Of a stretch of 64,000 nt of DNA, positions 1-64,000 are shown piece by piece. The DNA comes from Komagataeibacter medellinensis NBRC 3288 (GTDB lineage: Bacteria; Pseudomonadota; Alphaproteobacteria; Acetobacterales; Acetobacteraceae): contig NC_016027.1 in the NCBI RefSeq assembly GCF_000182745.2, positions 1,305,001 through 1,369,000 on the forward strand, in the 5' to 3' direction. Every line of letters starts with the position of its first letter. Position 1 is the stretch's first letter. The notes below the pieces were generated by a model. The model saw only the letters and a list, made by a program, of their open reading frames with translations, was not told where the DNA came from and made no database searches. The position numbers were made by a program, and so were the translations under genes.

Positions 1-810
1 CTTCTGTCCGGTTATGCGCGTTGTGCAGTAATCGAACAGGGCGCGGCTGTCGCGCACACGCGCGCAATTGAGCAGACCGGCAAAGCTGACATACCCCACA
101 TGCCCGGCCAGTCCCGTCACATAAGCCGCGCACCGCCTGAGCACAGGGGCGGGCACCTTGCGCGCCATGATGGCGGCATAGGCGGCTTCCTCCCGACTGG
201 TGCAGGCATTGCTGCCTGCGGCTTCATGACGGGTGGCGCAATACTGCACGACGGCACCGTGCAGGTAGCCGCCCTCGGTCGTGCTGTGGGCCCACACCGC
301 ATCCGCCATGCGGCGATAGTGATACACACCCGCACGCCGGTTGGGGGCAATCGCGCTGAAGGACACCGGACGTGAGCCGCAATACAGGCTCATGTCATAA
401 ATGTCTGGGCTTTCAGGCAGGCTTTCAAAATCCAGGTAAAGCGGGTTGAGCGGCAGGGGGCACAGGGTTGCCCCCGATGGCAGGCGCGGGTTCTGGCCAT
501 ACTCCACCTGATAGACCAGATGGCTGCCACGTGCCGGCACCAGCGTCACTTCCAACTGTTCGCCATTGGTCAACTCGATCCCGCTTTCCGACAGGCGCAG
601 TTCTCCCGTCTCACCCGGCACGGCACGGCCTTCGGGGCGCAGCACGAAATACTGCGGGGCATCATGCGCCAGTTCGCTGCCTTCAAAATGTTCATTATCG
701 GCATGGGCGAGAGCAGTGGAGAGCAGGCATGCCAGCACGGCCCCGAGTACACCCATGCCCCCCCGACATGCAGGCCACCATCCCCGTTGTGCAGATTCCA
801 TTTCAGGCAT
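1..810 (-). CDS. Exported hypothetical protein, Cys-rich (3' end beyond window)
   Basis: An open frame of 270 codons runs leftward from an ATG at 810 off the window edge with no stop. A GAGGAG Shine-Dalgarno lies 10 bases upstream. Residues about 19-37 form a hydrophobic segment ending in AHA, which looks like a signal peptide, so the product is probably periplasmic or outer-membrane facing. The mature part holds seven cysteines spaced through residues 115-265 (for example in TLCPL, LYCGS, QYCAT, LNCAR), suggesting disulfides. I do not recognise the family. Coding is supported by continuous openness, the RBS and clear third-position GC. A second ATG at 801 is a possible start. Confidence 0.75.
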   Translation of the reverse strand, partial: MPEMESAQRGWWPACRGGMGVLGAVLACLLSTALAHADNEHFEGSELAHDAPQYFVLRPEGRAVPGETGELRLSESGIELTNGEQLEVTLVPARGSHLVYQVEYGQNPRLPSGATLCPLPLNPLYLDFESLPESPDIYDMSLYCGSRPVSFSAIAPNRRAGVYHYRRMADAVWAHSTTEGGYLHGAVVQYCATRHEAAGSNACTSREEAAYAAIMARKVPAPVLRRCAAYVTGLAGHVGYVSFAGLLNCARVRDSRALFDYCTTRITGQK

Positions 811-1238
811 GTCCTGGGGGCTCCTCAATAGACCAATAATTAGGCATAAATTGCTGATGTTTTGAAAATAATGACTGTTTATTAGTCATAACGTATTTAT
901 TAAGGCATCCATACTTGTCAGTCATTAGCGCGTCTGACAATGTTCGCTGTAGAACAACCATTTGATGCCACATGATATTTCTTTCCATAACATCCCATAC
1001 CACCGGCTGGCAGCCAGACGGCACAGCCACCCTTGCAGATACACAGACGGAAACTGCATATTTTTTGCACAAGCCTGCCGCCCCGAACCGGACCGTCGTC
1101 TGAAACACGGGGTATATCCATATTACGACAGCACGCGAGCGTCATCAGCCTCATCATGACAGACAGACCGGACCCGCCACCCGTTGCCCGACACAGTTTT
1201 GCCTTTCCTCCCGTGCCGATCATGGCGGAGATCACAGC
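811..1238. other. Intergenic region between divergent genes
   Basis: This 428-base spacer lies between the leftward exported protein and the rightward permease and must hold both promoters. It is AT-richer near 835-960. Open frames in it overlap each other and lack a good ribosome site, so I call no gene. No clear operator palindrome was found. Confidence 0.5.
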
Positions 1239-2690
1239 ATGAGCAGACCAGACCCCGCGCAGGAAGACAGCACGCCCATCGTGCCGGAGGAAGATGACGG
1301 CTATCAGAAGGGCCTTGGCGCGCGCCAGATCCAGATGATCGCCGTAGGCGGCGCGATCGGGACCGGGCTATTCCTGGGTGCCGGGTCGCGGCTGCAGGCG
1401 GCAGGCCCTTCGCTGGCGCTGGTCTATCTGGTCTGCGGTCTGTTCTCGTTCCTGATCATGCGTGCGCTGGGCGAACTGGTGATGTACCGTCCGACCTGCG
1501 GCAGCTTTGTCTCCTACACACGCGAGTTTTTGGGGGAAAAGGCGGCCTTTGTCGCAGGCTGGCTGTCGTTCCTGAACTGGGCCATGACCGGCATTGTCGA
1601 TATTACGGCGGTTGCGCTCTACATGCATTTCTGGGGTACATTCGCCGCCGTGCCACAATGGGTCTTTGCCCTGATGGCGCTGGGCATTGTTGCAACTCTG
1701 AACATGGTGGGCGTGAAGTGGTTCGGGGAGATCGAGTTCTGGTTCTCTCTAATCAAGATCGTGGCGCTGTGCCTGTTCCTGGTCATTGGAAGCGTCATTC
1801 TGGGTGTGCGGATGCCGGTGGGCGGCCACCAGACAGGTCTGCACCTGATTGCCGACAATGGTGGCCTGTTCCCGCACGGGCTGGTGGCCAGCCTGCTGCT
1901 GGTGCAGGGCGTGGTATTCGCCTATTCCGGCATTGAACTGATCGGCACGGCGGCGGGGGAATGCGCTGATGTGCGCACGGTCCTGCCGCGCAGCATCAAC
2001 AGTGTCATCTGGCGCATCGGGCTGTTCTATGTGTTCTCGGTCGTGCTGCTGGTCAACCTGCTGCCCTGGACGGCCTACCACGCGGGCACCAGTCCGTTCG
2101 TAACCTTTTTCGAGGCGCTGGGCATACCCGGTGTCGATACGATCATGAACATCGTGGTGCTGACCGCCGCGCTGTCCAGCCTCAATTCCGGGCTGTATTC
2201 CACCGGGCGCGTGCTGCGCGCCATGGCACTGGGAGGGGCGGCACCCGGCATGCTCGCGCGCATGAACACGCATTCCGTACCCGCCAACGGCATCCTGCTT
2301 ACGGTTGCGGTCTATCTGGTGGGGGTGGTGCTGAACTATATCGTGCCATCGCAGGTGTTCGAGATCATGCTGAACATGGCCGCCCTTGGCATCATCAGCA
2401 CATGGGCCTTCATCCTGCTCAGCCAGATCCGGCTGCGCCAGGCGGTCCGCAGCGGGCGGATCGCACCGACCGGTTTTGAAATGCCGGGCGCCCCCTTCAC
2501 CTCATGGTTGACACTGGCCTTCCTGGGCGGCGTGTTGGTGCTGATGGCATGCGATTACCCCAACGGCACCTGCACGCTGGCCAGCATTCCGGTGGTGGGG
2601 CTGCTGCTGGTGGCGGGCTGGAAATACCTTGCCCCCACCCATAACGCGCACGCCGCCCGGACGGACGACACATCTCCACCCACGGCATGA
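1239..2690 (+). CDS. ansP: L-asparagine permease, AAT/APC family
   Basis: This 483-residue integral membrane protein is an amino acid:proton symporter of the AAT group in the APC superfamily. The cytoplasmic start is followed by the family signature around residues 36-48 (AVGGAIGTGLFLGAG) and by conserved blocks GSFVSYTREFLGEKAAFVAGW and NWAMTGIVDITAVALYMH, which as I recall match the enterobacterial asparagine permease AnsP more closely than other AAT members. About twelve hydrophobic segments are visible, the usual number. The ATG has GGAG nine bases upstream. An asparaginase-family gene 1.5 kb downstream on the other strand supports asparagine as substrate. Substrate assignment is by homology and context; another neutral amino acid is possible. 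Confidence 0.85.
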   Translation: MSRPDPAQEDSTPIVPEEDDGYQKGLGARQIQMIAVGGAIGTGLFLGAGSRLQAAGPSLALVYLVCGLFSFLIMRALGELVMYRPTCGSFVSYTREFLGEKAAFVAGWLSFLNWAMTGIVDITAVALYMHFWGTFAAVPQWVFALMALGIVATLNMVGVKWFGEIEFWFSLIKIVALCLFLVIGSVILGVRMPVGGHQTGLHLIADNGGLFPHGLVASLLLVQGVVFAYSGIELIGTAAGECADVRTVLPRSINSVIWRIGLFYVFSVVLLVNLLPWTAYHAGTSPFVTFFEALGIPGVDTIMNIVVLTAALSSLNSGLYSTGRVLRAMALGGAAPGMLARMNTHSVPANGILLTVAVYLVGVVLNYIVPSQVFEIMLNMAALGIISTWAFILLSQIRLRQAVRSGRIAPTGFEMPGAPFTSWLTLAFLGGVLVLMACDYPNGTCTLASIPVVGLLLVAGWKYLAPTHNAHAARTDDTSPPTA

Positions 2691-2896
2691 AACCCGGCGG
2701 AGGAACTGCCATTCCCCCGCCGGTCCAGCCAGTTTTGTCAAAGCAAGGAGTACTGCAAGAAATGTCCTGATACCGTGCCTGCTGCCACAGTGCATGGCCC
2801 CACGACACCCCGCCCTTACGTTCCCCCGCCATCAACAAGACCCGGTACGCACTGCCATGCGTGAAGGGATGTTCAAAGCAGGAAATGGCCGTAACC

Positions 2897-4024
2897 ATGT
2901 CTCCCACAATACCGGTCAGCGCAGTGCAGTGCGCGGGCAGCCGACGCCTGTGCAATGCAACCACATTGCAGGCACGGCCTGATCACCCCTATCATGCACC
3001 ATCATACATTACGATTTCGGAATCAATATTATTCGTTGCGCTATCGGTTTTTACGCTGTTGGGCCCCACCCGCCCGGCATGGGCGGAAAACACGGGCAAT
3101 GGCGTTGCTGCCGGTTCCCAGGGTCAGCGGGAGGCCTATACCCAGTGGTATACCGGTTCGCTCGTCTCGCCTTCCGGCGCACTGACAAAGGCAGGCGTCT
3201 TTGCATGGGAACCGTATGTCGCCTACAGCCAGCCAGTGGGCTATCTGGACAGTACAGGTGGCGGCATGCCGGTCCATGACCGGGCGCACGCGGTCTCGAA
3301 CTTCACGCTTTACAAATATTCCATCACCAACTCCATCAGCCTGCAGATGACACCGGACATAAGTTACGGCTGGCGCAGGGGCCATGGTGGTACGACCAGT
3401 GGCCTGAAAATGGGTGACCTGCCAGTGGATGTCATGTGGCGCTACCTTGATGCGGACCCGAAGCGGTTCATTCCGGCGCTAAGCGTATTTGTGGGGGTGG
3501 CCTTTCCCTCAGGCGACTATACCCGTCTGGGGCGCGATGAAGATGGCGTGGGTACGGGCACCTATACCTTCCGCCTCGCGTTTACGGAACAGTCCACCTA
3601 TACCCTGCCCGGCCACCATGAACTGCGACTGCGCATGTGGGGTACGTTCCGCCGTGCGCTGACACAGGCGCACATTGCCGATACCTCCAGCTATGGCACC
3701 ACCGCTGGCTTCCGTGGGCTGGCGCATCCGGGCATGTATGGGGAGAGCGGCTTTTCGCTGGAATATGGTGTGAACCAGAAATGGGTCATCGCAATGGACC
3801 TGGCACGCGACTGGGCCAATGGCGCGGTCGTGCGCGGGCATGACGCGCAGGGGCGTTACCAGAACCTGCTGGGGCAGGCTTCGGGTGACTGGCTGATAGC
3901 CCCGGCCATTGAATATAACTGGTCGCCCCGCTTTGGCGTGATTGCCGGGGTGACGGCCATCTTTGCCGGGCATAATACCGGGCAGGTCATCTCACCACAG
4001 GTGGCGTTCAACAGTATTTTCTAA
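2897..4024 (+). CDS. Outer-membrane beta-barrel-like exported protein
   Basis: The product is about 375 residues. A hydrophobic stretch (SILFVALSVFTLLG) ending in PAWA-EN looks like a signal peptide, but it sits about 50 residues after the first ATG, so the true start is uncertain; GTG at 2861 and ATG at 2885 are also in frame. The mature part has alternating aromatic and polar strands, many Gly/Tyr/Trp residues and a terminal Phe, all typical of outer-membrane barrels. It resembles proteins annotated as transporters in the putative phenol-degradation MetA family (PF13557). It lies between asparagine permease and asparaginase genes, so a role in solute entry is conceivable but unproven. Confidence 0.65.
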   Translation: MSPTIPVSAVQCAGSRRLCNATTLQARPDHPYHAPSYITISESILFVALSVFTLLGPTRPAWAENTGNGVAAGSQGQREAYTQWYTGSLVSPSGALTKAGVFAWEPYVAYSQPVGYLDSTGGGMPVHDRAHAVSNFTLYKYSITNSISLQMTPDISYGWRRGHGGTTSGLKMGDLPVDVMWRYLDADPKRFIPALSVFVGVAFPSGDYTRLGRDEDGVGTGTYTFRLAFTEQSTYTLPGHHELRLRMWGTFRRALTQAHIADTSSYGTTAGFRGLAHPGMYGESGFSLEYGVNQKWVIAMDLARDWANGAVVRGHDAQGRYQNLLGQASGDWLIAPAIEYNWSPRFGVIAGVTAIFAGHNTGQVISPQVAFNSIF

Positions 4025-4065
4025 AAATCGCACACACTGCAAGACTATTTAAGAACAAAAGTTTC

Positions 4066-4130
4066 TGGGTGCCGTCTTGTTTCAATAAAGGTGACGCTCT
4101 TTAAAGCTTTTTGAAAAAAAGCGTCACCAG
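4066..4130. repeat. Palindromic intergenic element between convergent genes
   Basis: Arms GGTGACGCT (4090-4098) and AGCGTCACC (4120-4128) are perfect complements around an AT-rich 21-base loop. GTTTCTGG near 4067 also pairs with CCAGAAAC just after the right arm, so two alternative folds exist. It lies between convergent genes and could terminate both. Its layout recalls short palindromic repeats scattered between genes of acetic acid bacteria; that comparison is from memory, and no second copy was seen in this window. Confidence 0.5.
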
Positions 4131-4171
4131 AAACGCCTTCATGCCTTACGGCATATCCCTGCGGGGGCAGG

Positions 4172-5173
4172 TCAGGGCATGTCAAACAGCGCCTGCATGC
4201 CGTCCCGGTCCATCCCGGTCATGAGCGCCAGCGCCAGCAGGATGCGCGCCTGCCGTGGCCGCATGTGCCCAGCCGCAAGAATGCCGCGCTGGCACAATTC
4301 CTGCCGCTGCACCACACCACCGCAATAGCCGCTGGTGGCCTGCACGACCACCACGCCACGGGTCACGGCTTCATCCAGCGCCACGTTTTCCGCAGGCGTG
4401 CACATGCCCGGCAGCATCCCCGCCGAGATCAGGCCCCGCGCCCCTGCCGCCACAAAGGCACGTATGCCCACACCATCAGCCCCTGCATGGCTGTAGCAGA
4501 TATCCACGCGCGGCACCGTGCCCCCCACACCGTAGGCTTCGGGCCAGCCAATGTGCCGACGATAGGCAGGCATGCGGCCAAAAATGACACGGTTTGCCTC
4601 CACCATACCAATTGGCCCGAAATCGGGCGAGCGGAAGGTCTCCAACTGGTAGGTCGACGCCTTGGTGACTTCCTGTGCCGCATGGATCTCATTATTGGCC
4701 ACAACCAGAACGCCACGGCCTGCGGCCTGCGGGGCGGACGCCACCAGCAGGGCCGCGAACAGATTGGCCGGGCCATCGGCACTGATGGCGCTGGCCGGGC
4801 GCTGGGCGCCCACCACCACCACGGGGCAGGACACATCCAGCACCAGATCAAGAAAACAGGCCGCCTCCTCCAGCGAGGACGTGCCGTGCGTCACCACAAC
4901 CCCGTCCACATTGGGCTGCTCAAGAAGGGTGCGGTTGATGACACCGGCCAGTTCAAACCAGCGCGGCAGGGTCATCTCCACGCTATCACAGCTTGAAAAC
5001 GCAATCCCGCGCACGGCAAAGCGGGCACGCACACCCTCGGGCAGCGCCTCCAGCAGGTCATCGCCGTCAATATTTGTGCCGATTTCCGCATAGTCGACCG
5101 TATCACGCGGGTCGGCAGCCTGCCGGGCAATGGTACCGCCGGTGGAGATAATGGCTATGACAGGTCGCGGCAT
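4172..5173 (-). CDS. L-asparaginase family amidohydrolase (variant active site)
   Basis: This 333-residue protein belongs to the asparaginase/glutaminase family (PF00710), which hydrolyses L-asparagine to aspartate and ammonia. The N-terminal nucleophile motif is present (ISTGGTIA, Thr11), as are a SADGP block and the catalytic lysine in VTKAST (Lys171). The second Thr-Asp motif, normally HGTDT, reads HGTSS at residues 96-100, so the usual catalytic aspartate is replaced by serine. No signal peptide is visible, so it is probably cytoplasmic. I chose the ATG at 5173 because the motif then begins at residue 10; an upstream TTG at 5212 is also in frame. The neighbouring permease suggests asparagine use, but the altered motif leaves activity and substrate open. 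Confidence 0.8.
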   Translation of the reverse strand: MPRPVIAIISTGGTIARQAADPRDTVDYAEIGTNIDGDDLLEALPEGVRARFAVRGIAFSSCDSVEMTLPRWFELAGVINRTLLEQPNVDGVVVTHGTSSLEEAACFLDLVLDVSCPVVVVGAQRPASAISADGPANLFAALLVASAPQAAGRGVLVVANNEIHAAQEVTKASTYQLETFRSPDFGPIGMVEANRVIFGRMPAYRRHIGWPEAYGVGGTVPRVDICYSHAGADGVGIRAFVAAGARGLISAGMLPGMCTPAENVALDEAVTRGVVVVQATSGYCGGVVQRQELCQRGILAAGHMRPRQARILLALALMTGMDRDGMQALFDMP

Positions 5174-5242
5174 GGTCGGGTTCCCACTGGTCGGATCAGG
5201 ACGTGCGATCAATCACGCGCAGACTGATCGTGTCAAACAACG

Positions 5243-6508
5243 CTACTGGTAAAGCCCGGGCTTGGGCAGCCAGCCGGTCAGCAGGTGGCGGCCTATTTCG
5301 GCATTCTTCCACTCAACGGGGTCATGCAGCGAAACGGTACGGGCATCGCGCCAGTAACGGTCCAGCGCATAGGCGGCATCGGTCCCCCGCGCGCCGGCGG
5401 CAGACGGTGCATCACTGGCCGCCCGCAGTCCAGCGCGCGTGGCCAGAGAACGCGCGGCACTGGCCGCCATGGCCACGGCACCACGCGATACCTGGCCGCC
5501 TTCATAGCGTTCCAGCATCCGGCCTGCCTCCATCACAGCGCAATAGGCGCCAAACAGGTCGGCCCCGATCTCACCCAGCAGGCGGCGCACATAGGGGTCC
5601 TGCTCGGCATTTTCCACCCCTGCGGCACCCCATGGCCGGGCATTCCGGGGCACGAACGCACAGACAGTCCGCAACGCGCCAATGCCGATACCCGCCAGAA
5701 TCGCGCTGAAACCGGCCTGGAAGCGCAGGGCGACGTGCTGCGGCAGGTCCGCATCGGATGCCAGTGCGTTCCAGCTATCGTGCACACACACCTGCTCCAG
5801 TGTTACGGTACCGGAATCGGTGGCGCGCTGGCCCATGCGGTTCCAGTCATGATGAAAGACCATCCCCTGCGTCCCACGCGGCACAAGGTCCATACGCACC
5901 CCCGCACGGACCGATCCCGCCTGTTGCGCCGCCACCGGGTTGAATGACGAGACCGCCACCAGATCGGCACCCGATGCGCCGGTGGCATAGATCTTGCGCC
6001 CGCACAGGACATGCATGCCATCAGGGCCGGGGCGGGCCAGCGTCTGTAGGAAACTGTCGGCCGTGCGCCCATTTTCAGCGACCGCCATGCCAAGGATGAT
6101 ATGCTCGCCCAGAATACGGGCCGCAAGCTGCGCCTTCAGCGCAGGCGGCGCATAAGCGAATATCTCACGCAGGAGGTCATCATGCACCTTGTATATCTGA
6201 GCCACGGCCGGGTCCGCCACGGCAAGGCGCAGCATGACTTCAAGGGAAAGATCCTGTGTCACGCCCATCCCACCCCATTCCACCGGCACCGCCAGGGCCA
6301 GAATGCCTGTCGGTTTGAGGGCCGCAATCGCCTGATGAGGGTAGCCACCGCTCCGGTCACGCTGCGCCGCGGTGGGGGCAATGCGGGTATCAAGCACATG
6401 CTGCACACGCAGCAGCACCGCCCCCGTCGCGCCACTTATGCGATAGGGCGGCAGCAGGTCATGCAGCAGGGGCGGCAGGCAATGTACGTCAGGGGACGGG
6501 GTTGTCAT
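5243..6508 (-). CDS. Acyl-CoA dehydrogenase-fold flavin monooxygenase, SfnB/DszC type
   Basis: This 421-residue protein has the three-part acyl-CoA dehydrogenase fold: an N-terminal helical part, a middle beta domain with VPVEWGGMG and GRKIYATGASGADL, and a C-terminal helical part. The ending (YWRDARTVSLHDPVEWKNAEIG) is characteristic of the reduced-flavin-dependent monooxygenase branch containing SfnB and DszC, used in sulfur scavenging from sulfones and thiophenes, rather than true acyl-CoA dehydrogenases. The usual catalytic glutamate of the latter is not evident. No partner flavin reductase or sulfur-transport gene is adjacent, so the substrate is unknown. The ATG at 6508 has only a weak ribosome site. 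Confidence 0.75.
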   Translation of the reverse strand: MTTPSPDVHCLPPLLHDLLPPYRISGATGAVLLRVQHVLDTRIAPTAAQRDRSGGYPHQAIAALKPTGILALAVPVEWGGMGVTQDLSLEVMLRLAVADPAVAQIYKVHDDLLREIFAYAPPALKAQLAARILGEHIILGMAVAENGRTADSFLQTLARPGPDGMHVLCGRKIYATGASGADLVAVSSFNPVAAQQAGSVRAGVRMDLVPRGTQGMVFHHDWNRMGQRATDSGTVTLEQVCVHDSWNALASDADLPQHVALRFQAGFSAILAGIGIGALRTVCAFVPRNARPWGAAGVENAEQDPYVRRLLGEIGADLFGAYCAVMEAGRMLERYEGGQVSRGAVAMAASAARSLATRAGLRAASDAPSAAGARGTDAAYALDRYWRDARTVSLHDPVEWKNAEIGRHLLTGWLPKPGLYQ

Positions 6509-6561
6509 GCCGCACGATAGAAAAGATGAGGCAGACCAGCAACCATCCTACCCAGCCAGCC

Positions 6562-6603
6562 CAGAACACTCCCACCGAAAACCGGTTCGGTGGGAGTGTT
6601 CTG
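6562..6603. terminator. Perfect 18-bp inverted repeat, probable terminator
   Basis: The arms 6562-6579 and 6586-6603 are exact reverse complements (18 of 18) around the loop AACCGG. It lies 62 bases past the stop of the MFS gene and upstream of the leftward flavoenzyme gene. There is no U-run on either side, so it may act as an RNA-stabilising hairpin or insulator rather than a classic terminator. Confidence 0.65.
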
Positions 6604-6664
6604 CTGTACTGTTTTTACGAACATCTTCACCGGTCTGAATGTACGCATTCAGACAGGTTCCGCT

Positions 6665-7891
6665 CTAGCCGCCTGCCTGCCTGCGGGCGGCGGCACGGAT
6701 GTCGCTCAGGGTAAGCAGCCAGATCATGAACCCGCCCATAGCCAGGCAGGCACCAACCCACCCGACCGAAGACCAGCCCAGCCCGGCACTAATGGCAAGA
6801 CCACCCAGCGCGGGGCCGATGGCATTGGCCATGTTGAACGCACTCTGGTTCATGGCTGCGGCCAGGGCCTGTGCATCCACCGCCACGCTGAGCAGGCGCG
6901 ACTGGATTACAGTGCCAAGCCCGCCGCCGCACCCGATCATGAACACGATGGGCATCATGCCCCACACGGAATGCACCGAACCCGGAAAACCCGCCAGCGC
7001 CGCCGCATTGACCAGAAGCGTACCGCCAATGGTCGGCATCATCTTCCTGTCAGCCGCCCAGGCACAGGCCATGGTACCCACGGTCATACCCACACCAAAT
7101 ACCGCCAGCATGACCGGAGTCATATAGGCAGGCGCCTGCGTCACCACCTCCAGAATGGAGGCAAGGTAGGTATAGACACAGAAAATACCACCAAAGCCCA
7201 CCACGCCAATGCCCAGCGTAAGCCAGACCTGCCGGTTGCGCAGGGCACGCACTTCTGTCATGGCGCTGGCCTGCGGGCGCGGCGGGTCCATGGGCACGAA
7301 ACGGACAATCAGCATCATCGTGCACAGCGCCAGACCCGCAATCAGCACGAAGGCCCAGCGCCAGCCCACCATCATACCCAGGCCATTGGCCATTGGCACG
7401 CCACCAATCGTGGCGATAGTCAAACCCAGCACCACACGCGCCACCGCCTGCGTGCGCCGGTTGATCGGCACAAGCGAGGACGCAACAATGCCCGCCGTGC
7501 CGAAATAGGCCCCATGGGGCAGTCCACTGATGAAGCGGCACAGTAGCAGCAGCCCATAATTCGGCGCCAGTGCGGTCAGTCCGTTACCCACCACATACAT
7601 GATCATCATGCCGATCAGCAGGTATTTGCGGCTCAGCTTGGCTCCGATCATGGCGATCAGGGGCGCGCCCACGCACACGCCCGCCGCATAGGCCTCGATT
7701 GCATGCCCCGCCTGCGGAACGGTGACGTGCATGTCCGCCGAGATCATGGGGACCAGACTCATCGCAGCAAATTCGGCCGTGCCAATGGCAAAACCGCCCA
7801 ATGCAAGGATGAAGAAGATCAGGCCAGGACGGACGGCGTCATGAACGGATACATCCGTCCCCACGCCAGCGTTGGTTGGTGTCTGTGTCAT
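6665..7891 (-). CDS. MFS transporter, DHA1/AraJ-like exporter
   Basis: The 408-residue product has twelve predicted membrane helices and the DHA1 drug/sugar exporter signatures: GTAEFAAMSLVP in helix 1, the helix 2-3 loop motif GAKLSRKYLL and a helix 5 region GVPMANGLG. It most resembles AraJ/YdhP-type exporters of the inner membrane, and shares layout with the second MFS gene at 48.1 kb (both contain AIYTYL/CVYTYL and NHSAFN/NQSAFN blocks), so the two are paralogues. I start at the ATG at 7891 (MTQTP), which puts the first helix about 25 residues in; a GTG at 7963 would add an unlikely Cys-rich leader. Substrate unknown. Confidence 0.8.
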   Translation of the reverse strand: MTQTPTNAGVGTDVSVHDAVRPGLIFFILALGGFAIGTAEFAAMSLVPMISADMHVTVPQAGHAIEAYAAGVCVGAPLIAMIGAKLSRKYLLIGMMIMYVVGNGLTALAPNYGLLLLCRFISGLPHGAYFGTAGIVASSLVPINRRTQAVARVVLGLTIATIGGVPMANGLGMMVGWRWAFVLIAGLALCTMMLIVRFVPMDPPRPQASAMTEVRALRNRQVWLTLGIGVVGFGGIFCVYTYLASILEVVTQAPAYMTPVMLAVFGVGMTVGTMACAWAADRKMMPTIGGTLLVNAAALAGFPGSVHSVWGMMPIVFMIGCGGGLGTVIQSRLLSVAVDAQALAAAMNQSAFNMANAIGPALGGLAISAGLGWSSVGWVGACLAMGGFMIWLLTLSDIRAAARRQAGG

Positions 7892-8379
7892 GCATGGACC
7901 CAGGAAAAGATAGGGACACGCGCATGTGCGCGCTGATGTTTCCGGGCCGATACACCCATGCACGACCGCCTACAACCCTGCATGACGCGCGAAGTCCATA
8001 TCTTCAGGCTATGCCTTGCTGCCACTGGCTGGCAAGGCCGGTTTCCGGCGGACTGACCGTGAAGTAAAAATCATGGAACAGGCCAAGACCCCTGCTCCCC
8101 ATGGAGAATGGCACACCCTGCCCCGCCCGGCCTTCATGCTGAATTCCAGAAAAGCAAAAAAACAGTGCAGTTGCGTAAGCGGGCATGACAGCACCGGCCA
8201 TGCGTGGTCATTCACAACCGCAATGCAGGTCAGATACTGGCCTTGTGCCAGATGGCAGGCATAAAAAAGGACGCCGAAGCGCCCGTCATGCAGATAGCCC
8301 TACTGTACTGCCTGCCAGCCATTCCCACATTATTGTGGGAATTCCGGCTGCAGGGGTATCAGGACAGAACCCCCAGCAA
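7892..8379. other. Intergenic region with a stem-loop at 8321-8342
   Basis: This stretch of nearly 490 bases has no supported gene; its short open frames overlap and lack ribosome sites. A hairpin with arms ATTCCCACA and TGTGGGAAT, loop TTAT, extended by CAGCC/GGCTG, sits 38 bases beyond the stop of the small leftward gene and probably ends or stabilises its transcript. Confidence 0.45.
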
Positions 8380-8511
8380 TCAGGCAGCGCGATCAGACAC
8401 GATGGTCGCAACCATCAGGGCAGCAATCATGGGCAGGAAAGCAACCATGGTCAGGGAAGACATGGCGTTGACGGAGTGAGCAATCATGGTGCTGATGTTT
8501 GTAATGAACAT
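8380..8511 (-). CDS. Small membrane protein, 43 residues
   Basis: An ATG at 8511 preceded by AGAGGA at a seven-base spacing opens a 43-codon frame ending in TGA at 8380. The peptide starts MFITNIST, has a central stretch rich in Met, Ala, Leu, Val and Ile (about residues 20-37) able to span a membrane, and ends SDRAA. A stem-loop follows 38 bases after the stop, and the upstream 400 bases are AT-rich with an operator-like inverted repeat. No family is recognised. The Shine-Dalgarno, the isolated position with its own upstream region and the downstream hairpin argue for a real gene, but its brevity keeps this tentative. Confidence 0.5.
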   Translation of the reverse strand: MFITNISTMIAHSVNAMSSLTMVAFLPMIAALMVATIVSDRAA

Positions 8512-8917
8512 TTGTTTTTCCTCTGGTGTTGAGTTGGTGAGACGGAAAGAACACCAGAACTAAAATACAGGCAATGGAAAACATGCCATATTTACTGAAA
8601 AAAACGGACTCATTACATATTTTATATGATATTGTTGACCAACAAATACTCACGACCATCTAAGAATCATTGCTCTATCCCAGACAGGATGGAGAATGAC
8701 GCCACAAAAAGCAGCAAAACCGATTTTTTCTGAAAAAAAGGGGGAATGATCTGGTTAAAAAATATGCAAACGCATAAATTTAAACCATTCATGATCACAT
8801 TTTAGTGATGTCAATTTCTGTTTCTTAGCCCGCTTCAGCAGGATGACTGTCACATTTCCTGCGACACCGAAAAAACAGATGTATTTTCAATAACCTGCAT
8901 GGAGGCTCCCGTCCAGC
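8512..8917. other. AT-rich intergenic region, possible promoter of the small gene
   Basis: About 400 bases without a supported gene. An inverted repeat TTGTTG-AC-CAACAA lies at 8632-8645, about 120 bases upstream of the small leftward gene, and could be a regulator site. Runs of A/T near 8755-8815 look like promoter or UP-element DNA. Confidence 0.4.
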
Positions 8918-8961
8918 ACAAAAAACAGGCCTTTCGCCATAAATGTTATGGGAAAGGCCTG
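8918..8961 (-). terminator. Rho-independent terminator of the decarboxylase gene
   Basis: On the minus strand AGGCCTTTCCCATAA pairs with TTATGGCGAAAGGCCT (one bulged base) and is followed by a run of six T residues. It begins 11 bases after the TAG stop of the leftward decarboxylase gene. Confidence 0.85.
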
Positions 8962-8971
8962 GTGCTGCCCC

Positions 8972-10648
8972 CTATGCGTCCTTCAGGTCAGGGGTCTCGA
9001 TTCCGTAGTCATAGCGGCGCACGGCGGCTCCCATGGCCGCCATGGCTGGGGGTGCATCCATGGGGGTAAAGCCGACTTCCACAAACACAACGCCTTCGTG
9101 CCGCGCGGCCTGCGCCAGTGCCGCGTCCAGTTCCGCCACGCTCCCCGCCCTGAGCGACAGGGGCGCTGCATCTGGCCCCAGGGCCATGGGCAGGCTGGCA
9201 TAATCCCAGTTGGCGATATCATTGTATGCGGCTTTTGGTCCCAGGATCATCCGCTCGATGGTATAGCCGCCATTATTGATCAGGAAGATCGTGATGTTGC
9301 ACCGGTGGCGCAGCAGGGTGGACAATTCCTGCGCGGTCATCTGGAATGACCCATCGCCAATAAAGAGCACATGCCGCCTATGCGGCGTAGCAAGGCAGGC
9401 TCCAAGGCTTGCCGGCAGGGAATAGCCGATGGCAGCCCATATGGGCTGCACCAGCAGGCTGCACCGCGCGGGCAGGCGCGCATGCAGCATGGCTGTCATG
9501 GATGACCCGTTATCGGCCACCACCACATCACCCGGCTGGAGGAAAGCCTCGGCTTTGGGCCAGAAAACCGCCTGTTCCCATGCCTGCGGGGCAGGTGGCG
9601 GGGCAGTCTTTACTGCTGGGGGCGGGAGGTCCGCGCGCTTATGCGGTTGCGCCGCCAGTTTATGCAGGACCGCATCAAGCAGGCTGGCCGCAGTTATGCC
9701 CTGAAAGTTTTCACCATCGCAGGTCAGGCTGAAAGGCTGGATATCAACCAGCGCACCGACACCGATCTGTTGCGAAAAATAGCCGGACGTGGAATCCACG
9801 AACCGCACGCCCAACCCGATCACGCAATCGGCCCCATGCACATAATCGGCCACATGTGGGGCGGAGGCAGCACCGCCATAAGCCCCAAGCCATTCCTGCC
9901 CCTCCTCCGGCATGATAGTACGCGCCGAGGACAGGACAGCGTAGGGAATGCCGTACTGCATGCACAACTGCTGCACCCGCTCCGCCAGGCCATACTGCCG
10001 CACCATAGCATCGACCAGCACCACGGCCTGGCGGGCCTGTCTGATGCGCTGCGCTATGCATGAAGCCGCACGGTCTACCAGTGCAGGGTCCGATAGCCCT
10101 GCTGCGACGGGGGATGATCCCACCTCTACATCGACATAGCAGATATCAGATGGGAACTGGATATAAACCGGGCGCCTGAACGCCTGCACCGCGTGCAGCA
10201 CGCGATCCGTCTCGGCTACGGCACTGGCGGGATGCAGGCGGGCCGTCGCCACCGTGAATTGCTGGTAGCAGGCCATGACGTTATCATAATTGCCGTCGGC
10301 CAGCGTATGATGCACCAGCGCGCGAGATTCGATGGCATGCCACGGCGGCATGCCGGAAATCACGACCAGCGGCACCCCTTCCGCGCATGCACCCGCCACG
10401 GCCGACAGCGCCGACAGGTCTCCGACCCCATACGTGACCAGTACGGCGCCGATACCGGTCAGCCGTGCATCACCATCGGCCGCATAGGCGGCGTTGAGTT
10501 CGTTACAGGTCCCGATAAACGTGATGCCGGGGGTCCGCTCGATCAGTGCCAGGAATTCCAGATTGTAGTCACCTGGCACGCCATAAATGCGCGAGACCCC
10601 ACTCAGCCGGAGCCGATCCAGCAACATACTCCCGATTGATCCGCGCAT
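8972..10648 (-). CDS. Thiamine-diphosphate 2-oxo acid decarboxylase (pyruvate decarboxylase type)
   Basis: The 558-residue enzyme belongs to the pyruvate/indolepyruvate decarboxylase family, which converts a 2-oxo acid to an aldehyde and CO2 in the cytoplasm. With the ATG at 10648 the catalytic set sits exactly at Zymomonas numbering: Asp27 (VPGDYN), Glu50 (CNELNAAYA) and His113-His114. The ThDP/Mg motif GDGS-N26-NN is at 431-459, and YTIE gives Glu465. The segment usually AETGDSWF in pyruvate decarboxylases reads ADNGSSMTA, and the conserved ADGYAR is ADGDAR, so this is a divergent paralogue and pyruvate is not assured. An upstream GTG would add 37 unlikely residues. Adjacent PPDK genes fit a pyruvate-node role. 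Confidence 0.8.
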   Translation of the reverse strand: MRGSIGSMLLDRLRLSGVSRIYGVPGDYNLEFLALIERTPGITFIGTCNELNAAYAADGDARLTGIGAVLVTYGVGDLSALSAVAGACAEGVPLVVISGMPPWHAIESRALVHHTLADGNYDNVMACYQQFTVATARLHPASAVAETDRVLHAVQAFRRPVYIQFPSDICYVDVEVGSSPVAAGLSDPALVDRAASCIAQRIRQARQAVVLVDAMVRQYGLAERVQQLCMQYGIPYAVLSSARTIMPEEGQEWLGAYGGAASAPHVADYVHGADCVIGLGVRFVDSTSGYFSQQIGVGALVDIQPFSLTCDGENFQGITAASLLDAVLHKLAAQPHKRADLPPPAVKTAPPPAPQAWEQAVFWPKAEAFLQPGDVVVADNGSSMTAMLHARLPARCSLLVQPIWAAIGYSLPASLGACLATPHRRHVLFIGDGSFQMTAQELSTLLRHRCNITIFLINNGGYTIERMILGPKAAYNDIANWDYASLPMALGPDAAPLSLRAGSVAELDAALAQAARHEGVVFVEVGFTPMDAPPAMAAMGAAVRRYDYGIETPDLKDA

Positions 10649-10827
10649 GGTCCCACGCCTTCCCTGTTCCCGTCCGGCCCTGATTGACCGTCCGGCTATC
10701 AAGATCACTGTTTGGCAAGGATGAAAAGCCCACGCAGTGTAGCGGCAGCCCCCACCCACACGCCCCTATCGGCATGAGGCAGGATGCAGACGGCACGAGA
10801 AGCGTGACGGGAAAAGCGGACGACGCG

Positions 10828-11682
10828 CTATTTCCCCGTCACGCCGTCATGCTCCAGCATGTCGATGATGGCAGCAGCCGTCTCCTCCACCGAGCGGTGA
10901 GTTACGTTGATGAGCGGCCATTTGAACCGGACGCATAACCGGCGCGCCCATTGCAGTTCTTCCTGCACATTCTGGGGGTCGATATACGGCCGAACGGATG
11001 TTTCCGACATGCCGGGGGTGGCGATGGAGCGTCCCGGCAGCATCATGCCAACCCGTGAGCGTCGGATTTCAAGCAGCGTATAGGGGTCGATCGTCAACCC
11101 CACCACCAGACCATGAAAATCCACCAGTCCCGGCGGCAGCGGCGCATGCGGCACCAGCGGAATATTGGCCGCCCTGATGCCCCGGTTGGCAAGGTAGAAG
11201 CATGTTGGTGTCTTGGATGTGCGCGACACGCCCACAAGGACCACGTCGGCCTTAGCAAGGTCCGTGGCCTTCTGCCCATCATCATGAGCGATGACGTACT
11301 GCATCGCATCAATGCGGCGACGATAGCTGTCATCCATCACGTACTGGCCGCCAGGATGGCGCTCGGCCACAATGCCGGTCTGCTCTTCAAGGAAATGGAT
11401 GGTGCTATCAAGAATGTTCTTGACCTGCACCCCGATGCGCGCGCACTCCACGCGCAGGATGGTCTGTAGGTCGGGTGAAGTGAGCGAGGAGAGCACCGGC
11501 CCCGGCTCATCGCGTATCCCCGCCAGCACGCGCCCGACCTGCACGCGGGTGCGCACAAGGTTCCAGTTGCGTGGCGAGAACTCGGCATCCTGAAACTGCG
11601 CGCTACAGGCGCGCATGACGGCTTCCAGCGCCTGCCCTGTCGCTTCGGAGACAAGGTGCAGGACAATTGGCTGATTGCTCAT
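10828..11682 (-). CDS. Pyruvate, phosphate dikinase regulatory protein (DUF299)
   Basis: This 284-residue cytoplasmic protein is a bifunctional serine/threonine kinase and pyrophosphorylase of the PPDK/PEP-synthase regulatory family. It switches the dikinase off by ADP-dependent phosphorylation of its active-site threonine and on by Pi-dependent dephosphorylation. Visible hallmarks are the start LHLVSEATGQALEAV, the P-loop-like GVSRTSKTPT and the block RAANIPLVP. It lies directly downstream of ppdK on the same strand with 72 bases between stop and start, the expected pairing. The ATG at 11682 (MSNQP) is preferred over an upstream in-frame codon at 11697. Confidence 0.92.
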   Translation of the reverse strand: MSNQPIVLHLVSEATGQALEAVMRACSAQFQDAEFSPRNWNLVRTRVQVGRVLAGIRDEPGPVLSSLTSPDLQTILRVECARIGVQVKNILDSTIHFLEEQTGIVAERHPGGQYVMDDSYRRRIDAMQYVIAHDDGQKATDLAKADVVLVGVSRTSKTPTCFYLANRGIRAANIPLVPHAPLPPGLVDFHGLVVGLTIDPYTLLEIRRSRVGMMLPGRSIATPGMSETSVRPYIDPQNVQEELQWARRLCVRFKWPLINVTHRSVEETAAAIIDMLEHDGVTGK

Positions 11683-11695
11683 GGTCCTGCCTGAC

Positions 11696-11730
11696 ATGGC
11701 GCCCCACCCACAGGCAGGGCGCCATTTTTT
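11696..11730. terminator. GC-rich hairpin between ppdK and its regulator gene
   Basis: ATGGCGCCC (11696-11704) and GGGCGCCAT (11717-11725) are exact complements, followed on the plus strand by six T residues. By sequence it is an intrinsic terminator for plus-strand transcripts, yet both flanking genes are leftward. In their message the hairpin comes after an A-run, just ahead of the regulator ribosome site, where it could lower expression of the second gene relative to ppdK. Confidence 0.6.
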
Positions 11731-11754
11731 ACGGTGTTATGGCCAAGGGCACAT

Positions 11755-14430
11755 TCAGGCCGGGCTTGCGGCCTTCCGGCGCGTGGCCAGCGCCGCCTGG
11801 GCGGCGGCAAGGCGGGCAACCGGTACGCGGAAGGGCGAGCACGAGACATAATCCAGCCCGACTTCATCAAAGAACGCGATGGAATCCGGGTCACCACCAT
11901 GTTCGCCGCAGATGCCCAGCTTCAGGTCCGGGGCGGTCTGTCGGCCACGTTCCACACCAAGGCGCACAAGCGCGCCCACGCCATCACGGTCGATGGATAC
12001 GAACGGGTCGCGCGGCAGCAGGCCATGGTCAACGTAGTAAGGCAGGAAAGAGCCTGCATCATCACGTGACAGGCCAAAGGCCGTCTGGGTCAGGTCGTTG
12101 GTGCCAAACGAGAAGAAATCGGCATATTCGGCGATCTGGTCCGCCTGCAGGGCAGCACGAGGCAGTTCGATCATGGTGCCGATGGAGTAGTTGAGGTTGG
12201 TTCCCTCTTCCTTCAACACGCGCGCGATCTCGTCCTCGGCCGCGCGGCGGGTGGTGGCCAGTTCAGCCTTTGTCGCCACCAGCGGGATCATGATCTCGGG
12301 GTGGATGGGCTTACCCAGTTCTTTTTCAACCATCACCGCCGCCTGAATCAGCGCACGCACCTGCATGGCATAGATTTCCGGGCTGGTCAGACCAAGGCGG
12401 CAGCCACGGTGGCCCAGCATCGGGTTGGTTTCGGCCAGTGCCGCACAGCGGGTACGCACGTCATCCACACTCTTGCCCAGCGCCTGCGCCACTTCGGCCA
12501 TTTCGGCTTCGGCATGCGGCAGGAACTCATGCAGCGGCGGGTCGAGCAGGCGCACCGTGACCGGCAGGCCGGCCATGATGCGGAACAGGCTGGCAAAATC
12601 CTCGCGCTGGAACGGCAGCAGGGCGGCAATGGCCTTCTGGCGCACACTTTCCTCATCGGCGATGATCATCTGGCGGACAAAGCCGATGCGGTCGGGGCCA
12701 AAGAACATGTGCTCGGTCCGCGCAAGACCGATCCCTTCCGCACCAAAACGGCGTGCGGTCCGCGCATCTTCGGGTGTTTCGGCATTGGCGCGCACGCCCA
12801 GGCGGCGCACCGCATCCGCCCAGCCCATGAGCGTGTTGAAATCATCCGATAGCACGGGTTCGATGGTGGGCACGCGCCCCAGATAGACCGCGCCCGTCCC
12901 GCCATCGAGCGTGATCCACTCGCCTTCCTTTACGGTATGGGAGCCAACATTCAGGGAGCCCGCCGCATAATCGACATGGATGCTGCCGGCACCGGCCACA
13001 CACACACGCCCCATGCCACGCGCCACCACGGCGGCGTGCGAGGTCATGCCGCCACGGGTGGTCAGCACGCCACGGGCGGCGTGCATGCCGTGAACGTCTT
13101 CCGGCGAGGTCTCGATACGGACGAGGATCACGTCCTCCCCCTTCGCCGCACGGGCTTCACACTCTTCCGCAGTGAACACGACCGCACCCGCTGCCGCACC
13201 GGGAGAGGCCGGGAGGCCACGGGTCAGCTGCACGCGCTCGGCCTTGGGATCGAGTGTGGGGTGCAGCAGTTGGTCAAGCGATGCGGCGGGCACGCGCTGG
13301 ATGGCCTCTTCCTGCGTGATCAGCCCTTCGCGTGCCATGTCGATGGCAATCTTGAGTGCTGCGGCCGCTGTGCGTTTGCCGTTGCGGGTCTGGAGAATGT
13401 ACAGGACGTTGCGCTGGACGGTGAATTCGATGTCCTGCATGTCCTTGTAATGGGTTTCCAGAAGGGAGCGCACGCGCAGCAGTTCGCCGTAAGCCTGCGG
13501 CAGAGCGGTTTCCATCGGGTGCTGGCCAGCTTCGGCACGTGCACAGGCCATGGGCTGCGGCGTGCGGATACCCGCCACCACATCCTCGCCCTGTGCATTG
13601 ATCAGGTACTCACCATAGAAAATGTTCTCACCCGTCGAGGGATCACGGGTGAAGCACACGCCGGTCGCGCAGTCATCGCCCATATTGCCGAACACCATGG
13701 ATTGCACGTTGACTGCCGTCCCCCACGAAGCCGGGATCTCGTGCAGCTTGCGGTAGGTGTTGGCGCGCGGGTTCATCCACGATCCGAATACGGCGCCAAT
13801 CGCACCCCACAACTGGTCCTGCGGGTTGGTGGGGAATTCGGCGCCGGTATGAGTGGTGATGATGTGGTGATAATCCACCACGATGGCGCGCCACTGGCCA
13901 GCCGTAATGGCGGTATCATCTTCCACGCTGTTGGCGCGCTTGAACTGCTCCAGCACGTCCTCGAAATGGTGATGGGGCACACCCATCACGACCGAACCGT
14001 ACATCTGGATGAACCGGCGGTAGCTGTCCCATGCGAAGCGGGCATCACCCGATGAACGGGCCAGACCTTCGACCGTCTGGTCATTGAGGCCGAGGTTGAG
14101 CACCGTATCCATCATGCCCGGCATGGACACGCGCGCACCCGAGCGCACCGAGACCAGAAGCGGGGCTTCAGGGTCACCAAAGCGCAGACCCATGGACTGC
14201 TCGATACGCTGCAGAGCGGCATCCACCTGCGCCTTCAGTGCATCAGGATATTTCCGGCCGTTTTCATAGAAGGCCGAACAGACTTCCGTCGTAATGGTAA
14301 AGCCCGGCGGAACAGGCAGGCCGTTCGCCGCCATTTCCGCCAGATTGGCGCCTTTGCCCCCCAGGAGGTTGCGCATATCCGCGCGCCCTTCGTTGAGGCC
14401 ACTTCCGAAGCTGTAAACCCATTTGGTCAT
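11755..14430 (-). CDS. ppdK: Pyruvate, phosphate dikinase
   Basis: The 891-residue enzyme interconverts pyruvate + ATP + Pi and PEP + AMP + PPi, here probably giving PEP for gluconeogenesis when growing on ethanol, lactate or acetate. Order of domains: ATP-grasp region with GGKGANLAEMA at 24-34, the central phosphohistidine domain with GGMTSHAAVVARG (catalytic His near residue 465, preceded two residues earlier by the regulatory Thr), and the C-terminal PEP/pyruvate barrel with GICGEHGGDP (catalytic Cys near 841). Length is normal for bacterial PPDK. The regulatory protein gene follows on the same strand. The ATG at 14430 (MTKWVYSFG) is the standard family start with AGGAACG upstream. Confidence 0.96.
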   Translation of the reverse strand: MTKWVYSFGSGLNEGRADMRNLLGGKGANLAEMAANGLPVPPGFTITTEVCSAFYENGRKYPDALKAQVDAALQRIEQSMGLRFGDPEAPLLVSVRSGARVSMPGMMDTVLNLGLNDQTVEGLARSSGDARFAWDSYRRFIQMYGSVVMGVPHHHFEDVLEQFKRANSVEDDTAITAGQWRAIVVDYHHIITTHTGAEFPTNPQDQLWGAIGAVFGSWMNPRANTYRKLHEIPASWGTAVNVQSMVFGNMGDDCATGVCFTRDPSTGENIFYGEYLINAQGEDVVAGIRTPQPMACARAEAGQHPMETALPQAYGELLRVRSLLETHYKDMQDIEFTVQRNVLYILQTRNGKRTAAAALKIAIDMAREGLITQEEAIQRVPAASLDQLLHPTLDPKAERVQLTRGLPASPGAAAGAVVFTAEECEARAAKGEDVILVRIETSPEDVHGMHAARGVLTTRGGMTSHAAVVARGMGRVCVAGAGSIHVDYAAGSLNVGSHTVKEGEWITLDGGTGAVYLGRVPTIEPVLSDDFNTLMGWADAVRRLGVRANAETPEDARTARRFGAEGIGLARTEHMFFGPDRIGFVRQMIIADEESVRQKAIAALLPFQREDFASLFRIMAGLPVTVRLLDPPLHEFLPHAEAEMAEVAQALGKSVDDVRTRCAALAETNPMLGHRGCRLGLTSPEIYAMQVRALIQAAVMVEKELGKPIHPEIMIPLVATKAELATTRRAAEDEIARVLKEEGTNLNYSIGTMIELPRAALQADQIAEYADFFSFGTNDLTQTAFGLSRDDAGSFLPYYVDHGLLPRDPFVSIDRDGVGALVRLGVERGRQTAPDLKLGICGEHGGDPDSIAFFDEVGLDYVSCSPFRVPVARLAAAQAALATRRKAASPA

Positions 14431-14976
14431 GTCTGTTCGTTCCTACACGCGTCCGTCTGTCAGAAATCACGCCTGGTCCGGAACAGGGTAAAAACAGGCG
14501 ACCGCGCTATTAGTATTGTTTGTTGTTGGCAGGTCCGGGACAAGAAATTAACCGCCAGACCCCCACAGGGGCAATCACTATTTTTGACGGCACAAAATGG
14601 GCGCATCACCTTACATGGTCCGGACAGAAGAGACTCCCCAACATGACCATCTAAAATAAATTACTTATATAACAATGTGTTATAATAATTTTTGGCTTTG
14701 ATCTTTTGGTTGCCAATAGGAAATACCCCTATCATATTATTTTTTATAATTTTAGTTATTTATAATATGAATTAATTTATGGCCCCTCAAAATGCATATT
14801 TTTTTAATATTTTCTTGTGCATTGCAGCAAATTTGTTGCGCACTGCACAATAATAAAATTTCTATTACAAAATCTCTCTCGAAAATACTTTCCTATCCAT
14901 TTAATTATGTTGACACTCGGCCAGTGTTTAATAAAAAATCCTTCCCGGCCATAAAAAAACAAGAAGTACGGTCATA
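14431..14976. other. AT-rich divergent promoter region
   Basis: This 546-base spacer separates leftward ppdK from the rightward symporter pair. It is much richer in A/T than its neighbours. A 17-base palindrome, TATAACA-ATG-TGTTATA at 14668-14684, could be a regulator site. A 61-codon frame at 14792-14977 has no ribosome site and a composition unlike coding DNA, so I do not call it. Confidence 0.5.
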
Positions 14977-15153
14977 ATGAAAAAAGCGCTGCTCCTCCTC
15001 CTGCCGTTCGCAGGGCTCCTGTGGGTGCCACTGTATAACCGGCATGACCCGACCCTGTTCGGATTTCCATTCTTCTACTGGTATCAGCTTGCCTGGGTGC
15101 CCGTAACCTCAGTCCTTATATGGATGGCTTGGAAGTCGGACCGTCAGTCATGA
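14977..15153 (+). CDS. DUF3311 small membrane protein, symporter partner
   Basis: A 58-residue protein with a lysine-led first helix (LLLLLPFAGLLWVP), the family pattern PLYNRHDPTLFGFPFFYWYQLAW, and a second helix ending in a charged tail. This matches DUF3311 proteins that accompany sodium:solute symporters of the YhjB/MctP type. Its TGA overlaps the ATG of the symporter (ATGA), so translation is coupled. It probably assists assembly or function of the symporter in the inner membrane; the biochemical role of the family is not established. Confidence 0.85.
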   Translation: MKKALLLLLPFAGLLWVPLYNRHDPTLFGFPFFYWYQLAWVPVTSVLIWMAWKSDRQS

Positions 15154-16664
15154 ATGCATCAATTCTTCCCGACAACGCCGCCATTGGCGTGTTCGTACTC
15201 TGCTTTGTTGCCACCATCGTACTGGGCAGTACCGTCCGGCTGTGGCGGCCACTGCTGAACCGGCGCAAGACCACTGCCAGCCACACGGCAGGCGAGGAAT
15301 GGGGGTTGGGTGGCCGTGAATTCGGTGCCTGGGTCACATGGTTCCTGGTGGGGGGGGATTTCTATACCGCCTACACCGTCATCGCCGTGCCCGCACTTGT
15401 CTATTCCACCGGCGGGTTTGGCTTTTTCGCCCTGCCCTATACCATCATCGTCTATCCGTTCATCTTTGCGGTCATGCCGCGCCTGTGGACCATCGCGCGT
15501 GATGGCGGACATGCCACGGCGGCCGATATCGTACGCGCACGCTTTGGCAGCCGGACACTGGAACTTGCGGTGGCGCTAAGCGGACTGATCGCCGTGCTGC
15601 CCTATATCGCGCTACAGCTTATCGGCATCCGCACCGTGATCGAGGCACTGGGCTTTACCGGCATGCTGCCGCTACTGATCGCCTTCGTCTCCCTTGCGGC
15701 CTATACTTGGCTAGGGGGGTTGCACGCCCCGGCGCTGACCGCCTTCATCAAGGATGTGATGATTTATATCGCGGTACTGGCAGCGGTCATCATCGTGCCG
15801 ATCCATCTGGGTGGGTATGGCGCCATGTTCCACACTGCCACCCAACACCTGCCCCCCGTGCCGGACGGACGGATCGTGTCACAGGGGCAGACGGTGCCCT
15901 ATGCAACGCTGGCCCTGTCATCCGCCTTCGCCGCCTTCCTCTACCCGCATACCCTTACGGGCATCCTTGCTGCCAAATCAGCCGATACGATCCGGCAGAA
16001 CGCGGTGTTCCTGCCGATCTATACCATTGTGCTGGGACTGATCGCGCTGCTGGGGCTGATGGCGCATGCGGCCGGCATCGTGACCACATCGTCCTCGCAG
16101 GTGGTACCACAACTTTTTCTGGCCATCTTCCCGTCATGGTTTGCCGGCTTCTGCTTTGCTGCAATTGCGGTAGGTGCGCTGGTCCCTGCTTCGGTCATGG
16201 CCATTGGTGCGGCCAATCTGATCATGCACAACATCCTGCCCAGACACAGCGAATCCGTGACCGGCTCCAGACTGGCAGGCTTCGGGGTCAAGATTGGCGC
16301 ACTGATCTGCGTGGTGTTCCTCAACGCCAAGTTTGCCATCGACCTGCAACTGCTCGGCGGCGTCATCATCCTACAGACCTTCCCCGCGCTGATCATGGGG
16401 CTACTGCCGCTCCGCCTGCCCGCGCCCGCCCTGATCGGGGGGTGGATCGTCGGTTCGCTTACCGGACTGGGCCTGTGCTGGATGGATGGACTCAAACCGG
16501 TGCATCCCATCGCATTTGCCGGTTTTTCCGCCTCGGTTTCCACCGGGTTGCTGGGACTGGTCATCAATATTGCCGTAACCCTGGCACTGGGCTCGGTCAT
16601 CCGGCTGGCGCTTGGTGCCTCCCCTTCCACCCTGCGGACCGGCCCGACGGGCGTGCAGCGATAG
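15150..16664 (+). CDS. Sodium:solute symporter, MctP-like monocarboxylate permease
   Basis: The 504-residue inner-membrane protein belongs to the SSS family and has about thirteen hydrophobic segments. The early block GGREFGAWVTWFLVGGDFYTAYT, then GHATAADIVRARFGSR and AYTWLGGLHAPALTAF, resemble rhizobial MctP, which carries pyruvate, lactate, acetate and alanine. The start ATG at 15150 overlaps the stop of the DUF3311 gene. Nearby genes of pyruvate and acetate metabolism make a C2/C3 acid substrate plausible. An upstream in-frame ATG at 15120 lies inside the partner gene and is less likely. Confidence 0.85.
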   Translation: MNASILPDNAAIGVFVLCFVATIVLGSTVRLWRPLLNRRKTTASHTAGEEWGLGGREFGAWVTWFLVGGDFYTAYTVIAVPALVYSTGGFGFFALPYTIIVYPFIFAVMPRLWTIARDGGHATAADIVRARFGSRTLELAVALSGLIAVLPYIALQLIGIRTVIEALGFTGMLPLLIAFVSLAAYTWLGGLHAPALTAFIKDVMIYIAVLAAVIIVPIHLGGYGAMFHTATQHLPPVPDGRIVSQGQTVPYATLALSSAFAAFLYPHTLTGILAAKSADTIRQNAVFLPIYTIVLGLIALLGLMAHAAGIVTTSSSQVVPQLFLAIFPSWFAGFCFAAIAVGALVPASVMAIGAANLIMHNILPRHSESVTGSRLAGFGVKIGALICVVFLNAKFAIDLQLLGGVIILQTFPALIMGLLPLRLPAPALIGGWIVGSLTGLGLCWMDGLKPVHPIAFAGFSASVSTGLLGLVINIAVTLALGSVIRLALGASPSTLRTGPTGVQR

Positions 16665-16828
16665 GATATGGCTCCCTGCATGCGCCCACATCAGGGCAGC
16701 GTGCAGGGATATGCCATGGTCGTCATATCGGTGACCAAACCCCTGCCAACGAAGGCACAACGACGGGCAGCACCAGCCAGAAGGGCCGCTGCCCTGAACC
16801 ATTCCTGATATCGATTTCCATGCAGGTA

Positions 16829-16848
16829 GGCCCCTTTTGGGGCCTTTT
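16829..16848 (+). terminator. Rho-independent terminator after the symporter gene
   Basis: GGCCCC and GGGGCC pair around a TTTT loop and are followed by TTTT. It lies between the rightward symporter gene and the leftward bfd gene. Confidence 0.7.
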
Positions 16849-16866
16849 GCCGTTTCAGACCGTGGA

Positions 16867-17091
16867 TCAGACTGCGGCGCCCATCGCGGCCGCGCCATGT
16901 GCGGCTTCCGGCACGACCATCCGGCCCTGATGGATCATCTGCCGCAGCAGGCAGACCACACCGGTCACGCAGTTGCCGCACTGGGCCCGGCATCCTTTGG
17001 ATTCATAGACTTCTTTAGGTCTTACGGCGCCATTTTTTACGGCCGTTTCCACATCCGTGTCGGTCAGCATATTGCAGGAGCAGACAAACAT
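16867..17091 (-). CDS. bfd: Bacterioferritin-associated ferredoxin
   Basis: A 74-residue [2Fe-2S] protein that reduces ferric iron stored in bacterioferritin and so releases it. The BFD-like domain is intact: MFVCSCNMLTD at the start gives the first two Cys ligands (C-x-C), and CRAQCGNCV supplies the later C-x-x-C pair. A short Ala/Gly tail follows. The ATG at 17091 gives the standard family start with GGATGG upstream; a longer frame to 17148 adds residues not seen in the family. A bacterioferritin gene is not adjacent. Paired half-sites upstream suggest iron regulation. Confidence 0.9.
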   Translation of the reverse strand: MFVCSCNMLTDTDVETAVKNGAVRPKEVYESKGCRAQCGNCVTGVVCLLRQMIHQGRMVVPEAAHGAAAMGAAV

Positions 17092-17633
17092 CCATCCATT
17101 CCATCCGTAGTGTGGCGTTACATAATCACAAATGAGAACAAGTCGCAATACAATTAATACTCATTCTTGTTTTTAATCCTGTCCTGCATGCCACTCCCGG
17201 CCCACTTGATGGATATAGGTATTTTTATAATCATTACGTTCGATAATTCCTTATAAAATTCTTCATGAACCAGGAAATAATTTTCCCGTCCGAAATACGA
17301 CCTATGCTGGCCATAGAGGCATCCGGCGCAGCACCATGCACACTGGTGTTATCCGTTCCGGCCCGTACGGAAGAACCGTCACCCACCATGCTCACTGTCC
17401 AATCTGCTCCTGGCCAGTCATGTCATCGGGAAGCACAGTCTTAAATGGATACAATGTGGTCGATATCGTGCTGCACGACATCGTAACCTCTGATACAGGC
17501 CGCATGTCGGTCAGGCAGAGTGCCCGACACACGCGCTTGCCGCCTGCCCGCCCTTGCGCATGGGCGTCGGACAGGTCGGGAATAGTATCCCTTTCCACTG
17601 GAAACACGGTGCAAACGTTATATATCTTGTACC
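17092..17633. other. Intergenic region upstream of bfd and nsrR
   Basis: About 540 bases between divergent bfd and nsrR. No open frame in it has a credible ribosome site and family match. It is AT-rich from 17130 to 17290. The proximal nsrR promoter probably lies in the ATATATCTTG region just before 17634. Confidence 0.45.
17131..17172. promoter_or_regulatory. Possible iron-responsive operator of bfd
   Basis: AATGAGAACAAG at 17131-17142 and its inverted counterpart CTCATTCTTG near 17160-17169 lie 40-80 bases upstream of bfd. Both contain the AATGAGAA-type half-site common to Fur-family boxes. The spacing is looser than in a canonical 19-base Fur box, so this is suggestive only. Confidence 0.3.
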
Positions 17634-18080
17634 ATGCGCCTGACCCTGCATACCGATTATGCCCTGCGGACACTGATCTATCTGGGGATTCATACCGACC
17701 ACCTCACCTTCATCCGCGAGGTTGTGGGCGTTTATGGCATTTCTGAAAACCATCTGGTCAAGATTATCCACCGCCTGGGCCAGGCTGGTTTTTTCAAGAC
17801 GGTCCGGGGTCGCAATGGCGGCCTGCGGTTGGGCCAGCCTGCCGCCTCCATCCTGATTGACGATGTGGTGTGCCATACGGAAGAAGATATGGCGCCGGTC
17901 GGTTGCATGCAGCACGCAAGGATCGATGCAAAGTCCTGCATTTTGGCCGATTGTTGTAGTCTGCGTGGCGTGCTGGGAAAGGCGCTGGACCCCTTCATCG
18001 CGGTGCTGGATCATTATACACTGGCCGATGTCATAACCGATAACGAACGCCTGCGCCTGCGATTGCCCACCATGATGTGA
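17634..18080 (+). CDS. nsrR: Rrf2-family nitric-oxide-sensing repressor NsrR
   Basis: The 148-residue regulator has the Rrf2 winged helix at the N-terminus (MRLTLHTDYALRTLIYLG, recognition region ENHLVKIIHRLGQAGF, wing TVRGRNGGLRLG). It carries three conserved cysteines in the order PVGC, KSC and DCC, the arrangement that binds an [Fe-S] cluster and senses nitric oxide. This set is diagnostic of NsrR rather than IscR. It normally represses hmp and other NO-detoxification genes; in this window the only hmp sequence is the broken copy at 26.2 kb. ATG at 17634 gives the usual start. Confidence 0.88.
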   Translation: MRLTLHTDYALRTLIYLGIHTDHLTFIREVVGVYGISENHLVKIIHRLGQAGFFKTVRGRNGGLRLGQPAASILIDDVVCHTEEDMAPVGCMQHARIDAKSCILADCCSLRGVLGKALDPFIAVLDHYTLADVITDNERLRLRLPTMM

Positions 18081-18343
18081 GCACAACCGGAAAAAACCTG
18101 ACCATTGCGTCAAGAAAAAATCCGTGCCCAGATCGGTCCGCAAGGTAAATTTCCCTTCATGGTGCGACCATGGCGGGCATGCTGCAACTGCGGAAAGTGC
18201 AGATCCTGCAAGGCTTTGTACAGTCAGTCGCCCGCAACTGGCCGCAATCTATGGTCAGCAGGAATAAAACGGCACATGAAACGATTCTTGCACGCGTGTC
18301 CGTGGAATATATAGTCAACAAAACTCTGAGGAACATACTGCTT

Positions 18344-19735
18344 ATGGCTTATGCAACGACCAACCCCTACACTGGTGAAAAGCTGAAGACTTTTCCCGAT
18401 GCCACGGACCAGGAAATCCAGACTGCCCTGACCGAGGCCTATGATGCATTCAAGGCATGGCGTCACACATCTTTTGCCGAACGCGCCAAGGTGATGACGG
18501 CCGCCGCCCAGATCCTGCGCCGCGATATCGACAAATATGCCAGGCTGATCACGCTGGAGATGGGCAAGATCTACGCCGAAGCCAAGGCGGAGACCATTCT
18601 CTCGGCGGAAATCTTTGAATACTACGCCGCCAGGGCCGAGGCACTGCTGGCACCGGAAAAACTGCCCGTGGCCAATGCCGCCGAAGGCGACGCTACCCTC
18701 ATCCACCAGCCGCAGGGTATTGTCTTCGCGGTTGAGCCGTGGAACTTCCCCTATTATCAGGTTGCCCGCATCATCGCGCCGCAGCTTTCCGCCGGTAACA
18801 CGGTCCTGCTCAAGCATGCCTCCAACGTGCCGCAATGCGCTGCCGCTTTTGATACGCTGATGCAGGAAGCCGGCCTGCCCAAAGGGGCTTTCCGCAACCT
18901 GTATGCCGCGCGCCATCACACCGAAGTGATCCTGAGCGATCCGCGCGTGTGTGGCGTAGCCCTGACCGGCTCTGAAGGGGCTGGCACCGTCATTGCCGGT
19001 ATCGCGGCCAAGGCGCTCAAGAAATCCACCATGGAACTTGGTGGCTCGGACGCCTTCATCGTGCTGGATGATGCTGATCTGGAAAAAACCGTGAAGTGGG
19101 CCGTGTTCGGTCGTCATTGGAATGCGGGCCAGGTATGCGTATCGGCCAAGCGCATTATCGTGGCGGATGCCATCTATGACAGATTTGTCGAGATGTACAA
19201 GAAGGGCGTTGCCGAACTGAAGGCAGGTGACCCGATGGACCCGGCAACCCAGCTGGCTCCCCTGTCCTCGCAGAAGGCAGCGGACGACCTGCTGGCCCAG
19301 GTCGAGGAAGCCAAGAAGCACGGCGCGCATGTTGAAGTCATCGGTGGTCCGGTGCCGGAAAAAGGTGCGTTCTTCCGCCCCATGCTGATGACCAACCTGC
19401 ACAAGGACAATGCCGCACGCCTGTGGGAATTCTTTGGCCCCGTAACCCAGCTTTACCGTGCCAAGGATGATGCCAATGCCATTCGCATCGCCAATGATTC
19501 CCCCTATGGTCTGGGCGGTGCCGTGTTTACCAAGGACACCAAGCGTGGCGTGAAGGTTGCGGAGCAGATCTACACCGGCATGGTATATGTCAACCACCCG
19601 ACCATGGTTAAGGCCGACCTGCCGTTTGGTGGCGTGGCCCGTTCTGGCTACGGCCGTGAACTGATTGGCCTTGGGATCAAGGAATTCGTCAATCACAAGC
19701 TGATTGACGTGGTGGACATCGACGCACCGTTCTGA
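18344..19735 (+). CDS. NAD(P)-dependent aldehyde dehydrogenase, succinate-semialdehyde type
   Basis: The 463-residue enzyme belongs to the aldehyde dehydrogenase superfamily and by its N-terminus (NPYTGEKLKTFPDAT) to the succinate-semialdehyde dehydrogenase (Sad/YneI-like) group. Catalytic residues are visible: PWNFPYYQ, the general base in MELGGSDAF and the nucleophile Cys in NAGQVCVSAKR. It would oxidise an aldehyde to the acid in the cytoplasm. The ATG at 18344 has GAGGAA about 11 bases upstream and lacks the 58-residue leader implied by the upstream in-frame codon. No GABA-pathway gene is adjacent, so the substrate is by homology. Confidence 0.85.
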   Translation: MAYATTNPYTGEKLKTFPDATDQEIQTALTEAYDAFKAWRHTSFAERAKVMTAAAQILRRDIDKYARLITLEMGKIYAEAKAETILSAEIFEYYAARAEALLAPEKLPVANAAEGDATLIHQPQGIVFAVEPWNFPYYQVARIIAPQLSAGNTVLLKHASNVPQCAAAFDTLMQEAGLPKGAFRNLYAARHHTEVILSDPRVCGVALTGSEGAGTVIAGIAAKALKKSTMELGGSDAFIVLDDADLEKTVKWAVFGRHWNAGQVCVSAKRIIVADAIYDRFVEMYKKGVAELKAGDPMDPATQLAPLSSQKAADDLLAQVEEAKKHGAHVEVIGGPVPEKGAFFRPMLMTNLHKDNAARLWEFFGPVTQLYRAKDDANAIRIANDSPYGLGGAVFTKDTKRGVKVAEQIYTGMVYVNHPTMVKADLPFGGVARSGYGRELIGLGIKEFVNHKLIDVVDIDAPF

Positions 19736-19773
19736 TCGGCGCATAGACCAGACCCTTCTGGTCATAAAGACCG

Positions 19774-19812
19774 GCCATCAACCGGATAAACCCGGTTGAT
19801 GGCTCCTTTTCT
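19774..19812 (+). terminator. Terminator after the aldehyde dehydrogenase gene
   Basis: GCCATCAACCGG and CCGGTTGATGGC are exact 12-base complements around ATAAAC, followed by TCCTTTTCTG. It begins 36 bases after the stop. Confidence 0.75.
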
Positions 19813-19927
19813 GCCCCCAGCCGGGCTGCGCCAGAATGCCCTCCTACGATCCCTCTACTACAACACCCTGATGCCCTGCCGGGCAGGACCGCACGCATGG
19901 GCCACACAGGCCCGGCATGCTGGCACG

Positions 19928-20494
19928 TCAGGTATGAAACAGGGATTCGGGTGCGAAGAAGTTGCGTATCGTGCCCTCGATCGCCAGATGATAGCCGTGA
20001 AACAGCCAGGCGACACCGCCCATGCAGGAGAGCAGGTACATCCATAAAGGATGAGGGACCGGCCCGCATCTGCGCCCGATCATGAACGCGCCCGCACAGC
20101 CCACAATTCCCCCCGTCACGACTTCAAACAGCGTATGGGCGTGCAGGGACAGGCGGGTTAGGCCAACAACAAGCGCTACCCCCAGAACAGGCAGCATCAT
20201 GAAAACGGGAAAACGGGCAAAGCGTGCCTGCCCCAGCATGAGCAGCAGGCCGCCATAGACCGCGCAGGCTGCCGCAACATGCCCGCTGGGGCTGATGATG
20301 GGTACGTGGGCCAGCCACGCATAGTACAGGCCCGCAATCTTGAGCAGCAACATAATGCCCAGTACAAGGCTGACCGTAACCACCCATACAGCCGCACCCC
20401 GCCACCAGCCATACAGCGCCATGACCACACCACCCGTTACCATGACCGGCAGGATAACGCCCTGGTCTGCAAAATCGGTGATAAAGCGCATCAT
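19928..20494 (-). CDS. PAP2-superfamily membrane phosphatase
   Basis: The 188-residue inner-membrane protein has five or six hydrophobic segments and the central PAP2 motif PSGH (ISPSGHVAA). The third motif reads TRLSLHAHTLFEV: arginine and histidine are kept, but the usual final Asp is Glu. The first KX6RP motif is only partly recognisable (LLKIAGLYY). Such enzymes remove phosphate from lipid phosphates such as undecaprenyl pyrophosphate or phosphatidate. Two ATGs start the frame in tandem with GGAG upstream. Activity is uncertain because two of the three motifs are degenerate. Confidence 0.75.
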   Translation of the reverse strand: MMRFITDFADQGVILPVMVTGGVVMALYGWWRGAAVWVVTVSLVLGIMLLLKIAGLYYAWLAHVPIISPSGHVAAACAVYGGLLLMLGQARFARFPVFMMLPVLGVALVVGLTRLSLHAHTLFEVVTGGIVGCAGAFMIGRRCGPVPHPLWMYLLSCMGGVAWLFHGYHLAIEGTIRNFFAPESLFHT

Positions 20495-20688
20495 GATGAT
20501 AGGATCACTCCCGCCTGTCCGAATGCATGGTACAGGTCTGGCCGTCCAGCCGCACCGGCATGCCAGGGCAGGTTAGCACCCTGCCCGCCATATGTGCCCT
20601 GCTTTATGCAGGCGGCAGGCAACGGTCTTGCCATACGGCCCGGCGCGGAATCCGGCACCCGTGTTACGGGGTACCGGATCTGGCGGTA

Positions 20689-22017
20689 TCAGGGTGCCTT
20701 GGGTAGTTGGGCGCGCATCTGCTGCACCTGGTCTGCGGTCACGCCATGGTCGCCACTGCCGAAGGTCGCCATGACGTAATTAACTACGCTGGCAATTTCC
20801 GCATTGCTCAGGCGCTGCACATCGGAGTTCTGTGCAAAGCCGGGCATGTGGACATGCAGCCCCCCTGCCGTGCGGTCCACGCCGCTCAGGATGACCATGA
20901 TCAGGTTATCAGGGCGAGCAGACCCTACAACCGTGTTGTGGAACAGCGACGGTGCATAATGGTCACTGGTACCAGCCCCATTGGCACCATGGCAGGCAGC
21001 GCAGTTGCCATCATAGATGTGCGCGCCATCCATCTCATCGAGCCTGTCGATACGGGTCAGCTCACCCGTACGGATATCGGGCACGTCTGCCGCCTTGCCT
21101 ACCTGTTCTCGCGGGGTATGCTCGGCCTCATCATCCTTGGCGGGAACCTGAAGGATATAGGCGGCAAGCGCATGCAGGTCCGCATCAGTCAGATGGCTGG
21201 TGCTATGCTCGACCGCCTCGCCCATCGGGCCGGCCGCCTGACTCAGACCATCGACATGCCCGGTGCGAAGATACTGGACCAGACTATCCTCGCTCCAGTT
21301 GCCAATACCCGCTGTCTTGCTGGAAGTAATGTTGGGCGCATACCAGCCCTGCAGGGGTGCACCAGCAAGGTAGCTGTCCTGCTTCTCGCTGAGCATGATG
21401 TTACGCGGGGTGTGGCAGGTACCACAATGCGCCAGCGCATTGGCGAGGTACTTGCCACGACGCAGCTTGTCAAACGTGGCGGAATCACCTGTTTCGGGCG
21501 TAACGCTCCCGGCTACAAGGTCCCACGCCGCCATGGTTATGCGCAGGTTGGCCGGAAAGTTGAGTTCCGTTACCGGAGGTGATTCCGCCACCGGCTTCAC
21601 CCCATGCATGAACCAGGTGTACAGCGCCTTGACGTCTTCATCCGTCATGCCTGAATAGGAGACGTAGGGCATGGCGGGATAGAGACGGTTGCCATCGCGG
21701 CGGATGCCGTGGCGCAGGCTTTTCTCGAAATCTTCCAGCGTGTACTGGCCAATACCATGCTCGGGGTCGGGCGTGATGTTGGTGGTAATGACATCGCCCA
21801 TGGGCGTGCTGATACGCAGGCCACCGGCAAACGGCTTCCCGCCGGGTGCGGTATGGCAGGCCACACAGTCCCCTGCCGTGGCAATGTATTCACCCCGGGC
21901 CATCAGATCGGCGGGAGGCTGCTGGTCATCCGCCCGCGCACTGAGGGGGGAAAGAGCGGCAAGGGCTGTGCCGGCGGTCAGGACCGACCACAGGATAGTG
22001 CGTTTCACATCAGGCAT
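20689..22017 (-). CDS. Triheme cytochrome c subunit of membrane FAD dehydrogenase
   Basis: The 442-residue protein has a signal peptide ending SARA-DD and three CxxCH heme sites (CVACH at 51, CGTCH near 198, CAACH near 340). This is the pattern of the membrane-bound cytochrome subunit of acetic-acid-bacterial gluconate, 2-ketogluconate and alcohol dehydrogenases, which passes electrons from the periplasmic flavoprotein to ubiquinone. A C-terminal helical stretch could anchor it. It is the last gene of an S-L-C operon; its ATG at 22017 overlaps the flavoprotein stop by eight bases. The operon suggests the gluconate/ketogluconate type. Confidence 0.9.
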   Translation of the reverse strand: MPDVKRTILWSVLTAGTALAALSPLSARADDQQPPADLMARGEYIATAGDCVACHTAPGGKPFAGGLRISTPMGDVITTNITPDPEHGIGQYTLEDFEKSLRHGIRRDGNRLYPAMPYVSYSGMTDEDVKALYTWFMHGVKPVAESPPVTELNFPANLRITMAAWDLVAGSVTPETGDSATFDKLRRGKYLANALAHCGTCHTPRNIMLSEKQDSYLAGAPLQGWYAPNITSSKTAGIGNWSEDSLVQYLRTGHVDGLSQAAGPMGEAVEHSTSHLTDADLHALAAYILQVPAKDDEAEHTPREQVGKAADVPDIRTGELTRIDRLDEMDGAHIYDGNCAACHGANGAGTSDHYAPSLFHNTVVGSARPDNLIMVILSGVDRTAGGLHVHMPGFAQNSDVQRLSNAEIASVVNYVMATFGSGDHGVTADQVQQMRAQLPKAP

Positions 22018-23647
22018 GAGCGAGTTCTTTTTTAAGCGTGTCGGCAACACGCAGGGCAAGGGCTGCGACTGTCAGCGTGATGTTGCCGGTCCCGACCGAC
22101 GAGAATACGGACGAACTCGCAATGAACAGGTTTTCATGGTCATGCGTGCGGCAGAACCCATCAACCACGGAATCCTTGGGATCCGTACCCATGATGGTGC
22201 TACCCGCGGGATGGTCCTGCGGGAAGTAGCCGGGGGTCCACTGCTCGTCGGTCCCGTGCATCAGGCCGATGAGATCACGGAACAGGCCGCGCGTGTGCTC
22301 GCAGCTCTTAACCGTGTATTCCGGGAGCTTGTAATAGACTTCCGGGTGGGGGATGCCCAGCACGTCCTTGTGCGTAGCACTGAGTGTCAGGCGATTGTCC
22401 GGGTCGGCCAGCCCCTCGTTATGGCTGAACAGCCGCACGGTATGGGAGGCAAGATAGCGGATCTGCTCTTCAAGTTCCCTGCCCACATACCCCTTGGAAA
22501 TGGCAAGTTGCGTGGCAAGGTCAACCTGGTTGTCATCAACCATGTGCACGAGGTACGCACCGCGTTCGTTACGCCAGTCCCCATCACGGAAGTTGTCGAT
22601 CACGTTGGTCTCAAGCGGGCCACGACCGGGCCACAACGCTTTGTCGCCGCTGATGAAAGTCACCTGCACGCCGGTATGGTCCATCATATTCCGGCCTACA
22701 TGGCCCGAACTGTTGGCAACGCCATTGGGGCTCTGTTCATCGGATGAGACAAGCAGCAGCTTGGCGGTTTCGATACAATGCGCGGCAATGACGAAGTATT
22801 TGCCGGTCACACGATGTGATCCCTTGTCGGGATCGTAGTAATGCACTGCCGTCACGCGCTTATTGGCGCTGTCACGCTCAATTTTGTACACCACAGCATT
22901 GGGCACGAACTTCGCCCCCGCCGCCTCGGCATGATAGACGGAATAGCTACCATTGTACATCGCCCCGATCGGGCAGATCGGCATGCAGTTGTTATGCCCC
23001 TCGCAGGTCGGACGGCTGTCATAAGGGCGGGTATTGCGGGCCTGCGGTTCATGCACGACGCGGTAGGGCGTCTTTTCGCTGATCAACTGGCGGAACTGCT
23101 GGGCAGCATAGGAAATGGGCAGCGCATCCATGGGATAGGGCTGCCGGCGCGGGGAGCCAAGGTCCTCCTTGGCAGGGTCCGGGCCGCATACGCCCATCAT
23201 CACTTCGGCCTGGTAGTAGAACGGCTCCAGGTCATCATATTTCAATGCCCAGTCGCGGCCCTGCCCGTAGCGGGTCTTCAGCTCGAAATCGGATGGCAGG
23301 TAGCGCCAGGCGCATCCCGCCCAGTGCCATGTCGTGCCGCCCATCATGCGCAGGTAGACCTGCTGGTAGGCTTCGGCATCCGGGCCGGTGGTATGCAGGT
23401 AATCGTTGGGCGTGATCTGGTTGGGGGGATGGACCGCCCATGGCACGGACGGAAATGGCCCCTGATAGGAGGGCTTGTTCTCGAGATTGCGGAAATTCTC
23501 GACAAAATGCTGACGATCCACGCGGGGGCCAGCTTCCAGCACAATGACAGAAATACCCGCGCGCGCCAGTTCGTTGGCAATGGAACTGCCCGCAACGCCG
23601 GAGCCGACGATCACAACGTCGGCTGAAAGATCTTGGTCGGAAGGCAT
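22010..23647 (-). CDS. GMC-type FAD dehydrogenase large subunit (gluconate 2-dehydrogenase family)
   Basis: The 545-residue flavoprotein oxidises a sugar or sugar acid in the periplasm. The FAD fold opens with VVIVGSGVAGSSIANELA at 11-27; the C-terminal GMC signature (NLFIASSSVFSSVGTGNITLT) carries the usual conserved residues. CEGHNNCMPICPIGA near residues 213-226 matches the cysteine set that binds a [3Fe-4S] cluster in bacterial FAD glucose dehydrogenase. It has no signal peptide of its own and is probably exported by hitch-hiking on the Tat-signal-bearing small subunit. GGAG lies nine bases before the ATG. Substrate (gluconate, 2-ketogluconate, sorbitol) cannot be decided from sequence alone. 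Confidence 0.9.
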   Translation of the reverse strand: MPSDQDLSADVVIVGSGVAGSSIANELARAGISVIVLEAGPRVDRQHFVENFRNLENKPSYQGPFPSVPWAVHPPNQITPNDYLHTTGPDAEAYQQVYLRMMGGTTWHWAGCAWRYLPSDFELKTRYGQGRDWALKYDDLEPFYYQAEVMMGVCGPDPAKEDLGSPRRQPYPMDALPISYAAQQFRQLISEKTPYRVVHEPQARNTRPYDSRPTCEGHNNCMPICPIGAMYNGSYSVYHAEAAGAKFVPNAVVYKIERDSANKRVTAVHYYDPDKGSHRVTGKYFVIAAHCIETAKLLLVSSDEQSPNGVANSSGHVGRNMMDHTGVQVTFISGDKALWPGRGPLETNVIDNFRDGDWRNERGAYLVHMVDDNQVDLATQLAISKGYVGRELEEQIRYLASHTVRLFSHNEGLADPDNRLTLSATHKDVLGIPHPEVYYKLPEYTVKSCEHTRGLFRDLIGLMHGTDEQWTPGYFPQDHPAGSTIMGTDPKDSVVDGFCRTHDHENLFIASSSVFSSVGTGNITLTVAALALRVADTLKKELAHA

Positions 23648-23665
23648 GGAAAATGCTCCGGAATA

Positions 23666-24286
23666 TCAGGTGGGTTCTACGACAAATTTCGATGGCGAAA
23701 GGGCTGGCTCACCTTTGGGCAGCGCTACTTCCGGGGGCGTCCGGGTCCAGTAGAACGGACCACCTGCCGCATATGTCTTTGGGTAGATGGCATCCTTGGT
23801 GATGTCGAACATCAGCGCCGAGCGATAGACCACGACCTTCTGGTCGGCAACGCCACGGTACCAGCCGGTCATGATTTCGTGAATCACGTCCTTAAACGCG
23901 GGGTCGGCCTGTTCAGCCGCCTTGGCCAGGTCGCGCGCGCTGCCAAAATTACCACCCGCCATGAGGTCGTGCAGCTTGTGGATCTGCTCACGCCGCTGCG
24001 GCGCACCCTGCACGATGCCAGCATAAAGCGCATGACCAATGCGTGGGTCGAGCGCATCACGATCGGTCAGGCGCTGCGAGAGAGCCATGAACAGCGCCCC
24101 CTCCGCATCGTCTTCCACCGCAGCAGTAGCAGCCAGTCCCCTGCCCGTGCCAAGGGTCATGACGGCAGTACCCAGGGCACCAAGCAGCATGTCACGCCGA
24201 GACATGCGCAGCGCCCGATTCAACCGGACCGCATTGGGAGTGGAAAGGTGGATACTGGCAGGAAAACAGGGCCGGTCTGCAGCCAT
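23666..24286 (-). CDS. Small (gamma) subunit of membrane FAD dehydrogenase, Tat-exported
   Basis: The 206-residue protein begins the S-L-C operon. A twin-arginine signal (MSRRDMLLGALGTAVM) near residue 28 is followed by AATA, so the folded flavoprotein complex probably goes through Tat. The rest fits the gluconate 2-dehydrogenase subunit 3 family (PF13618), including DPAFKDVIHEIMTGWYRG and YPKTYAAGGPFYW. The gene ends 18 bases before the large subunit. I start at ATG 24286 with GAGAGG nine bases upstream; ATG at 24205, just before the twin arginines, is also possible. Confidence 0.88.
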   Translation of the reverse strand: MAADRPCFPASIHLSTPNAVRLNRALRMSRRDMLLGALGTAVMTLGTGRGLAATAAVEDDAEGALFMALSQRLTDRDALDPRIGHALYAGIVQGAPQRREQIHKLHDLMAGGNFGSARDLAKAAEQADPAFKDVIHEIMTGWYRGVADQKVVVYRSALMFDITKDAIYPKTYAAGGPFYWTRTPPEVALPKGEPALSPSKFVVEPT

Positions 24287-24828
24287 CTGGCGTCGCCTCT
24301 CATGCGCTTTGGTCCAGCAGGAATGCCGGAGATACAGGCATGACCATGCGGGATGCAATAGTGCTTCACTCGATAGCGTTACCGAATGTGACCCTGCAAC
24401 TTTTTATATCCCTATATTAGCGTATGACAGACTTACACTTCCTGAGTAAAATCTATAAACAGGCAATATACCTATTGTGTTTATAAATAATGTAAGCATT
24501 AAATATCATTAATAATAATTTATTACAAAATACAGAAAAATATTATTTAAACAACCAACAGGTAACTTTCACTTATTTTAAATAAGAACAAATTTTTTAC
24601 TTTTTATTAAAATAAATCCGGCACAGATATACATTAAAATATCTTAATCTTGGCCGGTACAAATCCATCCAATCTTATTTATTATATTTATTGAATAGAC
24701 TTATTTACATAAAAAATCATAAAAATGAGAACTCTAACCAGTATATCATGCATACCTTGACAGCATCGTTTGTTGCATGACCTGGCCCGGCATGGTGACC
24801 CGCCCACACCGGGACTGGCACCAGCAGC
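24287..24828. other. AT-rich spacer between two leftward operons
   Basis: About 540 bases with no credible gene. It is very A/T-rich from 24400 to 24750 and holds the dehydrogenase operon promoter on its left side. A 15-base inverted repeat, CTTATTT-T-AAATAAG at 24572-24586, could be an operator or simple AT symmetry. Confidence 0.45.
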
Positions 24829-25644
24829 CTATGGGGGGGCCGGGCGCCTGCGTGCGATCCGGGTGGCCACCACCATGACCACCAGCGTCACGCCCCACGC
24901 CATAAGCTGGATGCCCATGGGCCGGTCCGAATAGCCAAACAGCGCCTTGGCGGCACGGCCCAGCATGCCGCCATCGGACAGCAGCCACGACGTGTCCCAT
25001 ATCTCGTAACCAAAGGCAGGCAGCAGGTCATCGGCCGCCAGCAGGGCCGCGGCCTGGCTGGCCATACCCGCCGCGAGGAAGGCAATCAGCAGACCGGTCA
25101 CCGCGAACAGCCGGTGCAGCGGGATCACGATCAGCCCACGATACAGCAGCCAGGACAGCGCCGCTCCCGCTACAATACCCAGTACCCCTCCTCCCAGCAT
25201 AGCCAGCGGGCCGGAATGGGTGGACACGGCAATGCCATACAGGAACAGCACCACCTCCACCCCTTCACGCAGCACGGCCACGGCAACCACCACCGCCATG
25301 GCGGCCAGCGAACGCTCGCCCGAGACGACCTCGGCCCCCAGCGCCTTCATATCCCCCGCCATCTCACGGCCATGGCGTGTCATCCAGACCGTGTGCCACC
25401 CCAGCATGAGCACCGCGATGCACAGAATAGTGGCGGAAAACACATCCTGCCCGTTGCCAGACAGGGCAGCCGACAGGCTGCCAGCAAAAACGGCCACAAT
25501 CGCCGCCCCTACCACGCCGGCGGCAATGCCGCCCGCCACCCAGCGGCCACGGTGAGGAATATTCTGCGTTGCCGCCAGTACGATCCCGATAATGAGGCCC
25601 GCTTCCATGACCTCACGAAAAACAATCAGCAAACTTCCCAGCAT
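24829..25644 (-). CDS. efeU: FTR1/EfeU-family iron permease
   Basis: The 271-residue inner-membrane protein has seven hydrophobic segments and the two iron-binding motifs of the FTR1 family: REVME at 10-14 and REGVE near 126-130. It should move iron across the inner membrane. The upstream gene encodes a periplasmic cupredoxin-fold protein whose stop lies two bases before this ATG, so the pair is one operon. EfeB peroxidase and a full-length EfeO are absent, making this a minimal two-gene variant. AGGAG precedes the ATG. Confidence 0.9.
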   Translation of the reverse strand: MLGSLLIVFREVMEAGLIIGIVLAATQNIPHRGRWVAGGIAAGVVGAAIVAVFAGSLSAALSGNGQDVFSATILCIAVLMLGWHTVWMTRHGREMAGDMKALGAEVVSGERSLAAMAVVVAVAVLREGVEVVLFLYGIAVSTHSGPLAMLGGGVLGIVAGAALSWLLYRGLIVIPLHRLFAVTGLLIAFLAAGMASQAAALLAADDLLPAFGYEIWDTSWLLSDGGMLGRAAKALFGYSDRPMGIQLMAWGVTLVVMVVATRIARRRPAPP

Positions 25645-25646
25645 GA

Positions 25647-25988
25647 TCAGGGCTCCTGCGTTACGGTGACAGTACCCGTGGCCTGATCGGGGTGGTAATC
25701 ATCAAAGAATTTGTAGGTGCCGGGGTGCAGTGGGCCAGCATGTACCGTGATCGTGCCGCCGGGTACCACGATCTTCTCGAATTTCAGGTCGTAACTCTCG
25801 AACTCGTCTGTCGTGTCATCATGGTTGTCCAGCACGATCAGGAAGCGCTGGCCTGCGGGAACGGTGAAATGATCTGGCGTGAAATGATGGTCACGCACCT
25901 CCAGATGCACCGGGTCCTGAGCCTGAGCATGCGGCACGAACACGCATGCGGCAAGCCAGAGGGGAGAAACAACACTTACAAAACGCAT
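25647..25988 (-). CDS. Periplasmic cupredoxin-fold protein, EfeO-N-like
   Basis: A 113-residue protein with a signal peptide (MRFVSVVSPLW...HAQA-QD) and a single cupredoxin domain like the N-terminal part of EfeO. The block DDTTDEFESYDLKFEKIVVPGG and the ending GTYKFFDDYHPDQATGTVTV fit that family. There is no Cys-His-Met set for type-1 copper, so acidic residues and His may bind iron instead. It probably hands iron to the permease encoded immediately downstream. The ATG at 25988 has AGGAG at eight bases; a longer frame to 26015 is less likely. Confidence 0.85.
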   Translation of the reverse strand: MRFVSVVSPLWLAACVFVPHAQAQDPVHLEVRDHHFTPDHFTVPAGQRFLIVLDNHDDTTDEFESYDLKFEKIVVPGGTITVHAGPLHPGTYKFFDDYHPDQATGTVTVTQEP

Positions 25989-26011
25989 ACGGGACACTCC
26001 TGTCGTGTCGC

Positions 26012-26022
26012 GCATATTATGC
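26012..26022. promoter_or_regulatory. Palindrome upstream of the iron-permease operon
   Basis: GCATA-T-TATGC is an 11-base perfect palindrome, flanked by GTCGC/GCGAC-like extension, 24 bases before the cupredoxin start. Its place at the operon promoter suits a metal-responsive repressor site (Fur/Irr type), but the match to a known consensus is not strong. Confidence 0.35.
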
Positions 26023-26179
26023 GACTAATTATTACTGTCAATTATAGGAAGAACCATGCCGTCTCATTCCCCGCTCCATCAATGTAGGACTGACATGGGC
26101 GGCATGCAGTGTGCTGCGCCTCCATAAAGATTCATATAATATATATCTTTATGGGATATTCCCCTGACCGCCCCTTTTT

Positions 26180-26384
26180 ATGAGACGACCCACGCCATCA
26201 TCCGTACCCGCGCTAAAAGCGCATGGCCTGGTCATTACGACGGAAATGTACCGCCACTTGCTGCGTCACTCCTGCAATCCGTGACCTGTTCACCCTTTCG
26301 CACCAGACCGATGGGGAACAACTCCGCGCGCTGGCGGCGCTGGCCTATGCCCGCAACATTGACAGCCTTGGCGCCATGGCCGGT
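26180..26384 (+). pseudogene. hmp: Flavohemoglobin (hmp) remnant, frameshifted and truncated
   Basis: The first frame starts with ATG at 26180 and reads PALKAHGLVITTEMYRHLL before a stop at 26282, matching the start of the Hmp globin domain. The homology continues in the next frame as IRDLFTLSHQTDGEQLRALAALAYARNIDSLGAM, again typical of Hmp, and then ends abruptly. Only about 65 of the roughly 400 residues of Hmp remain, with no proximal-His segment, FAD or NAD domain. It cannot encode an active NO dioxygenase. Confidence 0.75.
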
Positions 26385-26789
26385 AAGCCCCTTTGCTGCC
26401 TTGATTGCAAAGGGGCGCAGACACAGGTCATCAACCCACAAGTAAAACTACACATGGATTACTGGGAACAGACACAGGCGACGAGCGAATGGTTTGCTTG
26501 GTGTAGGCCCCGAAATCACCGCAGATGACATCCAGATGAGCTTCCCGCTCGATGCAGCACCCGCCCGGGCGGGCGCCATGACCAATCGCACCCATATCAA
26601 CCCCTTCTACGCCGCATCCATGCACATCCACCTACCAGCGCCCTGTATGCGGTAGTCCCTGCGCCTATGCCATGGCGGGCAACGACACGCCCACACACTG
26701 AAACGCTCCCTTCGGGCCGGGCAGGCCACGGTTTACGCGGCTCACGGGTTTGTATTAAGTGCGCCGACAGCTCCAGCCCCCGAGGACCC
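26385..26789. other. Decayed region with a 10-bp hairpin at 26387-26416
   Basis: About 400 bases downstream of the hmp remnant with no intact gene. GCCCCTTTGC and GCAAAGGGGC form a perfect stem at the point where hmp homology stops. Further right, fragments in two frames (for example ITADDIQMSFPLDAAP and MTNRTHINPFYAASMHIHLP) look like decayed coding sequence that I cannot assign. Confidence 0.4.
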
Positions 26790-28412
26790 ATGATTCGTCT
26801 CGACAGCATCAGCAAGCATAACGGCCAGCGCCTGGTCTTTATCGAGGCCTCCGCCGCCCTACAGAAGGGGGAGAAGATCGGGCTGGTCGGCCCCAATGGC
26901 GCGGGCAAGACCACGCTATTCCGCATGATCACGGGACAGGAAGAACCCGATGAGGGCCAGATCCTGGTTGATCGTGGCACCACCATCGGCTTCTTCAGTC
27001 AGGACGTAGGCGAAATGGCAGGCCGCAGCGCCGTGGCCGAGGTGATGGAAGGGGCCGGTGCGGTATCGGAAGTAGCCGCCGAACTGGCTACGCTGGAAAA
27101 TGCGCTGGCCGACCCCGAACAGGCTGATCAGCTTGAAGAAATCCTTGAGCGCTTTGGCGAGGTACAGGCCCGCTTTGAGGAACTCGGCGGCTACGCGCTG
27201 GACAGCAAGGCGCGCGAGGTGCTGCATGGCCTGGGCTTCAGCCAGGAAATGATGGATGGCGATGTCAGCCGTCTTTCAGGCGGGTGGAAGATGCGCGTTG
27301 CCCTGGGCCGCATCCTGCTTATGCGCCCCGATGTGATGCTGCTTGATGAGCCGAGCAACCATCTGGATCTGGAAAGCCTGATCTGGCTGGAGCAGTTTCT
27401 GGCGGGCTATGACGGCGCGCTGCTCATGACATCGCATGACCGGGCATTCATGAACCGGGTCATCAACAAGGTGATCGAGATTGATGGCGGCAGCCTGACC
27501 AGCTTTTCGGGCGATTACGAGTTTTACGAGCAGCAGCGCGCCCAGAACGAAAAGCAGCAGCAGGCCCAGTTCGAGCGCCAGCAGGCGGCGCTGGCCAAGG
27601 AAATCAACTTCATCGAACGCTTCAAGGCCCGCGCCTCGCACGCGGCCCAGGTGCAGAGCCGCGTCAAGAAGTTGGAGAAAATCGACCGCGTGGAGCCCCC
27701 CAAGCGGCGGCAGGCAGTCAGCTTCGAGTTCCCGCCCGCGCCCCGCTCGGGCGAGGACGTGGTCAAGCTGCGCGGCGTGGACAAGCGTTATGGCAACCGC
27801 GTGATCTACCATAACCTTGACCTGCTGGTCCGCCGCAGGGAACGGTGCTGTATCCTTGGCGTCAATGGCGCGGGCAAGTCCACCCTGCTCAAACTGGTCA
27901 CTGGCACGACCGAGCCCGATGCGGGTACGGTCACGCTGGGGGGCAGCGTAAAGATGGGGTATTTTGCCCAGCATGCCATGGACCTGCTTGATGGCAACCG
28001 CACGGTGTTCGAGACGCTGGATGATGCCTTCCCGCAGGCCAGCCAGGGTTCGCTGCGTGCCCTTGCGGGCAGCTTTGGCTTTTCGGGCGATGAGGTGGAA
28101 AAGAGCTGCCGCGTGCTTTCAGGCGGCGAGAAAGCGCGGCTGGTCATGGCGCTCATGCTGTTCGACCCGCCCAATTTCCTGGTGCTCGATGAACCGACCA
28201 ACCACCTGGACATCGTCACCAAGGAAATGCTGATCACCGCCCTTGCGCAGTACGAAGGCACCATGCTGTTTGTCTCGCATGACCGGCACTTCCTTTCCGC
28301 CCTGTCCAACCGGGTACTGGAACTGACACCAGATGGCATTCACCAGTATGATGGTGGCTATACGGAATATGTGGCGCGCACCGGGCAGGAAGCACCGGGA
28401 CTGCATGCGTAG
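26790..28412 (+). CDS. ABC-F family ATPase (ribosome-associated)
   Basis: The 540-residue cytoplasmic protein has two ABC ATPase domains and no membrane segments. Walker A motifs are GPNGAGKTT and GVNGAGKST, signatures LSGGWKMR and LSGGEKAR, and Walker B motifs LLDEPSNHLD and VLDEPTNHLD. The linker between them is charged and helical (EQQRAQNEKQQQAQFERQQAAL), as in the P-site tRNA interaction motif. Such proteins act on stalled or initiating ribosomes. It is closest to the Uup/YbiT-like groups rather than EttA, but the subgroup is not certain. The ATG at 26790 with GAGGA upstream is chosen over a longer in-frame leader. Confidence 0.9.
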   Translation: MIRLDSISKHNGQRLVFIEASAALQKGEKIGLVGPNGAGKTTLFRMITGQEEPDEGQILVDRGTTIGFFSQDVGEMAGRSAVAEVMEGAGAVSEVAAELATLENALADPEQADQLEEILERFGEVQARFEELGGYALDSKAREVLHGLGFSQEMMDGDVSRLSGGWKMRVALGRILLMRPDVMLLDEPSNHLDLESLIWLEQFLAGYDGALLMTSHDRAFMNRVINKVIEIDGGSLTSFSGDYEFYEQQRAQNEKQQQAQFERQQAALAKEINFIERFKARASHAAQVQSRVKKLEKIDRVEPPKRRQAVSFEFPPAPRSGEDVVKLRGVDKRYGNRVIYHNLDLLVRRRERCCILGVNGAGKSTLLKLVTGTTEPDAGTVTLGGSVKMGYFAQHAMDLLDGNRTVFETLDDAFPQASQGSLRALAGSFGFSGDEVEKSCRVLSGGEKARLVMALMLFDPPNFLVLDEPTNHLDIVTKEMLITALAQYEGTMLFVSHDRHFLSALSNRVLELTPDGIHQYDGGYTEYVARTGQEAPGLHA

Positions 28413-28454
28413 ACGCGGGCAGGCGGCGGTAAAAATAATGTTCTACTCCTTGAT

Positions 28455-28475
28455 AATACCATAGGGGGGTATAAT
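28455..28475. promoter_or_regulatory. CsoR-like operator upstream of copA
   Basis: AATACC-ATA-GGGGGG-TATAAT lies 31 bases before the copA ATG, overlapping a likely -10 box (TATAAT). The G-run with flanking ATACC/GGTAT symmetry is the form of a CsoR copper-repressor site. A near copy in the opposite orientation precedes the multicopper-oxidase operon at 31341-31360, which strengthens the call. Confidence 0.65.
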
Positions 28476-28505
28476 ATCAGGGTGGCATGCTCACGGAGTG
28501 GCCCC

Positions 28506-30884
28506 ATGCCCCAGACCTTTACATTCCCTGTTGGCGGCATGTCGTGCGCTGCCTGCGCTGCCCGTATCGAAAAAGTCCTGAACCGGCAGGACGGGGTGCA
28601 TGCCACCGCCAATCTTGCCACCGAACGCGTACAGGTCACACTGGACACCCCCGCCGCAACCCTTGCCAATGTTGCCTCCGCCCTCGGCAAGGCAGGTTTT
28701 ACGGTGGGGGAAAAGAGCATCGACCTGGCCATAACCGGCATGTCGTGCGCTGCCTGCTCCGCCCGGATCGAAAAGGTGCTAGACCGCCTGCCACTGACAC
28801 GCGCCAGCGTTAATCTTGCCACCGGGCGGGCGCATATCGTCTTCGTGCCCGGCGTAACCGATCCCGCCGCCCTGATCGCCCGTATTGAAAAGGCGGGCTA
28901 CGGCGCAGAACCCGTTGAAGATACGCCACAGGCTGATCCCCGCATGGAACGCGCGCGGGAATGGCACGCGGCCTGCCGCCAGTTTGGCCTGACCCTGCTG
29001 CTGTCGCTCCCTTTCTGGGGGCAGATGGTGATGATGCTGTCAGGCTCCATGCACATGATGCCCGGCTGGCTACAATGGCTGCTGGCAACACCCGTTCAGG
29101 CCTACTGCGCGCGCCATATGTATGCGCGCGCCTGGAAGGCCGTGCGCGGCGGGGGGGCGAACATGGATGTGCTGGTGGTACTGGGCACCAGCATTGCTTA
29201 CGGCTTCAGCGCGATTGTGGTCGCACTGGGCCTGAAGCAGCCGATCTATTTCGAGGCCAGTGTCGCGATCATTACCCTGATCTCCCTAGGCAGGCTAATG
29301 GAAAGCCGGGCACGCAACCAGACGGGGGCGGGGCTTGAAAGCCTGCTGCGCCTGCAGCCCGCCATAGCCCATATCGAGACCGGTGGCAGCATTGTGGACC
29401 GGCCCGTGGCGGATGTGCGCGTAGGCGACACATTCGTGGTACGCCCCGGTGAAGCCATTCCTGTTGACGGCACGGTCACGCAAGGGGCATCGGAAGTCAA
29501 CGAAGCCATGCTGACGGGAGAAAGTCTGCCGACGATCAAGCAACCCGGCAGCACGGTCTTTGGCGGCACGACCAATACCACCGGCGCATTGCGCGCTACC
29601 GCCACCGGCGTGGGCCATGATACGGCACTGGCCCATATCGTGCGCATGGTGGAGCAGGCGCAGGGATCGAAGGCCGCCGTACAGCGGTTGGTGGACCGGA
29701 TTGCCAACATATTCGTGCCTGCGGTGCTGGCGATCGCACTGGTCACGTTCGTGGTGGGATGGCTTGTAACGGGCAATGCGGGGTGGAGTATCGTATCCGC
29801 CGTATCGGTACTGGTCATTGCCTGCCCATGCTCGCTGGGGCTTGCAACGCCCACGGCCATCATGGTGGGCACCGGGGCGGGCGCGCGCGCGGGCATCCTG
29901 TTCCGCAACGCCGATGCGCTGGAACGGGCACAGAAGCTGACAACGCTCATCATGGACAAGACCGGCACGCTAACACAGGGCAGGCCGGGTGTCAGCGATG
30001 TCCTGCCCACGGCGGGCGTGAATGAACACACGCTGCTGGCCATGGCCTGCGCGCTGGAACAGGATTCCGAACATCCGCTGGCCCGGGCCATCGTGGCGCA
30101 TGCGCAGGCCAATGGCGTAGCACCGGAACCGGTCACGGATTTTGTGGCCATACCGGGCAAGGGCGTTACCGCGCGTGTTGGCGGGATTGCCGCATGCCTT
30201 GGCTCACCCCGCTTCCTGACGGACAGCAACCTCATGCCCGACACTGCGGTAACCGACCGGCTGGAGCATGAAGGCAAGACCACCATCGGCGTTGCGGCGA
30301 ATGGGCGGTTTCTGGGCTATATTGCCCTGTCCGACCAGTTGCGCCCCGATGCGGTGGCAACCGTCAGCACGCTCAGGGCCGCGGGCATTAGGGTCATCAT
30401 GCTGACAGGCGACAACCAGCACACGGCCGCCGTGGTGGCGCGCGCGGTGGGGGTGGATGATTACCGCGCGGGCGTGCTGCCGGCCGACAAGGCGCATGAA
30501 GTGCAGAAATACCGGAGTGAGAACGCAGTCGTGGGCATGGTGGGGGACGGGATCAATGATGCCCCGGCCCTTGCGGCGGCCGATGTAAGCTTTGCCATTG
30601 GCGCCGGGGCTGCCATAGCGCTCGATACAGCCGATATTATCCTGATGCGCAGCGAACTGGGCAGTGTGCCCGATGCCATCTCGCTTTCCCGCGCAACGAT
30701 TGCCAAGATCCGCCAGAACCTGTTCTTTGCCTTCATCTACAACATTCTCGGCCTGCCACTGGCGGCGTTCGGCCTGCTCAACCCGATCGTGGCGGGCGGT
30801 GCGATGGCCATGAGTTCGCTCTCGGTCGTCAGCAACGCGCTCCTACTCAACCGCTGGAAGCCCGGCACCCGCGCGGGCAGTTGA
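28506..30884 (+). CDS. copA: Copper-exporting P1B-type ATPase
   Basis: The 792-residue inner-membrane pump exports Cu(I) with ATP. Two N-terminal heavy-metal domains carry GMSCAAC (Cys14/17 and Cys81/84). After the first membrane helices come the actuator (TGES), the CPC metal site in helix 6 (IACPCSLGLATP, near 440), the phosphorylation site DKTGT (Asp near 483) and the hinge MVGDGINDAPAL. All catalytic motifs are intact. The gene lies behind a CsoR-like operator and just ahead of csoR. ATG at 28506 (MPQTFTFPV) with GGAG upstream is preferred to an upstream in-frame codon. Confidence 0.95.
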   Translation: MPQTFTFPVGGMSCAACAARIEKVLNRQDGVHATANLATERVQVTLDTPAATLANVASALGKAGFTVGEKSIDLAITGMSCAACSARIEKVLDRLPLTRASVNLATGRAHIVFVPGVTDPAALIARIEKAGYGAEPVEDTPQADPRMERAREWHAACRQFGLTLLLSLPFWGQMVMMLSGSMHMMPGWLQWLLATPVQAYCARHMYARAWKAVRGGGANMDVLVVLGTSIAYGFSAIVVALGLKQPIYFEASVAIITLISLGRLMESRARNQTGAGLESLLRLQPAIAHIETGGSIVDRPVADVRVGDTFVVRPGEAIPVDGTVTQGASEVNEAMLTGESLPTIKQPGSTVFGGTTNTTGALRATATGVGHDTALAHIVRMVEQAQGSKAAVQRLVDRIANIFVPAVLAIALVTFVVGWLVTGNAGWSIVSAVSVLVIACPCSLGLATPTAIMVGTGAGARAGILFRNADALERAQKLTTLIMDKTGTLTQGRPGVSDVLPTAGVNEHTLLAMACALEQDSEHPLARAIVAHAQANGVAPEPVTDFVAIPGKGVTARVGGIAACLGSPRFLTDSNLMPDTAVTDRLEHEGKTTIGVAANGRFLGYIALSDQLRPDAVATVSTLRAAGIRVIMLTGDNQHTAAVVARAVGVDDYRAGVLPADKAHEVQKYRSENAVVGMVGDGINDAPALAAADVSFAIGAGAAIALDTADIILMRSELGSVPDAISLSRATIAKIRQNLFFAFIYNILGLPLAAFGLLNPIVAGGAMAMSSLSVVSNALLLNRWKPGTRAGS

Positions 30885-30976
30885 ATGCCCCGCCCCGCGC
30901 GCAATGCGGAGCATGCGTGGTGCGGGGAGCCTTAGGCTGCTATCGTGCCACGAAACGATGCAGGGAATTACGGTGC

Positions 30977-31318
30977 ATGCCACGAAACGGACAGCCAGGA
31001 AAAAAACAGGCAGAGTGCGCGCAATGCGTCCCGCAGCCTGACCCAAAAAAGGTTGAACAGCCCCACAAGAAAGCCCTTATTAATCGCGTGCGCCGCATTG
31101 AAGGCCAGATGGGCGGCGTGCTGAACATGATCGAGGATGACCGGTATTGTGTTGATATCCTGACCCAGGTCTCGGCCATAAAGGCAGCACTGGACGGGGT
31201 GGCCATCCAGATCCTGTCCACACATGCCAAGGGCTGCGTGCGCAAGGCCGTAATGGAAGACGGGGGAGATGAGACGATGGATGAACTGCTAGGGATCGTA
31301 CGCAAGCTGATCCGCTAA
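30977..31318 (+). CDS. csoR: CsoR-family copper-sensing repressor
   Basis: The 113-residue regulator belongs to the CsoR/RcnR (DUF156) family of four-helix metal sensors. The helix LINRVRRIEGQMGGVLNMIEDDRYCVDIL carries the first Cys ligand, and STHAKGCVRKAV supplies His and Cys (H-x3-C), together the Cu(I) site of CsoR. An N-terminal extension of about 30 residues holds two more cysteines (AECAQC) that could also bind metal. Copper binding releases the protein from its operators. It sits directly after copA; two matching operator-like sites occur in the cluster. ATG at 30977 with AGGGAA upstream; a TTG start at 30881 is in frame but unlikely. Confidence 0.88.
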   Translation: MPRNGQPGKKQAECAQCVPQPDPKKVEQPHKKALINRVRRIEGQMGGVLNMIEDDRYCVDILTQVSAIKAALDGVAIQILSTHAKGCVRKAVMEDGGDETMDELLGIVRKLIR

Positions 31319-31340
31319 CAAAGTGGAAAAAATGCTTTCT

Positions 31341-31360
31341 TATGCCCCCCATGGGTATTA
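31341..31360. promoter_or_regulatory. CsoR-like operator upstream of the multicopper oxidase operon
   Basis: On the minus strand this reads TAATACC-CAT-GGGGGG-CATA, matching the copA site at 28455-28475 in the AATACC, the three-base gap and the six-G run. It lies 47 bases before the first gene of the exported-protein/oxidase/copB operon. Confidence 0.6.
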
Positions 31361-31406
31361 TAAAACCCCTGTCTATGCGTGGTGCATCGGTGCACGGGAG
31401 CCCTGA

Positions 31407-31784
31407 ATGATCAGGACACATGGCCGGGTCTGGATTGGTCTGCTGAGTTGGCTGCTGGTGCAGGTCGGGCTGCTGGTCGGTGCTGTTCCCCTGCCCGCAC
31501 GGGCACATCCCACCCTGATTGTCTGTACACAGGCAGACCAGCCCCAGTGCATGACAGCGGCAACCCATGCCGCCCACATGGTCCATATGCACCACACCAC
31601 ACCCACGGGCGGACAGTGCTGCCATATCCATGCGGGCACGGACATACCCTCCCCCCCTACCACGCCGCACCTGATCGCCTGTCCCATAACGGGCGGACGG
31701 CCCTTCGGGATCCATACCCCGGCCCGGCACCCGGGCGGTGACTGGCTGCCCCCGCTCCGCCCCCCGAAAAACCGGAACACATAA
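31407..31784 (+). CDS. Small exported His/Cys/Met-rich protein of the copper cluster
   Basis: A 125-residue protein starting with a signal-like hydrophobic segment (VWIGLLSWLLVQVGLLVGAVPLPARA). The mature part is rich in possible copper ligands: AAHMVHMHHTT, a CC pair in GGQCCHIHAG, and further single Cys and His residues. GGGAG precedes the ATG. It is first in line after the second operator and 81 bases ahead of the oxidase gene, so it is probably a periplasmic copper-binding helper. I do not recognise a named family with confidence; it is somewhat like DUF2946 proteins. Confidence 0.65.
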   Translation: MIRTHGRVWIGLLSWLLVQVGLLVGAVPLPARAHPTLIVCTQADQPQCMTAATHAAHMVHMHHTTPTGGQCCHIHAGTDIPSPPTTPHLIACPITGGRPFGIHTPARHPGGDWLPPLRPPKNRNT

Positions 31785-31865
31785 ACGCCTGTCTGGCGTG
31801 CTTCATGCCCTGCTGGCGCGCATGCCCCGGCAGGTTCTGACAGCCCTGTTTTCCGGATTTTTCCC

Positions 31866-33722
31866 ATGCATATGCCTGTTCCCTCACGCGCGCGCCTGAC
31901 CCGGCGGCGCTTCGTGACGGGCCTGGGCGCGGGCGGCCTTGCCGCCGCCCTGCCCCGCCCACCTGCCGCCCATGCCAGCCCCACGGGCATGGTACCACCA
32001 GCCTCGCACCCGGCATGGAGCCTGAATGTTGGCCGCACCCGTATCGAAATCGACCGCAAGGTCCTGCACGCGCCATGCATAGGCGGGGCCGTGCCCGGTC
32101 CCATCCTGCGCTGGCGGGAGGGGGATACGGTTGCCCTGAGCGTGACCAACACGCTTGAAGATGAAGACACCTCCATTCACTGGCATGGAATACGCCTGCC
32201 CTACACCATGGATGGCGTGCCGGGCCTGAGCTTTACCGGCATACCGCCCGGCAAGAGCTTTACCTACCGCTTTCGGGTCAGCCAGAGCGGAACCTACTGG
32301 TACCACAGCCATTCCGGCATGCAGGAAGCACAGGGACTGTATGGCGCGGTGGTGATCGACCCCCTGCGCCCCGACCCGCATGCCTGTGCGCGGGATTACG
32401 TGATCGTGCTGTCTGAATGGACGGATGTCTCGCCCATGGACATAATCAACAACCTCAAGATGCAGGATGACTACTATGTCTTCCGCCAGCGCACTGCCGC
32501 TTCCCTGCCGCATGAGGCTCGCATGGCAGGTGGCCTGCTACCGGCCCTGAAGGACCGCCTGGCCTGGTCACGCATGCGCATGGCGGCGACCGACATTTCG
32601 GACGTGACCGGCATCATCTACACTTACCTGATGAACGGCCATGCGCCCGACATGAACTGGAGCGGGCTATTCAGCCCCGGTGAGCGGGTACGGCTGCGTT
32701 TTGTCAACGCATCCTCCATGACGTTTTTTGATATCCGCATACCCGGTCTGGAAATGCTGGTGGTACAGGCTGATGGCAATGATGTCGAACCCGTGCCGGT
32801 GGATGAATTCCGTATCGGGGTGGCGGAAACCTACGACGTGATCGTGCAGCCACGCGACAGCGCTGCCTATACCATCTTTGCCCAGAGCGAGGACCGCACC
32901 GGCTACGCCCGGGGCACCCTCGCCCCCCGCCCCGGCATGAGCGGCCCGATCCCGCCCATGGACCCGCGCCCGGTGCGAACCATGGTCGATATGGGCATGG
33001 GCGACATGAAAACGGGCCATGCCATGCAGCACATGGACATGCCCGACACGCAGCCGGACCACGACATGCAGGACATGGATATGCCGGACGAAAAACCGGA
33101 CCACGCCCTGCATCATATGAACATGCCCGGCATGGAAATGGACAGCAGCATGCCCGGCATGGACATGGGGCATACCCAACCGGCCAGCACGCCCGCGCTG
33201 GAAATCGATGATCCGGGACCACCACCACTGAATGTGGAAAACCAGAACATCGCCCGCATGCCTATTGACCGCCTGGACAGCCCCGGCGACGGGCTGGAGA
33301 ACAATGGCCGCCGCGTGCTGAACTACCGGCAGCTACGCGCCACCCGCCCCGGCACGGACCCCCGCCCACCCTCGCGGGAGATCATCCTGCACCTGACCGG
33401 CAACATGGAACGCTACATATGGGGCTTCAATGGCCGAAAATTTTCCGAGTCCGGGCCAATCCGCCTCCAACGCAACGAACGGGTACGCTTTACCCTGATC
33501 AATGACACGATGATGGAACACCCGATCCACCTGCACGGGCTGTGGAGCGAGTTGGAGAACGGACAGGGAGAATACCGCCCATATAAACACACCATCATCG
33601 CGCAGCCCGGTTCACGGCTGAGCTATCTGGTTACCGCCGATGCACCGGGCATGTGGGCCTATCACTGCCATCTCATGCTGCATATGGAACTGGGCATGTT
33701 CCGCACGGTCATTGTGGAATGA
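31866..33722 (+). CDS. Multicopper oxidase, PcoA/CopA copper-resistance type
   Basis: The 618-residue periplasmic enzyme oxidises Cu(I) to the less toxic Cu(II). A Tat signal is present (TRRRFVTGLGAGG). Three cupredoxin domains carry the copper ligands: HWHG and WYHSHSG early, HPIHLHG and HCHLMLHMELGM at the end, giving the trinuclear and type-1 sites. Between domains, near residues 375-440, is a Met/His/Asp-rich segment with repeated H-M-D-M-P units, a typical copper-loading region of PcoA-like oxidases. Its TGA overlaps the copB ATG. This is the pco/cop-plasmid-type CopA, unrelated to the ATPase of the same name. Confidence 0.93.
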   Translation: MHMPVPSRARLTRRRFVTGLGAGGLAAALPRPPAAHASPTGMVPPASHPAWSLNVGRTRIEIDRKVLHAPCIGGAVPGPILRWREGDTVALSVTNTLEDEDTSIHWHGIRLPYTMDGVPGLSFTGIPPGKSFTYRFRVSQSGTYWYHSHSGMQEAQGLYGAVVIDPLRPDPHACARDYVIVLSEWTDVSPMDIINNLKMQDDYYVFRQRTAASLPHEARMAGGLLPALKDRLAWSRMRMAATDISDVTGIIYTYLMNGHAPDMNWSGLFSPGERVRLRFVNASSMTFFDIRIPGLEMLVVQADGNDVEPVPVDEFRIGVAETYDVIVQPRDSAAYTIFAQSEDRTGYARGTLAPRPGMSGPIPPMDPRPVRTMVDMGMGDMKTGHAMQHMDMPDTQPDHDMQDMDMPDEKPDHALHHMNMPGMEMDSSMPGMDMGHTQPASTPALEIDDPGPPPLNVENQNIARMPIDRLDSPGDGLENNGRRVLNYRQLRATRPGTDPRPPSREIILHLTGNMERYIWGFNGRKFSESGPIRLQRNERVRFTLINDTMMEHPIHLHGLWSELENGQGEYRPYKHTIIAQPGSRLSYLVTADAPGMWAYHCHLMLHMELGMFRTVIVE

Positions 33723-34579
33723 GGGGCCTGATCTGCATGGCCGCCGTGCTGTCATCCGGCATGGGCGCGGCGGCACTGGCACAGCCCACCAGCCCGGACA
33801 GTGCCAGCACCCACACGGCCACCACACACACAGCCCCCCACAAGAATACGCCCCGCACGTACGCCCCACCCAAGCCGACCTATCATGCTGCCGATGCCCC
33901 TTCCGCCACACCGGTGGTCTATCTGGGCAACATGAAGCCGGTGATGGACCATGCCCGCTATTTCCACGGCATCATGGATGAACTGGAGGGACGCTACGCA
34001 CCTGGTGGCACGGATTTCCGCTGGGATGGGGAAGCCTGGTACGGGACCGACTACAACCGTGTCTGGCTCAAGTCCGAAGGTACGCTTGAGCGGGGACGGC
34101 TGCATGATGGCGATCATGAACTGCTGTACAGCCGTGCCATTTCATCCTATTTCAACGTGCAGGGCGGCGTGCGTGCGGATATTGACGATGGCCCGACGCG
34201 CACCTGGGGCGCTGTAGGCATACAGGGACTTGCTCTCTACCAGTTTGAATTCCAGGCCACCGCCTATGTAAGCGACCGGGGGCGGTTCGCCACCCGGATC
34301 GAGGGATCATACGATTTCCTGCTGACCAACCGGCTGATCCTGCAGCCTCAGGCAGAGTTCAATCTCTACACCAAATCCGATCCCGCACGGCAGGTGGGCG
34401 CCGGGCTGTCCGATGTCGATGCCGGGCTACGGCTGCGCTATGAAATATGGCGCAAATTCGCCCCCTATGTTGCCGTGACCTATTCCGGCTACCTGACACA
34501 GGCGCGCCGGATTGTGCATGACCAGCAGGGGGAGACAGGCACGCTGCGGTTCAGCTTTGGCATTCGCGGCTGGTTCTGA
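33719..34579 (+). CDS. copB: Copper-resistance outer membrane protein B
   Basis: The 286-residue protein has a signal peptide (MRGLICMAAVLSSGMGAAALA), a His/Thr/Pro-rich linker, then the CopB/PcoB domain: MDELEGRYAPGGTDFRWDGEAWYG, then FNVQGGVRADI, and a barrel ending in a terminal Phe (RFSFGIRGWF). It is expected to form an outer-membrane barrel that works with the multicopper oxidase. The start overlaps the oxidase stop by four bases (ATGA), so both are co-translated. PcoC and PcoD counterparts are not present nearby. Confidence 0.92.
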   Translation: MRGLICMAAVLSSGMGAAALAQPTSPDSASTHTATTHTAPHKNTPRTYAPPKPTYHAADAPSATPVVYLGNMKPVMDHARYFHGIMDELEGRYAPGGTDFRWDGEAWYGTDYNRVWLKSEGTLERGRLHDGDHELLYSRAISSYFNVQGGVRADIDDGPTRTWGAVGIQGLALYQFEFQATAYVSDRGRFATRIEGSYDFLLTNRLILQPQAEFNLYTKSDPARQVGAGLSDVDAGLRLRYEIWRKFAPYVAVTYSGYLTQARRIVHDQQGETGTLRFSFGIRGWF

Positions 34580-34732
34580 CCTGCCTGCGGCACAGCCTGG
34601 CCCGGAAAGGCTGCTGCCCGGTGGGGCTGCTTCTCATCACCGGGTCGCTGTGCCACCTTTCATCCGCCCCGCCCGAGATCACACACGAAGCGGAATGGCC
34701 GACAAACATGCCGATACAAGGACAAGGAATAG

Positions 34733-35347
<615 letters not shown>

Positions 35348-35364
35348 ACCCGGCGGCCTGTAAC

Positions 35365-35391
35365 CGGCAGCAAAGCGCCCCGCTGCTGCCG
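35365..35391. terminator. Hairpin between convergent genes
   Basis: CGGCAGCA and TGCTGCCG pair exactly around an 11-base loop, 18 bases after the GST stop. No U-run follows on the plus strand. It may serve as a terminator for one or both convergent genes. Confidence 0.5.
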
Positions 35392-35437
35392 CCTCTGCTG
35401 GTCCGGCCCGCAGTGGCGGCAGGACATGGGGCAGTCC

Positions 35438-35992
35438 TTACGGTACGGCTGTCACCATGATTTCGATTTCAGGCGTGCTGGCGGCACTCAGTTCAATAAC
35501 GGAGCGCCCGGCAGGCAGTTCAAAGTCCACCATCTTGCCAATACCGCTACATGCGGGCCCGTGCTGGTGGTGGACGGATGCCGTGGTCTCACCGCCACGC
35601 ACCACATCCAGCCATGCTTTCTGCCCCAGCATGACCCGGTATGTTCCAGCCACGGGCGCCTGGAACACCACCATGCCGCCCGTACTGTCCGGGGCACCGG
35701 CCTGTTCTGGCGGCAGCACATATTCCATTTTGCTTACTAGGTGCAGGCGGGCGCTCACCGCGCGGCCGGGCACAAGAACCATGGCGGCCAACCCCGCCGC
35801 ATTGGCCGCAGCTGTGGCAGATTCCGGCGTGGCCCAACCAGCCAGTTCATCAGGCAGGACCGGCCCTGTCCCCGCGCATGCGCTGTCCGTATCCTGCGGG
35901 CCGGGCTGTGCCGCCAGAACAGGGCTGGCCACGCTGCCCATGACCAGCACCAGCAGCCCTGCCAGCATTCCCTTTTTCACACGCATGCTCAT
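35438..35992 (-). CDS. Exported protein of unknown function near copper genes
   Basis: The 184-residue protein has a clear signal peptide (KKGMLAGLLVLVMGSVASPVLA-AQ) and a mature domain of mainly beta character. Motifs that stand out are KMEYVLPPEQ, GTYRVMLGQKAWLDVV, VHHQHGPACSGIGKMVDFELPAG and IELSAASTPEIEIMV. The HHQHGPAC piece could bind metal. AAGGA lies six bases before the ATG. I do not know the function; proximity to the copper cluster is the only hint, and it is transcribed toward the GST gene. Confidence 0.7.
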   Translation of the reverse strand: MSMRVKKGMLAGLLVLVMGSVASPVLAAQPGPQDTDSACAGTGPVLPDELAGWATPESATAAANAAGLAAMVLVPGRAVSARLHLVSKMEYVLPPEQAGAPDSTGGMVVFQAPVAGTYRVMLGQKAWLDVVRGGETTASVHHQHGPACSGIGKMVDFELPAGRSVIELSAASTPEIEIMVTAVP

Positions 35993-36062
35993 GATCTGTC
36001 CTTGATACCCCGTCGATATCTATATTTTAATGGATATGGACAAGAATGGCCATTGCCGTCCG

Positions 36063-36539
36063 TCAAGCTCCATCGGGCAGGGTCTGCACCAGCAACGCCA
36101 CAATCTTTTCCAGCATGGCCTGCTCAGCCTGGCCAAAACGTGCCTTGTGCGGGCTATCGAGATCCAGCACGCCCAGCAATCGCTCCCCTACCAGTATGGG
36201 CACGACGATTTCCGAAGCGGATGCCGCGTCACAGGCGATATGGCCGGGAAAGGCGTGTACGTCCGGCACGACCTGCGTTACCCGATCCCGCGCGGCCGCC
36301 CCGCAGACCCCCTTGCCGAATGCGATACGCGTACAGGCAACCCGACCCTGAAAGGGACCGAGCACCAACTGATCTTCCTTCCACAGGTAAAACCCCGCCC
36401 AGTTCAGGTCCGGCAGGGCTTCATATACAAGGGCGGCGATGTTCGCCATATTGGCAATCAGGTCCGTCTCCGTTGCCAGAACGGCAGCAACACCCGGCAC
36501 CAGTTCGTCCGGGGTCAGGCGCAGGGTGGGGGCGGCCAT
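36063..36539 (-). CDS. msrC: Free methionine-(R)-sulfoxide reductase, GAF domain
   Basis: The 158-residue cytoplasmic enzyme is a single GAF domain of the fRMsr family, which reduces free Met-R-sulfoxide. Family blocks are NWAGFYLWKEDQLVLGPFQG, ACTRIAFGKGVCG and HIACDAASASEIVVPI, containing the three expected cysteines. GERLLGVLDLDSP closes the fold. The ATG at 36539 with GAGGA ten bases upstream gives the normal length; a longer frame to 36584 is possible. Confidence 0.88.
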   Translation of the reverse strand: MAAPTLRLTPDELVPGVAAVLATETDLIANMANIAALVYEALPDLNWAGFYLWKEDQLVLGPFQGRVACTRIAFGKGVCGAAARDRVTQVVPDVHAFPGHIACDAASASEIVVPILVGERLLGVLDLDSPHKARFGQAEQAMLEKIVALLVQTLPDGA

Positions 36540-36829
36540 GGTTCTCTGATCCTCTGTCACACTCAAGTTGCCTTCAGTGGGCATGATTGTGTCACCGGGT
36601 CAACCGGCCTTCTTCCCCACAGCGAGCGCGACGTTTGCGCACGGCCTGCGCACCATGCTGTTCCCGCCATCACCGGCAGGGACGGGACAAGTGTCTCATT
36701 CATGAGACAGGGCCATATGTTTGCATCATATACATGTGACATTCCCTGCAATCCATCTGATGCCGCCTGCTTGCGTCATGGTATTGCAGACACGCTGGCC
36801 GTACAAAGACAGGAGCCAGTCCTACTACC

Positions 36830-38085
36830 ATTGTGATCTATTTAAAATTTCAGAAATAACGCAGGAATGTGAGAGGATAAATAAACGCTGTTTTCCATCA
36901 CAACCTCAGTATTTCTGGAACTGGCGGGGATTTTTCTTTGGCAGTGCACAGCTTATGTTCCTGGGCGGGTCATGGTTCTATGTGCTGGTAGGTTGCCTGA
37001 TTCCTGCCGTGGCAGTGGAGGTGATCAAGGCCTTCCGTCTGACCATGCGGATCTCTGCAGCCTTCCTGAGACTGACCACCCTGTGGGTACTGATCGAAAC
37101 GGGCTTCAACATCCGGGAGCTGGAAGTCCGGCTGATGGCACCATCGGCTTTGGCGTATGGATGCTGCGGCCATGAGTCTGATGCACCAGTGAAAGCTGGC
37201 TGACCGACAAGCGGGAGATGCTGGCACCATTGACCTGGCGGCCGTGGTGCTGGCCATCAGTTACTTCAGCGCCCACTCCATAGATGGCACTGTGTCCAAG
37301 GGCCGCATGGCAGCTCAGAGCCCGGTCAACCCGACCCGACCCGACCCGACCCGACCCGACCGCCGATGGCGTGGCCAATGCCGACAGGCAAGCCTACGGG
37401 CACACGATGGGGAAAACCGCTATTCCTCGCTGAACCAGAATTACGTGGGGCAATATCAGCCACCTCAAGCGGGCCTGGGCCACGCGCACAGGTGATGTGC
37501 AGCAAGATGGCGAAGGCACGGTTGCAGGCCCCGACCAGGGGTATGAGTTTAACCTGGAGATCACACTGCTCAAAGTTGGCGGCACGCTGCACGCCCATAG
37601 CTGGATGATGATACCGGACGCCCTGTCCGTCTCACCTGATTACGGCACGCCCTGCATCGCGCTGACCAGCCCGTGGCGGAACCCGCTGCATATCCCCAGC
37701 ATGGAGCCGAACTGAGGCACGATCTCGGCCATTGATCTGATTACGAAGACAATCGTATGGCAACACCCCATGGGTACGACCCACGATACGGGGCTGTTCC
37801 AAACGCATAACAACCTACCGCTACCCACGGGCATGTACAACATTGGTGGCGGCATTGTAACCAAGGGTGGCCTCGTATTCATGGGTGCCATGGCAGATGA
37901 CTACCTGCGGACCTTTGACCTTGCCACCAGCAAGATCACCTTGACCGACTGCCTGACCACCGGTGGCCAGGCAACGCCCATGTCCTATGAGATCGAGAGC
38001 AAGCAGTATGTCCAGATCGCAGCAGGCGGCCACCGGGGGTCTTGGCACCCGCAGTGATGACCACATCATCGCCTATTATGTTTGA
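36830..38085 (+). pseudogene. gcd: Membrane PQQ-dependent glucose dehydrogenase, degraded
   Basis: Recognisable pieces lie in order but in different frames. FFFGSAQLMFLGGSWFYVLVG and later TTLWVLIETGFNIRELEVRL match the N-terminal membrane anchor. YFSAHSIDG belongs to the linker. NRYSSLNQ then NISHLKRAWATRTGDV are the start of the beta-propeller. GTISAIDLITKTIVWQHPMGT, GGGIVTKGGLVFMGA, LRTFDLATSK and KQYVQIAAGGHRGS are the propeller end. In-frame stops separate several pieces and most of the roughly 800-residue protein is deleted. The enzyme would oxidise glucose to gluconolactone in the periplasm; this copy cannot. A pentamer repeat lies in the linker. Confidence 0.85.
37329..37358. repeat. 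Pentanucleotide tandem repeat (ACCCG)6
   Basis: Six exact copies of ACCCG plus a partial seventh. It lies in the linker part of the glucose dehydrogenase remnant. A five-base unit shifts frame with each change in copy number, so it may have caused or followed decay of the gene. Confidence 0.9.
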
Positions 38086-38309
38086 TGATGAAAAAAGATG
38101 CCGCCACAATCGCGCAGTAATCGCAGCGCACGCACGCCAAGGGTGTCCGGTTCAGGCTGGCACCCCTTTTTTCTGTCCGGTCGGGGTCGTGCTGCTGATT
38201 ACATCTGTATTGGGATAAAAACCGCCATGCCTGCACTGCCCAGAGGCGCGACATGGCAACAATGCCGCAAAACAATGGTACGTAGAAATAACGTGGGAAT
38301 GCACCCCAC

Positions 38310-38566
38310 AGAAAGCGGATGGAGAAATGACCTGCCCGCCGCACAGGCCGACAGCCTGAACATCGCTTGTGACTGGCCTGCCCGACTGGCGCGGTTACGT
38401 GACAGCAGCATCATCAATGAAGAGGCGCTGGAGGCTCAGGAAAATATCGTTCTGGCTATACCGTACAGCCTTCTGCGCAGGGGACACCCGACCGGTTTGC
38501 AGCACCAGAAAACCTGACCGATACCGAATTTGCCGACCAGAAGAAGATCATCATTGCCCAGACCTG
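38310..38566 (+). pseudogene. Possible SHOCT-domain protein remnant, frameshifted
   Basis: ARLARLRDSSIINEEALEAQ resembles the short SHOCT oligomerisation motif, and after a frameshift LTDTEFADQKKIIIAQ, ending in TGA, resembles a second copy. No start codon with ribosome site and no other domain is visible. It follows the glucose dehydrogenase remnant, so this whole stretch appears to be decaying. The assignment rests on short matches. Confidence 0.35.
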
Positions 38567-38653
38567 ACCTTTCAGGGAATTCGGGCAGTAAAACCGGCCA
38601 ACCCCTTCCCCCTGCCTGACACTCCCCCTGCGGGCCATCACGCAGCGGTCACG

Positions 38654-38684
38654 AAAAACGCCGCATGCCCGAAGACATGCGGCG
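38654..38684 (-). terminator. Rho-independent terminator of ndh
   Basis: On the minus strand CGCCGCATG and CATGCGGCG pair exactly around an eight-base loop and are followed by TTTTTC. It lies 35 bases past the ndh stop. Confidence 0.8.
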
Positions 38685-38718
38685 GTAAACAGACCTGCGC
38701 CCTGAAAAAAGAAAGGCG

Positions 38719-39999
38719 TCAGTCCAGCCGGACGGAGGGGCGCACGAATACATCCAGCCAGTCCACCAGGCACGAAATCAGGCCGCGGAACGTGCCATAA
38801 AGCTCGAACTGGTGCTGGCGGTACAGCATGAGATGAACCATGCGCGCGCTGATGCCACGCAGCCAGCCACCACCAAATACCTTGCCACCAGGAAATGTAC
38901 CCCAGCCATTATAGTCACCCAGTGCCACAACTGCACCCTTGTTGTTAAAAGCGAAGGGCGGGAGCGCGCGGCCATTGATCCACGCCGGAATATGACGGGC
39001 CAGGTGGTGCGCCTGCTGGCGTGCGGCCTGCGCCGTGGGAGCAACCGGCTTTTCGGCAATGAAGGCACAATCGCCTACAGCGAAGATGTTGTCATCCTCG
39101 ACCAGTTGCAGGGTAGGACGCACTTCAAGCTGGCCGGAACGCGAAAGTTTCAGGTTACCGAATTTGCGCGTGACATCGGGTGCCTTCACCCCTGCCGCCC
39201 ATACACGCAGCGTGGCGGGAATGCGGGTGCCATCCTTGAGCATGAAGCCCTTTTCATCGGCACCACTGACCATGGCCGCTGTCTGCACGGTCACGCCAAT
39301 GGCTTCAAGCTCCTTCTGCGCGGCCGTGGAAACCGCTTCAGGGAAAGCAGGCAGGATGCGGGGACCAGCCTCAAGCAGGGTAATCTTCAGCTTCGGCGGC
39401 TTCTTGCCAAAGCTGTAGAGCGAGGCCAGATCGAGCGCCTTGTGCAGTTCAGCCGCAAGCTGGGTACCGGTGGCGCCACCGCCCACGATGGCGATGTCCA
39501 GTTCCTCGTTATTACCAAATGCCTTGAGTAGTTCCATGCGGAAACGTTCGTTAAAGCCGTTGGCCTCGACAAGGTTGTCAATGAACAGGCAGTGCTCGGC
39601 CACGCCCGGCGTACCGAAATCATTCGCGCGGCTGCCAATCGACAGGATCAGCGCATCATATTCCAGCTTGCGTTCATCGAGTATGACCTCACCGGTCGGT
39701 TCGACAACGGGGGCGAGCATGATGGTCTTGGCCGTGCGGTCCATGCCCGCGATCTCACCGGGCCAGAATTCGAAATGATGGCGACTGGCCTGTGATAGGA
39801 AGCTGATGCGGTCATTCTCATTGGCAGCCGTGCCTGCGGCAAAGCAGTGCAGCATGGGCTTCCACACATGGGCGAAGCTCTTGTCGACTAGTGTGACCTG
39901 CGCGTGGCCCGACTTCCCGATGGAATTACCCAACCGGGTTGCCAGCGCCAGTCCGGCCACGCCGCCGCCTACAATCACGACCCGAAACTTTTGTGCCAT
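38719..39999 (-). CDS. ndh: Type II NADH:quinone oxidoreductase (NDH-2)
   Basis: The 426-residue peripheral membrane flavoprotein passes electrons from NADH to ubiquinone without pumping protons, a main entry point in acetic acid bacteria. FAD binding is by VVIVGGGVAGLALATRLG near the start, NADH binding by IAIVGGGATGTQLAAEL near 170, and the conserved FAVGDCAF lies near 310. The C-terminus has the amphipathic membrane-contact helix typical of NDH-2 (LYRQHQFELYGTFRG). The ATG at 39999 has GGAGGAATG upstream, a very strong site; an earlier in-frame codon is at 40059. Confidence 0.92.
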   Translation of the reverse strand: MAQKFRVVIVGGGVAGLALATRLGNSIGKSGHAQVTLVDKSFAHVWKPMLHCFAAGTAANENDRISFLSQASRHHFEFWPGEIAGMDRTAKTIMLAPVVEPTGEVILDERKLEYDALILSIGSRANDFGTPGVAEHCLFIDNLVEANGFNERFRMELLKAFGNNEELDIAIVGGGATGTQLAAELHKALDLASLYSFGKKPPKLKITLLEAGPRILPAFPEAVSTAAQKELEAIGVTVQTAAMVSGADEKGFMLKDGTRIPATLRVWAAGVKAPDVTRKFGNLKLSRSGQLEVRPTLQLVEDDNIFAVGDCAFIAEKPVAPTAQAARQQAHHLARHIPAWINGRALPPFAFNNKGAVVALGDYNGWGTFPGGKVFGGGWLRGISARMVHLMLYRQHQFELYGTFRGLISCLVDWLDVFVRPSVRLD

Positions 40000-40116
40000 C
40001 CTACATTCCTCCAACCCTGCCGCACAGCACTCCGCCGCCGGGGGGAAAACCTGCTGCATGCATTAAATCAAAAAAAATCCGTCTACTCCTACCCTGTCGG
40101 CATGGGTACGACGCCG

Positions 40117-40149
40117 GACGGCCGAACCGGTAAACCCGGCCTGGCCGTC
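40117..40149. terminator. Hairpin between aldehyde dehydrogenase and ndh
   Basis: GACGGCC (40117-40123) and GGCCGTC (40143-40149) pair with a further CCGG/CCGG inner stem. It lies about 45 bases beyond the leftward aldehyde dehydrogenase stop; no U-run follows. Confidence 0.45.
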
Positions 40150-40191
40150 CTGCCTGTCGCTCAGGGTGTGGCGGCTTTCACCGCCCCAGCA

Positions 40192-41703
40192 TCAAAAGAA
40201 GCCGCGCTTCTTTTCACTGTAACTGACCAGCATGTTCTTGGTCTGCTGGTAGTGTTCGAGCACCATCTTGTGGGTCTCACGTCCGATGCCGGACTTCTTG
40301 TAACCACCAAATGCCGCATGTGCCGGGTAGACATGGTAACAGTTGATCCACACGCGACCGGCCTCAAGCCCACGGCCCATGCGGTAACAGGTGTTGGCAT
40401 CGCGGCTCCACACACCCGAGCCGAGGCCAAAGGGGGTGTCGTTGGCGATGGCCAGCGCTTCTTCTTCTGTCTTGAAGGTGGTTACAGCCAGAACCGGGCC
40501 AAAGATCTCTTCCTGGAAGATGCGCATCTTGTTGTTGCCCCTGAACACGGTCGGCTGCACGTAGCACCCGTTGTTCAGGTCGCCACCAAGGTCGGGACGA
40601 CCGCCACCGGTCAGCAGTTCGGCGCCTTCGCCCTTGCCTATATCGATGTAGGACAGGATCTTTTCCTGATGGCCGTGGGAGTTCTGCGCACCCATCATGG
40701 TGTTCGGGTCCAGCGGATTGCCCTGGCGGATCGCCTTGATGCGGGGCAGAGCGCGCTCGATGAACTTCTCATAGATGGATTCATGCACCAGAGCACGGCT
40801 GGGGCACGAGCAGATCTGCCCCTGGTTGAGCGCAAACATGGTGAAGCCTTCGATCGCCTTGTCCAGGTAATCGTCGTCCTTGTCCATAATATCGGCAAAA
40901 AAGATGTTCGGCGACTTGCCACCCAGTTCCAGCGTGGCCGGGATCAGGTGTTCGGCGGCGGCATGCGCGATCATCTTGCCGGTCGGGGTGGAACCGGTGA
41001 AGGCGATCTTGGCAATACGGTCGCTGTTGGACAGGGCTGCCCCCACATCCTTGCCCAGGCCGTTGACGATGTTCAGCGTCCCGGGCGGGAACAGATCACC
41101 GATCAGTTCCATCAGCACCAGCATGGAAGCAGGCGTGCTTTCGGCAGGCTTCATGACCACGCAGTTACCGGCAACCAGTGCGGGAGCCAGCTTCCACGAA
41201 CCCATGAGCAGCGGGAAGTTCCACGGAATGATCTGGGCCACGACACCCAGCGGTTCATGGAAATGGTAGGCGATGGTGGTGGCGTCGATCTCACTCAGCG
41301 TACCTTCCTGGGCACGGATACAGCCAGCGAAGTAACGGAAATGGTCGATGGCCAGCGGGATGTCGGCGGTCAGGGTCTCGCGGATGGGCTTGCCATTGTC
41401 CCATGTCTCGGCGCGGGCGAGAAGATCGAGGTTCTTCTCCATGATATCTGCTGCCTTGAGCAAGATCAGCGCGCGGTCTGCCGGTGCCATGTTGCCCCAG
41501 GCGGCCTTGGCCTTGTGCGCGGCATCGAGTGCCAGTTCTACATCGGCTGCGGTGGAAGCGGGCACTTCACACAGCACACGGCCATCAACGGGAGATGTAT
41601 TGGTCAGATAATGACCATCGACCGGGGCCACCCACTTACCACCGATATAATTGCCATAGCGGGATTTGAACGGCGGGGCTGCCGTAAGGCTGTCTGCTGA
41701 CAT
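40192..41703 (-). CDS. NAD-dependent acetaldehyde dehydrogenase, ExaC/AldB type
   Basis: The 503-residue cytoplasmic enzyme belongs to the ALDH family branch that includes ExaC and AldB, which oxidise acetaldehyde formed from ethanol. The substrate-loop motif [15 protein letters not shown], with the nucleophile Cys followed by CPSR, is characteristic of this branch. Other catalytic parts are [20 protein letters not shown] and [12 protein letters not shown]. It ends with the family tail [15 protein letters not shown]. The long AT-rich upstream region suggests its own regulated promoter. Together with ndh it would feed ethanol-derived electrons to the quinone pool. Confidence 0.9.
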
Positions 41704-42483
41704 GATAATATTCCTTCAGTACAATCCTTCAAAAAACATAAATTAATAAATTGGTCAGAAATAACCTCATTAATTTCATGTATTTTGAAGATATAAACAA
41801 AACGAAGGCATGGATGTGATCCGAAATACAGTAAGGGATGTCTGAATTTACTTCCTAACCTGAAATTGCAGATCATGATCGTGCCAATCAGGTGGATATT
41901 ATTTCCCTCCAAACCAGACAGTATCGGAACACGCCCCGGCGCAATATCGGGGAACCATCTATATTCATATATATATAGACAGACTTGGTACGACAATCGG
42001 AAATAATATAACGTAATCGTGAGGTCTGCATCTGGTGCCATAAGATACACAGTGCAAATTATTATATATCAATATGTTAGTATGTTAAAAAATGGGAAAT
42101 ATTTATTCCTTATGAATTTTATCCAACATGCGTGTGTCCGGGCCATCGCATCATTTTCCTGAGTCGGATCGCCCATGACGTGCTATGGCCGCATACGCAG
42201 CCGGGCGACCTCTCACCCGCACCACATGGACAGCGCAGGTTTTCATGATGTGAATTTTTTATTTTGTAATCAACGAAGCAACAGGATGGTCAGTGTTGAG
42301 GCTACCGTCCATCTACCGGCCGTGGCAGCATCAGAAACCGTTCTGGAATGAACGACTGATAGAATTTTCCGGGATGCCACTTTTAAAAAGGCTTCCCCAG
42401 GAATCTCGTCATGATTTTCAGGCAGTTCAAAAGGGAAAACCTGTTGAACTGCCGGTCAGGGTAATGACGGCATCGCCCTGTAT
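41704..42483. other. Long AT-rich intergenic region with terminator hairpin
   Basis: Almost 780 bases between two leftward genes. The left 400 bases are A/T-rich (a TATATATA tract near 41970) and probably hold the aldehyde dehydrogenase promoter. At 42421-42453 the arms GGCAGTTCAA and TTGAACTGCC form a perfect stem 30 bases past the oxygenase stop, a likely terminator. No open frame is convincing. Confidence 0.5.
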
Positions 42484-43557
42484 TCAGGAAATGAAGAAGC
42501 GGCTCAACCCCAGATCACGCAGCCCCCGGCGATAGGCAATGGAACTGCGGTCAGCAGGAACATGAGCTTCCAGCCGGGGATCAAGTGGCAGGCATTCGGG
42601 CTTCTGGGTTTCGACAATGGCTTTATCTTCCTCAAATACGCTCCGGTTAAAGTCATACACATCCTGCACGGGCTGGTCGGTATCGAAATTACGGCATATC
42701 GGCGCAAACAGGCGCGTCAGCCGTGCGGAAACGGGAGCTGCCGCATTCATGATCACCAGCCGCCCGTTCTCGGGGAAATATACGGTCAGGGTCGCGGTAA
42801 AGGGCAGATGGGTGCGGAAATGACGCAGCCACTCAAACCCGTCATGCCCGTACGCCACACGACCGATGGGGTAGTTAGCAACGGTGCTACGGTATTCGAC
42901 CTCAAACCCCTTGTCGGTCAATACCGGCCTGTACGACGGCACGACAGGGTTGTCGGCATCGGCAAAGGTCGCGGTATGCACAAAGGCGAAATGGGCCACA
43001 TCGAGAAACCCTTCCATCTGCCGTCCCGCAAAGCCATGGATGTCGATGGAGGGGCAGACAATCTGCTGGAACCCCACATCTTCCCAGTGCGGCATGAGCG
43101 GAATGTCGGCGCTGTCCCGGATCGCGTCGGCATCCTGTGGCCACTGACCATCTGGCCGCAAGCAGGTCCAGATCAGACCATAGCGCCGGATGGCGGGATA
43201 GGTGCGCAGGTTCATCTTTGATGGGATGGCGTTATCGGGATGGGCGGGAATGCGCACGCAGCGCCCCGCACCGCCAAAACGAAAACCGTGATAGGCGCAG
43301 GCAATGCTGCGGCCATCGCCCGATCCCAGGCTGAGCGGCACGCCACGATGCGGGCACAGGTCATGGGCTATGACAATTTCCTCACCGGCGCGATAGACCA
43401 CCAGCGGCTCATCAAGCAGCATGGCTGCAAGCGGTTTGTCTCCGACATCGCGCTCAAGCGCCACGGGGTACCAGAAGCGCGCAAGGATCTTCCAGTCATC
43501 GGGTTCAAATGTGCAGTTACGGGGAAGCTGGTCAGCAGCGTGCGCGGAAGGGGACAT
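42484..43557 (-). CDS. Rieske non-heme iron oxygenase, terminal component
   Basis: The 357-residue cytoplasmic enzyme has an N-terminal Rieske domain with [2Fe-2S] ligands CPHRG and CAYHGF (C-x-H-x17-C-x2-H) and a C-terminal catalytic domain with the mononuclear iron site in GFLDVAHFAFVHTATF. It resembles VanA-like aromatic O-demethylases and related ring oxygenases. No ferredoxin reductase gene is adjacent, so its electron donor must be elsewhere. The gene is divergent from a LysR regulator, which probably controls it. The ATG at 43557 with CAGGA upstream is chosen; longer in-frame starts exist to 43611. Confidence 0.88.
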   Translation of the reverse strand: MSPSAHAADQLPRNCTFEPDDWKILARFWYPVALERDVGDKPLAAMLLDEPLVVYRAGEEIVIAHDLCPHRGVPLSLGSGDGRSIACAYHGFRFGGAGRCVRIPAHPDNAIPSKMNLRTYPAIRRYGLIWTCLRPDGQWPQDADAIRDSADIPLMPHWEDVGFQQIVCPSIDIHGFAGRQMEGFLDVAHFAFVHTATFADADNPVVPSYRPVLTDKGFEVEYRSTVANYPIGRVAYGHDGFEWLRHFRTHLPFTATLTVYFPENGRLVIMNAAAPVSARLTRLFAPICRNFDTDQPVQDVYDFNRSVFEEDKAIVETQKPECLPLDPRLEAHVPADRSSIAYRRGLRDLGLSRFFIS

Positions 43558-43663
43558 GGCGGTCATCCTGAAGGCGGCGGATGCCCGATTTTTTCCAATG
43601 TGCGTATGCACGTATATATCATAATATCGTTTTTATTGTTCGCAAAAAGAGAGCGGATGCGCC

Positions 43664-44566
43664 GTGCCGGTTTTTTCCCGTTTCATGCGTTATTTCATGG
43701 TGGTGGCCCAGTGCGGCTCCATCCGCCGGGCATCGGAAGAACTGCATATCGCGGCTTCCGCCATAGACCGCCAGATATTGCAGGGCGAGGCGGCGCTGGG
43801 TGTACCACTGTTCGAGCGGCTGCCTACCGGGCTGCGCCTTACCCCTGCGGGTGAATGCCTGCTGGCGGAAGGGCGGGGATGGATGCGCGGCATGCAGCGC
43901 GTGCGCCAGCAGATTGCCGACCTGCAGGGCCTGCGGCGGGGACATGTGACAATCGGCCTGATCGCGGCCCTTGCCTGCGGGCCGGTGCCCCGTCTGGTTC
44001 ACATGCTGCGTCACAGCCATCCGGGCATTACCATCCGCACCAACATCCTTGACAACCAGGATATCGCGGCCACCGTGACACAAGGTGATGTCGATTATGG
44101 CCTGATGCTTGATCCCCCCCCTATGCGCGATCTGGTGGTGGTGAGCAGCACCGGTGTCTCGCTGGGGTTTGTCGCCCTGCCCGGCCACCCCATTGCCGCA
44201 TTGCACAGCGCACGGATCAGCCTGTGCGCGGCTTATGCGCTGGTCATGCCCGAACCGCCGCTGGCCCTGCGCCACGAACTGGATGGGCTGCTGGCAGGCA
44301 GAGACATACCGCTTGAGATCGCGGCATCGGCTGATAATGTGCAGATGATCAAATCCCTTGTTACCGAAGGGTTGGGAGTAGGCATACTGAGCAACCTGGA
44401 CGTGATGGAAGAAGTGCGTGCGGGCACTCTGTGCTTCATCCCCATTATTGACCCGCGCCTCTCATCCATGGCGCTGGCGCTGGTGACGAACCGCACCCGC
44501 TCCGCCTCGTTTGCGGCCCGTCTGGTCATGGGGGAGATGGCGCGCCACCTGTTTGAACCCGCCTGA
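43664..44566 (+). CDS. LysR-family regulator, divergent from the oxygenase
   Basis: The 300-residue protein has an N-terminal LysR helix-turn-helix (FMVVAQCGSIRRASEELHIAASAIDRQI) and a C-terminal effector domain (VTIGLIAALACGPVPRLV onward). It starts with GTG at 43664, 107 bases from the oxygenase ATG on the other strand, the classic arrangement for control of the divergent gene plus autoregulation. An ATG a few codons later (43685) is a possible start. The effector is probably the oxygenase substrate or its product. Confidence 0.85.
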   Translation: MPVFSRFMRYFMVVAQCGSIRRASEELHIAASAIDRQILQGEAALGVPLFERLPTGLRLTPAGECLLAEGRGWMRGMQRVRQQIADLQGLRRGHVTIGLIAALACGPVPRLVHMLRHSHPGITIRTNILDNQDIAATVTQGDVDYGLMLDPPPMRDLVVVSSTGVSLGFVALPGHPIAALHSARISLCAAYALVMPEPPLALRHELDGLLAGRDIPLEIAASADNVQMIKSLVTEGLGVGILSNLDVMEEVRAGTLCFIPIIDPRLSSMALALVTNRTRSASFAARLVMGEMARHLFEPA

Positions 44567-44764
44567 GCGAATTCCTGCCAGCCCGAAACCACGCACGCCC
44601 CATCATGCGGACCGGCAGTGGCCTGACCCTCCCCCGCCAACCCTGCCAGGCATCTGTCAGGCTGATACTTTTCCTTACCGGAACAATAATATCTACCCGT
44701 TGGTATGATACGCACGGCCTGATAACATACGCACCAATTATCCGGTCCGCAGGAAAGATGCCGC

Positions 44765-45868
44765 ATGCTTCGTAAAGTCCATCGCTGGATGGGGCTTATC
44801 CTCATGCTCCCCCTTATGCTGCAGGGACTGACCGGAGCATTGCTCATCATCATTCCACTACTGCTGCCCGGGCCGCCATCCGTGGGCGATAACGGGCCAC
44901 GCGCCAGCACGGAGGCCATGATCGCAGCCTCCCGCGCCAGCATGCCGGCGGGCATGATTCCGCTGCGTTTTGCCCCCCCGGCCGAAGGCAGGAGCGCCAT
45001 CGTGACCTACGGCCCACCGGGGGAGCGCCATCCCACCTTTGAAGTCTTTGTCAATCCGGTCCACCCGGCGGTCATGGGCACCTACACCATTCCGGCCACC
45101 ATCCGCTTCCTGCACACAGTGCATGCCGACCTGTTCCTACTACCCTATGGCCAGAACGCAACCGGCATCATGGGCATCGTGCTGACGGCCATGGCGGTGA
45201 CGGGCCTGATCATCTGGTGCCCCTCTACCGCGCTGTGGCAATCCGGCAAATGGCGCCGCACCACCATGGTGTCACGCCGCGCCCGCGGCTTGCGCCTGTG
45301 GCGCGAGTTGCATGTCAGCATGGGTTTCTGGCTTTCGGGCATGCTGCTGTTCATGGCGGTCAGCGGGACCATCCTGGCCTTTCCCTTCATGCGGCCACTC
45401 TTTGGCGACACCCGCCCGGCCCCGCCCCACCAGCATCTCCCCTCCGCTACCGCGGCACCGGGGGAAGCGGGGCTGGATGCAGCCCTGCAGGCGCTCAGGA
45501 CCCGCATGCCCGAAGCAACGCTGCTTTCGGTCCAGTTGGGGGACAGTCCGGCCCGGCAGTCGCTTGAGGTCATCCTGCCCACCTATGGCGCCAACCGTCC
45601 TGCTTCCATGCATTACGATGCACAGGCCGACAGCCTGCGCCTGACGCGCGACCCCGGTCAGCAACGCAATGGCGAGCGCAGCTTCCAGTGGCTGCACATG
45701 ATGCATGAAGCCAGACTCGTAGCTCCGCGTCCCGTGGCCATCGTATGGAAAGCCATGGTCCTGGCGTGCGGGGTTGGGCTGGTTTTCTTCTCGTTGTCCG
45801 GTGGGGTGATGTGGGTGATGCGCCGCAGGAATTCAGCCCGGCGTAAAGCCCCCGTCATGGCAGACTGA
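44765..45868 (+). CDS. PepSY-associated transmembrane protein
   Basis: The 367-residue inner-membrane protein has the PepSY_TM (PF03929) layout: a first helix after LRKVHRWMGLILMLPLMLQGLTG, a large periplasmic loop with FEVFVNP and RFLHTVHADL, then central helices with LWRELHVSMGFWLSGMLLFMAVSG, a second loop, and a last helix. Histidines in KVHRW, LHTVHADL, ELHVS and LHMMHEA could bind heme or metal. Relatives accompany siderophore receptors and act as ferric-siderophore reductases. Here it stands alone between a LysR and a Crp/Fnr gene, followed by its own terminator. Confidence 0.8.
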   Translation: MLRKVHRWMGLILMLPLMLQGLTGALLIIIPLLLPGPPSVGDNGPRASTEAMIAASRASMPAGMIPLRFAPPAEGRSAIVTYGPPGERHPTFEVFVNPVHPAVMGTYTIPATIRFLHTVHADLFLLPYGQNATGIMGIVLTAMAVTGLIIWCPSTALWQSGKWRRTTMVSRRARGLRLWRELHVSMGFWLSGMLLFMAVSGTILAFPFMRPLFGDTRPAPPHQHLPSATAAPGEAGLDAALQALRTRMPEATLLSVQLGDSPARQSLEVILPTYGANRPASMHYDAQADSLRLTRDPGQQRNGERSFQWLHMMHEARLVAPRPVAIVWKAMVLACGVGLVFFSLSGGVMWVMRRRNSARRKAPVMAD

Positions 45869-45873
45869 AGATC

Positions 45874-45899
45874 CCTGCCCACCATGATGGCAGGCTTTT
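45874..45899 (+). terminator. Terminator after the PepSY gene
   Basis: CCTGCC and GGCAGG pair around a nine-base loop and are followed by CTTTTCCC, immediately after the PepSY stop. Confidence 0.65.
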
Positions 45900-45936
45900 C
45901 CCGGTCTTTCAGGACAGGGCTACCCTGTGGCGGGCC

Positions 45937-46563
45937 TTATAACCGCGCACATTCGCGTAGCCGGGGCAGGTCTATGGCAAGATGATGCATGTCGTGGCGA
46001 TGAATGACCTTCCTGCGCTCGAGAACGCCCAGCGCACGGCTCACACTTTCGGTCGCGACCCCCATGTAATCCGCTATGTCGGGGCGGCTCATGGGCAGTG
46101 TCAGGATGCGTGTCACCGAATCAAAATACTGGTCCTTGCGACAGCATTCCAGCAGGAAGGCCACCACCTTCGTCACAACATCATATTTTGACATCAGGAT
46201 GATGCGGTGCTGCTGCAGGCTGATCTCGGCCGTTGCCTTGAGCAGGAACCTGTGCTGCATGTGTGGCCGAGCCAGCAGAAGCCCCTGCAGCTTTTCCGTA
46301 TGGAAGCGTACGATACGCCCCTTGTCCAGCGCATCGGCATTGTTGAAATACCAGCCATCTGGCGCCATGCCGAACACGTCGTGCGCCCAGCGGAAGGCGA
46401 GTACCTGCCGCTTTCCGTCCGGCAGGTCATGAGATATCCGCACTACCCCGCTTTCCACCATGTAGATATGCGTTCCGGTGTCGCCCTGCCGGAAAAGCTT
46501 GCTGCCCGGCCTGACCGTCACGGCTTCCCCGATTGCCATAAGCGCCGCGTGGTCGGATGGCAT
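45937..46563 (-). CDS. Crp/Fnr-family transcriptional regulator
   Basis: The 208-residue protein has a cyclic-nucleotide-binding-type beta-roll (VTVRPGSKLFRQGDTGTHIYMVESGVVRI), a long dimer helix and a C-terminal winged helix (MSRPDIADYMGVATESVSRALGVLE) close to the FNR/FixK recognition pattern. The N-terminal cysteine cluster of FNR is absent, so it does not sense oxygen by that route; CC in LLECCRKD lies in the dimer helix. Its ATG overlaps the TGA of the upstream TetR gene by one base (TGATG), so the two are translationally coupled. Confidence 0.85.
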   Translation of the reverse strand: MPSDHAALMAIGEAVTVRPGSKLFRQGDTGTHIYMVESGVVRISHDLPDGKRQVLAFRWAHDVFGMAPDGWYFNNADALDKGRIVRFHTEKLQGLLLARPHMQHRFLLKATAEISLQQHRIILMSKYDVVTKVVAFLLECCRKDQYFDSVTRILTLPMSRPDIADYMGVATESVSRALGVLERRKVIHRHDMHHLAIDLPRLRECARL

Positions 46564-47234
46564 CACTGCGCTGTATCCCTGTCCTTCCGGCTTGCCTGGA
46601 TCACCATCTCGAAGGCAGACCATGTAATATCAAAGAACTGCTTCTTGCCTGCCTCTGTCTCGAACGGCTGCCGGCCCACCAATACCAACCGGAAAGCCCA
46701 CCCCGCGACCATGCCGGTCAGGCCGTGGGCAAGCTGTTCCAGCCACGCGACCTCCTGCGGGGTGTCACCCTTATTCAGGGCCCTGGCCAGAAGGCTTACG
46801 ATGTGATCGTAGAAGGTCTTGGCAATCTCGCCTGCCAGACTGTCCAGCAGGGCAGGAATGCGGCGGCCATCCACGATCATGACACGATATGTTTCCACCG
46901 TTTCGGGAATGAGGGAGAACTCAAGGAAACGCCACATGAGCTGCCGCAGCGCCTGCACCGGGTCATCAGGAGAAAGGGATGCTTCATGCATGGCATCAAA
47001 CAGATGGCTGCACCGCGCACGCACGACCGCCTTGAACAGATCTTCCTTGGAATGATAGCGCCGGTAGATGGTCGCCTTGCTACACCCCACCATGCGCGAT
47101 ATCCGTTCCATGGACGTGGCGGCATACCCATCGGCAAGAAAGGCCCGGGTCGCAATGTCGAGTACGGTGCGGTCCAGTTCTTCGGTCCCTTCAACGGAAG
47201 GCCGGCCACCGGTTTTATGAGCAGACAGGGCCAT
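46563..47234 (-). CDS. TetR-family transcriptional regulator
   Basis: The 223-residue protein has an N-terminal TetR DNA-binding domain (AFLADGYAATSMERISRMVGCSKATIYRRYHSKEDLFKAVV) and a helical ligand domain (family TetR_C of the AcrR/YcdC kind). It is the second gene of a three-gene leftward operon, 39 bases after the EipA-like gene and overlapping the Crp/Fnr gene. A 23-base palindrome upstream of the operon is of the type bound by TetR regulators, so self-control is likely. The ligand is unknown. Confidence 0.88.
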   Translation of the reverse strand: MALSAHKTGGRPSVEGTEELDRTVLDIATRAFLADGYAATSMERISRMVGCSKATIYRRYHSKEDLFKAVVRARCSHLFDAMHEASLSPDDPVQALRQLMWRFLEFSLIPETVETYRVMIVDGRRIPALLDSLAGEIAKTFYDHIVSLLARALNKGDTPQEVAWLEQLAHGLTGMVAGWAFRLVLVGRQPFETEAGKKQFFDITWSAFEMVIQASRKDRDTAQ

Positions 47235-47273
47235 TACTTCTCACACTTTCCTACGTTCGGTCACCCCATTGCA

Positions 47274-47828
47274 TCAGGGCTGCGCCTGACGGGCCGCAAG
47301 GCGGAAATAAAGCCGCGAGACCTGCCCCGACAACTGGGCACCATGGCTCCGACCGGCAAACTGGATGTCAACGCCCCGTGCGTTTTCCATGTCAATGCCA
47401 GTCGTGCCGCGCCCCAGCGTAGCCGTGCCGCCCACCGTCCAGTACGTACCGTTGAAATCCCTGATGCGCGCCAGGTTGCGCACACAACCCAGACCGGACA
47501 TTCTGGCCCCGCCGAGCGACAGCATGCCCCCACCCCGCACCGTAAAGGGGTAGGCATGTGGCCCGTCATGCAGTACGCCGCGCCCCCACATATATCCCAC
47601 CATAACCCCCACCTGGCGGGCAGACAGTTCGATGCGGACATCATGCTCCCCGCAGGCCGCCCGAGCAGCGTGGGAAAGTGTGGTGAGTGCCAGCAGGACA
47701 GAACAGGCACCTGCCACAAAACGATACGAAAGACCTGCCCGTCCCCGCATCCACCATACGCCTCCCGCCCCATGCGCGCTGCCTGCACCATTGCAACGCC
47801 ACCAACCGGTCATGCTGCCTCTGTTCAT
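47274..47828 (-). CDS. Exported EipA/DUF1134-like protein
   Basis: The 184-residue protein has a hydrophobic leader (YRFVAGACSVLLALTTLSHAARA) and a mature domain of glycine-rich beta strands: VGVMVGYMWGRGVLHDGPHAYPF, DFNGTYWTVGGTATLGRGTTGIDMENARGV and QLSGQVSRLYFRL. That order fits the alphaproteobacterial EipA family (DUF1134), small periplasmic proteins tied to envelope integrity. Cysteines at the mature start and in GLGCV could pair. CAGGA precedes the ATG at 47828. It leads an operon with TetR and Crp/Fnr regulators, which is unusual. Family assignment is by pattern memory. Confidence 0.6.
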   Translation of the reverse strand: MNRGSMTGWWRCNGAGSAHGAGGVWWMRGRAGLSYRFVAGACSVLLALTTLSHAARAACGEHDVRIELSARQVGVMVGYMWGRGVLHDGPHAYPFTVRGGGMLSLGGARMSGLGCVRNLARIRDFNGTYWTVGGTATLGRGTTGIDMENARGVDIQFAGRSHGAQLSGQVSRLYFRLAARQAQP

Positions 47829-47880
47829 AAAATCCTGCTCTGTCGGGATGGGGCATGCACGGGTCATGCCGCACCATTGA

Positions 47881-47903
47881 TAAAACGGTACGGTATCGTT
47901 TTA
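47881..47903. promoter_or_regulatory. TetR-type operator palindrome
   Basis: TAAAACGGTAC-G-GTATCGTTTTA is a 23-base palindrome with one mismatch, 53 bases upstream of the EipA-like start. The length and the ACG/CGT half-sites suit a TetR-family dimer, and a TetR gene is in the operon. Confidence 0.65.
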
Positions 47904-48120
47904 CAAAACCCGCATATTATCTGTCAATGCATTCAATCGGCACGGAATCCCCTTGCCTGGCAGCACCTTTTTACACCGTGCCGGCACCTCACCACAGGCG
48001 CACAAGGCATTGTAAAAACCGGCATGGCCACACTGCCCGGCCTATCAGAAAAGCCGGACGCATGGCGGGAGCCAGCGTTACGGGGCCGGACGCGGTCCTT
48101 GCCACATCCGCCCGCACCGT

Positions 48121-49353
48121 TCAGTCGATAGGACCGCGCACTTCCTTCAGGCCGTGGCAGCGGAGCACGAACATGGCCACAAGATAGACCGCAAGCCCAC
48201 CTGCCGACAGCAAGGCCCCCCCGATACCCAGCGAACCATACCCGAACTGGTTGGCCAGAAGGGCACTGCCCATGGATGCCCCGAGCGCGTTTGCAATATT
48301 GAACGCGGAATGGTTGAGGGATGCAGCCAGCGTCTGGGCATCACCCGCAAAATCCATGAGCCGGGTCTGCAAGGCCGGGCCAAGCGCATTTACGAATGCC
48401 GGGACCAGCAGCACGTCAATCATCAACCCCACCTCGTTATGCAGCACGGCAGGGAAGACGAGCATGACAACGGCACTCCCCGCCAGTGCGACAAGGGCCG
48501 CAAGATCAAGGTTGCGGTCAACCAGCCACGCACCCGCATTCGCGCCGATCAGCATCCCGGCACCGCACACGACCATATAGATCATGATCCGCCATTCGGG
48601 CACATGGGTCACGTTCTGCAGCACACTGGTCAGGTAGGTATAGATGGCAAACATGCCGCCAAAGCCGATGGCTGCCGTCAGCAATGTCAGCAGGAGTTGG
48701 ATATTGGCCAGTGCGCGGATCTCGCGCAGGGGGGAGTTTGCCCTGTTGGGTGTATCGGCGGGAATGTAGCGCCATACGCCCGCAAAGGTCACGAATCCCA
48801 GGGCTGCAATGATCAGGTAGGCGATCCGCCAGCCGAAATGATCGGCGGCGAAAGTGGAGAACGGCGCACCCACCAGCGTGGAAATGGCAATGCCGGACAG
48901 GATGCGCCCCACAGCCCAACCGCGCCGCGCCCGCTCTACCATGGATGCTCCCACCAGTGCCGATATCCCCATCACCGCCCCATGCGGCAGGCCGGTGATA
49001 AAGCGGGCGATTTCCACCAGTCCCGGCGTGGGCATGACCACGCTCAGGATGTTGGCAGTCCCGAACAGCAGGAACAGGATCAGCAGCAGTTCCCGCCGCG
49101 ACAGTCTCGCCCCCAGGATGGTGATGAGCGGCGCGCCCACCACAACACCCAGCGCGTAGGCCGTAATGGCATGCCCGGCATCGGATGCCGACAGGCCGAG
49201 GGATGCCGCGAATTCCGGCAGCATGCCCATGATGCCGAACTCCCCCGTCCCAACCACGAATGTACCGAAAGTCAGGATCAGGAAGGCGGCTTTTGTGCCG
49301 TGGGGTGCCGTGATCGGCAATGCTGCACGCGTGGGTGACATCGTTTCTGTCAT
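48121..49353 (-). CDS. MFS transporter, DHA1/AraJ-like exporter (second copy)
   Basis: The 410-residue membrane protein has twelve helices and the DHA1 pattern GTGEFGIMGMLPEFAASLGLS in helix 1, GARLSRRELLL in the 2-3 loop and LVGAPFS in helix 5. It is a paralogue of the exporter at 6.7 kb. The start at 49353 (MTETMSP) is chosen by the position of helix 1; a far longer frame to 49635 would cover the next gene and is rejected. The GlcG/HbpS-like gene lies 31 bases upstream on the same strand, so the two may be co-transcribed. Substrate unknown. Confidence 0.82.
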   Translation of the reverse strand: MTETMSPTRAALPITAPHGTKAAFLILTFGTFVVGTGEFGIMGMLPEFAASLGLSASDAGHAITAYALGVVVGAPLITILGARLSRRELLLILFLLFGTANILSVVMPTPGLVEIARFITGLPHGAVMGISALVGASMVERARRGWAVGRILSGIAISTLVGAPFSTFAADHFGWRIAYLIIAALGFVTFAGVWRYIPADTPNRANSPLREIRALANIQLLLTLLTAAIGFGGMFAIYTYLTSVLQNVTHVPEWRIMIYMVVCGAGMLIGANAGAWLVDRNLDLAALVALAGSAVVMLVFPAVLHNEVGLMIDVLLVPAFVNALGPALQTRLMDFAGDAQTLAASLNHSAFNIANALGASMGSALLANQFGYGSLGIGGALLSAGGLAVYLVAMFVLRCHGLKEVRGPID

Positions 49354-49384
49354 CTTGATCAAAGTCCGGCAAAAGGAAAACGGG

Positions 49385-49783
49385 TCAGGCCACAAGGGTT
49401 GCCGCGGCAATACGCGCAATCTCAACATCATCGTGCGTACTGGCGCCTGATACGCCAATACCGCCGAGCATGCTGCCATCGGGTGCCCGCAGTACAAGCC
49501 CACCGCCAAAGCTGGCCAGGCCGCCATTGGTGTTTTCCAGTGTATAGGCCGCGCCATCAGGGTGGCCGATTTTGGCAAATTCGGCGCTGTCCATCTGGAA
49601 CAGCACGGCAGTGCGGGCCTTCCTGTTGGCGACATCGATCACACCCAGCGGCGCGCCATCCATGCGGATGAACGCCACGGGCCACGCCGCCGCATCGAGA
49701 ATGGATATGCATACACTTACCCCGCGCCTGCGGGCTTCAGCGTGGGCGGCATCAAGCATGGTGGTTGCCTGGGACAGTTTCAT
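49385..49783 (-). CDS. GlcG/HbpS-family small protein
   Basis: The 132-residue protein is a single GlcG/HbpS domain (DUF336, PF03928). Hallmarks are MLDAAHAEARRRGVSVCISILDAAAWPVAFIRMDGA, the ANRKARTAV block and GIGVSGASTHDDVEIA. Some members bind heme or cobalamin or belong to glycolate or diol operons; this one has no signal peptide and no partner enzyme nearby. It precedes an MFS exporter gene on the same strand. The ATG at 49783 is the family start. Confidence 0.85.
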   Translation of the reverse strand: MKLSQATTMLDAAHAEARRRGVSVCISILDAAAWPVAFIRMDGAPLGVIDVANRKARTAVLFQMDSAEFAKIGHPDGAAYTLENTNGGLASFGGGLVLRAPDGSMLGGIGVSGASTHDDVEIARIAAATLVA

Positions 49784-49882
49784 GGACGTGGTTTCCGTGC
49801 CTTATTGGTCAGACAATGCAAAATAGCCCCATCCCGGACCAGGCGTAACGCGCCAATGGACACAATCCCCATTTATTCAACA

Positions 49883-50590
49883 TTATTGAATGGTGGCCTG
49901 TTCCACATGCCGCATTATCCATGCCAGACGGACAAGGCGGTAGCGCGGCATCTGCGCCGAAGGGTCAGTCAGGGCAATGCCTGGCCCGCACTTCCGCGTT
50001 CTCCCGCCATGGCACCACCACACCGTGTTTGCCCGGTTGGCTGGCCTCCAGGTCCAGGGCATATTCTCTGACCCGGACCACCTTGATCTCATCAAGCACT
50101 GTGGCGTTGAGCGCATGGGCGCGGGTTGCATAGACACGCCTGCCCAGGTCGGGCATGAAAGCCAGAGAAGGCAAGCTCCACTGCCGAGCCTTCCAGCGTT
50201 TCGCGCCGTTGCAGGCGCGATGCACACACCACCGGGTCGCGTGGCCCCACAATATCCAGATAGACCGCTTCCTCCTCGCTGGACACGCCCGGATAGGCGG
50301 TGGCCCCGCTTTCGTGCGCAATGGCCTCAAGGGTCAGGTGCATGCGGGCGCGCAGTCCGTCATCATCACCTGCAATGCGTGAGAGGTTAAGGATACGCCC
50401 GCCCAGATGATACGGCCTTCGCTGCACGTAGCCCAACTGGTCCAGCGTCTTGAGGATGTTGTGGACGGTGGTTTCTCCGATGCCCGAAATGGCGTGATCT
50501 GCTGCAGGCGCGCTGCCGCCTTACCTGCGCGATGATTTCCAGAATAGCGGCGGAACGCTCTATGGACTGGACCCGTTACGGCACCTTTCC
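49883..50590 (-). pseudogene. IclR-family regulator, frameshifted
   Basis: Pieces of an IclR regulator run leftward in changing frames. SIERSAAILEIIAQ is the start of the helix-turn-helix domain near 50560. GYVQRRPYHLGGRILNLSRIAGDDDGL, EAIAHESGATAYPGVSSEEEAVYLDIV and ETLEGSAVELAFSGF follow around 50150-50436. VLDEIKVVRVREYALDLEASQPG and a further-shifted tail complete the effector domain near 49900-50100. At least three frameshifts are needed to link them, so no functional regulator is made. Its former targets may be the adjacent GlcG/HbpS and MFS genes. Confidence 0.8.
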
Positions 50591-50979
50591 CACAGCCTGC
50601 TCTCCCTGCCCCCGCATGGCCGAATGTGCAGTTCCATCGCCCGGCCCCACCATGTCAAGATAACCGTGGCAAGGCTGGAGCGCGGCCATGACACGTCAGC
50701 CTGACTGGTCATGCGCCCCTTGGCTGTGGCATATACCCCTCACATGTCATTTCATCAGGGAAATACAACGCAACTGGCCACCGCACGAAATTTTCATGCC
50801 TGCTCGTGCATGCTGCCTGCCCCGACAACATGCCCGGGCACCGGGGCGTATCCCGGGCGCCGTCCCGTTCCATCCTTTCCGCTACCCTGCCCCTGTCAGG
50901 AGGTATGGGCATCGGGACGCAGGATTGAAGCAAGACAGGCGCGTCCCTTCCCGGCCGCCACATTTTTCTGGAGTTGAGG
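50591..50979. other. Intergenic region upstream of the epimerase
   Basis: About 390 bases between the IclR remnant and the epimerase. Open frames present on both strands overlap and match nothing I recognise. No strong hairpin or operator symmetry was found. Confidence 0.4.
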
Positions 50980-51987
50980 ATGCGCGTTCTTGTTACCGGC
51001 ACGGCCGGGTTCATCGGCTTTCACGTTGCCCGGCGCCTGCTGCGTGAAGGTCATGAGGTCACGGGCATAGACGGCATGGTCCCCTATTATGACGTGGCGC
51101 TGAAACACGCACGCCATGCCATGCTGCGGGAATTCGCGCAATTTACCTGCCATGAATTCATGCTTGAAGATACACAGGCCATTGCGGCCGCATTTGAGCA
51201 GAGCCAGCCAGAACTGGTCATCCACCTTGCGGCACAGGCCGGTGTGCGCCACAGCATTGAAAACCCGGGCAGCTACATCAGCGCCAACATCGTGGGAACC
51301 TATAACATTCTGGAACAGGTCAGGCAGCACAGGCCCGGCCATGTCATGCTGGCCTCGACCTCGTCCGTCTATGGGGCGAACAGGGAAATACCCTTTGTGG
51401 AATCCCAGCGCTGCGACCATCCGCTCAGCCTGTATGCCGCAACCAAGAAGGCGACCGAGGAACTGGGACATTCCTATTCCCATATCTGGGACATCCCGTT
51501 CACCGCCTTTCGCTTCTTTACCGTCTATGGCCCGTGGGGGCGGCCGGACATGGCGCTGTTCCGGTTTACCGCCAACACTCTGGCGGGCAAGCCGATTGAT
51601 GTTTACAATAACGGGATCATGGAACGCGACTTCACCTATATTGACGATCTGGTGGAGGCGATCTGCCTGCTCATGGTCAGACCACCGCTCAGACCGGGCG
51701 AGCCTGATCCCGGTGCCAGTCCCGTTGCACCCTACAGGGTAATCAATATCGGCAACAGCCAACCAGTCAGCCTCATGGCGTTCATCGCAGCAATAGAAAA
51801 AGCGCTGGGCAGGCCGTGCATCCGCAACTACATGCCCATGCAACCGGGCGACGTACTGCGCACCTGGGCGGACTGCACCGCCCTACGGCAACTGACAGGC
51901 TTCTGCCCCGCCACGTCGGTCCAGGACGGGGTTGATGCCTTCGTGGCATGGTACAGGGATTATTACGGGCCTTTCCCCACCACCTGA
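50980..51987 (+). CDS. NAD-dependent nucleotide-sugar epimerase (UDP-glucuronate 4-epimerase type)
   Basis: The 335-residue enzyme is an extended short-chain dehydrogenase. The NAD motif is VTGTAGFIGFHVARRL at the start, the catalytic S/Y-x3-K is STSSVYG and YAATKKA, and family blocks include HLAAQAGVRHSIENP, FRFFTVYGPWGRPDMALF and ERDFTYIDDLV. As I recall these match CapI/LpsL UDP-glucuronate 4-epimerases, which make UDP-galacturonate for surface polysaccharide. GGAG lies seven bases before the ATG at 50980. No glycosyltransferase gene is next to it. Confidence 0.88.
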   Translation: MRVLVTGTAGFIGFHVARRLLREGHEVTGIDGMVPYYDVALKHARHAMLREFAQFTCHEFMLEDTQAIAAAFEQSQPELVIHLAAQAGVRHSIENPGSYISANIVGTYNILEQVRQHRPGHVMLASTSSVYGANREIPFVESQRCDHPLSLYAATKKATEELGHSYSHIWDIPFTAFRFFTVYGPWGRPDMALFRFTANTLAGKPIDVYNNGIMERDFTYIDDLVEAICLLMVRPPLRPGEPDPGASPVAPYRVINIGNSQPVSLMAFIAAIEKALGRPCIRNYMPMQPGDVLRTWADCTALRQLTGFCPATSVQDGVDAFVAWYRDYYGPFPTT

Positions 51988-52020
51988 GTACCCGCGTGCC
52001 ATCGTGTCGGGACAGTCAGG

Positions 52021-52602
52021 TCAGGCTGCCTGTTCCCTGCGGGCCAGTATCTCCATCTTCCTGATGGCCTGAAGCCTGCCTTCCACGGGAAGGGAGCGAT
52101 ACAGCGTTATCATGTTCCTTTCATCCTCCGTAACCGTGATGGATGTCCGCTCATGATTCTGCCCGTTGAGAAACACTTCCTCACTGATACCAAATACCCG
52201 TGCAATACGCGGCACATGAGCACGGATATGGTTGGCGCGTCCCGTTTCCCAAAAGGCAATGGCCGAACGTGACATCCCCAGCATATCGGCAAATGCCTGC
52301 TGGCTCAGACCTGCGGCCCGGCGCAGCAACTGGATGCGCTGCCCGATCTCGCGCGAGGGCGAAAAGCCGTGCAGGCTGGCTGCCGACAGGCCCTCATCGG
52401 AAATGGCATGACTTAGCTGTATCCATTTACGAAAGCCCAGCACGGTTGTTGCCTGCGCTTTCCGACCGGAAAGCGAACCGGCCTTCCTGCTGAATGTAAT
52501 GGCGTTACCACTGATCCGGTCAATAATACGGACCTCGTTACGCGGTGGCGCACCTGTCCATACCTGCCCGGCTTTCAGGGTAAGGGCGTTATTCATGTCC
52601 AT
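52021..52602 (-). CDS. XRE-family transcriptional regulator
   Basis: A 193-residue protein with an XRE helix-turn-helix in the middle (IGQRIQLLRRAAGLSQQAFADMLGMSRSAIAFWETGR) rather than at the N-terminus. The preceding 100 residues have beta character (AGQVWTGAPPRNEVRIIDRISGNAITF) and may form a sensor domain I cannot name. The tail is helical. The gene follows the Hint-domain gene on the same strand with 57 bases between, so it may be in one transcript and regulate it. Starts at 52602, 52596 and 52650 are all in frame; none has a strong ribosome site. Confidence 0.75.
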   Translation of the reverse strand: MDMNNALTLKAGQVWTGAPPRNEVRIIDRISGNAITFSRKAGSLSGRKAQATTVLGFRKWIQLSHAISDEGLSAASLHGFSPSREIGQRIQLLRRAAGLSQQAFADMLGMSRSAIAFWETGRANHIRAHVPRIARVFGISEEVFLNGQNHERTSITVTEDERNMITLYRSLPVEGRLQAIRKMEILARREQAA

Positions 52603-52658
52603 GGGTTCGGTCCGCCCCGCACCCATCTTCGTCAGGCTGGCACGGGGCATGTGTATGG

Positions 52659-54575
52659 TCAGGCTGTCAGGCGTTGCAGGTCATCGGTGCCAGTTGCCGG
52701 CATATCGGCATAGGGACCGCCCGCAATGATTTCGAGGCAGAGCAGACCCATAAGGGTCGGGTGGCGTGGACCCAGCGCCAGTTCGGCCCGGCCATTGCTC
52801 CAGCGGCAACGCCCGTCGCCTGATGCATGCCATCCCTCTGCGACTCCCTTGTCCAGATGGGAAGAAAGCGTATAGGCCACACTCCCCTCAAACAGCCTGA
52901 TCTCCCCGATCAGCACACCAAGCTGGCGGCGATCATCCACATACGGTCCTATCGCATCACAGGGCCTGCTGGTGCGTGACATGATGCTTACAGAACGCAC
53001 GCCGGGTGGGATCATGAAGATGGAAAAGCCGCGATTCTGGCGCATCTGCCGGATAACCGCACCATTATCGGCAATCAGATGCACATCCGCATCATGGGTC
53101 ATTACGGGAGGAGTGACACGGATTTCATGGAGGGTCTCGCGCGCCCGCGTTTCAAACTGGTGATAAAGGGGACCCACCACTTCCGGCGCAACCAGCAGCG
53201 GGGCCGCCGCATCTTTAGCCCAGGATCGGACCGGTCCCCTGCCAATGCTGACAATAGTGCCGCTGGAGCGGAAGGTATGGCGGTTCCCCGTATCGAGGTA
53301 GCTTTCCGTCAGCATGCCATCGGCCATGATGACGGCATGCTGCTCTGTCTCGATATGGTAATAATCATAGGTGGTAATGGAATGGTCATAGAAAATGGAG
53401 CGACCGTTCACCAGCATGCGGACCGGCACGAACCCGCCTTCCAGAAAGAGCGAATGCTCCGCCGTGATCAGCATGTCGCGGTAGGGTATGCCATCGGCAA
53501 TGGCATCCTTCACGATACGGACGGGATAGCCCGCCTCATCATCGGGCAGGCCCGGACGGACGGTGGCCCGAGCCGTGCCCGTCCAGACGACCCTGCGCGC
53601 CTGCGGCTGGCCTGCGGTGTAAGTGACCACCTCATCACCGACATTGATGTCCTGTACCGCCACGTCTCCCGCCGGGGTCCGGATCATGGTGTCGGGCAGG
53701 AAACAGACACCAATATCCGTATTCCCGCCCACGTAGCTGATCTGGAGCGGATTATCCGTGCCGCCATCCGCCACGCTGTAGTTACCATTGGCAAGGCTTG
53801 CATCGGGAGACATGGAGACCTGATAGGCCGCGACCTCCGACCCGTCGCGTCCGTACAGCGTTATGGTTTTCGTGCTGTCACCAGTTATGGTGTAGTGGTC
53901 GATGGGAGCCGTGGTGTTCTTGAGCTGGATGGTATCGAGCGATGGATCGTAATTGTTGAACGTGATCCCTGACACGCCATTGGCGGCAATCAGGTTGAGG
54001 GCCGAATTGTCGGCATTGAGCACAAGCGTGCCCCCCCCATCCTTGAAGTTGACCGTGGAACCGGTCAGGATACTAATGAGATTGCTGCCACCATCATACG
54101 TACCGCCATAGCCTATGTTGATGGTCGAACCAGCCAGCAGCCCCAGCACCAGATTGCCCGAGAAGGTTGCCGTGCCACCATAGATATTGACGGTATTACC
54201 CGAAAGCGCATTGACCAGTATGTTGATGTTGGTATCGCCGCCAATATAATATGTATTGCCGCTGATCGCACTGGCCACGACATTGATGGCGCCTGTACTG
54301 CCAGGCATGGAAACGTAATTGCCACCAATAAGACCAACAAGCGTGGTGATGGAATCCGACCCGGTAACCACATCACCCGTTGGCGCCACTTTCAGCTGCA
54401 ACAGGTCAATACCGGTATTGATCCCGTCCAGGGTCTGGATCGTGTTGCCATCCGCGTCCGTTATCGTAACGTCATAGGATGTTGTCGTCAGCAAGAAGGG
54501 AATGCCGATTGTCGTTCCGGTTTCGCTATAGGTTACACCGGACGCCGTGGTGGCTGTGGTCATGTTGATGTCCAT
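52659..54575 (-). CDS. Hint-domain protein with N-terminal beta-repeat region
   Basis: The 638-residue protein has three parts. Residues about 70-205 contain imperfect Thr/Asn/Gly-rich repeats such as SGNTVNIYGGTATFSG and AGSTINIGYGGTYDGG, likely a beta-helix. Residues 291-435 form a Hint domain (Hint_2, PF13403): the leading Cys291 in VCFLPDTMIRTPAGDVAV, then VQDINVGDEVVTY, and TAEHSLFLEGGFVPVRML with His374. Residues 436-638 are a mixed domain found in related acetic-acid-bacterial proteins. Hint domains can self-cleave like inteins; no following splice domain is seen. No signal peptide is visible, so export, if any, would be by a nonclassical route. Confidence 0.8.
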   Translation of the reverse strand: MDINMTTATTASGVTYSETGTTIGIPFLLTTTSYDVTITDADGNTIQTLDGINTGIDLLQLKVAPTGDVVTGSDSITTLVGLIGGNYVSMPGSTGAINVVASAISGNTYYIGGDTNINILVNALSGNTVNIYGGTATFSGNLVLGLLAGSTINIGYGGTYDGGSNLISILTGSTVNFKDGGGTLVLNADNSALNLIAANGVSGITFNNYDPSLDTIQLKNTTAPIDHYTITGDSTKTITLYGRDGSEVAAYQVSMSPDASLANGNYSVADGGTDNPLQISYVGGNTDIGVCFLPDTMIRTPAGDVAVQDINVGDEVVTYTAGQPQARRVVWTGTARATVRPGLPDDEAGYPVRIVKDAIADGIPYRDMLITAEHSLFLEGGFVPVRMLVNGRSIFYDHSITTYDYYHIETEQHAVIMADGMLTESYLDTGNRHTFRSSGTIVSIGRGPVRSWAKDAAAPLLVAPEVVGPLYHQFETRARETLHEIRVTPPVMTHDADVHLIADNGAVIRQMRQNRGFSIFMIPPGVRSVSIMSRTSRPCDAIGPYVDDRRQLGVLIGEIRLFEGSVAYTLSSHLDKGVAEGWHASGDGRCRWSNGRAELALGPRHPTLMGLLCLEIIAGGPYADMPATGTDDLQRLTA

Positions 54576-54707
54576 ACCATTTGCAAGTGATGGTATGTGT
54601 TTTCATACAGAAAACAAAAAAAACGGTTAATTTCTCGGTCTGGCCAAAAGAAAAACCATCCCTGGCAGGGCCTGTACTGTCAGGGACCACGCAGGGTATG
54701 CCTCTAT

Positions 54708-55718
54708 CTAGAATTCCAGACAGATCTTGCCGAAATGGCGATTGCTTTCCTGATGGCGGAAAGCCGCAACGATCTCCTCAAGCGGGTACACAGCATCAAT
54801 GACGGGGCGTATGGCCGTGCTGTCAAAAGCCCGCACCATGGCTTGCTGGTCCGCCCTGCACCCCACCAGCACGCCCTGCAGGCGGAACTGTTTCATCAGC
54901 ATGGGCACGATGGCCAGCTCGCCCGCAACACCGCCCAGAATACCGATAACCGAAATATGCCCCGCAACCCGGACCGCCGCCATGGACTGTTCCAGTGTTG
55001 CCGCACCACCAACCTCAATAATGTGGTCAACCCCCTTCCCGTCCGTCAGGTCCCATGCCGTCTGGCCCCACCCGGCATCATGCCGGTAATTGATGACATG
55101 GTCCGCACCCAGTGCACGCAGGCGTTCAAGCTTTGCATCGCTGGAGGATGTGGCAATGACTGTCGCCCCAACCATTTTTGCAAACTGCAGGGCAAAGATC
55201 GACACCCCCCCCGTGCCCTGTACCAGGACCGTATCGCCCGGCTGGACCTGACCATCGACAAACAGGGCACGCCAGGCGGTCAGGGCCGCTGTTGTCAGTG
55301 TGGCGGCCTCGACATCCGACCAGCCACGCGGCGCGTGGGTAAACGATGTTGCCGGTGCGGTGACCTCCTCCCGGGCGTACCCGTCCACGCCATCACCGGG
55401 CACCGTGGCAAAACCGATCACATTCGGCCTGCCGGAAAGCCATGTCGGGAAAAACGTGCTGACAACCCTGTCACCGGGCGCAAATTCCGTAACACCTTCC
55501 CCCACTTCCAGCACTTCGCCCGCGCCATCGGCCAGAGGAATGCGCGGCATGGATGGCCCCCACATGCCGCTTACAACTGCATAATCATGATAATTGAGCG
55601 ATGAGGCGTGCAGGCGTACCCTGATTTCACCAGCGCCGGGGGCGGGCGGGGCATGCTGGTGTGAAATAACGACATTCTCGAAACCACCCGGTGGCTGCAC
55701 CACAACTGTTCTGGGCAT
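54708..55718 (-). CDS. MDR-family zinc-free oxidoreductase (quinone-reductase-like)
   Basis: The 336-residue enzyme is a medium-chain dehydrogenase/reductase. The N-terminal GroES-like half has IRVRLHASSLNYHD and ADGAGEVLEVGEGVTEFAPGDRV. The NAD(P) half has VLVQGTGGVSIFALQFAKMVGATVIATSSSDAKLERLRALGADHVINY. Cys and His residues for catalytic or structural zinc are missing, so it belongs to the zinc-free quinone reductase/zeta-crystallin-like side. It probably uses NADPH to reduce an enone, quinone or related substrate, or oxidises an alcohol. Confidence 0.85.
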   Translation of the reverse strand: MPRTVVVQPPGGFENVVISHQHAPPAPGAGEIRVRLHASSLNYHDYAVVSGMWGPSMPRIPLADGAGEVLEVGEGVTEFAPGDRVVSTFFPTWLSGRPNVIGFATVPGDGVDGYAREEVTAPATSFTHAPRGWSDVEAATLTTAALTAWRALFVDGQVQPGDTVLVQGTGGVSIFALQFAKMVGATVIATSSSDAKLERLRALGADHVINYRHDAGWGQTAWDLTDGKGVDHIIEVGGAATLEQSMAAVRVAGHISVIGILGGVAGELAIVPMLMKQFRLQGVLVGCRADQQAMVRAFDSTAIRPVIDAVYPLEEIVAAFRHQESNRHFGKICLEF

Positions 55719-56166
55719 TGCTGGTATCTCCCTGGATTTGCGGGTTGTGTATGATCCCTATCAATCAATAATATGCGGGGAACAGTCAAACAGGGCGATG
55801 AAAACAGGGAATGGGACAATCCCCAGCCTGGCGGCAACCTGACAGGACTGCATGTATCCGGTCTCATCATGTCCATACCTGTAATAACATAATAGGACAC
55901 TGCCGCGCCCGTATGGGAGCCGAGATTGACTTCCCTGCCAGTCTGTCCGCATAATAAAGATGGCAATGGACTCTGCCTGATTTCAGCCATGAAATCGAAC
56001 CGCCCGCCGGGCTGATGATTCCTACCCCGCCATGTTATGCGTGAGGGAGGAGTGCGTCCGTGGTCTGCTGTCCTGCAATTCCCATTCATTTGCCACAAAC
56101 CGAGGGCAGGCGTGCATGGCCTGCCCTGCGTCATCCCTCCCGTTGTGCATGAACAGGAGAAGCCGC
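55719..56166. other. Intergenic region between divergent genes
   Basis: About 450 bases separate the leftward oxidoreductase from the rightward stress-protein gene. A 187-codon leftward frame overlaps here but has no ribosome site, no family match and runs into the oxidoreductase; I do not accept it. No clear operator was found. Confidence 0.4.
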
Positions 56167-56976
56167 ATGCGTATCCTTGTCATCCTTGACTGCCCGGAAA
56201 CCGCACGCCCAACACTGGAAAGCGCGGGCCAACTGACCAGCCGCCTGACAGGGGCTACAATCCGCGTACTTCACCCGCACCCCGCCCGCGACCCGAATTA
56301 CCAAAGCCCCGATGAAGGGATGCCCGATACCGCTGCGCGCCAGCGCTTTACACGCATGGTGACCAAACGAACCAGGCAGATCCACCAGATCTATACGGAC
56401 TGGGCCTGCACGGCAGGCCATGGAAGCGACATGAACTGGAGCGAGCAGGTAGGCGACATCCGTAAGGTCGTGGCTCAAGCGGCGACGAACAGCGACCTTG
56501 TCGTTCTGGCACGCCCGCGCACGGGTGCCACCGGGCAGGCCCTGTCCGGGGCGTTATATGATGCACGGGCCGCTGTTGTCCTTGCCCCCATGCAGCATCA
56601 TGCAACAACCGGGCTGAATCCTGTCGTGGCGTGGCATGCATCACCCGGCCTGGAACGCGCGATTGAAAGCGCATGGCCCCTGCTGGAAAAGGCAGGCAAG
56701 ATTACGGTCATCATAGGTGAGCATAGACCTGGCACCCAACCGGACCCGCAACTGGTGACCACGCTGCGCCATAAAGGCGTGGCGGTGGAGGTTGTGCATT
56801 TTACCATTACGGATACGGATATCGGCACGCAGATCCTGAACCATGCCATTGCAGCACAGGGTGACCTGCTGATCATGGGCGCCTATGGCCGTCCGCATCT
56901 TGTTGAATGGCTGTTTGGTGGTGCCACCATGGATATCCTGACCCAGGCCACCATACCCCTTCTGACCCACCACTGA
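56167..56976 (+). CDS. Universal stress protein, tandem UspA domains
   Basis: The 269-residue cytoplasmic protein has two UspA-like halves. The first starts MRILVILDCPETARPTLESA, is diverged and lacks a full nucleotide motif. The second ends with GDLLIMGAYGRPHLVEWLFGGATMDILTQATIPLL, the G-x2-G-x9-G-type ATP-binding tail of the family. AGGAG lies seven bases before ATG 56167. The crcB gene follows 36 bases later on the same strand. Such proteins respond to starvation, acid or oxidative stress; the exact role is unknown. Confidence 0.85.
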   Translation: MRILVILDCPETARPTLESAGQLTSRLTGATIRVLHPHPARDPNYQSPDEGMPDTAARQRFTRMVTKRTRQIHQIYTDWACTAGHGSDMNWSEQVGDIRKVVAQAATNSDLVVLARPRTGATGQALSGALYDARAAVVLAPMQHHATTGLNPVVAWHASPGLERAIESAWPLLEKAGKITVIIGEHRPGTQPDPQLVTTLRHKGVAVEVVHFTITDTDIGTQILNHAIAAQGDLLIMGAYGRPHLVEWLFGGATMDILTQATIPLLTHH

Positions 56977-57012
56977 AGCCCGGCAACCCGAGAAAAGAAA
57001 GCAACACTGTTC

Positions 57013-57429
57013 ATGTCCACAAATGTGCTATCCACCCTGCTCATTGGTTTTGCCGGTGCCGGGGGCACGCTCCTGCGCTACTGGCTGGGGATGGCAACCG
57101 CACGCTGGAGCCAGGTCCTGCCGTGGGGCACCATCATGATCAATGTGACCGGCTCCTTTGCCATCGCGTTCTTCGGCACCCTTACGGCGGCCAATGGTCG
57201 GCTGCCCGTGTCGGAAACCGGACGGCTTGTGTTCATGGTCGGGCTTTGCGGAGGATACACCACCTTCTCCTCCTTCAGCCTACAGACTCTTGATCTGCTG
57301 CGGAACGGGTCGCCCGCGCGCGCATTGTTCAATATCGGGCTGTCGGTCGGGCTGTGCATGGCCAGTGTCACGGCGGGTTACATGGCGGCACAGGCCATTA
57401 ATGCAGGCAACCATACCAGTCGGGTCTGA
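57013..57429 (+). CDS. crcB: Fluoride channel CrcB/Fluc
   Basis: The 138-residue inner-membrane protein is a Fluc-type fluoride exporter acting as a dual-topology dimer. Four helices are visible with the family signatures GAGGTLLRYWLG, GTIMINVTGSFAIAFFGT and GLCGGYTTFSSFSLQT. All are intact. It follows the stress-protein gene by 36 bases and is likely co-transcribed. I searched the upstream bases for a fluoride riboswitch (crcB motif) and saw none. Confidence 0.95.
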   Translation: MSTNVLSTLLIGFAGAGGTLLRYWLGMATARWSQVLPWGTIMINVTGSFAIAFFGTLTAANGRLPVSETGRLVFMVGLCGGYTTFSSFSLQTLDLLRNGSPARALFNIGLSVGLCMASVTAGYMAAQAINAGNHTSRV

Positions 57430-57608
57430 ACCGCATCCTGTATCCTACACGGGCGCGAACCCACAATATCAGGCTACAGCTACACAAGACCCGTCGGCCC
57501 GCAGTCAAAAGCAGACGCGGCATGGCCCGAAAGCAGGATCGGTCCCACTACAGACCGTGACGGGACGATCTTCAATACCGGTCCTGCGACCACTGGCCGG
57601 CAGAGCCT

Positions 57609-59975
57609 TCAGAATTCCATCGACAGGGTGAAATGATAGACGCGCGGCAAACCGGCATACAGGGTGGAGGCCGCACCGGATGTGCCGCTGGGCGCACCGG
57701 TGTAGACCGATGCCCAGTACCGCTCGTTCGTGGCGTTGCTCACGCCAAAACGCGCAACCCATGGGAACTTGGAAACATGGAAGGCATAGCGCGTGCCAAG
57801 ATCCAGCGTGGTGTACGATCCGGTATGCAGCGTGTTGGTCAGGTTGGCTGCACGGTTGCCCATGTAATGCACGCTTGCATTGAACGCCCAGCCCGAGGCA
57901 AACGAACCCAGCGACGCCGGCAGGCGGTAATCCAGCAGCAGGTTGGCCTGCAGCGGGGCGGCCCCCACAATCTCCTTGTTGTTGTAAGTGGCCGTCTTGC
58001 TGTTGACCAGTTCCGCATCCAGCCACGTCATGCCTGCCAGGACAGACAGGTTGGGCAGCACTTCACCCGAGATCTGGGCTTCCACCCCGTAATTGCGCTG
58101 CGTGCCGCCATATTCATAGGTCTGGCAGTTCGTTGTATGGGTGCAGGTCCCATTGGCTGCGGCAATATACATGGCGTAAGGCGAGGTCATGCGGAAACCG
58201 GCAACATTGAACTGCATTTTCTGATAACGCAGCTTGTAACCGACTTCATATTCTTCCGAATGCCCGACCGGCAGTGCAAGATTCGTATTGGTATAGACCG
58301 AATTGTTGGGTGTGACAGGACCCGCCTCGGCTGAACGACCATAGGTGAAGTACAGGGTCTGGTTCTGGGTCGGCTTGTATATGACGCTGGCTGTCGGGCT
58401 GAAGGTTGCATTGGCCTGGAAGGTTCTCTTGAGCGGGCTGGATGCATTGAGCGCCCCCTTCTGGTCGATCCAGCTCCACGCCAGCGTGCCCATGACCGAC
58501 CAATGCTTGTTGATCCGCATCGTATCGCCAATGATGAAGGACTGGCTCATGATACTGCTGGATTTATAACGACCCGTATAATAAGGCTGCGTACCGTTGG
58601 TCGGGGCCGTACCATACATGTTGTATGTACCCAGGCTCTGGGCACCAGTCACGGCTCTGGTCGGGTTATAATTGCCCATCATGTAGCCATTGGTGCCAAT
58701 CACCAGGTCATGCGTAAGCGGCCCGGTGTGAACCCGGCCATTGAAATACGCCATGTTACTACCCACGCGGAAATCATCCGCCGTCGTGGTCGCCGTGGCT
58801 TTGGATGTATAGAAACCTTCATACCCCTGGGTGGCGCTCAATGTATCGCTTATGCCAAAGGACTGGCGCATGGCATCCTGGTACAGGCCACCCAGCGTAA
58901 AGCTCCAGTCCCTGTTGATCTGGTGCCTGATCTTGGCCAGGAAGGTATTGGTTTCCATGTTGTAGCCGCTCCAGTCAGGCGCCATGCGCCGCCCCAGATC
59001 GGGCGCTTCGGGCAACTGTCCGCCAATGCCGGTGGGATTGGCAGCAGTACCGGCAGCAATACCAAAGCCGGGTGCCATGCCACGTTCATCATAGGTATAG
59101 TGGCTGGCATCGAGTTCAAGGACCGTCTTGGAATCAAAATGGATATCGAAATCGGCGCTGACCATCTCACGCCGGATCCAACTGCCCGGCGCATAGGCCG
59201 AACCATTGGCGTGCAGCATGTTCAGGCGATAGCCAAACCAGCCATTGCGGCCAATCCGGCCCGAAATGTCGCCATTGACCGTGGGCGTGCCGATGGAATC
59301 CACACCAACTGAAAGCCGTTCGGTACGGCGGTTGGTCGGACGCTTGAGGGTATATTCAAACACACCAGCCGGGTTTTCCGGCCCGTACATGGCCCCGGCC
59401 AGACCGTTGAGAACCTGCAGGTTATCAACCCATTCCGCCGGATAGGGCGTGGTGGAAACCACGTTCAGGCCATCAAGACGGGAATTGGCCACCACATCGG
59501 CTTCGAACCCACGCGACTGCGGGCGCGATGTATTCGGATCACCACGAATTTCCAACTGAACCGATGGCAGGAATGACGCCATGTCATTAATATTGCGCAA
59601 CTGCTGGTTGACCACCACATCATGCGTTACACCCATCACGGAATAAGGGGCATCCAGCGTATCGCGGTTACCCAGCGGGCCGAGATAGATGTTCTTGTTC
59701 ATGTATTTGGCGCCGGTGCCATCCGCCGCATGGTGGCCGTGAACGGTGATCGTCTCGCCATTGGAACCATCCAGTATCCCGGCAATAGGGGCGGTTGTCG
59801 CCGGTATGACGCTGGCTGCCACGCCGCCCGGTTTTGCCGGGACCGACTGCTTTACAATTGCCTGCTTACCCGTTTGTTCCGGCTGCACGGATGCTGCGGT
59901 TGCCAGCGTCGTTGTTGTCAGCAGCGAGGCGCAAAACGTCGCGGTAACAAGGACAGGATGGAAACGGTCATGCAT
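57609..59975 (-). CDS. TonB-dependent siderophore receptor
   Basis: The 788-residue outer-membrane protein has a signal peptide (VLVTATFCASLLTTTTLATA), a periplasmic linker, then a plug domain (LDAPYSVMGVTHDVVVNQQLRNINDMASFLPSVQL, RGFEADVV) and a 22-strand barrel ending in a terminal Phe (YHFTLSMEF). A TonB-box-like ETITVHG lies near residue 75. It should import a ferric siderophore using TonB energy. An IS5-type element lies 144 bases upstream of its ATG and may have displaced its promoter. A PepSY reductase-like gene, FTR1 and bfd elsewhere in the window also serve iron. Confidence 0.92.
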   Translation of the reverse strand: MHDRFHPVLVTATFCASLLTTTTLATAASVQPEQTGKQAIVKQSVPAKPGGVAASVIPATTAPIAGILDGSNGETITVHGHHAADGTGAKYMNKNIYLGPLGNRDTLDAPYSVMGVTHDVVVNQQLRNINDMASFLPSVQLEIRGDPNTSRPQSRGFEADVVANSRLDGLNVVSTTPYPAEWVDNLQVLNGLAGAMYGPENPAGVFEYTLKRPTNRRTERLSVGVDSIGTPTVNGDISGRIGRNGWFGYRLNMLHANGSAYAPGSWIRREMVSADFDIHFDSKTVLELDASHYTYDERGMAPGFGIAAGTAANPTGIGGQLPEAPDLGRRMAPDWSGYNMETNTFLAKIRHQINRDWSFTLGGLYQDAMRQSFGISDTLSATQGYEGFYTSKATATTTADDFRVGSNMAYFNGRVHTGPLTHDLVIGTNGYMMGNYNPTRAVTGAQSLGTYNMYGTAPTNGTQPYYTGRYKSSSIMSQSFIIGDTMRINKHWSVMGTLAWSWIDQKGALNASSPLKRTFQANATFSPTASVIYKPTQNQTLYFTYGRSAEAGPVTPNNSVYTNTNLALPVGHSEEYEVGYKLRYQKMQFNVAGFRMTSPYAMYIAAANGTCTHTTNCQTYEYGGTQRNYGVEAQISGEVLPNLSVLAGMTWLDAELVNSKTATYNNKEIVGAAPLQANLLLDYRLPASLGSFASGWAFNASVHYMGNRAANLTNTLHTGSYTTLDLGTRYAFHVSKFPWVARFGVSNATNERYWASVYTGAPSGTSGAASTLYAGLPRVYHFTLSMEF

Positions 59976-60118
59976 GGTTCAGAGGTGCCCGAAAGAAAAA
60001 TATCAAACAAAAGGTAGCTCCTTCTGCACGGCACGAACCAGGATTGTCTATATATATTCATATATATATGTGTATTTTTACAGATATAATCAGAAAGTGA
60101 TGCCAGAAGAACACAATT

Positions 60119-61407
60119 GGAGGGTTCGAAAAACCCCTGGTTCTGGCCCTCTGTGTGTGATTCCCTCTCTTCTGTGATGATTGAGGGAATGGCTCATGAA
60201 GCAGCCGGGCTTCTTTGATGTGGACGAGCGACTAGCCCGTTTGAGTGGCCTTGGCGATCAGCTCGAAGCGTTTTCTCGGACTGTGGATTTTGAGGTGTTC
60301 CGTCCTGATCTGGACAGGGCTCTGGCCTATGCGGACGGAAGTAAAGGTGGCCGTCCCCCGTTTGATCCGGTGCTGATGTTCAAGATCCTGGTGATCCAGA
60401 CGCTGAACAATCTCTCCGACGAGCGAACGGAGTATCTGATCAACGACCGGCTGTCCTTCATGCGCTTCCTCGGCCTGGCGTTATCGGACCGGGTGCCTGA
60501 CGCCAAAACGGTCTGGCTGTTCCGTGAACGGCTGACCGAGGCTGGCGCCATCCAGAAGCTGTTCGAGCGCTTTGACGCCACCCTGCGAAACGCCGGGTAT
60601 CTGCCGATGTCCGGCCAGATCCTGGATGCCACGCTGGTGGCGGCGCCAAAGCAGCGCAATACCAACGCGGAGAAAGTTGATCTTCGGGAAGGCCGCATTC
60701 CGCAGGACTGGCAGGACAAGCCTGCCAAGTTGTCCCACAAGGATCGCCATGCGCGATGGACACTGAAGTTCACGAAGGCAAAGCGGCAGGAGGACGGGAC
60801 GCTCCCGTCCACGGACCTCGCCATTCCGTTCTTTGGCTACAAATCGCATATTTTCATCGATCGAAAGTTTCGACTGATCCGGAAATGGAAAGCGACGGAT
60901 GCCGCCGCCAGTGATGGTGCCAGGCTGCGCGAGGGCTTGCTCGATAAAACCAATACGGCCTCAAGCGTTTGGGCCGACACCGCGTATCGCTCGAAAGCCA
61001 ATGAGGACTTCATGGACAAAGAGGGTTTCGTCTCGAAGGTTCACAGGAAAAAGCCGCATCTCAAGCCCATGCCCCGCCATATCCAGCGCTCTAACGCAGG
61101 GAAGTCCGTCATCCGATCCCGCGTCGAGCATGTCTTTGCCGATCAGAAATCGCAGACGGGATTGTTCGTCCGGACCGTGGGCATTACCCGGGCCACCATG
61201 AGGATTGGCTTGGCCAATATCGTCTACAACATGCGCCGCTTCCTCTTCCTCGAGAGGTTGAACGCGGCCGCGTAGCTATCCCATTGGCGACAGCGTCCGA
61301 TCTGCTCAAGACGCAGATCAAAAGTCACCCCAAGAACCGTCAATCAGCACGACAAAAGCCTGAAATCAGGAACCACGCGCGCCAATCAACGGTTCTTCGA
61401 TCCCTCC
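60119..61407. mobile_element. IS5-family insertion sequence (IS5 group), complete
   Basis: The 1289-base element is bounded by imperfect terminal repeats: GGAGGGTTCGAAAAACC on the left and, read inward from the right, GGAGGGATCGAAGAACC (15 of 17 match). It carries one transposase gene. I see no clear target duplication; the right end abuts an IS1182-type transposase fragment that does not resume on the left, so one side may have been rearranged after insertion. Confidence 0.85.
60196..61275 (+). CDS. IS5-family transposase
   Basis: The 359-residue DDE transposase starts MKQPGFFDVDERLARLSGLGD, typical of the IS5 group. Catalytic acids are in ILDATLVAAP, VWADTAYRSK and RSRVEHVFADQ (the last giving Glu). 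The DUF772-type N-terminal part (GGRPPFDPVLMFKILVIQTL, LSDERTEYLINDRLSFMRFLGL) is intact. The gene is full length without frameshifts, so the element may be active. GAGGGA precedes the ATG. Confidence 0.92.
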   Translation: MKQPGFFDVDERLARLSGLGDQLEAFSRTVDFEVFRPDLDRALAYADGSKGGRPPFDPVLMFKILVIQTLNNLSDERTEYLINDRLSFMRFLGLALSDRVPDAKTVWLFRERLTEAGAIQKLFERFDATLRNAGYLPMSGQILDATLVAAPKQRNTNAEKVDLREGRIPQDWQDKPAKLSHKDRHARWTLKFTKAKRQEDGTLPSTDLAIPFFGYKSHIFIDRKFRLIRKWKATDAAASDGARLREGLLDKTNTASSVWADTAYRSKANEDFMDKEGFVSKVHRKKPHLKPMPRHIQRSNAGKSVIRSRVEHVFADQKSQTGLFVRTVGITRATMRIGLANIVYNMRRFLFLERLNAAA

Positions 61408-61720
61408 ACCTTCGACGTGTCAGCGGTGCCGTTCATACAGGCAGTTTTCGTGCTCGCCCCATGCGAGCCGTTTTCCTCGCGCCCTGAGCAAGGAGGGATG
61501 GTTGACGTCGAAGACGACGACATGGGTATGACGCGAAGGGCGAACGCACCGCGCCCGCAACGGACAGTCGTGGCAATCGCTGGCGCGAGCATGGAAATAC
61601 TGGAACGCGCCGCGTTGGAGCTTGCCTTTGGGGCGCAGTGTCTTGCGCTGCTTCAGGCCATGACGCGCTTCATTAATTAGCACCGGCAGACATATGGTGT
61701 CGGGTCACTCTGCAGGATTC
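61408..61720 (-). pseudogene. IS1182-family transposase fragment
   Basis: Leftward fragments read GLKQRKTLRPKGKLQRGAFQ, then ASDCHDCPLRARCVRP, HPSLLRARGKRLAW and LYERHR, then a TGA where the family has Trp, then HVEG, after which the IS5 element begins. These match the C-terminal half of IS1182-type transposases, including the CxxCPLRxxC zinc-like motif. An upstream piece, DPTPYVC, is out of frame. The rest of the gene is missing. Confidence 0.75.
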
Positions 61721-61768
61721 TGCCGACATGTGACTATGCATAATAGGCAGGAAACACCCAAGACTGCA

Positions 61769-62671
61769 TCAGGGCACGATCAAGTGAGGAGAAGCCGCAA
61801 ATTCAATAAAATTGCAGAGATAACGAATGTTGTCATCCGTTTCTCGATGGCCAAGGAATATTTGTTTCGCAATGCCGTGTTTACCTAACTTTACAGGATA
61901 GAGTTTAAAGCGGGAGGCATACTCCTTCACAAGCCAGCGGGGAAGTGCCGCAACGCCCCTTCCATGGGTCACCATCACCAGCATGATGTCCGTCGTTTCA
62001 ATCTGTTTCTGCTGCCGTGGTCCAATACCAGCTGGTTGTAAGAATTGCGTGTAAATATCAAGTCGTTCAGACGGCACGGGATAGGTAATCAACGTTTCGT
62101 CTGCCAGTTGTTCCGGCAAGACAAATTTGGCCTTTCGAAGAGGATGTTCGGGGCCGACAGCCAGCACCAGTTCATAGTCAAATACCGGCGTAAATTTCAG
62201 ACCGGGTTTGTAAAGTGGATCAGGGGTCACCAGAATATCGATTTCATTACTGAACAGCGCACCGATCCCGCCAAACTGGAATTTCTGTCTTACATCCACA
62301 TCGACCTTTGGCCATTTCTCCAGATATGGTGAAACGACTTTTAAAAGCCACTGATAACAGGGATGGCATTCCATCCCTATACGCAGTGTACCACGCCCGC
62401 CATTTGCGAACTGTTCAAGATGGCTTTCCGCCAGTTCAAATTGTGGGAGCAGACGGTTTGCCAGTGACAAAAGCCATTCACCGGCCTGAGTAAGAACAAG
62501 AGATCGCCCCTCCCGCCGCCATATCTTGACGCCAAGCTGTTGTTCAATCTTGCGAATGGAATGGCTAAGCGCAGGTTGGGTCAGGTTCAGACGTGCCCCG
62601 GCAGCCGTCAGCGAACCTTCCCGTGCAACTTCCCGAATGATTGTCAAATGACTGCGTTCCAGAATGCTCAT
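61769..62671 (-). CDS. metR: LysR-family methionine regulator MetR
   Basis: The 300-residue regulator has the LysR helix-turn-helix (REVAREGSLTAAGARLNLTQPALSHSIRKIEQQLG) and an effector domain opening with LRIGMECHPCYQWLLKVV, the E-C-H-x-C-Y/F-Q-W-L block diagnostic of MetR, which uses homocysteine as co-effector. It activates metE, metF and metH. A decayed metF lies divergent to it, the natural neighbour. The ATG at 62671 (MSILERSHL) is the family start; an upstream frame to 62731 adds a non-conserved leader. Confidence 0.9.
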   Translation of the reverse strand: MSILERSHLTIIREVAREGSLTAAGARLNLTQPALSHSIRKIEQQLGVKIWRREGRSLVLTQAGEWLLSLANRLLPQFELAESHLEQFANGGRGTLRIGMECHPCYQWLLKVVSPYLEKWPKVDVDVRQKFQFGGIGALFSNEIDILVTPDPLYKPGLKFTPVFDYELVLAVGPEHPLRKAKFVLPEQLADETLITYPVPSERLDIYTQFLQPAGIGPRQQKQIETTDIMLVMVTHGRGVAALPRWLVKEYASRFKLYPVKLGKHGIAKQIFLGHRETDDNIRYLCNFIEFAASPHLIVP

Positions 62672-62976
62672 GTTCTGTCCGATAAATGCACAAAATTTAT
62701 ATAGATATAAAAATATATCATTCCAGTTCATTTTTATAAACTTCTATCATCGGAAAGCAATCATTCATACGGACACGGATCATGGTCTTCATTGACACTC
62801 ACGACCATTTTTACTCTGGCTTCAAACAAAGCGTCCAACTTTTCCCTGATATTTTCAAGAAAAAATTGGACGTTGTGAGTACTTGCTACTGACATGACAG
62901 AGAGGTTGAGCAACTGGTTCTCAGAAAGGCATATTAACGGATTGTTGTCGCGTAATTCCGAAGCTCCAATTCTGTC
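62672..62976. other. Spacer between metR and the metF remnant
   Basis: About 305 bases that should hold the metR/metF control region. It is less GC-rich than its neighbours. An 88-codon leftward frame (62761-63027) crosses into the metF remnant, has no ribosome site and no family match; I treat it as not supported. Confidence 0.4.
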
Positions 62977-63390
62977 TTCGAATTTGTTCCACCGCGAACT
63001 GACACAATCGAGCAACGGCTCTGGCACTACTTGTACCCTGCTTTGTCTCGGTGACCTATGGCGCGGGCGGAATCACGCAGGCCGATACTCTCTCCACGGT
63101 ATTGCGTCTGAAGCAGGAGACAGGCCTCGTTCCCACCGTCCATCTGACCTGTGTCGGTGCAAACCGCGAAGAGGTGGATGACTTTACCCGTCGTTATTGG
63201 GATGCTGGTGTTAATCATATCGTGCCCCTTCATGACGATTTTTCTACAGGCACTACTGATTACACTTCGAGACCAGGGGGTTATACCTATGCCAGCGATC
63301 TTGTCGCTGATCTGCATCTCATCGCGGATTTTGATATCTCTGTGGCCGCCTGCCCTGAAATTCACCCTGCGGCGTCAAGCCCGGAAGCTA
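62977..63390 (+). pseudogene. metF: 5,10-methylenetetrahydrofolate reductase (metF), frameshifted and truncated
   Basis: FEFVPPRTDTIEQRLWHYL begins MetF homology in one frame. After a frameshift FVSVTYGAGGITQADTL, LVPTVHLTCVGANREEVDDF, RRYWDAGVNHIVPLHDDF, GGYTYASDLVADLHLIADFDISVAACPEIHP and SPEA follow in another. The expected YPEVHP-SPEADL continuation is cut off by the IS that begins at about 63391, leaving less than half of the protein. The enzyme makes 5-methyl-THF for methionine synthesis; this copy is non-functional. Confidence 0.85.
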
Positions 63391-63451
63391 GGCTCAGGAC
63401 CCATTGATTTGTGTAGGGAATTTTGCTTCAGGTTCTGCAAGGAGACTGAAG

Positions 63452-63799
63452 ATGAGCGACCTGTTTTGGCTGACGGATGAACAGATGGAGCGTCTGCGGC
63501 CGTTCTTTCCCAAGAGCCATGGTAAACCTCGCGTTGATGACCGCCGCGTGCTGAGCGGCATCATTTTTGTGAACCGCAATGGTATGCGCTGGCGTGATGC
63601 GCCCCGGGAATACGGTCCGCACAAGACGCTCTACAACCGTTGGAAGCGTTGGGGCGACATGGGCATTTTCATGCGAATGATGGATGGCCTGTCTACCGCG
63701 AAGGCTGAGCCTCAGACTATTATGATTGATGCGACCTATCTCAAGGCACACCACACGGCTTCAAGCCTGCGGTTAAAAAAGGGGATCCAGGCCGCCTGA
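63452..63799 (+). CDS. Transposase OrfA of IS5-family element
   Basis: The 115-residue product starts MSDLFWLTDEQMERLRPFFP and carries the N-terminal DUF4096-type domain (GKPRVDDRRVLSGIIFV, GMRWRDAPREYGPHKTLYNRWKRW) and the first catalytic Asp in MIDATYLKAHHTA. AAGGAGA lies seven bases before the ATG. Near its end the heptamer A-AAA-AAG (63775-63781) is in the correct phase for -1 ribosomal slippage into OrfB. Confidence 0.9.
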   Translation: MSDLFWLTDEQMERLRPFFPKSHGKPRVDDRRVLSGIIFVNRNGMRWRDAPREYGPHKTLYNRWKRWGDMGIFMRMMDGLSTAKAEPQTIMIDATYLKAHHTASSLRLKKGIQAA

Positions 63800-64000
63800 T
63801 CGGACGCACTAAAGGGGGCATGAACACCAAGCTGCATGCGGTTACCGATCAGAACGGACGACCGCTGAGCTTCTTTATGACAGCCGGACAGATCAGTGAT
63901 TACACCGGAGCCTCTGCTCTGCTGGACAGCCTTCCCATGGCACAGTGGTTGCTGGCGGATCGGGGTTATGATGCTGACTGGTTCCGGGATGCTCTGGAGG
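63781..64000 (+). CDS. Transposase OrfB part, expressed by -1 frameshift (3' end beyond window)
   Basis: After slippage the frame continues GDPGRLIGRTKGGMNTKLHAV, then GRPLSFFMTAGQISDYTGA and LADRGYDADWFRDAL, the second catalytic Asp region of the IS5-family DDE domain, and remains open to the window edge. The final Glu motif lies beyond. The start given is the first codon after the slip, not an independent initiation site. Confidence 0.8.

Follow-up and report, generated by a model that had tools for sequence, protein, structure and literature searches.

CsoR-family control of oxidase operons is already precedented, and the arrangement that we describe here in Komagataeibacter is built from known parts. 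According to the sections of the cited papers covered here, one chromosomal CsoR in Staphylococcus aureus represses both an ATPase operon (copA-copZ) and an oxidase-holding operon (copB-mco), as proposed for our locus; the system differs in being Gram-positive, in having the oxidase downstream of a second ATPase, and in that its CopB is an ATPase, unlike the outer-membrane CopB found here (PMC6191537). In the RicR regulon of Mycobacterium tuberculosis a CsoR paralogue likewise acts at several operators, including the operator of mmcO, which encodes a multicopper oxidase, but ctpV, a transporter gene, falls within a distinct CsoR operon (PMC10470581).

The csoR-cueA divergon of Bradyrhizobium liaoningense shares with our locus an alphaproteobacterial CsoR, a Cu-ATPase target and a CsoR box (TATACCCCTACCGGGTATA) with ATACC...GGTAT ends lying over the −10 element; unlike here, csoR and the ATPase gene depend on a single common box, and no CsoR box is named for the multicopper oxidase gene copA in the sections covered (PMC5057107). 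Pseudomonas putida also has a proteobacterial CsoR, which binds the copA-I promoter there, although the effect of a csoR deletion is weak (~1.3-fold) beside CopRS and CueR (PMC11978298). We assume that copA-I is copA1, whose product is described as a multicopper oxidase (PMC12428095); PMC11978298 places copA-I among ATPases. Published type 2 CsoR sites read TAC-N9-GTA with G-tracts, and the sites here resemble the Streptomyces lividans operators of that type, in which TAC-N9-GTA flanks the G-tracts; the S. lividans consensus is near-symmetric (ACCCC...GGGGT), whereas the G-tract is one-sided here (PMC3902906).

A literature search that took in few subscription papers found none joining CsoR with Komagataeibacter or Acetobacteraceae; papers on CsoR and Gluconobacter, or on CsoR, Acetobacter and copper, concern other subjects by their titles and the starts of their abstracts. 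We analysed a stretch of 64,000 nucleotides (the window) from Komagataeibacter medellinensis NBRC 3288. From its sequence and that of its relatives, one CsoR acting through two type-2-like operators very probably governs both copper-detoxification operons.

The copper locus and its two matching sites

A first-pass annotation had listed two matching repeats, the second inverted, with a CsoR gene between them and with copA, a small exported-type protein, an oxidase and CopB around them. The genes agree with this description (Table 1), and both repeats are present as the sole exact matches to the 17-mer core ATACCNNNGGGGGGYAT in the 3,513,191-base genome; the sites were real, their positions off by one base. 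To call the locus a complete copper regulon was an overstatement for a two-operon unit, albeit one that holds the genome's only over-cut-off TIGR01511 (Cu-ATPase) and TIGR01480 (PcoA-type) copies.

Table 1 Features of the copper locus (positions in the window)
Feature	Position	Strand	Basis or remark
Promoter-like elements spanning operator 1	28450..28477	+	Scan: TTGATA-16-TAATAT; consensus match only
Operator 1 (copA site)	28456..28472	+	ATACCATAGGGGGGTAT; TAC-N9-GTA
copA, Cu+-exporting P1B-type ATPase, 792 aa, two heavy-metal-associated (HMA) domains	28506..30884	+	TIGR01511 570 bits, cut-off 397
csoR, copper-sensing repressor, 113 aa	30977..31318	+	PF02583 1.3e-28; 4m1p CsoR 5.3e-22; ligand residues
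Operator 2 (pcoA-operon site)	31342..31358	-	ATACCCATGGGGGGCAT on - strand; TAC-N9-GCA
Small His/Cys-rich protein, 125 aa, probably exported	31407..31784	+	First gene of periplasmic operon; weakly DUF2946-like
PcoA/CopA-type periplasmic multicopper oxidase with Tat signal	31866..33722	+	TIGR01480 797 bits, cut-off 479
CopB/PcoB-type outer-membrane copper protein	33719..34579	+	PF05275 1.4e-75

The Tat signal of the oxidase scores 19.7 bits with TIGR01409 (cut-off 16.7), and the start of copB overlaps the stop of the oxidase gene. The 125-aa protein has a hydrophobic N-terminus, its export being judged by eye rather than by a signal-peptide program. Two of its three relatives match PF11162 (DUF2946) at about 1e-3 with 20 bits, below the gathering score of 23.7, while the window protein and the third relative gave no match to that profile; with the window protein and one of the relatives as queries, NCBIfam gave nothing at E 10. 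The Xanthomonas CopL group is a further candidate family for it.

Operator 1 carries its G-tract on the coding strand, with the copA ATG 33 bp downstream; in operator 2 the G-tract is on the template strand and the next gene starts 48 bp downstream. Searching the window for AATACCNNNGGGGGGYATAA at up to three mismatches gave exactly two matches, 28455-28474 (+) and 31340-31359 (−), both with 0 mismatches, against a mean of 0.23 in shuffled controls, 1 of 100 of which reached two; this test is partly circular because the pattern was taken from these two sites. Genome-wide, ATACCNNNGGGGGGYAT at up to two mismatches has 43 matches against 28 for the reversed-pattern control, and so only the exact matches stand out. 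The three one-mismatch matches (L004-L006) each lie within an ORF of at least 284 aa; a look by eye at these and at 3 of the 38 two-mismatch matches (L008, L021, L027) for further regulon members indicated no copper gene.

Compared with the type 2 CsoR operator (TAC-N9-GTA, G/C tracts), operator 1 is an exact fit, and operator 2 fits in spacing but not in one half-site. A promoter scan of 28200-31600 gave four promoter-like matches, including the one at operator 1 (shuffles, mean 1.1), and no sigma-70 match at site 2. A TATAAT read by eye at 28470 also overlaps operator 1.

Conservation of the sites within and beyond the genus

Control of both operons by one CsoR is supported mainly by the comparative conservation of the sites in Komagataeibacter, which we regard as decisive evidence. 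A search for the motif before orthologous copA and pcoA-type genes had been preset as a refutation test. All 19 Komagataeibacter genomes, which as close relatives are not independent of one another, carry one site upstream of copA (at 31-35 bp) and a second upstream of the exported-protein/oxidase/copB operon (at 44-49 bp), even if these genes have changed position with respect to csoR. In a comparison that took in copA matches of at least 250 residues, the oxidase operon of K. xylinus, K. melomenusus and K. nataicola stands in reverse orientation at the opposite end of copA and retains its site; copA keeps its site when ~970 kb from csoR on the same contig (G060), and has it on a different contig from csoR in a draft genome (G203). 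Between species (12 promoters each), the operators are 92 % (site 1) and 95 % (site 2) identical and their flanks 34-60 %, with the exception of the 10 bp directly 5' of the copA site (78 %).

At up to one mismatch, the 17-mer has 76 matches in the 19 genomes, and the reversed control has 25. The sites upstream of copA and of the exported-protein gene account for all 32 exact matches and for 6 of the 44 with one mismatch, and the per-genome distances rest on these 38 places. The other 38, with one mismatch, sit elsewhere; ten of them (L004-L006, L205-L208, L213-L215) were inspected by eye and showed no copper gene. Such scattered matches, like the genome-wide counts at two mismatches, would be expected of a chance repeat, but all 32 exact matches precede the same two genes. 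A chance origin is refuted by the placement in 19/19 genomes together with the upstream counts that follow, and we give it practically no weight.

The 150 bp upstream of genes in the window and in 38 named Acetobacteraceae loci were searched with up to two mismatches to ATACCNNNNGGGGGYAT. Unusable upstreams were excluded (5 copA, 10 exported-protein and 3 oxidase; for the first two, the gene was missed by tblastn or a contig end was too close). The site was found before copA in 24/34 (0.4 expected) and before the exported-protein gene in 25/29 (0.22 expected), the latter including two two-mismatch matches at 117-120 bp, away from the usual place (L075, L089). With 0 mismatches the fractions are 22/34 and 13/29 (0.0 expected for both). 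For comparison, the upstreams of the oxidase gene and of csoR gave 0/36 and 1/39 at up to two mismatches.

All promoters without a site within two mismatches (10/34 for copA, 4/29 for the exported-protein gene) are from Gluconobacter. Nine of the ten copA misses contain a related one-sided ATAGGG...GGGGTAT, scored as a miss; the copA site of Gluconobacter has mostly diverged. In a sample of 200 genomes of the family, we found 24 exact pattern matches compared to 8 for the reversed pattern, 20 of the 24 adjoining csoR, copA or oxidase genes. The exact pattern is present in 16 and absent from 85 of the 101 genomes that encode a CsoR relative; of the 99 genomes without one, 1 has it. Within Komagataeibacter the motif withstands the preset refutation test; its conservation weakens beyond the genus, as seen in the ten Gluconobacter copA promoters and in most family genomes with a CsoR relative.

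Eight family genomes (G050, G051, G082, G091, G103, G107, G130 and G151) have the exact pattern close upstream of a csoR relative, 6-46 bp from the part of it that was matched. Outside the family, 31 of 42 loci have no TAC-N9-GYA site under the rule applied; in the same table, drawn up without a control, csoR is closely preceded by a site in five Bacillota loci (L118, L129, L134, L138, L141), and in Acinetobacter baylyi a site separates copA from csoR. Alternatively another factor may use the motif as its operator, or the motif may be only a G-rich feature of the promoter spacer, with csoR nearby incidentally. The promoter-like elements overlapping site 1 would suit this, and CsoR binding is itself a prediction; however, the form of the sites agrees with published CsoR operators (PMC3902906) and with the Bradyrhizobium CsoR box (PMC5057107), and both the eight family genomes and the uncontrolled Bacillota and Acinetobacter cases place such sites at csoR. 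We consider this explanation highly unlikely.

The repressor and other candidate regulators

The window csoR is the genome's sole CsoR/RcnR-family (PF02583) gene detected at E <= 0.001. The closest PDB sequence to its product is 4m1p CsoR; no NCBIfam equivalog is over cut-off, the best being RicR (80 bits, cut-off 175). The Cu(I) ligands Cys...His-x3-Cys, with a Tyr preceding the first Cys, are present and align with those of CsoR structures, and YC and H-x3-C are kept in 48/48 aligned CsoR relatives (L062-L109, selected from 80). Relative to the RLxR-like basic motif described in helix 1 of CsoR (PMC3902906), the window protein reads RVRR before IEGQ, with V for L. The Ni/Co sensors RcnR and InrS have an extra N-terminal His ligand; near it, though by hand alignment not at its position, the window protein has H30. 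This His is shared by 11 of 12 named Komagataeibacter, whereas the remaining Acetobacteraceae aligned have N, R, Q, D or E there. A second CsoR relative is found in 11 of the 19 genus genomes (small-contig count, 9), so that assigning the sites to csoR by elimination is valid only in single-copy genomes.

No protein is over the CueR (TIGR02044) cut-off in any of the 19 genus genomes, this one included, and 15 of them have weaker MerR-type matches. None of the 18 CopR (TIGR01387) matches in this genome is over cut-off (best 248 bits versus 279); the genes near those on contigs C7 and C3 were viewed as ORF lists only. For a MerR-type protein encoded on C7 the top-scoring NCBIfam profile is CueR (125 bits, cut-off 147.4), and the gene for this protein adjoins, as read by eye, a cation-diffusion-facilitator gene and RND-pump genes. 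Another on C4, best matching MerR below the MerR cut-off, sits among mer-like genes. Both have Cys at what we take to be the position of CueR Ser77. Given these neighbourhoods, and although CueR, below cut-off, is the best profile for the C7 protein, CueR is unlikely as the true regulator.

It is conceivable that CsoR controls copA-csoR only, the oxidase operon being under CopRS or a MerR-type regulator and site 2 a decayed copy. The imperfect GCA half-site of site 2, the CopR-profile matches and the C7 protein could be taken in this sense, as could P. putida, where CopRS runs copAB (PMC12428095). Such a division appears improbable to us, since site 2 is conserved like site 1 and holds its place in every genus genome, CueR is not detected over cut-off, and both MerR-type proteins have other neighbours and the Cys residue. 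An unlinked two-component input may exist besides CsoR. The earlier suggestion that a single CsoR serves both arms is thus supported at the level of sequence by the sites in 19/19 genomes, one CsoR-family gene and the lack of over-cut-off CueR or CopR.

Proposed copper response and operator differences

If one CsoR governs both operons, apo-CsoR at low Cu(I) would occupy the ATACC-N7-GGTAT-like sites, which would overlap the −10 element, between −35 and −10. It would thereby shut off copA-csoR, that is the cytoplasmic pump and, via presumed read-through, the repressor itself, as well as the presumably co-transcribed genes for the small exported protein, the periplasmic oxidase (pcoA) and the outer-membrane protein (copB). 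Cytoplasmic Cu(I) filling the Cys-His-Cys site would take CsoR off the DNA, and both operons would be transcribed together. Because 38 of 39 loci have no site in the 150 bp upstream of csoR itself, its autoregulation would depend on read-through from copA.

Acetic acid bacteria rely on periplasmic oxidations. Control by one CsoR would mean that the oxidase defending the periplasm answers to a Cu(I) repressor in the cytoplasm and not to a periplasm-sensing CopRS. This vinegar- and cellulose-making genus would also provide a compact regulon with two operators in which to measure how a single CsoR grades them.

A more doubtful possibility is that the operators are purposely tuned differently, the operator type setting the order of derepression. 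The periplasmic arm, being held less tightly, would then open at lower copper, or it would differ in dynamic range, and a single cytoplasmic sensor would run a staged two-compartment response without CueR or CopRS. At the copA site, all 19 genus genomes have a perfect TAC/GTA dyad with a coding-strand G-tract; the oxidase-operon site has its G-tract on the template strand in all 19 and lacks the perfect GTA half-site (GCA) in 17. Separately, the sequence CTTGA recurs directly 5' of the copA operator in many relatives.

Two candidate operators and the genes between them

The first-pass annotation had described two matching CsoR-like operators around the copper genes. Both are present, each one base off the positions it gave. 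Downstream of site 2 lies an operon-like run encoding a small protein rich in His and Cys whose N-terminus is hydrophobic (here called the exported protein), a PcoA-type multicopper oxidase and CopB. The window's genome contains one copper ATPase and one PcoA oxidase over cut-off and one CsoR-family gene at E <= 0.001, the PF02583 search giving no further relative besides csoR. Searching the whole 3.5 Mb genome, we found exact ATACCNNNGGGGGGYAT at these two places only, a uniqueness that is by itself partly circular since the pattern was derived from the two sites. Near matches are common, with 43 at up to two mismatches compared to 28 for the reversed pattern. A gene for an FTR1-type iron permease sits immediately upstream of the copper genes beside one for a cupredoxin-like protein (PF13473), and the two possibly form an iron/copper uptake pair.

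Coordinates of the candidate operators and neighboring features in the window
Feature	Position	Strand	Remark
FTR1-type permease and cupredoxin-like genes	24829-26015	-	
Site 1	28456-28472	+	33 bp before copA
copA	28506-30884		Cu+-ATPase, two HMA domains
csoR	30977-31318		starts 92 bp past copA
CsoR N-terminal C-x-x-C region	30977-31045		CAQC
Site 2	31342-31358	-	48 bp before exported-protein gene
Exported-protein gene	31407-31784	+	first gene of oxidase operon

Type 2 CsoR operators, as described in PMC3902906, consist of TAC-N9-GTA around G-tracts; site 1 fits exactly while site 2 has GCA where GTA is expected. A CsoR box described from Bradyrhizobium shares the ATACC...GGTAT ends and sits over the -10 element (PMC5057107). 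A promoter-like match, TTGATA-16-TAATAT, spans site 1 and is one of four in the 3.4 kb scanned (1.1 in shuffles); the same scan found none at site 2.

Conservation of the sites

All 19 Komagataeibacter genomes of the genus set were searched with the strict 17-mer, allowing one mismatch, resulting in 76 matches compared to 25 for the reversed control. The 32 exact matches all fall before copA or the exported-protein gene, as do 6 of the 44 with one mismatch; the other 38 lie elsewhere, and none of the 10 of these inspected pointed to copper genes nearby. The motif had been expected before orthologous copA and pcoA-type operons, and one site is found at each in 19/19 genomes. Taking the 38 places before these two genes as given (32 exact, 6 with one mismatch), the copA site is 31-35 bp upstream with its G-tract on the coding strand; the exported-protein site is 44-49 bp upstream and has its G-tract on the template strand. 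In 15 of the 19 genomes the two sites match the strict pattern exactly. The operators are 92 % (copA) and 95 % (oxidase operon) identical compared to 34-60 % for their flanks (12 promoters each), except for the ten bases directly 5' of the copA site, which are 78 % identical and contain a CTTGA element.

Gene order varies: in the window and several species the oxidase operon comes after csoR, and in K. xylinus, K. melomenusus and K. nataicola it is found on the opposite side of copA, in inverted orientation. copA keeps its site both where it lies about 970 kb from csoR (genome G060) and where the two are on separate contigs (draft G203).

For the wider family, we scanned 150 bp before each gene for ATACCNNNNGGGGGYAT with up to two mismatches, using the window plus 38 loci from named Acetobacteraceae and taking the expectation from dinucleotide shuffles. 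A site was found in 24 of 34 usable copA upstreams (0.4 expected; 22 without mismatch, 0.0 expected) and 25 of 29 usable exported-protein upstreams (0.22 expected; 13 without mismatch, 0.0 expected), compared to 0/36 for the oxidase gene itself and 1/39 for csoR. Loci L075 and L089 are counted as positive, yet their matches are weak and off the usual place. The 10 copA and 4 exported-protein promoters without a site are all from Gluconobacter; at a similar position, nine of those 10 copA promoters have ATAGGG...GGGGTAT, which is one-sided. At five Acetobacter loci (L090, L091, L094, L098, L099) copA and the oxidase gene are divergent and have one site between them; the same arrangement of a single intervening site is found at L097, where copA was seen in part.

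A sample of 200 genomes from the family yielded 24 exact matches in 17 genomes, compared to 8 for the reversed pattern; 20 adjoin csoR, copA or oxidase genes and 4 do not. Of the 101 genomes that have a CsoR relative, 16 contain an exact match and 85 do not; among the 99 without a relative, 1 contains one. Many of the 101 relatives are weak matches and may represent other branches of the CsoR family. Outside the family, a looser TAC-N9-GYA rule, tabulated without a control, finds sites in 11 of 42 loci, and in 10 of these the site adjoins csoR, copA or an oxidase-like gene. At three more distant Acetobacteraceae loci (L219, L220, L224) an oxidase-like gene comes after csoR and is 30-34 % identical to that of the window; two of these loci have copA divergent, with the operator in between.

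Proposed joint control by CsoR, and other candidate regulators

Our best reading is that apo-CsoR would repress the copA and oxidase operons jointly and that Cu(I) would release both together. Graded responses of the two operons could result from two features of the oxidase operator, its weaker half-site and its consistently opposite polarity. An oxidase operon under CsoR-family control, as proposed here, is described for S. aureus copB-mco (PMC6191537) and M. tuberculosis RicR-mmcO (PMC10470581). P. putida CsoR binds a copA-I promoter with a weak in vivo effect (PMC11978298), and a review considers CsoR homologues the believed sensors in bacteria without CueR and CopY (PMC10141476). Given these precedents, we regard the proposed wiring as a further case of a known type; the literature searched gave no earlier description of it in this family.

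A two-component or MerR-type regulator encoded away from the copper operons may conceivably provide input. Profile searches found CueR over cut-off in 0/19 genus genomes and no CopR over cut-off in the window's genome. That genome has MerR-type proteins below cut-off on two contigs: one on C4, best matched by MerR and among mer-like genes, and one on C7, best matched by CueR, whose gene adjoins genes that look by eye like those for a cation-diffusion facilitator and components of an RND pump. The C4 cluster (locus L209, 4508-8549) comprises MerR-, MerT-, MerP- and mercuric-reductase-like ORFs, named by eye except MerR, between resolvase- and transposase-like ORFs.

The CsoR protein

The window's CsoR matches PF02583, with CsoR 4m1p as best PDB match (5.3e-22); no NCBIfam equivalog is over cut-off, RicR being best. 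Its Y-C and H-x3-C residues line up with those of CsoR structures, and 48/48 relatives aligned, drawn from 80 fetched, retain them. By CsoR identity, Komagataeibacter rhaeticus is the closest named genome (86 %), the window's own record possibly being left out.

H30, near the N-terminal arm, was judged against what we take to be the RcnR/InrS nickel-ligand position. Of 12 named Komagataeibacter, 11 retain it; it is absent from the other Acetobacteraceae aligned, and this lack of conservation would tend to speak against an RcnR/InrS-type nickel site. An N-terminal C-x-x-C, outside the PF02583 domain, occurs in 36 of 38 named Acetobacteraceae CsoR aligned (the second Cys has been lost in L088, and the chosen start truncates L092 at this point) and also in Stutzerimonas and Acinetobacter relatives; it may serve as an additional metal or redox site.

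A second CsoR relative (E <= 0.001) is present in 11 of the 19 genus genomes (L157-L167). In ten of these the relative is of one shared version (about 31-32 % identity), which in nine sits on a contig <50 kb.
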